54,503 nucleotides of DNA from Ectocarpus siliculosus. Its lineage: Eukaryota > Sar > Phaeophyceae > Ectocarpales > Ectocarpaceae. The translations under genes and the position numbers were made by a program. Position 1 is the stretch's first letter, and every line of letters starts with the position of its first letter. This document shows, in pieces, positions 1-54,503 of this stretch. The notes below the pieces were generated by a model. It saw only the letters and a program-made list of their open reading frames with translations. It was not told the DNA's origin and did no database searches. Where the stretch lies: contig FN649743.1 of NCBI GenBank assembly GCA_000310025.1, forward strand, positions 3,145,428-3,199,930, read 5' to 3'.

Positions 1-100
1 TAGGGGGGGGAGAGGCGTACTCTCATGTTTTGCATCCTCTAGCTGTTAGACCATTGACTACGCGTCCTCGAGAGGACGGAGCATTGTTTCCACAGCGGGG
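1..100 (+). repeat. Short dispersed repeat (family D), copy 1
   Basis: G-rich start followed by GTACTC, TGTTTTGCAT, GTTAGACCATTGA and a CGTCCTCGAGAGGACG palindrome. The same order of words recurs at 8575-8652 and 53470-53562. It is probably the end of a larger repeat that begins before the window. The middle part (GTACTC ... GTTAGACCATTGAC ... CGCATCC) also resembles the left end of the ~0.5 kb repeat family A, so the two families look related. No coding content. Confidence 0.6.
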
Positions 101-1862
101 GGCGGGCGGAGTGCTTGCAGCGATGTGGGGCTTTATAATCAAAAGTACTTTGGAGAGCCTCGCTACGCAGGAGCAACCTGTGGTATGACATACGCCCCCC
201 CCGCTTGAACGGCGAGTCGCTTGGCAGGGCTGTACGGACGGCAGGCAGCAAAGCAGCAAGCACTCTTGAGCAAGGCGCACCCGCGTTGCTGTCTGCCCTC
301 TACTAGCAGAGGCCAAGAAACGCGGGCGCCGACCAAGAAGCGCGCGCCCACACCGCGAGCACCAAAAAAAGTCGCGGCGACTCCGACGAACGACACTTCG
401 TGAAGACATGGCACGACCAGCGGTGATCCCCCCTCAAAACCGGCATGCAGCGAGTCCAACAAAACCTTGTCGTCCCTTTACGTGGCACGTGGCGGTCTGT
501 CTCCGGTGGTTGAGCAGTGATCAGTACATCAAAAACAAAAAAACGTCCCCGTCTTTCCATCTTTTCTTCGACTACGAGGTCGCCTGAAGTTCAGCCGTCT
601 CGGTGAGCGCTCTCCGCGAGACGGTACGCTGACGCAAGACCCCCACCCCCCCCGCGCCCAACGGGCGGAAGAAAGGGAGAAAAGCGGGGGGCATCGAAAT
701 GCCTTTTCCTGGCCGCCGCCCCAGAAAAAGTCTGAACAAATATTGCTACAGCAGTTGGTGTGCCTACAACTTGGTAGGGTCGAGGTTTCGATTCTCGGTA
801 AGGTGTGGATGTACCAACACACTAACTGGTATGGGAGAGGGTAGTTCGTGAGAAAAACTCAAGGAAGGGAGGGGGGGGGTGAACCCTTCTTGCGTCATTT
901 AACCTAAATAGGTGGGCAGTGTGAGAGGTAAAGCGCCGCAACTGAACATGCATATTTTGGGAGAACAGACGAAACACTCTTTTTTTCTCATCTACTGCTT
1001 GACTTGCTTTTAGAGTAACCCCCCCGTCTCCAGCACGCCCTCTGGAGGTACAAGTACGTACATCTACAACACATATGCATACGGCGGTGTGAGAGAAACA
1101 TCCTTCATGCACCCTTGATACACAACATATTCCTGCATACTGCTGTGGGGATGCATGATCATGAGTGCCAAGAAACAAAGCGGGATCCATGACTATGGCC
1201 CAGTCGCTCGAGCCAAGCACGGCGACGAAGAGCCTACGGGAGAGGGACCCCGTTGTTCCGTTCCCTGCTTCCCAAGATTAGGCCTTGCCGAACAAGGGTC
1301 CAAGCTTTCTAGCTTTCTCGCACGTGAAAACAACGTTACAAAGCACGAGGGGGTAATACTTCTACTCGATGCCTGCATGCATACAGCATTGATGCGCTCC
1401 CTTCTATGTACGATACCAGTATTCCAAAGCATCCTAAACTTGTCGTCGTTTGTGATGGTTGGCGCTCGTGGCTTACTCTCTCTCGCGCTCGTTGCACGCA
1501 ACCGAAAAAAAAGAAGTCAAGTACCTGTACTGCTGTGTACGCTTTCGTGCCCTCTCACGCGCCCCCAGCCCCCTGCAGACAGGCTGCTGCGCACCAGACA
1601 CGTTCTACCAGTTGAAAGAGTGTCGTGAAATCGAACAACAAAAGTCATGCCTTTGGCACACTCTCTTTCCCATCCTCGTGCCCAAACAGAAGGCCAACAA
1701 TAACAGCAGTAATAACCTGCGATTTCTGCTGCTGCCGCAGTTCCGACTTGACACGCTTTTATCCATCACCACGAACGCCCAAGCCACCCGTGAGCACTGA
1801 GTCGCAAGTGACGACCAAGAACTACAGGTACCGTTGTTCGGATTCGTGCCGCGCACTTGCGG
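101..1862. other. No gene recognised
   Basis: Several overlapping short ORFs on both strands, none with a recognisable domain or a convincing splice structure. Poly-G, poly-C and poly-A tracts are common (for example around 870-880 and 640-660). I see no promoter, RNA gene or transposon signature. Confidence 0.4.
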
Positions 1863-1867
1863 TTGAA

Positions 1868-1948
1868 GGTAGTACGCATACATGTACAGGTAGTACGCAT
1901 ACATGTACAGGTAGCGCATACATGTACAGGTAGCGCATACATGTACAC
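1868..1948. repeat. Minisatellite with ACATGT palindrome
   Basis: Four tandem units of about 19-23 bp built on GCATACATGTACAGGTAG. The first two units carry an extra TAGTAC block (about 23 bp), the last two lack it (about 19 bp). Each unit contains the self-complementary word TACATGTA. The short ORFs running through it on both strands are by-products of the repeat. Confidence 0.8.
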
Positions 1949-2573
1949 ACCCCACTGATGCACTACTACCTAAACACCTACTCCTGAAGCCCATCCTACA
2001 AGTGCATAGCGTTCCCCAGATTACGCGCATGGTTGGACAGCAGAAAAATTGCTAGAGAGAAAAATGTGGCCAACGGTCGAGATTGCCGCCCCAGACTACA
2101 GCAGCCCAACCCCCTGTCTGACACCCCCCGTTCCCTGATGCATGCTACTATTAATACTCCCTTAGGGACTCTCAGGAGGAAACGCGGAAATCGATGCGTT
2201 GAAAATCAGCTCTCTTAGGTACAACACGGAAGTTGTTTCGCACTTCAACACACATCGCGCGCACGTTTTTCTTTTCATTTCTCGCGCGGTGCGCCGCTTA
2301 CTTTCCTCCCTGGACTCATGTTCAATCCATGGACGGACAAAAAGGGCCGCTCCCACAGGTGCGGCAAAGAGCAAAAAGAGCGGGAGACCGATCGGAGCCT
2401 GAGATGCCGTCGTCCGTGAACCTATCCACAGGTGGCTACACTACACCGTCTCAAGAACACTTTCGCTACGCCTTCTGTATGTACGTTTTTTGCCACAAGA
2501 GAGGTCGCCTGCTGTTGAAGAGACCCAGGGTGTGCGAAACGCGATGACGACGCGGGACCCTAGAAAATCTCAA

Positions 2574-2593
2574 TCTCTCTCTCTCTCTCTCTC
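2574..2593. repeat. CT microsatellite
   Basis: Ten tandem CT units in non-coding sequence. Confidence 0.85.
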
Positions 2594-3491
2594 ACATACA
2601 CACCATCAATCGGATCTAATCTCCAAGTGTACGCACGCAGGTGGCGGTACTAAATATTAACACCAGGGCGCAGGCAAGTAATTCAGGCAGAGAGGCAATT
2701 TGAGTTGTTTTCACATGCCACCAATGTGCAGCCAGCTACTACACGCCGACAGCCCCCGCTTTTGCGCAAACAAAACTACTTGCACACTACGACAGCAGAC
2801 AGAAGCGTATTGCTGTTGTGTCGGCGGGAAACGAGCCTGAGAGGCTACTTGCGTCTTTCTACCTCTTCGGGCTTTCCTCTGCCTCTTCGTACCCTCGATC
2901 TTTCAAAGAATACGTGCGTCGATAGCGTGCACGCGCCGCAGCAGGCAGCAGCAACCGCAAAAAAAAGCGGAGAGGAAGAAAAGCTGTGGGCATTCTTGGA
3001 ACGTGCAATGCAAACACTGCGGGCCATGTGTGCTGTCGCCTCATACCGCCGTGCGGGACGTTGCTCTTTCCGCACCGGGGCGGGTACGGATGGACGTGAA
3101 CGATGCCAGTTGGATTGAATGTGTGGTTGATTGCGTAGACAGCGGTGTAAAGTAGGCTTGGATGCTCTTGCGACATATGGGAAAACATTAGTGTACCGAA
3201 AATATAAATTCGGGCCAAAAACAATCCTGCACGACACGCGGATGGTGCTTGTTGACTTGGCGTCTTCTGGCGAAAAGGCCATCACACACAGGAAGCACAC
3301 AAGGGGCGCCAACATTGGGGTTTCCCAGCGACCAGCACACCTGACTACTTTCGCCACCGCGCGTCTTCGCTGCAGGCTGCTGTATCCCCGCCTCAGGGGC
3401 CCCTGAATGCTCTGCCAAAGATCGGTCCATGTTTCCCGTAGTGCAGAGCCTGCTCCCTCCGCTGCTGATGTCCTCGAGGAGGCAGGCGCTC

Positions 3492-3513
3492 CTGCTGCTG
3501 CTGCTGCTGCTGC
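3492..3513. repeat. CTG microsatellite
   Basis: About seven CTG units. They give poly-Ala or poly-Gln in the overlapping ORFs, which should not be taken as evidence of coding. Confidence 0.85.
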
Positions 3514-6425
3514 ACCTGAGAGGACAGTAGGCATGCGAGCTTGCTCAGCAGGGGTGGCTCTTCCGTGCACGGCACGGGGGTCGACCCCGCCTCCCGAGCG
3601 AGCGGGAGAAAGGCCTTGCCATCGCCCGCCACTGCTGCTCATGACGCTGCGATGACAGATGTCGACATACTGCTATCAACCACAGCCCTCTTTGTGTACA
3701 GGCTCCTTTTGCCTCCTCGCCTCTTTCAAGAATATCAACGAGGCCAAGTTACATGCAACCGCAAAGGGGGGCGAACCTGTTGAGTGGACCAACCGCCCCG
3801 AGGAGGGCGTACAAGTTGGATCACCCGCCACACCAGACTCCCAACCCCGCGTACCCGACGTCCCAAACCTACCTCTTGTGTGCAGCGCCTCGTCGTCCGC
3901 CGTAGTATGGCTGTTGTTTTGGGCCGCGAATGCCGCTTTTTTTCTGTTGGCAAACGACCTCTTGCTATTCTGTCGACAGAGACAGAAATTTCGCCGTAGA
4001 TAGATATAGAGAGGGAGCGACAGGGAGCGGGCGAAGAAGTGCACGATCCTGCAGCAGCAGCCGTGCGTTACTCCATCCACGCGCACGGGCCCTGTACTGC
4101 GAGAGTATAGCGGTGTACGGGTGTTGATGTATTGGCAAGGTCCCCAGACTGCATCATTTTTTTTTTTTTGCGAAGGATTGTCCTAGAGGGGGTGGTATTT
4201 ACCGTCAGAGCAGAAGAGAAGGGAGTGGTATTTACCGTCAGACGCCCGATGCGGTGTGGTGCGGTTGGACAAATATCGGTATGCATGTACGTCGGTACGT
4301 CGGTGCGTACTAAAGGAGGGTATCATGCGAAACCCACAGCGCGGCCTTTCATTTTTTTCCTCTTCTTTGGTTGGTTGTTTTGCCTGGGTAGCACCTTTGT
4401 CGGTTCTCCAGCGCGGGCTTGCGTGTTCAGGTGTCATCCTTCCCCTCATGTCTAATTTTACATTTGACCCTCACGACGTCCTGCATGAATCCTATCGTTT
4501 TCACGGGTAACCGCGAAAAAGTGTGCCGGCAAGACCCAGCTTTCCCCCCGGTGCGGAAGATCCAGCTTTTCCCCCTGCATGTCGGCGTCGAAAACACAAC
4601 GAGATGTGGGGCGAGAGCCCAACGCACACGCAACCGACCGCTTCCTTAAACACCTTCACAACCCGGGCGGTACATCTCACGTAAACGAACAGGAGAAGGG
4701 CAAAGGGGGTCAACGGTCTACTCCGACGAAATGTGAGTTTACGCACGACTGCTGGAGGGGCCGGGATTGTTTGTCAGATGGGATGATACACATGATGTGA
4801 GAGTTGGGTGTAGTCCCAACTGGCAGTTTGCAATTAGGAGATTGCGCTCACGGCGGCCCCCCTGGACTCGATCTCGTTCGCCGAAACGGCTCGTCCGTGC
4901 ATCAGCACACACGTTTCACCCGCGGGGTGACTTCTCCAGCTTGTTTTTGTCTGTTCTGCACCTCATCTCCGGAGTTCTTCCCCGGGTGCGCTTTTTTCGA
5001 TATTCGGAATGGTATCGCGGCGCGCGTGCGGCAGGCAGCCTTCCATCCTCGCCAACACACACACGCGTGTTCTCATGTGACTTTGCTCTCTTTCTCTCAT
5101 GGAACATTGGTTGCTTTCACCAACATTACGGCCAACCCCTTCCCCGGAACACTCGCCGGCAGGGTGACAAGACGCCGCGGCGTGGCTGCGCTCTGCCTCG
5201 CTTCATGGACCGCTACTGCTGTGGTATACGGACACAGCGGTGACCCAAAGCAGGTGGGCGGGGCGGTCAGCAGGGAAGATACAGAGACTAGAGGGGCTCC
5301 CTTACCAGAGGGTTGCGGGCTATTTTGCATCCAGTACTGTAGATACCAGTTAGCAAGCTGCTGTGCTAGAGTAGCAATGGTCAGGGGGTATTGGGTCCGG
5401 CCCAGCACTCCGGCGCTCATCCCCGCACTATCCAGACCGATTGCTGGAGGCGGCAGATGAGAAGGAATCCTGTTCTGCGCACCACGCATGACCTACGTCA
5501 TTGAGCGCCCGCCAGACCTATCCTACATACCGAATCAGCTTCCGCAAAGGACTGCTGTATGTTATTGCCGCCGCGAAATTGGCCTCAGCTGTGACATGCA
5601 AGCGAGTAGTGAGGTGAGAGCAGAGGTACAGGTAGTTGGTGGGTTGAAAATTCTGTGGTCATCCCGGAAGGCAGAAAAAGCGCGGGGCGCGGCAGGTGTG
5701 CGTGGGCGAAGAAAGCCTGAGGTTCTCGTATCAGAAGCAATTGATTCATATACTCATGTTGGATCCTTCACACAGGATTACGCAACATGAGTTTGCAGCA
5801 GCTTGCGCATACTCGTTGACAGCAGTAGTGCAACCGTTAGGTTCGAAAGCTCAGCTTCTGGAAAAGGGAAGCCCGGGTGCGCCAATCAAGCCAGCTGGTA
5901 ACTGTCAGCTGTCACCAGAGAGCAAAAAAAAACAAAAAAACAACCGTGATCCCTCAATAGTACACGCCGGCTGAATATGGTACAGCAGTAGTGCCGCTGC
6001 CCTCCTTGTGCAGGTGAAATTGCTCGGCGCACAACAGCAGACCGAACCTACAGTGTACATACGTAGTGCCCGACCCTGCTGCGGCTTCTTCAATAGTGTT
6101 GGTTTGGGCACTGGTTGGTCTGTCGCCAGGTTACCACCAACCTCAATAGTGCCGATTCAGGAGCCGACTCACGACCGTACGCGAACTATTATACCGTCAC
6201 AGCCGGCATCCCATGGGTGACAGGTCTTTCACGGGTGACCGATATTTCATCAGAGATTTGACGGTTCCGGGGCATTTATCTCGCCTCGCCCCTCCCTGTC
6301 CTCGGGATGTCGGCCAGTTACACTTGGCGGGCTCTCGGAGAAGATCGCCGACCGCGGCTTTAAAACAAAAACAAAAACAAATACTAGCATCTTTGTTAAA
6401 GAGAACGATTCGGCATCTTGTAGCG

Positions 6426-6430
6426 GTCGT

Positions 6431-6453
<23 letters not shown>
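6426..6453. repeat. GTC/GAC microsatellite
   Basis: About nine perfect GTC units followed by degenerate GATGTC and GTTGTT words to about 6500. This explains the poly-Val and poly-Arg/Thr tracts in ORFs crossing the site. Confidence 0.85.
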
Positions 6454-6461
<8 letters not shown>

Positions 6462-7723
6462 GATGTCGGCGTTGTTGGTGCTGGCTGGTGTTGTTGGCGC
6501 TGCCTTTGGCCGTCGCCTTCGTCGTTGATGTTGGCCTTACTGCTGGTTGGTGGTTCTGTGTGTGTTGTGTATGTTGTGTTCGTTCGTCCCCTGTACATGG
6601 AGACGGTTCTGGGCTCTTGGTCTCTTGGTCGTTGTGTGACGAACTTTTCACCCTTGTGTGACACATGCAAGATCCGGCCGGCGGGGGACCGTTGCCTTCT
6701 TTTGTCTGCAGGCTATCGCACAGTTTATGGGCCAGTCACACCCTTGGAACAACCAAGGCGATTTTCACATTGGCGTACTCCCGTTTGTCGACCTGGGCAG
6801 GGTCCATTTGTCCGTGTACCCTGTGTGCGGCCTTTGCCGCTTGCCAGACAGTCCCCGACCCAGGCGTCACACAGTCAGCAGTTTCTCTACGGGTCGGGTA
6901 GAGCGAGCAGATAAAATTCATATTCATACATGTACCAAGAGAACCTGCAATCCTGCATGGTTAGCGACGGCAGAAGAATCATATTCTAGCCTTTACACAT
7001 GGCAGCGGTGGGGTACATCATGACTCCCTTATGTCTACCATCATCGCTAAGAGGCATGTGCCGTCGTGGGGGGTTGGGGCCGCGTGTACGGGCCCGATGA
7101 TCAACCAAGTCTAGACACAGATATCATGAACGCGAAAACGGCCGATGTCTTGAAGTGCTTGTTGACAAGCTCGCGGTGAAACCCGGAGTGTCCAGGAGGC
7201 AGCAGTTCGTTCGTTCCAAAAATGTCGATTGCGTTTTTCAAGTAGTGACCACCGCCCTGAGATTCGTGAGCCTCAAGCCTTCACGGCCGCGCTCCAAGTG
7301 GACCGCGTGTCCAGCGTCGATCGGCGCAGTCCAGTGGGGGACAAACGCCGAGCACGCTCGCGTGGGATCGATGAGCACTTTTGGGCGTGCGATGTCTGTC
7401 TCCTTCGAAGCCTCCTTCTTCGTGGAAGATCAAGATATAGTATGCATGGGGCTGTTTGATGATGGATACCTGTGCATTTCCTCCTCTTTTTTTTTTTTTC
7501 TTGGTCGCGTTGTTGTTGCGGCTGCACGTGCTGCTGTACCCGTAGGCAGCGATCAAAAGATGTACCCTCCCTGGGCCGTCGCACGCGAGAGCCTAACCGC
7601 CCATAACCCTTGTCCCCCTCCTCTGTGCTTGCGGATGGATCGGCGGCACGTGCGCTACACTTGTCAGGGGGGTGACGGGCAGCAGTCGGCGAGGGGGGGG
7701 GAGAGTGCCGGCCGAAAGCGCAG

Positions 7724-10700
7724 ACTCGAGGCCGGTTACAGGCACCTTGGCTGCTTTCGACGGGACACGGCGGACAGCGAGATGACCATGACGCTGGATA
7801 TCGCCGCCTTGACTCTAAACGTAATTTTCGGGAATCTTGGGGGGAGGGAGGGGGAGGGGGTCAAAATCTTGGCATCGACGTTCTTGCCTTGACTCTGGGG
7901 CAGGCTTTCGTTCGGAATGAGAACCGAGCTATTCTTCAAGCGCACCCATTTCAATTGTTGGCGACGCTGGATGTCGCTGCCTTGACTCTGAACGTAATTT
8001 AGTTTTTTCGAGAATCTTGGAGGGTGGGTGGGATGGTCGGAACCTTTTCATTCTTGCCTCCACCTATGGGGTGGATGGATTCCGTTCGGAAAGAGAAGGG
8101 AGCTTATCTTCTTTGCGCACGGTTTCAATTGTTCGCGGCTGCTGCTGCTGTTGTTGTTTCCGAGCATGTGTCTCTACATATGTGGGCATGTGGGCGGGGG
8201 GTGGGGTTCAGTGTTTGGGGCAGCCTGCCCGGCGACGAGCCTCATGCTTGGGGCCGTCTCAGCCTATATGTCACATGCGTTGAAGTTTTCACACCTTTTA
8301 CAATTTTCGGCGCGTTTTGGCATCTGCGTCTGAGTTCTACCACGACCCCCCTCGCTATCGCGCCTACGTCAACCACTCTTTCACGTCATTCGCTCTCCAA
8401 TACTCCCCCCCCTGCCTGTGTCGGTCCCTGTGGTGTCACACGTAATCTCAGATGTGCTACGAGAGCTGCGTCCACGAGGGGTCGTCCTACTTCGCCACTC
8501 AGGACGGCAGCCGGTGCTGGTGCTCGCTGGAATCACATTTTGACTACAGCTCGTGAGTCAGTACTTCTCAGGGGAGGGGGGGGGGCGTACTCGTGTTTTG
8601 CATGCCTTAGCGGATACACCATTGACCACACGTCCTCGAGAGGAGGGAGCAGTTCGGGGGCGGGCGGGTGTAGTCATAGTCGTGCATGCCGTAGTCGTTA
8701 GACCATTGACCTCGCATCCCTACAAAGCCGGGAAGGAGCACGCCGGGATATCACCGGACCAGGCTCTCACATCACCGAACGCGAAGCGCCGTGAGGTATT
8801 TGGCGAGTCGCATGAAGGGTGCGCTGCATCCTGCTAAGGCTGTTGGGCATCTTGTGCTTACTTCCTTGCGTACGGATGCCAGCTGCGTATGACTTTATTT
8901 GTTTTCCGGTGCTTTCACTTCCAGAGACAGTTGTAAGCACTGTGTAACTACCTCGAGGGTGCTTGGCCATTTTAACACAGCGTGGTGCGATCATCCCCCT
9001 TGCGCGGAGTGAGGGTTCTCGACCCCGCACATGATCTACTCGACCACCATTCATGGTTGCCGCAAAAACAAAAACAGAGGCAATAACGAATGCAGTAAAC
9101 TGGTTGCCGAGCTCACGAAGTGAATTGGCATGTTTTACAACGTCGTTGCCAAGCGACGAAAACCCAACCCCGATGACAAACACCGAAGCGGGAGCAGCGG
9201 GGGGGAGAGGGGGGTATTCAATCTCTCCGGGTGTGCGGGAAGGGAACGGTTGGACGTCTTGGTTTGTTTGTCTGGGATCTACACTGCGGTTCTATGCTGT
9301 TGCAGGGACGTTTTCATGAGCGAGTGTACACGGCGCTCGCGCTCGCAGGGGGGGGCAGGGGGAGAGGTATTCATGTCCATTCATGCCCGTATTGGCGAAT
9401 ATCAAATAAGCTCCGTTCCCGTCAACAGCCGGGACGGGACGGGACAGGTGATCGGACTTTCGCTGACAAGGCGACCACAGCGGCAGCAGCAGCACAGTTT
9501 TGGCCGAGGCAGAGGAGGGGGGGGGTCGTCAAATGTGTTTCGGTGTACGAACATAGCTTCTCAGCTGGGGGGGGGTCTAGTGCGAGGGTGGAGGCGACAA
9601 GGAGGGTACGATGGGGGCGTGGGGCTGTGGATACACGTTGCACTTGTTGTTGGTCACGTCGACTTGCTTTGGTGCACATCTTTGGGTGATTCGTATGAGG
9701 GGGGGGGGGAGGCACCGCAGTATGCATTCCTCCTGCTGAATCACGTACCAAGAATTACTGCCTGTGGGTTTTACCGAGTGGTATCTCGCGCGTTGGCCAT
9801 CCTAGGAAGACAGCAGCGCCAGCATCAGCGGCGGCCACATTTGGACTTCGCTCTAAATCCTAGGACCGCGCTCTCGTCGTTTGTCCACCTCCCATGCTCA
9901 ACTAGTGTCCCCAACCCTGAAGCACACGAATCGGCCCTGAAGCACACGAATCGGATAGATGCTTGTAGCACGGACCGTTGTTCCGATCTCCTCGGCCGCC
10001 CGCCTGTCAAGGGGGGGGGCAGTGGATTACGTAGGATACTCTTTACGTGTGGTACCTTCTTGTGTCCCGCTGAGAGTGGGGTCATTTTTGAAGGAATAGC
10101 ACAACCTGACTTTTGGCTCGGTCCTTGTCAGTCAAAGACACGCCCTCACCCCCCCCCCCCCCTCTCTCTCTATTCGGCATGTGTATCGGATTGATCGCCG
10201 ACAGAATTCATAACAATACCCAATACATGCGTGCCATCCCGTCGCTAATGCGTGACCAAGAGCGTGCGCATGAAGGACGTTCGGTTTTCTTCACCTGCCC
10301 TCGTCGAAAAATGAAATACTCTTAATACCTTTTGCCAACACTTAGGGGCGGAGTCGGCGTTTGCGACACCTGGTGCGGGGGCGACGGCAGCACTACCTGT
10401 GGAGGATCGGACGGATTGTCGCGCGATTTTTACAAGATTGAAACCGGCGAGGCCACCTTGGGTGTAAGCGCCGCGGGTGACGGCGTCAGCAACAGCGGCG
10501 ATCCGTTGGACAGGCTGCTCGAGCTCCACAACGCGGCGAGGTGATATTTTCTTTTTGAGTCTGGACGCGTCCGTCGGTGGTTGTGGGGAGTGTTTTTCGT
10601 ACACACGTCGAGAGAGTCAGTCTACACCCCCCGCCGCTGGCCCTAGCTCTCTCGCAGGCTTTCGTCTGTTTTGATGATGTACTCGGCGGCGTTTTGGTTG

Positions 10701-12606
10701 TGTTTGATGCGGTGCTGTTTTCTTTTCCTTTCGGACGTACCACGCACATCCGAGCTAAAACCCGCCCCGTTTGCACGAGCTGCTGAAGGTGTCGTACAGA
10801 GCGGGGCATTCTGGCGTGTACATGTGTGGCCACCGTTTTTTTTTTGTTGGTGTTGTTGTTGGCGTTGTGTTAGCTACTGTTGATGCTCTCGGTGCTGCTG
10901 CCATCCGTTCGGGCCGCATGCCTGAGCTCGGGAAACTCTTGCCCGTTGTCGGCGTGGGGATACGGCGTCAACGATAAGTATCGGGTGCCGGGACCCCCGG
11001 AACGATACCGGACACGAAATACGTTGTAGCTTTATGTTTTTGTTGTTGAGATGCGCGTCACGGTTCCGCATGATCATCAACAGCGGTGCAAGTATGTAGC
11101 GCCGTTCGTTCGAATCTGCAGACGGATGGGAGACTCTTGACGATAGATAGCGGAATCTTTCAACATTTGGCGGGAGGGGACGGGGTGGCAGAAGGAGGCT
11201 AGGTGCGGGGCTACTTCAACTCCCGTGCGCTACTGCTGTTGTGTATCACAATTTGTCCACAAGGCGTTGCTTCTCTCTCCATGTGCGACGCAGGTGCATG
11301 CACGCCACGGGACCCCTGGAATTCGCCGAGCCAGTTGCAGCGACGGCAAAGGTGAGCAAATGTCATCACACACATCGGCTACACCCCCGTACTACATGAG
11401 TTATTGAATGCCACTATATTTAGCCTTGTCAGAAAGGGCATTGGATGGGTTTAGAATGCGGCACGAAAGCCTATACAATGAGGAGCAAATAGGGTTTGGT
11501 ATAGGTACGCAAACTACGGTGGACTGCTGCAAGCAAGTGACCCGGCAAAGTGGTCGTTCAGGGCGTCGATCTTGGGCGCGAGGGCGGAGAGCTTGGGAGA
11601 GTCGGGCGCAAGTGTTGGGCTAAGGTTGCTGACGTTCACCACGTCCAGAGAAGGCTGAGTTAGCAGCAGGAGCAACGACAACAAGCGCAGCAAGAGAAGT
11701 TGGGGCTCAACAGTTTTGCCCACCCCCCCCGCGCCTGGCCTTCTCCCCTTCGTCCCCGGTGTTTGCCATCGGGGTTGGGTTTTCGTCGCTTGGCAACGAC
11801 GTTGTAAAACATGCCGCCCCCCCCGGTGTTTGTCATTGTCATCGGGGTTGGGTTTTCGTCGCTTGGCAACGACGTTGTAAAACAAGCCAATTCACTTCGT
11901 GAACTCGGCAACCAGGTTACCGGTTTTGTTTTTTACCTCTGTTTATTTTTTGCGGTAACCATAATGGTGGTCGAGTAGATCATGTTGTGCGGGGTCGAGA
12001 ACCCTCACTCCGCGCAAGGGGGATGATCGCACCACGTTTTGTTAAAATGGTCAAGCATCCTCGAGGCAGTTACACAATGGTTACAACTGTCTCTGGAGGT
12101 GAAAGCACCAGAAAATAAATTAAGTCATACGCAAGGAAGTAAGCACAAGATGCCCAACAGCCTTAGCAGGATGCAGCTCACCCTTCATGCGACTCGCCAA
12201 ATACCTCACGGCGCTTCGCGCTTGGTGATGTGAGAGCCTGGTCCGGTGAGAACCCGGCGTGCTCCGTCCCGGCTTTGTAGGGATGCGAGGTCAATGGTCT
12301 AACAACTACGGCATGCACGACTATGAGTACACCCCCCCCCGCGCGCCTGGCCGCTCCCTGTCTTGTCGGGCGCGCAGACCTACGCCGACCTCCTTGCGAG
12401 CGAGTCCATGTGCGGGTCGGCGGAAACCGCACACTCCACGGGCCTCGGGGAGAACGTATTCGTGTGCGCCGCCTCATCGTCTCTTTCGGGAGATGGGGCC
12501 CCTACCGCTGCGTGCTTCTCGCCCGAGAGTGCCATGGAGGCGTTCTGTGAGTCCTGATAACCTTGCTGCGGGCAGGGAGGGAGAGAGAGGGGGGGGGGGG
12601 GGGGGC

Positions 12607-12638
<32 letters not shown>

Positions 12639-13730
12639 GATAGAGAGTGACCATCGAACGTACGCATTGTTTTGGCCTGGGTCTTCTCGCCTATGGACTT
12701 AGAATCGCCCCACGCGTCGTTACGTTGTCGTTGCCGGTGTCGTAGTGTGTCGACCTCTTCTTTATTTATAGTGATCGTGTCAAGTGCTGCCCCTGTAGCA
12801 CTATTTTTTCTTTCCACCGCTACTGATGTACCACGGTAATGTGGACACGACGGAAGAAGAAACAAGATCTATTATACATGGCTACTGGCTGTAGATGATA
12901 GGCAGTGGCCACAGCGCCCGTGGGGGCGGAAAAGGTGACTGCGCACGCAGCACGTCCCTGCGGCAGTAAAACGCACGGCGGAAGCGTCTTCGACTGCAGC
13001 CATCCGGTAAGTGGCGGCGTCCCTCTCTGCACGTGGGGCAGGAACGCGGTTCATGTCGGACGCTCTGTGCGTTTCGAATGGTGAGGTTGCGCTGGCAGTC
13101 AATCAATCAAGCATGCCGGCAGCGAAGAAAAGAAAGAAGAATCCCCCGCCGCCCCCCTCCTGACACCGTTGCCACGTGCATTCGGTCGACTCCAACGTTT
13201 CAGACGACAGCCAGGTCGGAGGCGGGCCCACGTCCACCTACGGCCCGCGCGCCACCCAGGTGCTGTGGAAATCCACCACCCAGATAGGGTGCGCTTTGAG
13301 AGCGTGCGAAAAGGACGGGTTGACGTACGACATCCTGGTCTGTCGATACTCCCCGCCGTGAGTAAATAACGCCTCCTAAGATGTAGAGCTATGTACAGTA
13401 GCTGGTTTGGAAAGTTCGCGCGTACGGCTTCAGCTGCCGGTGCCGGTGCCTGTGTCTGCCCCGCCTCTTTGTTGTCGGTGATGGCGGATTCGGATGTTGC
13501 GATGTGTAAGCACTAGCACGACGTCAGTGCTCTCGTGCTAGTTTATCTGGCCGACGGCCCACAGACGCACACGCCTGGGTTCCTCCTCCTCATCCTCCTC
13601 CTCCTCCTGCTCTCGGTTGTCACGCATCATGTTTGCTGTCTGACGCTCTCGTGGCAGGGCTGGAGAAGACACCACCGAAAGCGAGGTAGCTCTTGAAGCC
13701 AACAGCAAAACCACGTGCGGGTACGATTAG
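7724..13730 (+). CDS. Secreted WSC-domain + CAP (PR-1/SCP-TAPS) protein, 5' exons not identified
   Basis: Spliced gene read from phase-matched exons: 7724-7820 (start tentative), 8452-8552, 10346-10540, 11294-11351, 12378-12546, 13204-13357 and 13658-13730 (TAG at 13728-13730). All donors are GT and all acceptors AG. Exons 1-3 give a WSC carbohydrate-binding domain (YRHLGCF, CYESC, GSRCWC, TTCGGSDGL), with Cys pairs as in the family. After a short linker, exons 3-6 give a CAP domain: LLELHNAAR, then YADLLASES, then AHSTGLGEN, then ATQVLWKSTTQIGCA and VCRYSPP. The usual His of the GHYTQ motif is replaced (GPRATQ), so one residue of the CAP cavity tetrad is missing. The last exon is short and could be mis-chosen. 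WSC proteins are known as wall or matrix-binding modules in brown algae and fungi, and CAP proteins are extracellular, so secretion is expected. No signal peptide was found because the first exon(s) are not identified. The introns after exons 2 and 4 carry copies of repeat family A. Confidence 0.72.
7791..8140 (+). repeat. Two-unit 173-bp tandem duplication over an exon end and splice donor
   Basis: The segment starting ACGCTGGAT at 7791 recurs at 7964, a period of 173 bp. Both units share the CCTTGACTCT(A/G)AACGTAATTT donor region, a GAATCTTGG stretch, TTCCGTTCGGAA-like sequence and TTTCAATTGTT near their ends. The units have diverged by substitutions and small indels. The duplicated part includes the last ~30 nt of the first WSC exon, so a second potential donor lies at about 7996. 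Confidence 0.75.
8575..8652 (+). repeat. Short dispersed repeat (family D), copy 2
   Basis: A G-run, then GCGTACTC, TGTTTTGCATGCC, ACCATTGACC and CGTCCTCGAGAGGA, as in positions 1-100. It lies 14 bp before the left end of family A copy 1, in intron 2 of the WSC-CAP gene. Confidence 0.65.
8667..9184 (+). mobile_element. Repeat family A, copy 1 (non-autonomous element in WSC-CAP intron)
   Basis: About 518 bp. It begins GGTGTAGTCATAGTCGTGCATG and ends ...GACAAACACCG, so the ends form a very short imperfect inverted repeat (GGTGT/ACACC). The same sequence occurs inverted at 11758-12333 and direct at 52959-53468. Internal landmarks are CTACAAAGCCGGGA, CATCCTGCTAAGG, GAGGGTTCTCGACCCCGCAC and ACAACGTCGTTGCCAAGCGACG. 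No ORF of substance. Probably a MITE-like or otherwise non-autonomous transposon; the class is not determined. Confidence 0.75.
9185..10345 (+). other. Remainder of WSC-CAP intron 2
   Basis: Many G-runs of 8-10 nt and a C-run at about 10148-10162, with no other repeat family or gene seen. A 354-codon open frame spans it together with flanking sequence, but it is low-complexity Gly/Arg/Ser-rich and overlaps the intron. The acceptor is TTAG at 10342-10345. Confidence 0.5.
11758..12333 (-). mobile_element. Repeat family A, copy 2 (inverted; in WSC-CAP intron 4)
   Basis: Reverse complement of 8667-9184. Its right edge is CTATGAGTACACC and its left edge CGGTGTTTGCC. The left end is present twice in tandem: the words GGGTTGGGTTTTCGTCGC and TTGGCAACGACG occur at about 11770-11800 and again at about 11845-11875. 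Both sides of the element carry ACCCCCCCCGCG(CG)CCTGGCC (11722-11740 and 12331-12352), which could be a long target duplication or part of the element. Confidence 0.75.
12573..12650 (+). repeat. Long polypurine tract (G-run + GA microsatellite)
   Basis: About 75 nt of almost unbroken purine: GGGAGGGAGAGAGAGG, then about 18 G, then (GA)n with a few GATA interruptions. It lies in intron 5 of the WSC-CAP gene. Such tracts can form triplex or quadruplex DNA; no function is inferred. Confidence 0.85.
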
Positions 13731-15979
13731 CAGCATGGCCCGCTGTTTATTTTGCGGGGGAGGGGGCACTTGAAACGACCCGAATCGTTTGCCGCCTCGG
13801 GCAGCCGTTCGGATAATCCTTCTGGCGATGCACAGGAGCCCGAAGGCGTGATGCTTCATGGGTACAAGGGATCGGGTCGGCCCGCGAAGACTCCTGCGTA
13901 TTTTGGTGTGTTTCATGGATCGAAGCCGAACGTCCCGAAGCGACCGGCATGTGCCCCGCTAGGAAGCTGTCCGGCAGGCAGGTTTCCCGGAACCCTTAAC
14001 CCGACATAGATTTTTTCTGAGAAGAGCCGGTGTTCGCGGCAGAACAACGATAGCTGGCCTGTACGTATCTATACTGGTCTGTATATCTATACTGGTCTGT
14101 ACGTATCTATACCGCCTGTGTAAATGATCTAGTTTTACCTGCGTTGCTCCAGGCTCCTTGTTATCATTTGTCCAGTTTTCCATGCCAATAATTAACGTAG
14201 TTTTTGCCTGGTTTGGTCCCCTCGTGGCCGTAGTCCACGTTTGCTGTTTTGTTGTATCATCGGATGCCCCAAGTGCATCTCTATATGCGACGTGTTTCGT
14301 CTTGTTTTCGGCATCTTTTTGGCATGCTGCCGCCCCGGTTCTGTCAAAAGTGTATTTATAGCTGCAAGAGGTGCGGTTTGGGGGAAAACAACATTGTTTT
14401 CGGTACGCGTTTGCACTAAACCGTTTCTCGGAGGAAAGTCGAGAAGTGTGGTAGTGCGATATGTTCCCTTGTAGTGATGTGTTGTCGGCGCTGCTCCATC
14501 AACGACCGTTTGTTTCTCTCTTTTCTTTTTGTTCAGTTGCGGTCAGTGGTGTCAGCTTAAATAGTGTAATTTGGTGTGATGTGGTTGGGGGAAGTAGGCG
14601 TTTGGGCGAACTGCGGTTGTGCGATGTTCGGGCGGCTTCGTGTTCGCTTGCGTTAAGATGCAGGGTAGACTAACCGACGCCTGTCTTGGGCGGTACGAGT
14701 TTGTTGACGTCGAAATTGCTGTCGAAATTGCTGCGGTCATCAATAGGAGCTTTTTCGGCGGTCAATCCTCCGATTACCCAGTCCCTCCGCAAATAAAAAA
14801 TGTCGCAAAAATGTTTGTCAGCCATTGGTCGCGGGGCTACAGTCCCTCCAAGGAAGCTGAGCGCCTTGCCAGACAAAGCGTGACTTGGCTTCAGCATAAA
14901 AAGTTTTCCCAAAACACGTGGGGACACTTTTCATACTGAAGCCCAGTCAGCAAGGTCTTCCATCAGGCGATGTACAGTTTTACGACCTAGGGGACACGCG
15001 GCTTGGGAGATAGTTTACTGAAAGTCAGAGGCCGAGGAGAGGCATCACGCAGCATATTACACAGCCTACCACCTCAGCCAAGCATGATAGACCGATGGTT
15101 CTCACGTGCGTTTCACACAGCGGAGCCTAGGATGACTACGGTACGGCAAAACAGCCATTTGAGTGCTGTGTCCCCAACGTGTCCCCATATTTGGGCTTCC
15201 AGTACTAGGAGGGTTAAGCAGTTCGCACCACGGGGTGGTTAGATTAGTCGGAGAGCAAGTTGCTTCGTCTCCTTTCTGTCGGGGTTTCTTCTCCAAGAAG
15301 CACAACCAACAACGCGAACAGACTGTTGGTGAACGGACTTCAGAATGAATGAATGCCCTGGCCACGTGGTTTTTCTTCGATCCAAGCAAGTAAGAGAGCC
15401 GGCAGGTCTCTTCGACGTACCCACTGACCCCGAAGCGGGCTGGATCTGTCAATTTCTTGATTGTTGTTTTTGGGTTCCCAGAAAACTGAACCAAGAATAC
15501 CAAAAACACGCAACAGGCATCTGTATGTTTCAAAATATTCCGTTCATCACAATAAATAATGCCAGTTTGTCCGATCTTCGGCTAGTTTTTCTTTTTTCGT
15601 TGTTTTATTTCTTTCGAATGCCCTGAAAATTATTTTCTGTGGCCTACGGAGGGGGGGGAACTTCCCCCGTACCGTTGCTCCGCACAGCAAGTAAGTGCTC
15701 CCAACGCTACAGGTAGTAGTGCCGTATATTGCTCCGATCGCGCTCAAACTTGGGCGTTTAACATTGTCTATCCTAGATACGAATGCCAGCATTGGCCATC
15801 ATACAGATTGAAAGCCCCGAAGTTCAATCTAAACAGGGTGGGCGCCACCATTCGAGGCAGGGAGGGCTGTGTCTCTCTCTACCTGTATGCATACGTGCAC
15901 ATCTGTGCCGTTGTTCTCTGCTCCGCGCAAGCCTGTTCCGCCGCGTTTCGACCGATCTCCCACACTATTTGATAAACGT
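13731..15979. other. Intergenic, no gene recognised
   Basis: Contains a small minisatellite (14055-14113) and short ORFs on both strands around 14620-14940 and 15100-15620 that look mildly coding but match no family I know. These could be relics of a transposon. Confidence 0.4.
14055..14113. repeat. Minisatellite, ~20 bp unit
   Basis: Three tandem units of CTGGTCTGTACGTATCTATA with small changes (18-20 bp each). Confidence 0.8.
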
Positions 15980-16978
15980 GTACCGCTTCCATGCATGGAA
16001 GTATAACTCAGCTTGCATGGAAGTTGGATCTGCTTCCTTCCGTGGAAGCTGATACCTCTTCCATGGAAGCGACACGTTTTGCACTTTCATGGAAGTGTCG
16101 TTTCGCGCTTCCATGGAATCGAATTCACTTCCATAGAACAAGGTATGAAATATGGATTTGCCACTTTCTCCATGGAAGTCAACTTCCACGGAAGTCCCAT
16201 GGAAATCCCATGGAAGTGGAATATCTTCCATGGAAATCGAACCTTATAGGCTTCCATGGCAGCTGTTCAAAACAGGTTTAGGGGCAGCTTCCATGGGAGG
16301 GAGTATTCCGCCTCGGGTTAGCTTCCACGGTCGTTTCGGGGTTGGGGGGGTTGAGGAGATGCGCAGGGTGTGGGTTAGGGTTAGGGATAGGGTAGGGAAG
16401 CTGGAATGACCACAAGCCCAGACGCGTCCGTGGACGTTGCTTTGGGTTACGGTTAGGGTTAGGTTAACGGACCTGAGAATTGAACACGTACATGGTGTTG
16501 TCCAGACGCTTCCGTGGAATTGCTGTCATGGAGGTTTGCAAGTCGGGTTTGACCTCCGTCATCCACTTCTTCCGTGGAAGTTCCTTTCATGGAAGTTTTC
16601 GTGCTTCCATGGAAGAAGCAGACACACGCTCCGTCGAGCTTCCGTGGAAGAAGCAGACACTCTGGCGAGCGACGTCGCGCTTCGTCCGTGAAAGTCCGAA
16701 ATGCGACTTCCATGGAAGCAACGAGCGGTTGATATCGGGTGCTTCCATGGAGGAAGTGGATGAACTTCCATGGAAGGAAGGGGATTTACCTTCCATAGAA
16801 GTTAGTTGCCGCTTCCGTGGAAGCATCGTGGAAGCTGGAACCCGAAACAGACAAACAGATTCCATGGAGCCATCTATCTTCCATGCAAGTCGACATTGAC
16901 TTCCTCCCCCCGTGGATGTGACAGTGACTTCAACCCTTTCCATGGAAGCAGTGAACCACTTCATTCAGTGGAAGTCAA
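15980..16978. repeat. Array of ~30 CTTCCATGGAAG palindromes
   Basis: Over about 1 kb, roughly 30 exact or one- to two-base variants of the 12-bp palindrome CTTCCATGGAAG occur at irregular spacing of 15-60 bp, with unrelated sequence between them. Variants include CTTCCGTGGAAG, CTTTCATGGAAG, CTTCCATAGAAG and the longer CTTCCATGCATGGAAG at 15988. Because the motif is self-complementary, every frame through it on either strand yields recurring FHGS, LPWK or SMEV words; the ORFs here are artefacts. Telomere-like stretches lie inside at 16369-16396 and 16446-16468. Confidence 0.9.
16369..16396 (+). repeat. Interstitial telomere-like repeat
   Basis: GGGTTAGGGTTAGGGATAGGG followed by TAGGG: three to four degenerate TTAGGG units inside the palindrome array. 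A second short stretch (GGTTACGGTTAGGGTTAGG) is at 16446-16468. Confidence 0.75.
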
Positions 16979-17084
16979 TTTCGACGTCCGTCCGTACATA
17001 TGGACGATCATTCCATTTCCCCTAGGATACCGTTACAGTCCTTGGAACATTAAAAAACATGTGAATGAACCAATGAATAAATGA

Positions 17085-17480
17085 CCATTTCACTCCGAAG
17101 CTCCGAACCACGCACGCACGTTCTTGATCCGAATGCCCGAGGCGCGAGGGATCGTACCATCGGCGGTCCTGCACTACTTTAGACGCCCTCAGCAAGGTTC
17201 AGCTCGATTGGCGCCTCCTGCGTGAACGTTTGGATGTGTCGCTGACCGGCCTTCTCAAGCACGAAACACGAGCCGAGCATTCAGCAGAGAGAGATGAAAC
17301 AACACGAGGGTGCAGCAGGAGCTCCCGCACCGAACTGCTCCGATCTCCATGAACTTGAACCTAAACGTCGCTTATTCTCCACCAAATTGAAGCCCCGTCC
17401 AATCTACAGCATGGATTGACAAGTCCTTTGACGCTGGAATATCAATGTACCCACCAGTTTTGCCTGCCAACGAGAGGTTC
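17085..17480 (+). repeat. Dispersed repeat family E, copy 1
   Basis: Shared with about 45270-45625 and 47690-48000. Landmarks in order are AACCACGCAC, GCCCTCAGCAAG, TTGATTGGCGCCT-like, CAAGCACGAAACAC, TGCTCCGATCTC, AAATTGAAGCCCCGTCCAAT and TTGCCTGCCA. No coding content. Non-autonomous element, class unknown. Confidence 0.7.
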
Positions 17481-17499
17481 GGGCCACACCGCTGCAACC

Positions 17500-17670
17500 T
17501 TACAGAGTTTATTCCGCCGCATGTCGCACGCACACCACAAGTTGATGATTGATGACTCTCTCTTTCCTGGTCGGAACACACCCATCTACATAATATATAT
17601 ATATCTACATATGCATTCATTGCACAATAACTTCGATCTCGAACAACTAACGCGCATGCATATAGTCTAG
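17500..17670 (+). repeat. Dispersed repeat family F, copy 1
   Basis: TTCCGCCGCAT ... CACGCACACCA ... TTGATGATT(G/C)ATGACTCTCTC ... TCGGAACACA(C/T)CCATC ... CATTGCACAATA. It matches 46755-46905 over its whole length and 44615-44690 in part. Confidence 0.65.
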
Positions 17671-18287
17671 GTGTCCACCTGCCATCAAATCTAATCTATA
17701 CCGGGACTCCCCACTTCGAGGCCGGGATTAGCCTGCAAGGACAGGGTCGGGGCACACCTACCTCTGTCACTTTTACCCCTCGGAGGCTGCTTATTATTCC
17801 GTCGCCGCGTTTGGCGGTTACATTTATTTATTTGTTCATGAAATATATTTCGCGCGCGCAAATAGAGGGACTTCGACAACCTTCGCCTTCAGGGAATTTC
17901 ACTGGTGGCATTGTAATATATATAGACTATATATGTGCTTGTCTCTTGTACCATATATATATATCTTTGTCTGTGTGTGTTGTCGCGGCCGTTGTGAGAG
18001 GCCTTAAGACTGCTACAATAGAGGCATGGATGGATGGTATACGGTGGTAATAGAAACGGTAAACCAAGCTTTGACAGGAGCGTCTTCCGCATTGCATGAT
18101 GTTGCGGCATGCCGCGTGTTGTTGTGTTCTGTTGAAAAGACCATTCTGCCGGTAGGTCAGCTTTGGGACGACAATTGATTAAATAATAAGTGAATTCATC
18201 TGCATTCGTGCAAGTACCACATTATTATTATCCACCTCCTTCTCACACCTACCTGCAGCACCGCATACATACCACCTAAAAAAAAAA

Positions 18288-18345
18288 ACTCCTAGAGGAC
18301 CAGCACGGTTGCACGAGGCAAGCTGCGATACTAATGCGATTGCCA
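18288..18345 (+). repeat. Dispersed repeat family G, 3' fragment
   Basis: CTAGAGGACCAGCACGGTTG followed by CACGAGGCAAGCTGCGATAC. The same words end the family G copies at 44706-44974 and 47230-47579, and begin the inverted copy at 46185. Confidence 0.65.
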
Positions 18346-18730
18346 AATAGTGTAGGTTACCCGTTTCGACGGTTACATTTATTTTTCTCGTGTACAGAGT
18401 TTTTTTTTCCGAACACGGGATACCATTTCTTCTGCCACAGAGAGAGGTCCACGTCTCTAGACTAGACTTCATTCCGACCATCTCTCCATCATTAGACTAT
18501 GTAGAGATGCGGCTTGGGCGGTGCAATATTTTCGTGTGTGAAACTTGTGTGAAACGTTTTTTTCAATCGCGACGGAGTACCTTCAGTAATGAACAATAAT
18601 CGCAACAACTCCGTATCATACATACAAAATACGTGAATCGACTGAATATGCACATACATCGTGTCTGCACGGCCGGCCGTAGACTGTGCTTGTTTATTGC
18701 TACGTCGTCGAACCCGGCGTGTGTGTCATG

Positions 18731-21700
18731 ATGGACTTGGGTTGGGTGCCCCCTGTGATCCTTCTTCTCTCGTTGGTGACCGTCGTACCCGGGTGGTTGG
18801 CCTTGTTGTGGAGGTTATTTGTGCACAGGAACGACTTCGAGATCGCGGCGAGGTCGCCTTCACTGGTTTTCGTGGCTGAGGTGATGTGCTTAATTTTGGT
18901 CACGTCCGTGCTCTCAAACTGGCTGCTACGAAGCATGGGCACCACCTTACCTTGCTGGGTCAGCTTCGTCGTCTCCTACGGCGGTAAGACAAAGGGAACA
19001 CCAACGTTGCTTCCACTCTGAATGTGAACGAAGGAGTCTTTCAGGGTAGTATCGCAAGTCGTACCGCTGTCACAACTAACTCCGTCGAATCTGTACGAAC
19101 TCACAGACGACGTGGTTTGAACCCGAAACACACGTACTACTGTAGGGCTAGGGCATTGAAAGCCCCCCCCGTGGGCGGCGGGTCACGAATCGCAATGCCA
19201 AAGAGGGTAGGAGTGCATGGTACCAACAAAGCACCGTATGGAGTAGCGGACGGAGAAGGAGGAGACGAATGGCTGCAAAAGCAAGTTGAACGAACACGAC
19301 CGGGATGGAAAACGCCAATGTGTGCAAGTCGAGCGTCATGACCTTCTTTCGCAGTAAACGAACGGAGGTACGCATGCCTCATCCCTAAAACAGTTTTTGG
19401 CACGAGGCGACGCCAAACCTAAAAAAAAACGTTTGGAATGTGTGGGAAAAAAAGTCCTGTAAAAAATAGTAGGGGAGTCATCTCCTGTTACACTTTCAGG
19501 CACAGGGAGACACACTCTCTACTTGAACCTGGTGGTTGCAGCGATCTCTTGACACTCCCGATGCAGCGCTAAAGCATGTATTTAGTGTCCTGTACATCAC
19601 CGGAAGATCACCGAAACATGACGACTCGTCACCACGTGTGCCCTCAAAATGTAAGTTGTCAATCCAAAATTGTACCACCCTACCGGGATGTATCACCCCG
19701 GCCGCAATGCCTACTTCGGCACGTCCCTGCCGCAGCACTCCTGTTTGCCACGACCCCGTACATGATCCGGGCCATCCGGTTGGTCATCGCCTACAACCGC
19801 AAGTATCGGCTAAAGTACGCCAAATTCGTGAAGAGAAAACGTGCTTTGGGCTTCTGGGCCGTGATCTCCATCGGGCTCACCGTCCGAGCCGGGCTATTCT
19901 TCGGGACCGATCCTGCACACTACTCGAGGTAACAACGGAGCACACAGCTTCAAGCCCGCCAGAATACAGTTCAGCACCCGCACTCAAGAACTTGGGGAGT
20001 TGCAAAATAATAATCAGGCTGAACAAAGAAAACCAAGAACTTGGCCATGAACGGGTGCTGCTCCTTCGAGAGAACTCCGCTGAAACCTGTTGGAGGGGTA
20101 CCCCATCGAGAAAATAAGAAACGACCCTCGGCAAAAATAAGAGGTTCTTGCGTGCGGGCGCCAGCTGTGCGGGAAATATGAGACATCTAGCAGCCATGAA
20201 GCCTTGGCTGTTTTTGAAGACAGTCCCCATTTCGCTGCTGCTGTGATCACGGCGGGAAGAAGGGAATAGGAGCTACTTGTAGGCAAAGGTCAGGTCATGG
20301 AAGGTCTCAGGCTTAAACCCTTCGAAGTGGAGTTATCACAGGCGTTGGTCTGCATGCAGGTGTGGGGTTTATATTTTTGAACGTTTAGGTCTTACCAGCA
20401 TTTGCTCCACAATTACTAGCTTGAATGAAGGTACAGGATCAAGCGTTTGCCTTACCCTCTCGTACGCTCCGATGAGATGTACGTACTTCTCGACAGGCAC
20501 ACAAGAGCGGCATGATGTGTAGCTAGCTGAGCCTTTGTTTCGAGTCTAACACGGCACCATGTGTTGGGGGCATGGACTGTTTCTCATCCCATCCCTTTCA
20601 CCTGCCGGCTCAATTGAACTGTTGTCTGCTCTGCAGCGACATGCGCGAGTGTTTCTACTGGGACGACATCTTCGTTGTGGGGATAGGACTCATTTTTGGC
20701 GGGGCGCCGGTGTCCCTTTTGGTAATACGAATATCACGCGTTAACGACGCCTTCCAGCTTCGTGAAGAATTGTGTCGTACGATCATGGGCTGCAGCGGCA
20801 TCGCAGGTGAGAGGGCAAAAGTTAGCTCCAAAAAGTTACAAAGCTCCCGTATCTCTTCGAGATAGCACTCCACACCATCTCTCGGGGGGCTTCCCGGAAC
20901 CAGTCAAGAGTAGGGTTATCGTCAGATGCGGACCGCGGAAGTTTCCTTTGTAGACCAATCATGTTTCCCATCTGTATCGCGAGTTCTGTGATGCAGGTAG
21001 ACGCTTTGTCTCATTGTCGTCGTAGGTGTCATACACCAAAATCATTCCCCCAGAGCGTAGAGGAAGTTTGCGGCCAAGTTGCGGCTATTCCTTGCGGGCT
21101 GCGCGTTATGCACAATGCGTGCCAAGACCGACGGTTCTAGCAATAGTTTTTCCAGGTACGACCGCTTGGCAAGCTGTACTATCCACCAACTAGCGCACCA
21201 CGCTATTATGTGCCATCTACTCCCTGTTTCGCACGACGAGCAGTTATACTTTGGGTGATCCAAGTGCTGGTGGAACTGGAAGTATGGCCAGACACGCCTG
21301 CACTTCACGTGGTTGTCGAAGTGCTAATACTCCTGCTGGGGATGAACGCGGGATATTGGGGGTGAGATGAAACGCAACACCGTTATCAGTAGGAACACAC
21401 CTTTCAGCCGCTTGCTTCGCTTCAGAGTCTGGCACATTACACTACTACAATGGACTGTCGCCTGAGGGGATAAGTACGTACGCATTTCGGCTTCCAAGCG
21501 GAACGCAATACTGGCGCGCGCTATCTATGTAGTCAGGTCCTCTCCCCTCTTGGCGAGGACCTACGACATGGCATGGATACACCATTTTCGATTCGATTCT
21601 CTTTCGTGCCACCCGCGTATCCGTGTGCCACCCGCGTATCCGTGATGTCACGCGAACATGCCAATACTCCCCTATCGGTCGCACCTGAGCAAACTTTGCC

Positions 21701-23306
21701 CGGTGTGTTGGCTGCTGAATCGACGCAGCCTGCTCCTTCCCATGGTGAGAGCACACCATGGTGGGGTGAAGGCATGGTTCAAGGCCACTGTGGTTCCTGT
21801 CGAAGACACCGTTGCCTTCCCTGCGTCGAATATGGACGTGTTAGAGATCGCAAGCAATGGTGGAGAAATGGCTGAGCTGTTTGGAATGTTCAGCCGGGAG
21901 AACTTGTGCATGGAGAGCTGGGATTTCCTCGTCGACGTTGTCCGCTACGAACGGATTGCGGCAGACCTCGTACGTACTTTCACGAATGCCACCATCGAGA
22001 CACAGATTATGACGTTGATGCTCGTTTCACGCAGCGCGGAGCGAACACATCAACTCGCGGCATGAACACGGGAACGACCGGCGCCAAACATGAAACATAT
22101 ATCTTGGTATGCTTGAGATGTGGCGAGAGAGTTCAGCGGTACCAAAAGCCCGGGCATTCGGTGTGTCGGATCTACAATTCAATGATGTCCTGATGAAAGA
22201 CATAGATTTCTATCGTTCCGGAGTTGATACCCATCTGGTCTTGTGGTTAGATCGTCTCCTCTGCTTCATGTCACGCCATGTCGTGCAACCCGCAGATGTC
22301 GAGCCCCGAAGAACAGTTCAACTCCTTCCTGTACATCCTCAACCAGTACCTGCTTCCCACGTCACCCGACGAGATCAACATATCTAGCGCAATGAGCAAG
22401 CACATGGCGACGTTCAGAACAAGGTGATCCTCCGAGCCTTCAGGATCTAACTGTATCCCGGCGTCCTCAAGTCCTAAAAGGGTCGCTCGAGATGCGTGCC
22501 CGTCTACCAACACCCTCGCGGAGGCGATGAGGACAACATGATTTCCACCTCGACTTCAACGTACGCTAGAGTTCCAGAGTGTTCGTATCGTGGGCTCGGC
22601 ATTCCCAATAGGCGTCCCGGCAATGTTCGATTGTCCCTGAAGGCATTCGTTTTAGTCGACTGGCCAGTTGTTCATCCATGCAGCCTTTACCCGGAACGCA
22701 GGGAGGCTTTCAACAAGCTCAGTGTCGAGGAGCGGGTCGGCATCTTTCAGGAGCCCTTGAACGAGATCGCCCGAATGCTTGAGCAAAATCTGCTTTGCAA
22801 GTTCCAGAGGCGCATAGCTTTGGACCAGGGTGCGTTTGTCTGTGGCGTTGTATTGCCTAGGTGACGTCCTCACGCAAACCTTTATTGACATCAGGCAAAC
22901 ACCTCTAGGGTGCACAGAATTCGGGTGCCTTGCCCGATAGCCAATGCTGCCCGATTGACCTGTGGTGAACATCGACTTTCCGGCACGTGGCCGATGTGTT
23001 GCCGACCGAGTGTGGGCAGGGGTTCAACGCCACTCGCGATGGATGAACTCAAAATCGGCTACGTACCCTGACCCGCGCGAAGAATTTGCGACATGAGCGG
23101 TTTCCCGAACCACGTTGACCTCGCCTGCTGATCTCCTCCCACACTATCCTGTGTCAGACGCCCAACTGTTCTCAGTTGCAGGTGGGGACAAGGAGCTGGT
23201 GGCGGTCATGAAGGCGTTCGACCGGAGTGATTCGAGGCCGGTTTCGGATTGGAGGTCCGTTTCGGGTTGGAGGTCGGTTTCGGATTTGAGGCCGGTTTCG
23301 GGTTGA
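18731..23306 (+). CDS. RGS-A: seven-transmembrane protein with C-terminal RGS domain
   Basis: Eight exons: 18731-18983, 19736-19928, 20637-20806, 21244-21361, 21729-21969, 22296-22423, 22702-22829, 23182-23306. The sum is 1356 nt, 451 residues, with intron phases 1,2,1,2,0,2,1 and all junctions GT-AG. Residues ~1-245 hold hydrophobic spans fitting seven TM helices: ~7-27, 43-65, 74-104, 121-140, 158-180, then two in exon 4 (VILWVIQVLVEL and HVVVEVLILLLGMN). Exons 5-7 give a regulator of G-protein signalling fold: ELFGMFSRENLCMESWDF, LVDVVRYE, FNSFLYILNQYLLP, DEINISSAM and FQEPLNEIARMLEQNLLCKF. RGS domains speed GTP hydrolysis by G-alpha; a 7TM-RGS order is known from plant RGS1. The C-tail ends in an 18-bp minisatellite. 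Start chosen at the second of two adjacent ATGs, in line with the paralog; an upstream exon cannot be excluded. Paralog: 27091-43177. Confidence 0.8.
23226..23306 (+). repeat. Coding minisatellite in RGS-A tail
   Basis: Four imperfect 18-bp units (consensus AGGTCGGTTTCGGATTGG) encode RPVSDW / RSVSGW / RSVSDL / RPVSG and then a stop. RGS-B lacks the repeat and has an unrelated tail. Confidence 0.75.
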
Positions 23307-26300
23307 AGCACATCGCTCGTGCCTCGACAGGGGGTGCCTGCTTTTGTTTTGCTCAGATAGGTTTACACAAACTGCAGGAGGTAGAGCGGACTGGATCCTG
23401 CCACCGTGCATCTGTTCGAGGCTGAACGAGAGACATCTGATCAAGAGATCTTCTGATCAGAGATCATCAGCGGTACGTCGGTTGCGGAAGACTAAAAGGT
23501 GCGCGGGCGTTTCAGGCCCCTGCCAAAGTCGGGTTTGGTGGATTCCGAAACACGGACTATCTCTGCAAGATAGGCAGCGCTGGGAGAGGTGCAGCTGCTG
23601 GAGGAACTGGTCAAATCAGACTCACCATCACGTCAGGAGGAACTGTGTGGCGCTGGAGGGTACGCCGCGGACGGGACACCAAGTGCGCCTGTTGACCTCG
23701 GAAAAGTGCTTGCGTCTAGTTAGCCGGGCCAGCATGTTTCACCACGACACTGGTCATGCGCCATCGAAACAACCCGGAGAAGCTGGTCGGGGGGTCGTGA
23801 GAAGAAGGACGCGGTCGGGGTGAGGTAGCTGATGATACCGGTGCAACAAGCGGGGGCGTGGGTCGGTCTTCGTGTTGAACAACCGTAGCCGCAGTTCATA
23901 CCCCGTTCAGAGAGAACCACGACGGATCCTTGGACAACGGCAGAGCAAGTGCCCGTTGGAGAAGTAGCTGGTACACCGGTTGATCGTGGCGACGAGAGAT
24001 GACGAGCAGCTGGTGGCGCAGAACTGGGCCATCTGGTTGTAGCCTTGGTCGGGTCAGATTTGGCAAGGCCGCTCAGTCCGGGCGGGGAGAGGACACCCGA
24101 AGTCACGCGGGTCACCCCGGGCACTCCATCTACATACAGCAGCAGTAGCAGCAGGAGGAGATGGTGGAGATGGGCACCAAAGAAGCAGCCTAGGAGGGTG
24201 GAGTCAAAGATGACGGCGGAATGGCCGTGTGCCCCCTACCGGTGTCGAAATGGGCTTGGGGGAGAGCAACCATACTTTGGGCCCGTGGTGACTCTGGAAG
24301 GGACGCCGGGGGGGGGGCAATGTATATCGTTGCACTGTGGGGAAACAGGCACCGTGGTGGTGAAGCCGGCACTTCGTTTCTTCACGCACCTTGTTGGCTG
24401 TTTTGAGTGTACTTTGTGTTGGAGAACCAGGAGGATGTTCCGTGTTTCTCTAGGATGTTCGCGTTCCACATGTCCAACTTGTCCTGCTAGCGCTGCAGTT
24501 TAGACTCTCATTGATTGCTGCCTCGCGTTCATGTCGTTGTCTAGCAGGTATGCGAAATGTGTAGGAGAATGGGATATTGCTGGAAGCTGCTCAGCAATAT
24601 ATGAGGAATATGGGACATCATGAACATACTTCGTTGAGAATGGAGTAGTTGCTCGCAAAATAACCAAGGTTATTGTTCGCTTAACAAATGATTTTGGGTA
24701 ATTGCCTCGTGTCCCGTTGTACTCTAATACGTCGGGGGAAGATTGTCGATAACGATGGATATTTGTTGGGGGGTTTGATCCGGAGGCCGGGTTTCCCCCC
24801 GCTGTAGACTACCTGGTATTGTTTCTTCGCGGTGTTGTTTTTTCAACCTAGGAAAACATTAGTTGGGTCGCCGTGATGCTTTTTTTTATTTTTCTTAATA
24901 TTATGTCACAACGAATCCATCCCTCTCTATCATAATGTGAAGACAACAACAACAACAACAACAACAACAATCATAGAAAAAGAGTCTGAGACAGATTAGC
25001 AATAAATTAATAGCGTCAGAAAGTACCTGTTTATCTACGATTTCCCAGACAGCATATAGGGACATCTCCCCTGCGGGTAACAGGCTCAACAAAACAGTTT
25101 GATAGCTGTCTTGTGTGTCTCATACATGTTATGTTGGGAAGGTGCAGGAGAAATGTGTTAGGTACTGTTGGGTAGTCGGGCGTTTTGTGTGTGGCACCCT
25201 TTTAGTCGTAGGGCATGCAATCTCCCTCAGTTTTCATCCGTATTTTCAGGGTGGTACGCGTATGTACGGGGTATGCATATGTGCAGACACATTTCGGAGT
25301 ATGTGCGGACACACGGGAGTGCTTTTTCTCTTTTCATCTCATTGGTCTGCCATTATAGGTACGTATACGCCGTACGTGCTGCCTACACATGTCTGTCTAC
25401 AGCAGCAGTACCCAACCAAAACCTCCCATGAGAATCACTGCGAGGTGCGGATCCCAACGTATCGGTTATGTGCGTAGTGCGCAGTGTAGTACGTGAGCCC
25501 GTTCTAGTGTGAGTACGTCAAGCGCTTTCACCCGCCCTGTACACAGGGGGCACCGAACGATTGCTGTACTCTGAATGAAGTAAGTAGGTAACACGTTGAT
25601 TCCGTCTGTGCCGGTCAATTTCATCCTCACCATATCGGGCAACCGCACTTCTTCAGCCCGCAACGTAGCGGGTTCTTCACTGCCGTACACCTAGACGAAG
25701 TGCTGGACGCTCACCCTTGCGCATCATCCACACACACAAATTCTGCGAAGGGCTGTGCCTCAAAACAATAAGTCGTTTCCGACCATCAGAGAGGTAACCC
25801 GCTGAGAATATCAAATCAGAGTGGGTGTGGTAAGGTGGGGGTACATTCCTTCAGCTGACAGCAATGGCAGAAGAGTTGTTTCGGCAAAGTACACAAGGGC
25901 GGTGTGGTATGATGTGCGGCAAGCCATCTCACTCCATTTTGTTTCCTTGGTGATTCCAGGTGGGTGTAGCCCATGGGTATCCTTGTAGCACGGCGATTTG
26001 GCGTCTTGGCTAGGCTCAACAGCTCACCAGGCGATCATGTACATTGTGGACAGCATGCCTGTGGGAGCTTGTTCAACTTGTGCTTAATCCACGAGTTCCA
26101 ACCCCATTTTGTACACGCCTGGCATGATTAGAATGCTGCCTTGGGCCACAGCAGTTACGCGTATCAGCAGATCAGCAGCGAGGAGCAGAAGCAGCTGAAC
26201 CATGTACGTATGTGTATGTACGCGACTGACCACGGCCATGTACCGGTTCGGCATTTCTTGTGCGGCGGGATTGTTGCCCGCTGTTCGCTGCTTCGCTGCC

Positions 26301-27090
26301 TCTTTTTTTTTGCCTCTTTTTTTTTCTGCCTCTTTTCTTTTTTTCTTTTTTTTTATTTTAATATGACACAACGAAACTTTTTTCTCTTTTCTCACGCACC
26401 ACACCTGGGACCGTAGTGTAGCTTCTCACATTCAGCACTCGGGAAAGCGAGTCAGAGTATAGATACAGCACTGGAATCATGCTGGTGCTGTTTTCATTGT
26501 TGTGTTGATCTTGATAAATAATACCCAGTTCGACCTACTCTGTCCTACTCCACCTCCACCTTTCGTGTGCGGGCTGTTCACGCTATGCATACTACTAGTC
26601 TATGCAACTATTGTACGGACCATGTACTATCGCGCAGCGTGGTGCGTGTTCCGCAATATTCATTCCAGCGTTGCTCTTAACTCATTTTGAAGACATCGCT
26701 TCAAAGCAACCTGGCTATAGTCCATGCAGCGCGACGGAGCGCAATTTTTGTTGTGGATCTCGTCAATCTCTTGTCGGACCATGACATCATTTCGTGTAAC
26801 TTTGACTACAGCAGTACATACAAGTTGTGATCATCTCCTCCACGCCGTACGTACGAGTACTTGGTTAAAAAGATAGAGATGGATTCGTTGTGTCATATTA
26901 AAAAAAAAAAGAAGTTCTCCGACGAACCAGCATTTACAGGATGCCAACAGCCTGACTGACACCCTTCGACGAAGAGAACAGGATTACCACTCGTCAATTT
27001 TGTACGTTGTGTCGGCGCATCCTGAATGTCGATGCGCAAAACCAAGTAGACCGGACACACAGGTCTTCTTGACACAAGCACGCCTCGGGC
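23307..27090. other. Intergenic between the two RGS paralogs
   Basis: No gene supported. It holds an AAC microsatellite (24943-24970) and A/T-rich runs (for example 26300-26360). A minus-strand frame at 25466-25690 looks mildly coding but has no recognised domain. Two stretches near 23640 and 24290 share the word (C)TGGA(A/G)GG(T/G)ACGCCG, perhaps a decayed repeat. Confidence 0.4.
24943..24970. repeat. AAC microsatellite
   Basis: Nine perfect ACA units in non-coding sequence. Confidence 0.85.
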
Positions 27091-30000
27091 ATGGTTTGGG
27101 TGCCCGTGATTCTTCTTCTGTCGTTGGTAACCGTCGTACCCGGATGGTTGGCCTTGTTGTGGAGGTTATTTGCGCACAGGCACGACTTCGAGATAGCGGC
27201 GAGGTCGCCTTCACTGGTTTTCGTGGCTGAGGTGATGTGCCTCATTTTGGTCGTGTCCGTGCTCTCCAACTGGCTTCTACGAAGCATGGGCACCACCCTA
27301 CCTTGCTGGGTCAGCTTCATCGTCTCCTACGGCGGTAAGATGAAGGGAGCACCAACATTGATTCCGCTCTAAATGTTAACGAGGAGTCTTTCAGGGTACA
27401 TGTTGTACCATAAGTCTTACTGCTGTAACAACTGTGATGCTTTCGTCGAACTCGATATGAACTCACCGACTTGGTTTGAAGCCAGAACCACGCATTATGC
27501 CGTTGGGGAACATGCAGTCACGCCGTTGTATGTATTTTTGCAGGTCGCCTACACGTATGCTAGACTATATCTGTTGGTCTCGTTCCACGAAAGGGCCAAC
27601 TTCCACCGCGTTCCACCACCCTCATCCGGCCGTTCCGGGGCATTTCCTTGTTGCAGTGTTCACGGTTACCACCACCCCGTACTTGATTCGGGCCGTCCGA
27701 TTGGTGATCGCGTACAATCGCAAATATCGGCTAAAGTACGCCAGATTCGTGAAGAGAAAACATACGTTGGGCTTGTGGGCCGTGGCCTCCATTGGGCTCA
27801 CCATCCGAGCCGGGCTATTCTTCGGGACCGATCCTGTACACTACTCGAGGTGACAACCAAACACACAGCTTGAAGCCTGCCGGAGTTGACGGCTCTCGAA
27901 AGGCCGGATGCGATTGCAGAATACGTGCAGGTTGTGAAATCGATGCACAGCGTAACAATGAATGTTTCCGAAGTGGGTCCACATTTCATGTCAGATCACG
28001 GCAGTAGAAGAACAAATGGGAGTTATGTACGCAAGGGTCAAAACTTGTTGCAGGTTGACAACCGAAACCTTGGTGCTTCCAAGTCGGTTCAATAGGCAGG
28101 CACAGGTCTCGCGCTATCGCTCCTAGAGCTGCTCCTAAAAAGCGCCCCTAAATGACGCGTCGGTTCACGCGGCCAGATAGTGTAAATGTTATGGAGGAAC
28201 AGAGAAATAAAAGAGGGAAGGGAGCAAGTTCGTTGCTCCTGGCTTCGGGTACTCATAGTTGTTGTTTGATCTCTTGTGTAGCCTTCTTAGACCAGGTCCG
28301 CTCAGCGCCTACTCGGAGAGTGAGGGAGCGGGGCTGGGATTTTGATCTTCCTTCAAGCTACTTCAATACCCCTCAATGTCGTCAAATATCCATATCCAAA
28401 GAAGATTCAAAATATCCAATAAGCGCTCATACAACGTTCATGAAACGCTCGTACAATGCAAATACACTAGTTGCTCCATTACATTAGCCCACCCTGGGAA
28501 GTCGTAGATGCAGATACTTTATCTTCAATCCAATACTCAACCTCAAACAAAGATCGAAGATGCGACTTTCGAAATCAGACAAAAAATAAGATAAAATGAA
28601 AGCAACTAGGATCGGAGAAAATAGTTCATCCCCGACGAATACTCCAAACCATCCCCACACCACACAGTGATGACTACTGAGAATCACATCGCCAACGACG
28701 GAACCAGTCTTAATCAAAACGGGATTCGGTCGCGTTGGGCACGCAAAGGTCGGGGTGACTATTGCAACGATAGAAGAAGCTCACACCACCCAAACACGCG
28801 CTAGCGTACCACTGCGTACGATGTAGAACAAAACATAAAAACATGTAGCGGCCCGTAGGCGGCATGATATCAAAGCACAGATCCAGATGGGGCAACAGCC
28901 AGCTGTACCACAACGCCTGGTGTTCGCGACATAACGCCATCATCCGTGGAAGGGTTGGTCAAACCACGAGTACGGTGTTTTTGCAAGCACCAAGAACCAC
29001 AAGGAGCATCCAAAACCGTGGAGTAACTATATTCTGGGAGAGAAGGCTTTCGAGGGCCGGGGGTGTCCAAGAATCGCACAATGTACTGGCCTGTTACGAA
29101 ACTACTAATCTGCCCAAGCCACCAAAGTCCATCCAACGCTTTGTACCAAATGTGGGCTCCGACAGGCAAAACAGAAACAGAGAAGCGAGCCAACCAAGCG
29201 TCACGCGTAACCAACTCGTACCCGGGAGCAATGAAACGTTCGGCCGGATTCCGAGCAAGTTCTCAGTCGGCGGAAGCTATCCGAGCATTACGATAAGCTC
29301 GGTTTCCCTGTATGCGCTGATTAGCGTTACCAGACCAGTAAAGCAGAATGTGTTTTCTGTATTCCTGCAAATCAGACTCCCTTTCCCACGACGGTGTCAA
29401 CAAACACATGCAATGAGTCAGGTACAAGACAGCTACCACACCACCGCGTCCACGTACAATTTTGGTGTCCTGAAACATTCTCAACATCCAGACGAATAGA
29501 CTCCGCTACAATATCATCAGCAGTCAAATTATACGGGGGAGACTTGTTACTATACGAGTGCAAAACATCTTTCGACAGATTGGCCGGCATATACTTAGGC
29601 AGGTCATCCGTGTCGTATGGGTTGGTACACGGTTTACACCGCAAGACTGAGACACGGTTGCGAGGTTCTGGTCCCAGCATGTCTGACGGCAAGTCCAAGC
29701 AGAGAAGTTTGCGCTCCACAGGTTTTCCATCCGGTGAATCCTCCGCTTTGGCCGGGCCAACAGCAAGGATTTTATACGGTCCGGTGTAGTTGAGCGAAAG
29801 CTTCGCTTTGAGCACTAAATCATCGGTGTGTTTCCGCACACCCTGCCGAATAGTAGCGGCGGAGTTGTAGACCCAAGCCCATCCACCAACTTCGTACTTC
29901 GGGATCTGACGCAGACCGTCCAACAGCGCAGAGTTCCGACGTTCGACACGCGACACCGTACTCGCATGTTGTTCCCGCACCAACGCGTAAGCTCGTCTCT

Positions 30001-33000
30001 GGCGTTCCACCGCAAGGTTGCAGAAAGCGAGCTGGTCTCGATCCAAACTTTGATGGCCACCCACGCTAGGGTGGTCCAAAACAGAAACCGGGAGACGGGG
30101 CAACCGTCCAATATGCACTTCATTGGCGCCAAACCTGTGGCGGTGTTTACCGAGTTGTTGTATGCAAACTCTACATGGGGAAGATGGACGTCCCAATCGT
30201 CCTGACACTCATTGACCACAACAGCAAGCATTTGAGCCATAGTGTGGTTAACACGCTCGGCCCCACCGTTAGTTTGGGGGTGGTACGAACTGGTGGTGAC
30301 TTTCTTGATCTTCATCAGCTCGTAAATAGCCATGGACAACTTGGAACAAAATTGCATACCGTTATCCGAAATAGGAGTCACCGGACAACCCCACAACGGC
30401 ATGTAGCGGTTGACGAAAATGTTAGCCGTTCCCTTAGCGGTAAATTCTGCCTTGGTAGTGGCATACATATCCGCCCGTCGACTGAAACGGTCCGTAAACA
30501 AAAGTATATATGCATTCCCACGGGACGTGACCGGCAATGGCCCGAAACAATCGACGCTCACTACAATACCCGGCCCATTCGGGAGGGACAGAGTGAGCAT
30601 AAGCCAGCGATACGTTTGCCGGGAAGTCTTGCGCGCTTGGCAAAATAAACAATGCCGAAGCCACCAACGAACGGACAAATCCATCCCAATCCACCAGAAA
30701 AATCGCTCCAACATACGTAAAGTCCGAGCGGTGCCCAGGTGAAAAGACGAGGTGGCGTGACATGCTTGTAGGACCCAAGGTCGCTCGCAATAGCATAGGC
30801 ACGTATATGCGCGGAGTCTTTGAAGGCGGGAGGCGAGTGATACGCCCGCCCGAACTACCGAGAGGCAGTGGGGCAGATTTTCGCACCAACAATCGCGTAC
30901 CATCGTCTGTATGTGCAGGCATGTTTTAGATGCGAGGGCGACGACATCAGAAAACGCCGGCCGTCGTGCACAGGGCAAGCAATCCCAGAATGTATCTGGC
31001 AAAGTCGCCGGGAATCCCAAAGAAAAAAAATGTATAGCCGCTACACATTCACTTTCTGACAGCTGTTCTCGGGCCCAATCGGCATGCGAGAATGTATGCA
31101 CACAGTCGCGGAGGTGAGTTTCCTCAGCGGCCGTGGGCGGCACCACGGGAGCCGCAGGGCTAGTACCCGCGGGCGACAACACTGGCGGCATGGGCGCCGC
31201 GGGCGGCGGTGGCGCCGGGGTGGCGGCAGCAGGCGCGAGCGGCGGCGGCGGCGGCAATTCAGCCGGCGCCGAAGAAGGCAGCGGGCCAGAAGTAGGGCTA
31301 CCCACGGTTCTCGTAGACCGCGCGGCACCGCTCTACTGGGCCATTGTTCGAGGAGGCCGCGCGTTCTGGGCACCACAACGGCCCGTGGTTGTTTCGGAAA
31401 ATAATTGGGACGGCTGTGAGCCATGCCCGAGGCCGAATTCGTTCTCGCCCGAGTACGAGAAGAAATCAGAGGGCCACGCGAAAGCGACAGGGCAGCTGAG
31501 GAGGTTCCGACGGTGGACGAGGGAGCGACGTCTGGCTCCGCAGAAACGGAAGCCGGAGGAGGTCCATCGGGCACAGAACTCGCGGGGGCTGCATCGCAAA
31601 CGACAGCGAAAACACCAGGAGGAGAAAATTTCGACGAGTCAACTACGGAGGAGGGCGACTGAGCCGGCAGGACCATTTGTGGCCCAAAACGGCGGAAGTC
31701 CCCAAAGTCAGCCTCCGTCAAAGGCGCGTGTGCCAACGCGTCTCGTTGATCGCCATTGTCGAGCCCACCCAAGCCGATGTTCGGCATCGAACTAGAGTGA
31801 TCACTCCGTCCGCACGCACGAATGAGATAAACGCCCGCGGCGTCATCGACTGCGATACTGGTGTCACCGTGTCTATCCGCGTCGGTCGCCGGCATGGGCA
31901 ACCGCGAAAGAAAATCCGCATTGGCGTTGGCAGTGCCTTTGCGGTAGGCAAGGGTGTAATTGAACGAGGAAAGGAACTCGAGCCAACGTTGGACGCCGGG
32001 CGTTGTGTTCACCCACCTTGACGATGCTCTCCAAAGCCTTGTGATCCGAATAAATCAGAAAGTGCGTAGACCAAAAATAACCGCGTAGGCGTTTGATTGC
32101 CCACACGATACTTCCAGCCTCCAAATCGAGCACTGTTCAATTGCGCTCGGATTCAAGCGTAGCGCGGCTAACGAACAGAATGGGGCGGGTGGAACCATCG
32201 GCCTGTTCCTGTTCAAGGGCCGCACCAAAACCATCCACACAGGCGTCACAGCAAAGCCGGAGAGGGCGGCTGCCATCCGCGACAGCGTCCGAATCCGGGA
32301 AAGCCTGAACCGGAGGTTCGGACAGTTTCGCCAAGAGTATCCGCCATAGCCGGCGTAAAACAAAACTTCGCGTCCTTACGCAAAAGGTCTGTGAGTGGTT
32401 CGACGCGCATGGCCAAACCCTTGATGAATTTGCGGTAATACGAAAGCCCACCCAGCAAGGAACGCAGCTTTTTGACGTTGTTAGGCAGCGGCATTTTTGT
32501 GAGGGCTTCGACCTTATCGGCACGAGGACTAACACCCGCAAGGGAGATTGTGTGACCTAAATAAACAGCCTCCTTAGCGCCGACGCGACTCTTGAAAGGA
32601 GAAAACTTGAGGTTGTATTTGCGCAAACGCTAAAAAAATAACCGTATGTTGGCGACATGGTGGATGGGGTCGGCGTCAAACACAATCACATCGTCCAGGT
32701 ATGCAAGCACATGGTCCAGACCTTTAACCACTTCGTTGATGACCATGGTGAACCACGATGGTGCCACGGAGCTTCCCTGAGGCATACGGAGCCACTCGAA
32801 AAGTTGCGTGGGCGTACAAAACGCCGTAAGCTGAACCGTGTCCTCTTCGACGGTGATCTGGTGGAAAGCGGAGTTGAGATCGAAGATGGAAAACACCTTG
32901 CCCTTGTGCAGGGAATCGATGATGTGGTCAACTCGCGGCTGCGGTTGTTGACCAAGGCTGCACAATTTGTTAAGCTTTTTGTAGTTCACGGTCAAACGCA

Positions 33001-36000
33001 GATTGCCGTCCTTTTTACGCATGACAACCAGAGGGCTCGCCCACGGCGATTGCGAGTGCTGAATAAGACCGGCAGCAAGGTATTGATCGAGAATTGCATC
33101 GACCTTTTTCTCCACCAGAGGGCTGAGCCTATAGGGACGCGAGGCCAACGGTTTCGTGCCCGAGGGCACTTCCAAACCAAACGGTTTCACGGAACAGCAA
33201 CCAAAATCGGACGGCGACCGCGAAAACACATCCGAAAAGTCACACAGCACATCCGCCAGGCTGTTGATGGCTTCCGGGGTCCAACCCGAGTCATGTAAAT
33301 CAAAAGTGACATCGTGCAAATGTGCAGGCAAACGTTGCCACAACTCGCGAAAACTCACTCGCTGCGCTTCTGAGAGGCGTTCCAACAGGTCCGGTGGCGG
33401 CGGTTTCGGCGGCAGTGAGGCCGCGGGAGAGTCCGAGATCTCCGGATCTGCAACCGGGATGTTTGAATGCAAAGAATTCACGCGAGACGGCGGCCCATCC
33501 GCGGAACGGGCTGGCGGCGGAGGGTGACTCAACCCAACGCCCTCGGCCGTCTGCGGTGTAGGATCAATCGACGCAAGCGGAATCTGCACAAGTGGGGCAG
33601 TCGCCACTCCAAGCACCTCACCTGTCTCCAACTCGGCGCACCCTGTCAATGGGATGTGTTGAGGCCCGTCCGAAACAAACGCGTCCGACGACGAGAGGGC
33701 GCCGTGTTTCGGTAAAAACGTGACAAGATAGTTGCCGGTGAGAGCGGGAGTGCCAGAGTTGCGAACGAGGTTCACCCTCGTCAAAGTGGGTTTATCGGAA
33801 AGGGAGACACCCTTCCTGCCGGCGTACCGCAGGAAGTAAGATGCCCCGGGGGCGGAGGGTCCAGCGACATATGCGGAAGCTCCCGCCGCAAAATCCGATG
33901 ACAGAGAAAGTTTCTCCATAATGCGTCCACTCGCCGACCGCGTGGGCAAAGTAGTGGACAAACGAGAGTTAAAACGCATCCAACTATCACGTCCAAGAAG
34001 GAGGGCGTGACCCATGGCGGCAGCTGGGACAACATGCACCCACACTGCTAACGAAGCGGTGGCACTATCACCATAAAAAAATGAACGGACAGTCGCACGG
34101 ATGAGGTGGTTTCAAGAGCATTGCCAGAGCCAAAACCACCCCACTGCCGAACGGGCACCGAACGACGACTGTGGACAGATGCAGCGCCTGACGCCTCCAT
34201 TGCTTCAAGAAAAGCATCACTAATGAAAGATGAAGGTGAGCCCGAGTCCAAAAGGGCTACACCAGGCGCTGTACACACGGCTCCGGTACCACTATGCACA
34301 CGGACTCGCGTCGTAGAGGTATCGCAATCTACTAAAACATCACCGCTCACCAGATCTGGACCGTGTTCCGCCAACAGCGGCGGTGGGGAAGCGGCGGCTT
34401 CGCGAAAAGCAGCAGAGGCAATGTGCAGCACCTGTTTCGAGTGGTCCGCGGGCGTGTTGGCTGGCACGTCCAGCGGGCCACGCGCGTCCTCGGGCGAGGA
34501 ATCATTGGCCGAAGAGTCCTCACCCGGGGGCGCAATTTCGTGGATAGTGGGACACACGGGGGCCGGTTGCCCCGAGTGTTCAGGGCGTAAAGGCTTATCG
34601 GGTTCGACCGGGCGCACACGCAGAAGCGTGCGCGTCGCAACAAGCACTTCGCCCAAGAGGGTTTTACCAGTCCACTTGGAGGCCGACGCCGCACGCGGAT
34701 CGGAGGCATCAACACCAATGCCCCACAATCGGTCATAAGGACTGGCCTCCGCTATCTGTCTATCACCCGTAGCCAACAAACGTTCACGCGCGTCAGCATT
34801 TTGGGCGAATTTTGCATACAAAAGCGAAAAGACAACATTCTCGGGCCGGAGCTCCCATAGAGCATGGTCAAAAACCGCGTACCTTGCGACCAAGGGACTT
34901 GTGTTCTCTCGGGTCGGAGGTAGCCATGATTTTGGCATAAGCGGCATCACCGCCGAAAATGCGGGCTTTCTCCGCCATCATGAACTGTTCGCCGCACACG
35001 CAGCGAATGCCATGAACCGAGAACTCACAGGTCGTCCAGTTAGACAGAAAGGACGGCGGTTTCCAAAAGAGGAAAACCTCATCGTTATAGTATTCCTGAC
35101 AACCGTCAAAAACAGGGGCCTGCCGCGCGGGTGCGCTTACCTTCCCCGAAGAAATATCATCAAGCGAAATGGCACCGGCAACCGGCAGGACAATCTGGGT
35201 GCCACCCGAAGGCGGGCCGGATTGTGGGTTACGAGGAGAGGCAGGCAAGAGCGGTGAACCAGCCGCGGAAGCGTGCGAAACCAAGTGGTCTACGCGGGCG
35301 TTTTCGCGCAAAACGTCGGCGTAGGCCCGTTCATTAAAAGCGGCCTTCATCGCGGGCGCTCGACCAACATGGTCAGCGGCCGCGGGAGGCTCGGGACCGC
35401 TATTTCGTGACAAAGAACATGAAGCTTCCGATTTGGGGAAGCCGTTACTTGCACTCGGCAACGGCGGTGCAGTCAGCACCGTGCGACGTTGGTGCTCCGT
35501 AGAGGAACGTCGCGAGGGGTTCGGAGGGGGCGCGGTGGGTACAAGCGTACTCGAGTCACCGCGGCGGTCCTGCGGCTGTCCCGAAGGTCCCTGTGCTCCA
35601 GCGTGGTTGACGAGACCACCCGGAGCCGCCGAAACGGTGGGAGAAGCCGAAGCCATGCCTCTGGGGGGCGTAGGCATCGGGGCGAGCGTCCGTGAGACAC
35701 CCGAAGTCTGGTCGGCCCCTCGCCCACACCACAAGACTGTATTCGGCGCCGACGAGTCACGTCGGTCATCCAAAACAGGCTGTGATGAGGCGTGGGGCAA
35801 CATCTGAGAAACAAAAGGTTGGGAATCTAACATAGGCGAACCCGAAGGCGTCTGTGTAATACGAACGTCTTGGGAACTAGTCGTACAGCGCACACCCGGT
35901 GCTGTTGACGGCGATGTGTGCAAAAGGCCGTCACCGGCGTGTCAGTTACCCCGCGAGTGCGGGGTTCCGGAACTCCGAGCGTACGGAGTTCCAGGTACGG

Positions 36001-39000
36001 CGGCGGGCGCCGGGGTCGCGGCGGCGCCTACGGCCGGCGCCGGAGGTGGCGTGTGTATAGTTGAGTTACGTTTCCCAGAGCGGCGGCCGTCGCCCTGTGT
36101 ATGGCCGCTGCTCTTACCCGGGCCATTTTTAATGTGTACACGCGGGCGGTGAAACTTCATGCGGCTTTGCCAACGTTGAAAAACCTGAACGCTATCAGCA
36201 TGCGAAGCAATGGCCGGGTTGAAGAGGCCGGTGTAATTGGTGAAAGCATACGGGCAAGTTTTGAGACTGTGGCCCGCCTGCCCACAGTTGAGACATTGGC
36301 CAGAAAATCGCCGCAGAGCTTGCGCTCGGTCGGCAGGGGTCAACAGCGGTGTAAACAAAGGGGGGTCCATCTTAGCCATACTTGCCACAACGCTGTACAC
36401 AAAGCCGTAGTGACCACGCAATGGCCAGCAGTCGTAGTCCTGCTCGAATGGACATGTGTTATCGGACGGCACAGGGTCGATAGCCATCACCCCGGCGGGA
36501 AATTGTGTTCCCGGCGACCACGTGGACGGCTGCAGCGGCGGCGGCGGTGGCGGCCGCTGCTGCCCGACGGTCGCAGCCATGGCTCGTGTGGGCGCCGATG
36601 AAAACCAAATAACGGTCGCCGTTGCAGGCGGGCGAGTGTTTTAGTGCTTCCTCCGACGACAAAGCATCCCAAAGCTCATCCTGATCACTAAACACCACGT
36701 TGTGGAGAATCTTCTCTTTCAACGGCAAAGACGAGAGAACATTCGGGTACTGCTCCAACAAAGCGTCCCGAAGCGCACGCTGTACCATGCGCAGATCCGG
36801 TACGAAAGCCCTATGCGAGGCCAACTCCGACATTGCTAACGCCTTAAACTTCGTAACGAATTTGCTGTACGGCGTGCCGTTGGGCATGCCAAAATCCTGC
36901 AGCTTGTCGATGCCCCGGTTGAAACCTTTCGGTTCCCACTTATCCGCAAGCAGTTTGAGCAGCCGGCGGTATGCAGAAGGCCCCGACTTGTCCTTCGTCT
37001 CCAAGAAACGTTTCACCTGAGAAAACGAAGAATCCACCAATTCGCGGGTTGCGGCATTGGCGCCTTGAGGATTCGAAATGGCCATGAGGACACGCTTGTG
37101 AAAGGGAGCATACCATCCAGCCACCCACGAGGGCGACTTGATGGCCTGCTTGCCGGAGGGATCAGCGGCCGACAGGATTTCAGCCAACACACTTTCGGTC
37201 GAACGAGCGAAGGTAGAAAATTCTGCTGTTGGAAGCGGCACTACCGCATACAATTCGTTCACTTTAAGCTTGCCGTATCCTTTGCGCACGCTGAGGGCGT
37301 ACGCCTCTGCGGCGGCAACGTCGTTTGCATCAAGCTGTGCCTGCGCGGTGCGTGCACCGGCAGACGACAGGGGCAGTGCTCGGTCATCAGCGGAATCGCT
37401 CACGGCCGCGTGCACGGCCGGCAGCGGTGGCCTCGTTACCGACACCGCGATAGCCGAGACCGGTGGTTCCTGTGGCAAAAAACGTTGGAAGGGCGTCGGT
37501 ACCACCCCAGAAACCTGTGTCGTCTCCGGTTTTACAATGGAGGCGGGGGGCGGTACCTCTGTTTTCACAGCGGCAAATGATGGATGCGACGGCAAAGCGG
37601 AGGCTACTGACGGTGGCTCTGACTTTACTAACGGCACTGGCTGTTGTGGCATCACCGGCGGCACCGGCGGCTGCGGCACCGGCGGTCTCGGCACCGATGG
37701 CGGCGGCACCGACGACCGCGGCACCGGCGGCTGTGGCACCGGCGGCTGCGGTACCTGCGGCATCGGCACCGGCGGCAACGGCACCGACGGCTGCGGCACC
37801 GGCTGCGGCGGCATCTGCAACGGCGGTACATAAAGGGGTCAAAACAGAAAAAAAAATCGCGTAAAGCGTGACAACGCGAAAAAAAAAAAGAGGGGCGCAG
37901 AGAGAGAGGCAAGAAAGATAGATGTGGATGAAGCCTATGCCATCACACAGAGGCCATCAATGCACACACAACAATGATATCTCACTCATCCGACACCACC
38001 CGTCAGATGTGTGTGCAGAGGGTCTGGCTACTGTGTAGCTGCGCATGGATATGTGAGGGCATATTGTTTGGTGTGGACGAAGAAGCTCATCAAAAACTGC
38101 TTGCTGCTGCTGCTGCTGCTGCTGCTGCTATGTTGCTGCTGCGGGGAAAATCGGAGACACCGCGCATGGCTGTGCACTCTTGCTCCCCTCTCTTACGCTG
38201 CTAGCAGCAGGAAACGGGCTCCAAAAATTGCTCCCGACGCCTCCTATGAGGTCTGCGTTGGCCGCCTTTGGCCTACAGCAGCGTGTACTTCCCCTCGTCT
38301 CTCGTTCGCGGGGTGAAAGTAGAACACACACACACACACACATATATTTTTTCAACGAATGGTGGTCTTGGCAAAGGCACCAATCGACTCATCGTTGCTA
38401 TCGCCAACCACTTGGCGCACGAAGCTTTTTGCCGGGGGAATTATGACGACGAAAGAGCCTTAGTTCGCCTAAATGTTTTCATACTAACAGGATTCGGAGG
38501 CGGTTTACCTTCGAGCTAGCTCGTTTCTGTCGACGCGAACTCGCGATGTGTTCAAACGTCATGGGCTACTGATCGACCAACTTCCATCAGGGCCAATCGG
38601 TTGGGATCTCTGCGACAACGATAATAATGAGGGTAATTCTTTTAGGCGTGACGGAGACGAAGGAAAGGGAAGGGGAAGAAAGGAGGACGAAGACGACGAT
38701 GGAGGAGGAAAACATGGAGGAGTAGAAGAGAGCAAAGGGTTTGAGCCAGATGACCTTCCCCAAAACAAAAAACGTAGGGCTAGGGAAGAACTGCCCAGAG
38801 ATTCTTGTCAAAGTGAGGATCAGAATGATGGTAGCGAAAACAAGGAGGCTAACGGTGAAAGTACTCCTAAACAAACTAGAGTACAAAGTAATAGCCTTGG
38901 TAGACGCGTCCAGTTTTCTTCTGTTGCTCCTGTTTCTGTCTTTGATCCGAAGGATAGTTTAGCCTCCCCCATGCTGCCCCCTCACGGGGTCCCAGTTCAT

Positions 39001-42000
39001 GGCAGATAGAAGTGTTTTGTGTTTTCAACCGCACTAAGACTGACGTATTTTCATTGGTCAGCCGGTTAGCGCGGTCGATGCTAACAATAAAAACACACAC
39101 ACGCACACACATACAACAGATAGAAGTGTTTTGTGTTTTCAACCGCACTAAGACTGACGTATTTTCATTGGTCAGCCGGTTAGCGCGGTCGATGCTAACA
39201 ATAAAAACACACACACGCACACACATACAACAGATAGAAGTGTTTTGTGTTTTCAACCGCACTAAGGCTGACGTATTTTCATTGGTCAGCCGGTTAGCGC
39301 GGTCGATGCTAATAATAAAAACACCATCGCCCGGTTTTGCCTACAGTTTTTTCGGGGATTCGCGAGCGTGGGTATATGTCGCCACCTCTCTCTGCTTCCC
39401 GCCGCTCGCTACGGAGAGCGAATTTCTGTTCTGCTGCTAAGTAAGCTGCTGCTGGTTGCCTCGTGTGGGTCATGTACATCATTTGAACAAAATATGCAAA
39501 TTCTCATAGGAAGAATGAGAGTTCTCATGCGACCCCATGGGGCCTCACGGGACCTCATGAGAATTCGCGTGAGAAGTCTCATGGGGTCTCATAAGACGTC
39601 TCATTGTGTCCCATAAGACCTCTCATGAGAACTCCTGAGACTTCTCACGAGAATTCTCATGGGGTCTCATAAGACTCTTATGAGACCCCATGAGAATTCT
39701 CGTGAGAAGTCTCATGAGCTCTCATGAGCTCTCATGAGATCTCATGAGCTCTCATGAGCTCTCATGACTTCCCATGGCTTCTCATGAGCTCTCATGAGCT
39801 CTCATGGGCTCTCATAAACTCTCATGGGCTCTCATGATCTCTCATGGGCTCTCATGAGCTCTCATGGGTTCTCATGGGCTCTCATGAGATCTCATGGAGT
39901 ATCGTAGTGTCACATGGGTGGTCTCACGGGGTCGCATGGAGTCTCATGGGATCTCGTGGCCTCTCATACGGTCTTATGAGGTCCCATGGGAGCACATGCG
40001 AATTCCCATGAGAACTCGCATATTATATCTAAATAATGTAGATGGGTGTGTTGTCTCTTGTGCTGCTCAGGCTGATGTCTCTGTATGTTGGTCTATCATC
40101 GTGGTGCCCAGATGTGTGAATGGCCAACAGGTAAGGTTGCCGTTCGCCAGAAGCGATTTTAGAGTCGACTGGAAAATCGCGCCTAGCGGAAAAATAATCG
40201 CTTCTTCTGATTTTCGAAAAACGTGCCAAACCGAAGTGGAGGAACTTCCAGAGTCGATATCTCCCCCAGGAGCGCTTTTAGAGTCGATTTTTCCCAGACG
40301 GGAAACCCGTTAATGTTTTCGAACTTTTAGATAAAACCAGCAAGGTTTAGCATAGCATTTCATTGGTACCGTAGCCTTGAACGAAAGTGCCCTGTCAAGC
40401 GTTCGCCTCATCCATCTCTTTCACCCAGACAAGTATCCACCCAAGCATCCCACTATCGACAAACGCGTAAGCACGGCCATGGTAGCCGAGATTTGTCGAT
40501 TGAACGCAACATGAAAACGCGTGTTTGAGGTAAATCTCTCCTCTCATCCCTTTCACCTCCCGGCTCACCTGAACTGTTGTCTAATCTGCAGCGACATGCG
40601 AGAGTGTTTTTACTGGGACGACATCATTCTCCTTGGAGCAGCACTCCTTTTTGGCGCAGCGCCGGTGTCCCTTTTGGTCGTACGAATATCGCGAGTAAAT
40701 GACGCTTTCAAGCTTCGCGAAGAATTGTGTTGTACGATCATGGGCTGCTGCAGCAGTGCAGGTGAGGCAAGATTTAGCTATCTAAAGGTTACACCCAGCT
40801 ACCGTAGACGTTCGATATAGCACTCCACCCCCTCTCTCGGAGGGCTTCCCGGCACCAGTCAAGAGTAGAGTGAGCGTCCTGATGCAGAGGAACAGGATAC
40901 GTCAAGACTATTATTGTTTTCCATGTGTGTTATGGGTTCTGTGATGCAAACAGAGGCCTTGCTTCATCGTTGTTATACGTGTCATACACCATGAACACGC
41001 CCCCAGAGCGTCGAGGAAGTTTGCGGCCAAATTCTGCTTGCCGTGCGTCACGCACGATGCGAGCCAAAACCAACAGATTCTGGAATAGCGATTTCCACCA
41101 ACGATTGCCTGACGATAAAGAGGATCCACCAACTAGCACGCCACGCTGTCCCTGGGCCTCTGTCTCTGCATTGTACGCAGTTGTACTGTGGGCGATCCAA
41201 GTGCTGGTGGAACTGGAAATGTTGTCCAATACACCTGGACTTCATGTGGTGGTCGAAGTGCTAGCGCTCCTGTTCGGGATGAACGGTGGATTTTGGGGGT
41301 GAGACGAACCTCATTGTTGCTGTGGGTAGTATCATGCCTCGAACAGGTTAATTCGCCTCAGAATCAGTCACATTCGTTTAGCCTCTGGGTCCGCGCCGAC
41401 AAAGTAGGGTTTGGCTTCCAAGCAGAACGTGATACAGGCTCGTGCAATGTAGTCGGGCCTCCCTCCATCTTGGCGAGGATGTATGACAGGGCATGGGCAT
41501 GTCCGGGGAGACCTTCTTCTCTCACCTGCCACCTGCATGAAATCACAATGCAAGCCAAGACAATGCTCCATCATTTGGCCGCCCGCGCGTGCTCGACGCA
41601 TTGGCTGTTGCATCGATGCAGGTTGCTCCTTCCCATGGTGAGAGCCCATCGTGGCGGGGTGCAGGCATGGTTCAGGGCCACTGTGGTTCCTGTCGAAGAG
41701 ACGGTTGCCATGTCAGCGTTGGACGTGGGTGGCGTGCTACGGCTCGCAAGCAGTGATGGAGAAATTGCTGAGCAGTTTGGAATTTTCTGCCAGGAGAACC
41801 TGTGCATGGAGAGCTGGGATTTCCTCGTCGACGTTGTCCGCTATAAACGGATTGCCCCAGGCCTCGTAAGTACATGTGCAGCTGCCAGATACAGAACATG
41901 ACATTGATGCTCCTTTGATAAACCAGCGCCGGACAAACACCTTTGCTCTCTGCATGCGTACGGAATGGGCGACACCATGCATCATGATTATCAAGTTGGT

Positions 42001-43177
42001 GTGCTTGAGATGAGGCAAGAATCGATAGATGGTACTGCGGGGAATCAGTTGTATATTGCGTCGAGACTTGAAAACATCGGCAACAGAGAAACTGCCTGCT
42101 ATGGGACGGGAAATGACACCCGTTTGGTCGTGTTTGTAGAAGTTCCTCATCTCAATGGGCTCACCTCGTTTGCGCGATACATCGTGAAAATTCTTTTGCA
42201 GATCACGAGAAACCCTGAGAATGAGCAGTTCAACTGCTTCTTGCACATCCTGAACCACTACGTGCTTCCCACGTCACCGCACGAGATCAACATATCCAGC
42301 GCAATGCAAAAACGCATTGCGCCGTTCAGAACAAGGTGATCCTACGCGTCTTCGGCAACTGTGTCCCGGTAACCCCAATCCCTTCGGGGCCACGCGATTC
42401 GAAGATGGACACCCGTCTATCAACTCCCGTAGCGAGGCAATGTGGAGAACGTGACACTACCTCGATGTCAACTCGCGCTAGAGCTCCAGGGTGATCGTGT
42501 CGCGGGCTTGACATTCTTAGCAGACTTCCGCAGGGATCGGATATCGTTGAGAAGACCTACACTCGAACGGGCATATTGTATACCCATTCCATCGTTGTCC
42601 CGAATCACAGGGAGGCCTTTCACGAGCTCAGTGTCGAGGCGCGGGTCAGCATCTTTAAGGAACCCTTCGACGAGATCGTCCGAATGTTGGAGCAAAACCT
42701 GCTCAACAAGTTCCAGAAGCGCGTAGCGTTGGAACGGGGTACGTTTTTTCTGTCATCTTCACGCTATACGTTAGATGTCAGCCAGACGCCCGGCTTGAAT
42801 CTCTTGCGACCCGCCGGTGCTTTCCTATCTCGTTGCCGCAGTCTCAATATCTTGCAGACAGGAGGGGAAGGGGTTCGATACCTTTGTCGACGGACGATCT
42901 CAAAACTGACTTCCCCCCAAGCTCCAGTAGACTGTACCTTTTAGGCTACACAATCTGCTGATCCACTCGAACCGATTGTGATCTCCATGTTGATGAGCAG
43001 CAGACCTCTCCTGCTGGCGTCACCCCACACAATTCCATGTCAGAGACCCAACGGGTCAAAGCAGCGGGTGGGGACGAGGAGCTGGTGATGGTTATGAGGG
43101 GGTTCGACCATCGACATCGTCCGAGCCAGGTTTCCCCCAGTGAAAACACCGCACACGCTTCAACAGTGAGTTCCTAA
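27091..43177 (+). CDS. RGS-B: paralogous 7TM-RGS protein, intron 2 expanded by transposons
   Basis: Exons 27091-27334, 27657-27849, 40592-40761, 41181-41298, 41622-41865, 42202-42335, 42611-42738, 43065-43177. The sum is 1344 nt, 447 residues, with the same intron phases as RGS-A (1,2,1,2,0,2,1). The 7TM part is closely similar to RGS-A (SLVTVVPGWLALLWRLF is identical), as is the RGS part (ENLCMESWDFLVDVVRY is identical). The tail differs and ends QVSPSENTAHASTVSS then TAA. Intron 2 is 12.7 kb against 0.7 kb in RGS-A. Intron sequence resembling RGS-A resumes at about 40315, so roughly 27900-40315 is inserted: a gypsy element, a non-LTR 3' end and a palindrome array. No coding base is lost, so the gene may still work if this intron is spliced. 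Mutual similarity suggests a fairly recent duplication or gene conversion. Confidence 0.75.
27900..28869. other. Left part of the intron insertion; LTR expected but not found
   Basis: This is where the 3' LTR of the minus-strand gypsy element should lie. I could not match any part of it to 37860-38345, where the 5' LTR would be. A purine-rich block (GAAATAAAAGAGGGAAGGGA) is at 28204-28223. No gene seen. Confidence 0.4.
28870..29371 (-). pseudogene. C-terminal module of the gypsy polyprotein (Tudor/SH3-like?)
   Basis: Minus-strand frame with HIWYKALDGLWWLGQI, YIVRFLDTPGP and CGSWCLQKH. The alternation of W/Y and G in short hydrophobic strands is what one sees in Tudor or SH3-like barrels, which some chromoviruses carry after integrase for targeting. 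The assignment is inference; the motif may simply be specific to this retroelement lineage. A TGA (A-D-stop-E-L) interrupts it at about 29260, and the frame joins the integrase tail by another shift near 29370. Confidence 0.5.
29372..30208 (-). pseudogene. Integrase C-terminal part with GPY/F module
   Basis: 278-codon minus-strand frame. After the end of the catalytic core it reads a helical, charged stretch (LAVERQRRAYALVREQHAS) and then SLNYTGPYKILAV, the GPY/F motif that follows the integrase core in chromoviruses and many gypsy elements. It takes over from the 29815-31305 frame at about 30130, where a frame change falls between VNTATGLAP and NEVHIGRLPRLPVS. Confidence 0.75.
29815..31305 (-). 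pseudogene. Integrase: zinc-binding domain and DD35E core
   Basis: 496-codon minus-strand frame. It begins in an Ala/Pro-rich spacer. The HHCC zinc-binding domain reads CHATSSFHLG ... HCLFCQARK. The catalytic core shows SVDCFGPLP (first Asp), SDNGMQF (second Asp, ~30360) and NGGAERVNHTM (Glu, ~30255), the usual DD35E spacing. Integrase joins the cDNA ends to the host chromosome. Between about 30770 and 30890 the sensible reading is in another frame (LLVRKSAPLPLGSSGG), so two compensating indels bracket that piece. Confidence 0.85.
31306..32012 (-). pseudogene. End of RNase H and long Ser/Ala/Pro spacer before integrase
   Basis: The first ~35 residues complete the RNase H (WLEFLSSFNYTLAYRKG, NANADFLSRLP). 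About 200 residues of low-complexity linker follow before the integrase. It is joined to the upstream RNase H frame by a one-base change at a GG in CCCGGCGTC (~31995). The very GC-rich plus-strand ORFs overlapping 31080-31800 are shadows of this spacer. Confidence 0.7.
32013..32400 (-). pseudogene. RNase H domain of the gypsy polyprotein
   Basis: Minus-strand reading CCDACVDGFGAALEQ (first Asp), RPILFVSRATLESERN, then TVLDLEAGSIVWAIKRLR (Glu) and FLIYSDHKALESI (Asp): the Ty3/gypsy RNase H, which removes RNA from the RNA-DNA hybrid. A TGA at ~32134-32136 replaces the Trp normally found after SERN (TGG to TGA). The link to the RT thumb has a one-base shift near 32335. Confidence 0.8.
32246..32629 (-). 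pseudogene. RT thumb/connection segment
   Basis: RKYNLKFSPFKSRVG, YLGHTIS and SLLGGLSYYRKFIKG are the RT thumb and connection typical of gypsy elements. It is in the same frame as the upstream RT and separated from it only by a TAG at 32630-32632, where a Glu (GAG) would fit the family. Confidence 0.8.
32630..34045 (-). pseudogene. Protease end + reverse transcriptase
   Basis: 471-codon minus-strand frame. The first ~30 residues hold the second protease motif (ALLLGRDSW). A Pro/Ser-rich linker follows, and then RT motifs: SPLVEKKVDAILDQ, SPWASPLVVMRKKDG, RLTVNYKKLN, FSIFDLNSAFHQI (catalytic Asp), FEWLRMPQG and AYLDDVIVF (catalytic Asp pair). It copies element RNA into DNA. Its 5' end follows a frame change in a run of seven T (~34074-34080). 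Confidence 0.88.
34048..34950 (-). pseudogene. NADAR C-terminal half + aspartic protease N-terminal half
   Basis: 300-codon minus-strand frame. From ~34880 to ~34620 it continues the NADAR domain: DHALWELRPENVVFSLLYAK, LLATGDRQIAEAS, PYDRLWGIGVD and LLGEVLVATRTLLR, which align in order with the second half of YbiA-type proteins. After a ~90-residue acidic/Pro linker comes the retropepsin active site VALLDSGSPSSFIS (~34250). The NADAR is thus directly flanked by retroelement sequence in one frame, which rules out a chance neighbour gene. Confidence 0.82.
34868..35923 (-). pseudogene. Gag-pol linker + NADAR N-terminal half
   Basis: 351-codon minus-strand frame. About 280 residues of Ser/Pro/Gly-rich linker are followed at 35083-34871 by the NADAR start: VFLFWKPPSFLSNW, then GEQFMMAEKARIFGGDAAYA, IMATSDPREHKSLGRKVRGF. 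These match the family pattern (F-SN-, the SEQ-M-A-KA-F helix, the GR-V-F stretch). The frame ends at TTT TGA C (34868-34874). One T fewer gives a perfect continuation into the next frame. It is in the same frame as the zinc-knuckle segment, separated by a TGA at 35942-35944. NADAR enzymes act on ADP-ribose linkages; a role in the element is not known to me. Confidence 0.82.
35942..36580 (-). pseudogene. Gag zinc knuckle segment
   Basis: 212-codon minus-strand frame with CLNCGQAGHSLKTC (CX2CX4HX4C) at about 36257-36298, the nucleic-acid binding knuckle of gag nucleocapsid. It is preceded by a Trp/Cys-containing stretch (CPFEQDYDCWPLRGHYGF) and FTPLLTPADRAQALRRF. It overlaps the main gag frame by about 120 nt, so a frame change lies near 36580-36600. 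Confidence 0.85.
36459..37820 (-). pseudogene. Gag, proline-rich N-terminus and capsid-like region
   Basis: 453-codon minus-strand frame starting with ~50 residues of PVPQP-type repeats. About 250 residues of alpha-helical gag-like sequence follow (for example SSFSQVKRFLETKDKSG, FGMPNGTPYSKFVTKFKAL, LPLKEKILHNVVFSDQDELW). Position, size and the zinc knuckle that follows support gag. The last ~40 residues (poly-Ala) are the wrong frame after a shift. No gag homology can be proven by eye; the call rests on order. Confidence 0.75.
37650..37812 (-). repeat. 15-bp coding minisatellite in gag
   Basis: About ten units of GGCACCGGCGGCTGC (plus strand) giving PQPPV or PMPQV pentapeptides on the minus strand. 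It also opens long Gly- or Ala-rich shadow frames on the plus strand. Confidence 0.8.
38101..38130. repeat. GCT microsatellite
   Basis: About nine perfect TGC units within intron 2 of RGS-B. Confidence 0.85.
38548..39009 (+). pseudogene. C-terminal fragment of non-LTR ORF2, copy 1
   Basis: 153-codon frame homologous to residues ~48-208 of the frame at 51455-52081: VFKRHGLLIDQ, an acidic Asp/Glu/Gly/Lys-rich middle, EESKGFEPDDLP, RVQFSSVAPVSVFDPKDS and MLPPHGVPV. Upstream (38390-38517) the matching part continues in another frame with a stop, so the copy is broken. The acidic middle differs in length from copy 2 while both ends are conserved. Confidence 0.75.
39003..39330 (+). repeat. 114-bp tandem repeat at non-LTR 3' end
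   Basis: Units start at 39003, 39117 and 39231 (CAGATAGAAGTGTTTTGTG), period exactly 114 bp. The third lacks the terminal (CA)n. Each unit ends in an AATAAAAACAC stretch. Units 1 and 2 are almost identical, so the amplification is recent. Confidence 0.9.
39500..40018. repeat. CTCATGAG palindrome array with 10-bp period core
   Basis: About 31 CATG words in ~510 bp, most inside CTCATGAG or CCCATGGG palindromes. From 39711 to 39900 the array is a strict 10-bp tandem repeat (consensus CTCATGAGCT, 19 units, variants CTCATGGGCT, CTCATGAGAT, CTCATAAACT). Outside it the spacing is irregular and longer hairpins occur (for example TCTCATGGGG...CCCCATGAGA). Located in intron 2 of RGS-B about 170 bp after the non-LTR tail. 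Confidence 0.92.
40019..40591 (+). other. Right end of RGS-B intron 2
   Basis: From about 40315 the sequence resembles RGS-A intron 2 (TTTTGAACG/TTTCGAACTTTTAG, TCAAGCGTT(T/C)GCCT), marking the right edge of the inserted block. Just before it (40148-40300) AGCG(A/C)TTTTAGAGTCGA occurs twice as a direct repeat. Confidence 0.55.
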
Positions 43178-43309
43178 GTCTCTTCCTGTGATGTACACAA
43201 GCTGGAGCACTTCGGGCGGGCTTGATACTTTCATGTTCATGGTGAAACAGGCCAAACCTCCGTTCGCTTGAAGTTGCGCTCTCTTGGTCTCTTTCGTTCA
43301 CCCATGCTC

Positions 43310-44231
43310 TTACAATACCCACACGCGTTCCATTGCTATCACAGCGTACCAGCTTGCACTGTTTGGTCCGTGATACACCTTCGATGACGCGGCGTTTAGA
43401 CTTGCTAGCTCTCTCCGATATACGGCCAATAACCTCGCCTTGTCGAACAAGTACTGCACGTTTTCCGGCTTACCTGAGAGAACAAGTCGTTTTGTGCACA
43501 CCGTGTACGGAAGGCTTGATGACGAGTCACACACCAACACACACGGCTCCGTTCGCTGCATGTCGCAAGTGCCTGGAGGATCAGGAGGCAAGAACGAATA
43601 GTTTTCAACCTCCGTCGCTAGTTCGATTGATGCCCAAGCTCCTTTTGTGTGATATCCCGCCGAGACATGCATTGTGGCTGTTGATGGCACTGGGGGGATA
43701 GTGTTGTAAAGACAACGTCTGTAAACTCTGGTCTTTTGTTTTCCACCTCCGTGGTATGTAAGTCATCGGCTCTATGTGGAATGGTGCTTGCTTCAGGAGA
43801 TCCACCTTGCACTAGCTTGACTAACGCAACCTCCCGATATCCCCCTGCTTGCAGATATTCAGCCTTGATGAGATTTACCACCAATCCTTCGATATGCAAC
43901 AATAGTTATCGCCGAAACGAAATCGTCCTGTTTCCTCTCGTCTGTACACCCCCCATTATTCAGTTTCGGAAGGTAATTGCGTTGGAACTACCCCGACGGT
44001 GACCAGGACCACTCGCGCTTGCGATGACCGAGGACACTCATGGTCAGCCTCTTTCGTCTCAACCTCTTCCATTCCTACGGCGGACGAGTGGAGGGAGAGC
44101 GAGTCGGGGAGCAACACATTATATGGGAAACGTTCGGACATGTTAGTAGAATCAATAGAGTAGATGGAGACAGGGATAAGGATAGCGAGACATAGGCACA
44201 GACAGAGACGAAGCATTGATATTGGGGTCAC
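43310..44231 (-). CDS. Possible secreted protein, spliced, unknown function
   Basis: Tentative. The minus strand starts at ATG 44229-44231 with a signal-peptide-like N-terminus (MLRLCLCLCLAILIPVSIYS), open to 43956. A second open segment (about 43902-43700) reads NLIKAEYLQAGGYREVALVK, and a third (to 43310) reads CVLVCDSSSSLPYTVCTKR and YHGPNSASWYAVIAMERVW before a stop. Splice sites joining them are not clear, and no domain is recognised. It would converge tail-to-tail with RGS-B, 132 bp apart. It could equally be chance open frames. Confidence 0.25.
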
Positions 44232-44614
44232 GGCTTCGGCCGCCTGACGCTTGGCTCACCCATCTGCGGGGTAGTGAGGCTGATCGTTAGGGATTGCGGC
44301 ACCAAGCGGTGAACGGAGGCCACGATGGTGGTTGCCACAACCACCCGTGTGTGCTCTCCAGGGGTACCCTCATGTTTTTCGTGCGAAAATCTCGACTCTC
44401 TGCCATCAACTTGATCGCCGTCCAATCTGCAACAAGATACCGATGCTGGGATGGCTGTGCGCCTACCTCTTTAGGCTGTCTGCGAGAGGTGCGGAGCACA
44501 CGACAGCCACCTCCCCCGCGGCAGGATATCCCGCCACATTTCGCCGGGAACGGTTACGGTTGCGGCTGAAGTCTTTCTTCGCGCGCACGCTCGCCCGTTG
44601 ATACGATGATAACT

Positions 44615-44690
44615 CTATTTTCTCGTCGGAACACATATCCATTCATTGTATTAGTGTACTTCCGACTTCGATCAATTGCAGACCGGCTAT
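44615..44690 (+). repeat. Repeat family F fragment
   Basis: TCGTCGGAACACATATCCATTCATTG, then AC.TC.GACTTCGATCAATT, related to 46800-46890 and 17565-17640. A similar TACTTCCGACTTCGATCA stretch recurs at 44990-45010. Confidence 0.55.
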
Positions 44691-44705
44691 CCGCTTCCCG
44701 AACAG

Positions 44706-44974
44706 TCTTGCATTCTGGATACGTGCGAAGACATGGAAAACACGCGTTCCCGCAGTCCAAGGCATGCGGGTTGTCACAGCTGTTTTCCGATTTCGTAACA
44801 ACCCAATTAAGTCGTGTAGTTTTCCACGCAGCGCAGAAAATCTAATCCTCGCCTGTTCCCTCTACATCAGACTGAGCATTTGCCGTTGTCCATCTACACC
44901 ACCACCTTAAATATAAACCGAAAATCTCTTAGAGGACCAGCACGGTTGCCCGAGGCAAGCTGCAATATCAATCC
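44706..44974 (+). repeat. Dispersed repeat family G, copy with internal deletion
   Basis: Matches 47210-47579 from CTTGCA(T/C)TCTGGATACGTGC through CAAGGC(A/G)TGCGGGTTGTCAC to the end GACCAGCACGGTTGCCCG, but about 130 bp of the longer copy (roughly 47398-47515) are absent. Confidence 0.7.
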
Positions 44975-45147
44975 ATTAATTGTGTTAGTTTACTTCCGAC
45001 TTCGATCACTGGCAGAACGGCTATCCGTTCGAGATGGTTCCACAGTCGAAGAGGATGTATCGAAGGCTTTGCAGTGAATGGGAGAAGAACCGGCTGGATA
45101 ATTTTGACCCTATTTTGTCTGCCTGTATTATGATGGCAGCTGTATTG

Positions 45148-45234
45148 ATTCCTCTGAGAGACCGATACGGTCTCTAGTTCCTTTAGGAAACCGTTATGGC
45201 CTCTAGTTCCTCTAGGGGACCTTTATGGTCTCTA
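45148..45234 (+). repeat. 29-bp tandem repeat, palindromic units
   Basis: Three units with period 29 (GTTCCTCTAGG...CCGATACGGTCTCTA). Each unit contains self-complementary words such as GAGACCGATACGGTCTC. A single related unit is at 47662-47692. Confidence 0.75.
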
Positions 45235-45269
45235 GAGGTCTCACAGAACGAAAAAAATATTCAATGTGA

Positions 45270-45625
45270 ATGAATGAATAATCACTTCCAGTCCTCAGGC
45301 CTAAACCACGCACTTTATTGAGCCGAACCCCCGAGAAGCGAGACATCCCCCCATCAGCCGTCCTCTCTACTACTTTCGAAGCCCTCCGCAAGTTTCAGCT
45401 TGATGGGCGCCTTCTGCGTTGGCCGTTGGCTGTGTCGGTGACTGGCACTCTCAAGCACGAAACACAAGCAAGTGCTGCCGACATCAAATTGCTCCGATCT
45501 CGATCGATTTGAACCTAGACGCTGCCTACCCTCCCACCAAATTGAAGCCCCGTCCAATTTGCAGCTGGATTGACAAGTGTTTTCGACGATTAAATAGCTG
45601 TGTGCCTACCAATTTTGCCTGCCAT
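45270..45625 (+). repeat. Dispersed repeat family E, copy 2
   Basis: Same order of words as 17085-17480: AACCACGCAC, CAAGTTTCAGCTTGATGGGCGCC, CTCTCAAGCACGAAACAC, TTGCTCCGATCTCGAT, AAATTGAAGCCCCGTCCAAT, GATTGACAAGT and TTTTGCCTGCCA. Confidence 0.7.
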
Positions 45626-45754
45626 CGAGGAGGTATGTTCCCCGCAAAACGACGGTTTCAAATATTTTGACGCGCGCGCGCAAAAGGTTGCGGAAACAAT
45701 TCATCACCAACCCATTGTAGTTTATCCTGATCTCGACACGATTGCCCCGCGATA

Positions 45755-45925
45755 GACTATTCGCCTCCTACGGCGGTACGGAAAGACGAAGCGGACACCT
45801 ACAATGTTCCACCCTGAACACTGTACAACGACCGAGGGGACTGTCAGGGGTGATACTTCGTTGAAGACCCAAACCTGTGGTATCAAACCACCAACTTGGT
45901 CTGACACCAACGCCCTCGTAAGCCA
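45755..45925 (+). pseudogene. Scrap of a third 7TM-RGS copy (exon 1 end / intron 1 start)
   Basis: CTCCTACGGCGGTA followed by a GAC.AAG.G..ACACC pattern, then TTCCACCCTGAA and GGGACTGTCAGGG, runs parallel to the exon 1/intron 1 junction of RGS-A (18974-19050) and RGS-B (27325-27400). Similarity to RGS-B intron 1 (CCAACTTGGT(C/T)TGA, ACCA(A/C)G.C) continues weakly to about 45925. The rest of the gene is absent, so it is a dead fragment, probably from the same tandem duplication. Confidence 0.55.
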
Positions 45926-46184
45926 GAGATGAACGCAGACAGACGCAGTCACATCACTCTCAGTATTCCTACAATGCGTCTACACGGGTACCTTGAATCA
46001 GATAGCCCTTCACCGCATTCCACCTTGGCCCAATATATTCCACACAAGGTTCGTACAATAGGAGGGTATGCAAATATCTTCGATAAGCCGAAAAAATTGG
46101 GGTCGTTTATGCGTCAAATACACCCGAAATTTGTGTTTAATACGTAAATCGACCGGTTTCGGGGGAAATCAGCGTGGGGATGCC

Positions 46185-46552
46185 TTATTTAGTTGGTATC
46201 GCAGCTTGCCTCGGGCATCCGTGCTGGTCCTCTGGTAAGAGATTTACATTTTTTTTTTTCGATTGTGTAGAGAGCAGTGAAGAGATGAAGATTCGCACAA
46301 AAAGTAGTGCGATAAATATATCTTGTTGCATCCTTAGGACAACGGTCAGGGCAAGAAAAAAGCGGAGAGTATACTATAGTTTAGATGAACAACGCCTAAT
46401 ACTCAGTCTGATGTAGAGGGAACAGGCGACAGGATAAGATGTTCTGTGTTGCGTGCAAAACTACGCGAATGAATTGGGTTGTAACGAAATCGGAGAACAA
46501 CAGCTGTGACAACCCGCTTGCCTTGGACTGAGGAACGCGTATTTTCCTCGAA
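46185..46552 (-). repeat. Dispersed repeat family G, inverted copy
   Basis: Reverse complement of 47230-47579 over nearly its whole length: GGTATCGCAGCTTGCCTCGG at the left, TGCATCCTTAGGACAACGGT in the middle, CTGTGACAACCCGC and CCTTGGACTGAGG at the right. With 47230-47579 it forms an inverted pair with ~680 bp between the arms. Confidence 0.75.
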
Positions 46553-46629
46553 ACGCGGCGAATAAATAGTCTATCGCATGGAGGGATGGAAGGAGCGATG
46601 TGCAGGCGTGCTTGTGTATCTCTCTTCCG

Positions 46630-46735
46630 GAACAATTTTGAACTCTGAATACGTGCAAAGACATGGCACATTCGGGATATATCAGTCCAAGGCATGCGGG
46701 TTGTCACAGCTGTTTCTCCTATTTGTAACCTCTTG
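46630..46735 (+). repeat. Repeat family G fragment
   Basis: TGAATACGTGCAAAGACATGG, then CAGTCCAAGGCATGCGGGTT and GTCACAGCTGTT, as in the family G copies. It breaks off at about 46735 and is followed by family F sequence. Confidence 0.65.
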
Positions 46736-46754
46736 TTCACCGCATTGCGCACGC

Positions 46755-46905
46755 ACTAGTATGTTCCGCCGCATTTTGCACGCACACCAACAAATTGACA
46801 ACTTGATGATTCATGACTCTCTCTTATTCGTCGGAACACATCCATCCATGCATCCATTGTACAATAGCTCCAATCTCGACCAATTCGGCCATGCGTACGT
46901 TGCCT
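46755..46905 (+). repeat. Dispersed repeat family F, copy 2
   Basis: TGTTCCGCCGCATTTTGCAC, then TTGATGATTCATGACTCTC, CGTCGGAACACATCCATCC and CATTGTACAATAGC, matching 17500-17670 with several indels. Confidence 0.65.
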
Positions 46906-47229
46906 CCCTCCCCGCGATTACCCTGCCAACGATAGGGTCACGGAAGCTTTTTCGCCGCAAAACGATGCTTAAATTATTATACGCACTCGCGCGAAATGTA
47001 CGGAGTAGTGGATTTCGTTCTCGCCGGAACGAGACGTGTGTGTGTATTCCCCAGTATTCGAGGGAGGCATTATTTTGGATTTTGTACATACGCCGCGTTT
47101 CGAGGAGGCATATCTGTTCTTGTTGTACGTACGCGCGCGCATAGATACAGGGATGGAAGCAGCGAGTTGTGCAGGCGTACTCGCGTAAATATCTTCTCGA
47201 ACAGTCTTGCACTCTGGATACGTGCGAAG

Positions 47230-47579
47230 ACATCGTATTTACACGCGATCCCTCAGTCCAAGGCGTGCGGGTTGTCACAGCTGTTGTTCTCCAATTTCGT
47301 AACTACCCAATTCGCGTAGTTTTTAGCACGCAGCACAGAACATCTTATCCTCGTCTGTTCCCTCAAAATAAGAACGAGTATAGCCGGTGTCCATCTAGAC
47401 TATGGTTACCGCTTTCTTCTTGCCCTAACCGTCGTCGTTACGATGCAACAAGATTTATCCCACTACTTTTTGTACGAATCTTCATCTGTTCACTGCTCTC
47501 TACACCACCCAACGGAAAAAGAAAAACGAAAATATCTTAGAAGACCAGCACGGTTGCCCGAAGCAAGCAGCGATACCAA
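47230..47579 (+). repeat. Dispersed repeat family G, longest direct copy
   Basis: Most complete direct copy: CAGTCCAAGGCGTGCGGG, CGTAACTACCCAATTCGCG, CGTCGTTACGATGCAACAAG, CACTGCTCTCTACACCACCC and GACCAGCACGGTTGCCCG. No coding content beyond short open frames. Confidence 0.7.
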
Positions 47580-47689
47580 TCATCTACTACTTCTATCGGT
47601 GCGCCGGCACACGAGCCGAAACCTTCATCGCTTTGTCCTGGGGTGAGCGGTCGTCCCCGTGGTGTTCCTCTAGGAGACCGATACGGTCT

Positions 47690-48000
47690 CGAGAGGTTTC
47701 ATAGAGCGACGCGCTTTTTTGACGCGAACGCCCGAGTCGCCAGGAATCAGACCAATCGGATGTCCTGATGTACGGTAGACGCCGTCAGCAAGAGTCGTCT
47801 TGATTGGCGCCTCTCTCGTCAACGTTTGGCAATGTAGATGATCGGACTTACCAAGCACGAAAATCGAGCATGCAGCAGGTGCTCCCGGCACGAAACAGCA
47901 CGAAATTGCTCCGATCTCGATGAAATTTCGCCTCAACGTTGGCTACCCGCCATCAAATTGAAGCTCCGTCCAATCTACAACAGGAATGTTGATGTGTGTG
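47690..48000 (+). repeat. Dispersed repeat family E, copy 3
   Basis: GACGCCGTCAGCAAGAG, CTTGATTGGCGCCTCTC, CCAAGCACGAAA, TTGCTCCGATCTCGATG and AAATTGAAGCTCCGTCCAAT, as in copies 1 and 2. Part of the block (CAAGCACGAAA...GGTGCTCCCGGCACGAAA) is repeated at 48123-48167. Confidence 0.65.
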
Positions 48001-48517
48001 AACCTATTTAGACCGCCAACAAGAGACCTCTGCCGCCTTTCGACGCGGAGGTCTTCGCCGAAATTCGCACGCACACAACAACTTGATGTTTGATGACTTC
48101 CTATGTATGGTGATCGGACATATCAAGCACGAAACTCGAGCACGCAGCAGGTGCTCCCGGCACGAAATCGCATCCACAGTGAGTCGATGACGAGCACGCA
48201 GCAGCTCCGAGAAGAGCTACAGCGAGGAGAGGGAGACCGCACACACTACGCACGATCACGAATTTTGCAAGCACTTCCAACACGTCCTCATCCTCTTCGT
48301 GCAAGCATTTGGAGCTGTGCACATGGACCAACAAGAGTCGGATACCTCCGATCTGTCTCCTCTCGCAACAGAAAGGCATACAACAGCACGCGTTGAACGA
48401 CAGCTCCAACTTGTCCGAGCAACCAAGTTGCTTCATCTTACCCCAGCGTTACACGGATCGACTGATGGAAGGATGGACAGGGTATCCCGATTTATCCGCT
48501 TCGCAACCAAACGGTGA
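48001..48517. other. Repeat-derived spacer, no gene
   Basis: A partial repeat of family E/F words to about 48170, then 300 bp in which I recognise nothing. The 196-codon open frame at 48309-48899 crosses a MITE-like element and is not supported as a gene. Confidence 0.4.
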
Positions 48518-48762
48518 CCTTGGGGCCGTTTTAAACGCAGCGCTATTTCGCTCCAAAATCCCGAAAAATGTTTTTGGAAAGGTTCCAAAAATTTGGAACG
48601 AACCATTCCAAATTTTTCGGCCCCTACTTCTTTCCAAATTTCCAAATTTTCCAAAAAGAAAAATGTTGTGTGGGCGCCGCAAATCGCCGTTCCGTGTGTT
48701 TTTGAAACGAAAATTTTGGAAACTGGGAAAAAAATCGCCCCGTTTAAAATGGCCCTTAGTGA
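48518..48762. mobile_element. MITE-like element with GGGCCGTTTTAAACG ends
   Basis: Left end GGGGCCGTTTTAAACG (48522-48537). The right end CGTTTAAAATGGCCC (48742-48756) is its reverse complement with one mismatch. The interior is A/T-rich and full of secondary inverted words (TTCCAAAAATTTGGAA, ATTCCAAATTTTTCGG), so it can fold on itself. No coding capacity; about 240 bp. It probably needs a transposase from elsewhere. Confidence 0.6.
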
Positions 48763-49188
48763 GGCTATTGCCTGGCTCATGCTGTATGAGAAGGATCGTC
48801 GACTTCAGTGATATGCGGATACTGAAGACAATCGCCAAAGAAGAGCTACAAGACTGGTGCATGAAAGAGGGGGCATCACTAAAGCTGCCGGTGCCTTAAT
48901 CCCCCCGGCACCTTCACCGCGCAACAACGCCACGCTGGAGCATCTTCGCAACCTACACCCTAACGAAGATCCTGAGGATATTGCTGCTGCGTGGGATTCT
49001 AGCATCAAAACTGCAGAAGATAAATAAGGAACGCACATGATTGACTCCATCGCCGAAGCTGACGAACCGTTCGAAATCAAGTTCACCAACAATCAGTAAA
49101 CAAGGCCAACCCACAGAGTGCTCCAGGGCCTGGTCTACGGTTTTCAAATCTTCAAGCTGGTGGCACGAGCGATTGTTTTTCTGAAACA

Positions 49189-50400
49189 TTGGCGGACTTG
49201 AGCTTCAAAGTGTTCTATTACGGCGACGAGCTTCCGGACTTCTTTTGGAACCTCCACACCAGTGCGAACCTTTCAGCGCTGGGAGAGAAAAAAAAGGACC
49301 GATTGCAGTCGGAGGAGTTCTACGTCGCATCATCAGTATCAGCTTCTGCCGCCAGTACACGCAAGGGATTGCCAACGTTTTTGAAGCAGCAATGCCAGTT
49401 TGGAGGTGGCGTTCCAGGAGGAGTAGAAATAGTGGCTTCCGCAGCAACCCTCAGCCACCAGCGGCACCATTCTATCTTTTGATGGGAAAAATGCTTACAA
49501 CAGCATGCGCCGGCCGATCTTCTATATCCTACCGGCAGTGGTCAATCACACGCCATGCTTGGTGAAATACTTCCGGGAAAATCTACGCTCGAACCAAGGC
49601 GAAAATTCAGTTCAAATGGAAGATGGTTCGCTCAAGTGTGTTCTTTCACAGCGCGGAGTTCGACAAGGCTGACATTTGGGAGGGTTTAGCTTCTGCGTAG
49701 GACTCCTGGATATCATGAAAGAGTTCAACAACAAGCTCCCAGTCAAACCCATCGGATACGTCGACGACCTTCAAGCGCATCTCCACCAGGTTTGGCTAGG
49801 AACATGCAGGCCATCGCTTCTGTAGCGATTTGGATTCAGGAACGCCTCTCCCGAAGAGGCATTGAGCTCAGTCTCCCGAAATCTACAGTGGTTTTTCCAG
49901 AAGATCTTTGCCAGTTCTCTTTGACAAACGACGAACAGCAAGAATTGACGAAAATTGGTCTCTCAGTCGCTGAAGGTGGCATGCCAGTCGTCGTCGGAGT
50001 CCCAAAGTAGGGACAGACGATTTCCAGAGGAGTTTCGTCTCCAACATCGCCCGTGGTGTCCCTGCGGAGTTGATACTCCGCCTAGCAACGCTTGACAACC
50101 CTCAAGCCAGCTATCAACTGCCACGTTTGTTCCATCTGCTGAGAACGATTGCACCTTCGATCGTTAAGTCTGCGCAAGAAACCATGATAACATGTGGGCA
50201 GAGTACGATCGTCCTCGGCAACATGGCCGAACAATGTGGGAATACCGACTGCAGGAGAAGTACGCGCAGACCCGACGAAGAGTGAGGTGGATTACTTCAA
50301 AGGGGCAGCTATTGTAGGGCACAGATACACCTACGCATACGTGAAGGGGGACTCGGTATCACGAGCAACGCCCTCATTAGGGAATCAGCCTATGTAGCCT
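49189..50400 (+). pseudogene. Reverse transcriptase region of non-LTR copy 2
   Basis: The reading moves among three frames: ELPDFFWNLHTSANLSALGE (49189 frame), IAVGGVLRRIISISFCRQY (49245 frame), GGGVPGGVEIVASA (49189 frame), then the motif A, B and C words, and NMQAIASVAIWIQERLSRR, IELSLPKSTVVFPED, VVVGVP and LFHLLRTIAPSIV (49792-50285). The Asp residues of motifs A and C are present, but no single frame is open, so the RT is dead. It is expected to make cDNA at a nicked target site. Confidence 0.78.
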
Positions 50401-50594
50401 GTCAAGCACTGGCGTTTTCCAACTCGGTGCAAGCATCGACAGGATGCACCATTGAGCAATGTCTGTCCCGACTTTCACAGCTACCAACCGGATTGGCTCT
50501 GATTGACTCTTGCGAAGCTAGAGGAGATCATCACCAAAGACAAGGTTGAAAAGCTGTTGGTCAGTCATGGACTAAACTGGTCACATCTGATGAT

Positions 50595-51300
50595 TTGACT
50601 CCTACTCTTCAAGGCGTTCATCTCACGGAGGCTGGGAAGGTAGTTCAGAGAAAAAGTAGAGACGACAACCATGGCGAGGAACCGCTAACCCCGTCAACAT
50701 GCGGCCGAAATGGATTTGGCCAGCACTACCAAGTCTTTGGAGCTCAAGCTGTCCTGTCGAAACCTCTTCATGCGGCAGTGCGCCACATGGTGGAGACTGA
50801 GTTAAAAAATGTAGGGTCGAAGGAGACGTCAAGAAGAAGGAAGTTGATTCGATTGGAGGAAGCGAAATCAAAGGGAGTATTATCGTGGCTTACAACGCAA
50901 GGGGTTTCAGCAGACGAACGAATGCTACCTGACCTATATCGTGAATCAATCGGTCGTGTACTGGGGAGTCACGATCGAACTGAATGTGACGCAGGCAGAC
51001 TTTGCGGTGCAGGTGCGTTGTCGCCGTGCAAGGGACGGTTGAGCCGACCCTACTCCCTGGTCTGCACGAAGACCGGTGCCTTAACCTTCCCGCACAACAG
51101 GATGGTTCGCGTGATGTTGAAGACATTACGCGAATGCCACATGCCAATCGCCGTCAAATACTCTTCCCCATTGACCACAGGCACTGGTAGGGGAAAAGGG
51201 AGCTACAAGATGGATTCGGTGATCCCCCCATGATTACACGCAGGAGATAAAGAAGAGGAACTCTGCACCAAGCTCATTCTTGTAGATGTAACAATCGTCA
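50595..51300 (+). pseudogene. Linker and restriction-like endonuclease of non-LTR copy 2
   Basis: 212-codon frame 50595-51233 ending YKMDSVIPP-stop. The matching continuation (DKEEELCTKLILVDVTIV) lies in another frame. The MD...LVDVT spacing fits the nuclease core of REL-type elements. The Cys/His cluster that usually precedes it is not clear here. A plus-strand frame shift near 51150 is also likely. Confidence 0.6.
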
Positions 51301-51454
51301 ACACTTCCGCACGTCGAAGCATCGACAAGTCGATCCAAACGTCAATCGCCATGCGGGAATTTTCGACCCGTCTAGATCTACCCTCCTTACAGCTTTTTCA
51401 ACGTGTGGTCTTGGCAAAGGCACAAATCGACTTATTATAGCCATCGCCAACCAC

Positions 51455-52081
51455 ATGGCACATAAAGCCTTTAGCAAGGGTAATTTCGACGACGAAACAG
51501 TCTTGCTTCGCCTAAAGGCTTTTCATACCAATAGGATTCGGAGGCGGTCTACCTTCGAGCTGGCTCGTTTTCTATCCGTACGCACTCGTGATGTATTCAA
51601 ACGTCATGGACTACTGATTGATCAGTTTCCACCACGGCCAATAGGTCGAGATCTCAGTAGTAATGCAGATAGATACGACCAGGATGGCAATGAGGGGAAT
51701 TCGTTTGGCAGCGATGAAGGAGGAGAAGAGGGAACGGGAGGAGGACAACACAGAGACCGAAACAGTAGTCGAGGAGGGAATGATGGCGTGGAAGAGAGCA
51801 AGAGCCTCGAGCCAAATGACCTTCCCCACCACAAACCGCGCAGGGCCAGAGAAGAAATGTCGAAAAGTGGCAGTGAAAACGATACTTCAGTGAGAACGAT
51901 GGAGTTGGAAGGAAGAGGGATGACGGTGAAAGCACTCCAAAACGAACTAGGAGTGCAAGGTAGCAGCCTTCATAGACATGTGCAGTTTTCTTCTGTTGCT
52001 ACCGTTTCTGTCTTTGATCCGGAGAATAGCAAAGCCTCCACCATGCCGCCCCCTCACGGGGTTCCAGTCAAAAACACTTAA
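51455..52081 (+). pseudogene. C-terminal domain of non-LTR ORF, copy 2 (open 208-residue frame)
   Basis: The start is the wall of an upstream stop; true translation would come from the RT-REL frame. It contains KAFSKGNFDDETVLLRLKAF, STFELARFLSVRTRDVFKRH (helical end of the REL domain), a charged Gly/Asp/Glu/Arg-rich stretch, then EESKSLEPNDLP, HVQFSSVATVSVFDPEN and MPPPHGVPV. The acidic spacer with a conserved end motif is shared with 38548-39009 but is not something I recall from other elements of this class. Confidence 0.65.
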
Positions 52082-52129
52082 AAACGTGTTCTGTGTTTTC
52101 AACCCAATCTCCCACACTACTGATAGATT

Positions 52130-52500
52130 TGCTAAACCGCCCATGGGACACCCATGGGTCACCCACGAGCATGTCCGTGGGCGGCCCATGGGCGGCCCAT
52201 GAAGTACTTCAACCCAGAACTTCGCCACCGGCATATCAACCTAGAACTTCACCACCAGCGCCAACCCAGGACGTATCGTGTGGGCTTGGGGTTAAGGCTA
52301 GGGTTAACATCAGGGTTATTTGCCGCTATACTGCCCGTTCCAACGCAGATAATCTATTGGTTAGGAGTACACTGGTTAGGGCTCTCATTGGTCGCCCATG
52401 GGCTTCCCATGGGTTGCTTGTGGGCAGCCCATATGGGCTGCCCATGGTCATGGGCATGCCCATGAGTGACCCATGGGAGTCCCATGGGTCGTTTGGGAAA
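52130..52500. repeat. CCCATGGG palindrome array in non-LTR 3' region
   Basis: About 15 CATG words, most within GCCCATGGGC or ACCCATGGGT palindromes, in two clusters (52138-52202 and 52388-52492), including GCCCATATGGGC and GGGCATGCCC. Between them are two 18-bp direct copies around AGAACTTC.CCACC (52217-52260) and telomere-like GGGGTTAAGGCTAGGGTTA (52288-52306). Confidence 0.88.
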
Positions 52501-52958
52501 ACTGTAGAAAGTGTGGGAGACCCTTTCAATCGCACTGAGGCTGACGTCTGATCATTGGTCAGCCGGTTAGCGCGGTCGATGAAAAAACAGCAATACGTAT
52601 TTGCTCTACCGGTGGAGTAACCTCTTATTCGCTCCACCAACCAGATCTCCACCCACAGAGATCCAATCAACCTCAAACCAATTACATCGTGTATGTATGG
52701 ACTACAGTTATCTGTAATGCTACTTAGAAGCTAAATCCGGCCGGTGGCTGCAGAGATATGCCGAACAGGGGGGTTCCGCAGCATTCCAGGAAGCGGCAAT
52801 CGTGTCGAACCTCCGTCTACACAGATCAAATTGGCCCCAAACATTTTGCGTCGTGTCCGCATGGTCCATGCCGTTCTTCCAAGCTATGGATACGCCCATC
52901 CGATATGTTCCCGCAGAGATATGGGCAACAGAGGGGGTTCCGCACCATCTAGGGGTCG

Positions 52959-53468
52959 GGTGTACTCATAGTCGTGCATGCCGCAGTCGTTAGACCATTG
53001 ACCTCGCATCCCTACAAAGCCGGGACGGAGCACGCCGGGTTCTCACCGGGCCAGGCTCTCACATCACCAAGCGGGAAGCCCCGTGAGGTATTCGGCGAGT
53101 CTCATGAAGGGTGCGCTGCATCCTGCTAAGGGTGTTCGGCACCTTATACTTACTTCCTTTCAACGCATGACAGCTGCGAATGACTTAAATTTATATTCTG
53201 GTGCTTTCACTTCCGCAGTTGTAAGCACTTTGTAACTGACTCGAGAGTGTTTGACCAAACACAACGTGGTGTCCCCCTTTGCGCGAAATGAGGGTTCTCG
53301 ACCCCGCACAACATTATCTACTCGACCACCATTTATGGTTACCGCAAAAAAATAAACAAAGGCAAAAAAAGAACGGTAACCTGGTTGTCGAGCTCACGAC
53401 GTGATCGGCTTGTTTTACAACATCGATCGTTGCCAAGCGACGAGAACCCAACCCCAATGGCAAACACC
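52959..53468 (+). mobile_element. Repeat family A, copy 3
   Basis: About 510 bp, direct with respect to copy 1: GGTGTACTCATAGTCGTGC at the left, CAAACACC at the right, all internal landmarks present with scattered substitutions. A G-run and family D copy 3 follow immediately. Confidence 0.75.
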
Positions 53469-53469
53469 C

Positions 53470-53562
53470 GGGGGGGGGGGGGCGTACTCTTATGTTTTGC
53501 ATGCCTCAGCGGTTAGACCATTGATCACGCGTCCTCGAGAGGACGGAGCATTGTTCCCACAG
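53470..53562 (+). repeat. Short dispersed repeat (family D), copy 3
   Basis: A G-run of 12, GCGTACTCTTATGTTTTGC, ATGCCTCAGCGGTTAGACC, ATTGATCACGCGTCCTCG and AGAGGACGGAGCATTGTTCC. It is the nearest match to window positions 1-100. Confidence 0.65.
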
Positions 53563-53600
53563 GACCGATCACCGATGGCCAATCGTTCCTTCCTACTCTG

Positions 53601-54503
53601 CTAAAGGTGGCTCAAAAATGTCTTCCCTAGTCTATCTATCCTAACTATTTCCTTCCCCGCCTTTTCAAACCACTTCCTATTCCCCAGTACAGCTACCGTC
53701 TTCTCCTTTCTATGCCATGCCTCAAACATCTCCCTGTACCTCCCTTGTATTTTTCCCAGCTCAGTCATGTACACTTCCCTCTTCTCTTTGTACAACTGAC
53801 ATTCCGCGACTACATGAACACGGTCTTCGCACTCGAAGCCGCAATTACGTTCGAACTTGTCGTCTTCGTCGTCTACCGTCCTATGTCTTCGTCGACGTTC
53901 TCGAAGGTGGTCCTGAATTTGACCTTAAGCTTTGTCCCTGCATCCATTGGTCCACGTAGGTAATATTTGAACCCTAAATTTATTCCTTCTTTCAACATTC
54001 CGTACACTTCTAGACCCACCTTATCCTAGGTTATTTCCTTACATTCTGTTTTTCTCTCTCGACACAAGCAACAGACGTCTTCTCCTTGAACTCCTGTAGA
54101 CCCTCCGTTTCCAGCGTTTCATCTTCGTCGATGGCGAACCCCTTCCATACGTCCCCTACAACCTTGACCCATTCCGTAGGTTGTCTACCCCTCTTTTTTC
54201 TTGCCCACTTCGCCTCCCATACTGTTCTCGGCAACCTCTCCTCTCCCATCCCGCAAATGCGATACTGCCATGTCAGCTTCCTTGGTCTCGTCCCGACCGT
54301 AGGGATTGGATCCCCAGTTCTGCCCTGACGGCTGCACCACTTGTGCGCTTGGACAATCCTAGGATGATTTTCGCTGCTTTCATCTGCGCCGCCTCGAGTT
54401 CTTTCAATACCTTCTTATTTCCGTCCCAGACTTATCCGGCGTACTCAAGCGGCGGTACGCTTACACTATTCAAAACCGCCAATTTGATGCGTGTATCGAG
54501 GTG
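53601..54503 (-). mobile_element. LINE (I/Jockey-like) C-terminal end, minus strand, cut by window edge
   Basis: On the minus strand from 54503: IKLAVLNSVSVPPLEYAG, TAA, VWDGNKKVLKELEAAQMKAA (RT thumb helix), then ERLPRTVWEAKWARKKRG (frame 54249-54031), a frame change, CGFECEDRVHVVAECQ (a CX3CX6HX4C zinc knuckle) and ELGKIQGRYREMF ... DRLGKTFLSHL (frame 53795-53601). This is the end of an ORF2 of the kind that uses an apurinic-like endonuclease upstream. The stop and shifts mark it as dead. It is unrelated to the element at 48850-52590. The upstream RT lies beyond the window. Confidence 0.78.

What the first reader, a model, noticed from the sequence alone, without database searches (positions are those of the whole stretch)
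34620..35083. NADAR (YbiA-like) domain inside a Ty3/gypsy gag-pol polyprotein
Seen: minus-strand frames between the gag zinc knuckle and the retropepsin motif carry, in order, FWKPPSFLSNW, EQFMMAEKARIFGG, SLGRKVRGF, LLATGD, EASPYDRLWGIG and LLGEVLVATRTLL. Known: this order is the NADAR/YbiA superfamily, whose members act on ADP-ribose N-glycosidic bonds, including reversal of ADP-ribosylation on guanine bases. Inference: a retroelement that carries an ADP-ribose eraser could protect its RNA, cDNA or proteins from host ADP-ribosylation, an anti-defence role. The domain is continuous with gag on one side (same frame, one TGA) and with protease on the other (same frame), so it is part of the element. 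I do not know of NADAR as a regular component of LTR elements.
Basis: partly seen in the sequence, partly recalled or inferred. Interest (0 to 1): 0.88.

Follow-up and report, generated by a model that had tools for sequence, protein, structure and literature searches.

The report
ADP-ribose-removing enzyme inside a retrotransposon
A large family of retrotransposons in this genome carries, next to its protease, a bacterial-type enzyme domain of the kind that removes ADP-ribose from guanine; the fusion has already been reported for the brown alga Ectocarpus, and here it looks intact, selected for and acquired once, though what it does for the element is still unknown.

Summary
A NADAR (YbiA-type) domain lies on the minus strand at about 34618-35068, between the gag zinc knuckle and the protease of a Ty3/Gypsy element. 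The window copy is dead: 5'-truncated, with the domain split by a frameshift. It is not a one-off. In capped searches the same genome gave 150 NADAR matches, and 124 of 150 listed RT relatives have one within 4 kb. In 22 of 24 copies, from five subfamilies, all eight ADP-ribose-contacting or catalytic residues are kept. Selection is about as strong as on protease (omega 0.078 vs 0.084), while the upstream linker has diverged to shuffled-sequence level. The 11 element NADARs put in a tree form one clade beside Myxococcota/Planctomycetota proteins. The "one TGA" is not decay: gag and pol are separated by TGA-C in 23 of 24 copies and the window, which suggests stop readthrough and puts NADAR in Pol. 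Not new in kind: PMC12477816 (2025) reports a NADAR-bearing Gypsy lineage in Ectocarpus. Best mechanism, inferred only: a particle-packaged hydrolase that clears ADP-ribose from guanines of the element's RNA or cDNA.

The parts
28181..37829 (-). 5'-truncated, decayed Ty3/Gypsy element of subfamily A
   Evidence: Sibling similarity ends near 37829; 3' end near 28181-28187, where the sequence shared by many copies stops; the sequence there begins TG on the + strand
36462..37829 (-). gag, N-terminal part (truncated at its start)
   Evidence: 93-94% identical to siblings L015, L020 and L028 over the parts aligned; no Pfam match
35945..36640 (-). gag, C-terminal part with CCHC zinc knuckle at about 36251-36301, in another frame than the N-terminal part in this copy
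   Evidence: Pfam zf-CCHC E 0.049, below cut-off; 95-96% identical to siblings
35942..35944 (-). in-frame TGA followed by C between gag and pol; putative readthrough stop
   Evidence: TGA-C at the same junction in 23 of 24 copies examined, five subfamilies, and in the window
34871..35068 (-). NADAR domain, N-terminal half
   Evidence: PF08719 E 3.2e-12
34618..34887 (-). NADAR domain, C-terminal half, in the next frame; one of the eight ADP-ribose-contact positions is substituted here
   Evidence: PF08719 E 3.3e-23; alignment to 8BAU and sibling copies
34201..34320 (-). aspartic protease
   Evidence: RVP_2 E 0.0067, below cut-off; 96-98% identical to siblings
32654..33019 (-). reverse transcriptase
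   Evidence: RVT_1 E 2.5e-22
32140..32280 (-). RNase H (part)
   Evidence: RT_RNaseH_2 E 2.4e-9
30277..30786 (-). integrase: H2C2 zinc domain and core
   Evidence: Integrase_H2C2 E 1.5e-13; rve E 1.6e-6, below cut-off
28181..28300 (-). 3' end of the element, probably the end of the 3' LTR
   Evidence: The same ~116 bases recur, in the same orientation, 13.1 kb from the 3' end of copies on C8 and C10

Best explanation
A bacterial YbiA-type NADAR was captured once by a Ty3/Gypsy element and has since been inherited as a fixed domain of Pol, just upstream of the protease. Shown by computation: domain, fold, intact active site, purifying selection, single clade, and a conserved TGA-C between gag and pol. 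Inferred: ribosomes sometimes read through the TGA, so NADAR is made in the same low amount as RT and integrase, is packaged into the virus-like particle and released by the protease. There it hydrolyses ADP-ribose from guanine bases of the element's RNA or cDNA, lesions that would block reverse transcription.
For: 150 NADAR places scored, all over the cut-off; 124 of 150 listed RT relatives have a listed NADAR within 4 kb. Order gag-NADAR-PR-RT-RNase H-IN in five subfamilies. All eight Phytophthora NADAR contact/catalytic residues kept in 22 of 24 copies; the two exceptions are read in a shifted frame inside the domain. Model of the L013 domain pLDDT 93.8; best solved match 8BAU, NADAR with ADP-ribose, TM 0.89. 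omega 0.078 against 0.084 PR, 0.057 RT, 0.067 RNase H. Linker upstream at shuffled identity, NADAR 57-66%. One clade, 99/90. TGA-C junction. Literature: NADARs remove guanine ADP-ribose from DNA (PMC11543638, passages) and RNA (PMC11833690, passages).
Against: No substrate or activity is shown. The host writer is unknown: DarT gives no match; PARP gives four short matches of 26-33 bits, marked over or about at the 26.7-bit cut-off, in a search that cannot join exons. The domain also passes the cut-off of the riboflavin-intermediate N-glycosidase model TIGR02464 (142-151 bits against 73.7). Synonymous sites are saturated between subfamilies, so omega is approximate. Readthrough is inferred from sequence only.
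Confidence: 0.45

Rival explanations
1. Counter-defence: the host (or a competing virus) ADP-ribosylates element RNA, cDNA or proteins as restriction, and NADAR reverses exactly that.
For: Strong selection and kept active site; the PADLOC candidate-defence model PDC-M42C matches at E 2.6e-38 and 1.1e-41, which shows only that NADARs occur in candidate defence systems.
Against: No host guanine ADP-ribosyltransferase found (DarT); PARP matches short and weak. No arms-race signal was tested; omega over the whole domain is low.
Confidence: 0.2
2. Metabolite hygiene: the domain cleaves N-glycosidic bonds in damaged small molecules such as riboflavin-pathway intermediates or nucleotides, as the E. 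coli YbiA and plant enzymes do (PMC11543638, passages).
For: TIGR02464 match above cut-off in representatives of all five subfamilies; dUTPase in some retroviruses is a precedent (recalled).
Against: YbiA proteins also act on guanine ADP-ribose (PMC11125620, passages), so the model match does not separate the two; why an element should clean riboflavin intermediates is unclear.
Confidence: 0.15
3. Non-enzymatic role: the domain binds nucleic acid or ADP-ribose, or spaces gag-pol for assembly.
For: It sits in a polyprotein beside a long, poorly conserved linker.
Against: The catalytic residues are kept in all 22 copies that are not frame-shifted inside the domain, which binding alone would not demand.
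Confidence: 0.1
4. One-off capture or passenger in a dead copy.
For: The window copy itself is dead.
Against: 150 scored NADAR places, five subfamilies, omega 0.078.
Confidence: 0.01

Closest known systems
NADAR-bearing Gypsy lineage of Ectocarpus (Gypsy-12_Ec32 and relatives; PMC12477816, section 5 part 1 and passages read)
   Same: [quoted passage not shown] blastp hits almost exclusively bacterial
   Different: The words catalytic, active site, readthrough and stop codon do not occur in its main text; purifying occurs once, about another matter. Whether this genome is that species was not tested
Tx1 LINEs of Crassostrea gigas with NADAR-like ORF1 (PMC12477816, same section)
   Same: A retroelement with a NADAR domain
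   Different: Non-LTR element; NADAR in ORF1, reported there as divergent
NADAR domains of Roniviridae, nidoviruses (PMC11287256, passages)
   Same: NADAR in an RNA-based replicator; said there to be associated with RNA repair
   Different: RNA viruses without reverse transcription; not compared by sequence here
Phytophthora nicotianae NADAR, 8BAU (PMC11543638, passages)
   Same: Fold, and all eight contact/catalytic residues
   Different: A NADAR of its own solved as a 189-residue chain, 33% identical in the structural alignment
Myxococcota and Planctomycetota YbiA-like proteins (L046-L048)
   Same: 56-61% identical, within the range of the subfamilies among themselves (54-68%)
   Different: Bacterial open frames of 174-193 residues holding NADAR alone
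dUTPase fused upstream of protease in betaretroviruses (recalled, no call)
   Same: Small hygiene enzyme in the same polyprotein position
   Different: Another enzyme family

Membership tests
NADAR superfamily, YbiA family | Profile match above curated cut-off | tested here: met
   PF08719 47.4 and 83.2 bits for the window halves, about 157 bits for three copies with an unbroken domain, cut-off 35.1
NADAR superfamily, YbiA family | Glutamate at the position of E125 (aspartate in BC4488 family, histidine in phage proteins) | tested here: met
   Glutamate in 24 of 24 copies and in the window
NADAR superfamily, YbiA family | YbiA fold | tested here: met
   Foldseek TM 0.89 to 8BAU, 0.79 to 2B3W, model of the L013 domain
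NADAR superfamily, YbiA family | Hydrolysis of guanine-linked ADP-ribose | not testable with these tools
   Needs an enzyme assay
Ty3/Gypsy LTR retrotransposon | Order PR-RT-RNase H-IN | tested here: met
Ty3/Gypsy LTR retrotransposon | Long terminal repeats | tested here: inconclusive
   About 116 bases of the 3' end recur 13.1 kb away in two copies; full LTRs not delimited; none in the window copy, which lacks its 5' end
[quoted passage not shown]
Ectocarpus NADAR Gypsy lineage | Putative C-terminal chromodomain on integrase | tested here: inconclusive
   No Pfam chromodomain in the integrase-bearing pieces scanned, but the pieces of the copies were cut by coordinates and may stop short of the C-terminus
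Ectocarpus NADAR Gypsy lineage | RT tree places it in that lineage | not tested
   Sequences of that paper were not available here
DarT1-associated (BC4488) NADAR antitoxin | Aspartate at the E125 position and adjacent DarT | tested here: not met
   Glutamate; no DarT match in the genome
Riboflavin-intermediate N-glycosidase (TIGR02464) | Model cut-off | tested here: met
   142-151 bits against 73.7, one representative of each of five subfamilies; the window halves alone stay below it (38.4 and 67.9); activity not tested
Readthrough-expressed gag-pol | gag and pol in one frame separated by a single conserved stop | tested here: met
   TGA-C in 23 of 24 copies and the window; frame shared in eight copies of B, C and D whose gag and pol ends are open; readthrough itself not testable here

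The most novel reading that the evidence does not exclude
The element carries a packaged nucleic-acid de-ADP-ribosylase, made in catalytic amounts by readthrough of a conserved UGA, that keeps its RNA and cDNA free of ADP-ribosylated guanine; this would mean that guanine ADP-ribosylation is a real barrier to retrotransposition in the host.
Probability: 0.35. Interest if true: 0.85.

Novelty: already known. Interest (0 to 1): 0.52.

Why it matters
NADAR's physiological roles outside toxin-antitoxin pairs are called unclear in PMC11125620 (passages). A retroelement that has kept the active site through deep divergence says that something ADP-ribose-like threatens its RNA, cDNA or proteins, and gives a simple system for finding it. 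The kept active site and the conserved UGA-C junction were not found in the main text of the published account.

Tried and rejected
Rejected: one-off capture (150 scored NADAR places; omega). Not found: relatives with gag joined straight to protease. Of 150 listed RT relatives, 26 had no listed NADAR within 4 kb (both lists are capped). Twenty of the 26 were looked at, 700 bases each at the expected place: 8 hold NADAR DNA, 1 (L127) holds only the linker upstream of NADAR, 11 hold neither. Four of those 11 were read over 3 kb: in two (L136, L139) similarity starts abruptly downstream of NADAR; one (L138) shows none; one (L137) keeps about 430 bases resembling the leader or gag start of other copies some 0.7 kb before the RT, with no NADAR or protease seen, an internal deletion or a nested fragment. 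None shows gag joined to protease. The other 7 of the 11, and 6 of the 26, were not followed.

Led nowhere: the idea that the domain comes from a YarT-like toxin-antitoxin pair; the neighbours of L046-L048 were only looked at by eye, and the one scanned is DUF6304. An LTR pair in the window: none found; the copy is 5'-truncated. Against my reading: the NADAR tree joins C with D (80/83) where RT and PR join D with E (96/96 and 96/92), a weak conflict; the split (A,B)|(C,D,E) agrees. No host writer was found.

Rows dropped: for omega, L016 and L019 (stop in NADAR) and L027 and L028 (shifted frame) were left out of NADAR, leaving 16 distinct of 20; PR, RT and RNase H used 18, 20 and 17 distinct of 22, 21 and 20 usable copies. 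The omega = 1 runs had kappa fixed at 2 and all runs a fixed tree. The tree used 11 of 24 element rows and 80 of 85 outside rows.

Full report
What is there. On the minus strand of the window a Ty3/Gypsy element runs from about 37829 to 28181. Pfam finds NADAR in two adjacent frames, 34871-35068 (E 3.2e-12) and 34618-34887 (E 3.3e-23), each above the curated cut-off, between the gag zinc knuckle and the protease, followed by RT, RNase H and integrase. Each half alone also matches solved NADAR structures. The copy is dead: its 5' end is missing, and the frame breaks in gag, inside NADAR, after the protease and between RT and RNase H.

It is a family trait. The window lies in a 189-Mb assembly of 492 contigs, not named. 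A search of it with PF08719 scored 150 of 230 candidates, and all 150 rows are over the cut-off. A search with the window RT scored 150 of 430 candidates and gives relatives at roughly 96, 73, 62-65 and 57% identity. By domain and tree comparison the 24 copies used fall into five subfamilies, here called A (the window's) to E. Of the 150 RT places, 124 have a listed NADAR within 4 kb. As a control, of the 48 best integrase-zinc matches (of 150 scored, 402 candidates), 1 lies within 12 kb of a listed NADAR, 9.6 kb away, and the same one is the only one within 12 kb of a listed RT relative; that the other 47 belong to other lineages is inferred from these capped lists. In 20 copies of 10 kb, tblastn finds NADAR, PR, RT and RNase H in 20 of 20, gag and integrase in 19 of 20. 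The 26 RT places without a listed NADAR gave no case of gag joined straight to protease among those followed (see Tried and rejected).

The active site is intact. The Phytophthora NADAR-ADP-ribose paper (PMC11543638, passages) names E43, K50, R79, W89, R93, E125, D130 and W133. All eight are kept in 22 of 24 copies; L027 and L028 differ at three positions because the middle of the domain is read in a shifted frame there. Two of the 22, L016 and L019, have a stop inside the domain. Five subfamily representatives are 54-68% identical in this domain, with 67 of 160 columns invariant, so the eight are part of a wider conserved core. In the window copy one of the eight is substituted. AlphaFold2 gives pLDDT 93.8 for the L013 domain, and the best solved matches are 8BAU (TM 0.89) and YbiA 2B3W (TM 0.79).

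It is under selection. With a GY codon model omega is 0.078 for NADAR, 0.084 for PR, 0.057 for RT and 0.067 for RNase H; fixing omega at 1 (and kappa at 2) costs NADAR 177 log-likelihood units. Synonymous sites are saturated between subfamilies, so a second check was made on representatives of B, C and D: the linker between the TGA and NADAR aligns at 29-31%, no better than shuffled sequence (means 31-34%), while NADAR in the same proteins stays at 57-66%. Copies of one subfamily are 95.5-99.6% identical over the parts aligned, which suggests recent movement.

Origin. With 80 bacterial, archaeal and viral NADARs, the 11 element rows form one clade (99/90), whose sister is one Planctomycetota and two Myxococcota proteins (95/71). 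These are 56-61% identical to the element domain, within the range of the subfamilies among themselves, whereas the best viral-contig hit is 49% (51% against the best of five element rows). Both scans start from short peptide patterns, so nearer relatives may have been missed, and no eukaryote collection was searched. The simplest reading is one capture from a bacterium, then co-divergence; RT, PR and NADAR all split (A,B) from (C,D,E), with a weak disagreement over E.

The TGA. In 23 of 24 copies, covering five subfamilies (E by one copy), and in the window, gag ends in TGA followed by C, and pol begins just beyond it. In eight copies of B, C and D both sides are open and share one frame; in other copies later frameshifts intervene. 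The 24th, L008, has no recognisable junction. A stop conserved as TGA-C across this divergence is best read as a programmed readthrough site, as known for UAG in murine leukaemia virus (PMC5009743, passages). It places NADAR in Pol, some 290-430 residues after the stop, hence probably in catalytic amounts.

What it probably does. Of the hydrolase families tested in PMC11833690 (passages), NADARs alone removed ADP-ribose from guanosine bases in RNA; they do the same on DNA (PMC11543638, PMC11125620, passages). An enzyme packaged with RT could clear such adducts from the template or cDNA. This is inference. The host writer is unknown, and the domain also meets the riboflavin-intermediate N-glycosidase model.

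Novelty. [quoted passage not shown] The composition is therefore already known. In its main text the words catalytic, active site, readthrough and stop codon do not occur. Paper searches that ran on the subject: and 78 on readthrough; three others failed. Supplements could not be read.

Noticed in passing
35942-35944 and loci L003-L028: Conserved in-frame TGA-C between gag and pol in copies of five subfamilies, a likely readthrough site.
   Followed up: yes
38348-38499: A dispersed repeat of about 152 bases just outside the element, found at 39 other places at 86-97% identity (40 of 224 candidates scored).
   Followed up: no
39003-39344: Three tandem copies of a 114-base unit, two of them identical.
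   Followed up: no
39680-40021: A 10-base array around TCTCATGAGC.
   Followed up: no
L031-L045: 15 viral contigs encode NADARs 30-49% identical to the element's, two of them on contigs over 400 kb.
   Followed up: partly
L047 1977-2687: The Polyangia NADAR gene overlaps a DUF6304 gene, a possible two-gene operon.
   Followed up: no
L137 2281-2709: Leader or gag-start sequence of other copies lies about 0.7 kb before an RT with no NADAR or protease seen: a possible internally deleted derivative.
   Followed up: no
G000 C42:47342: An integrase, probably of another Gypsy lineage, in a 3503-residue open frame, 9.6 kb from a listed NADAR.
   Followed up: no
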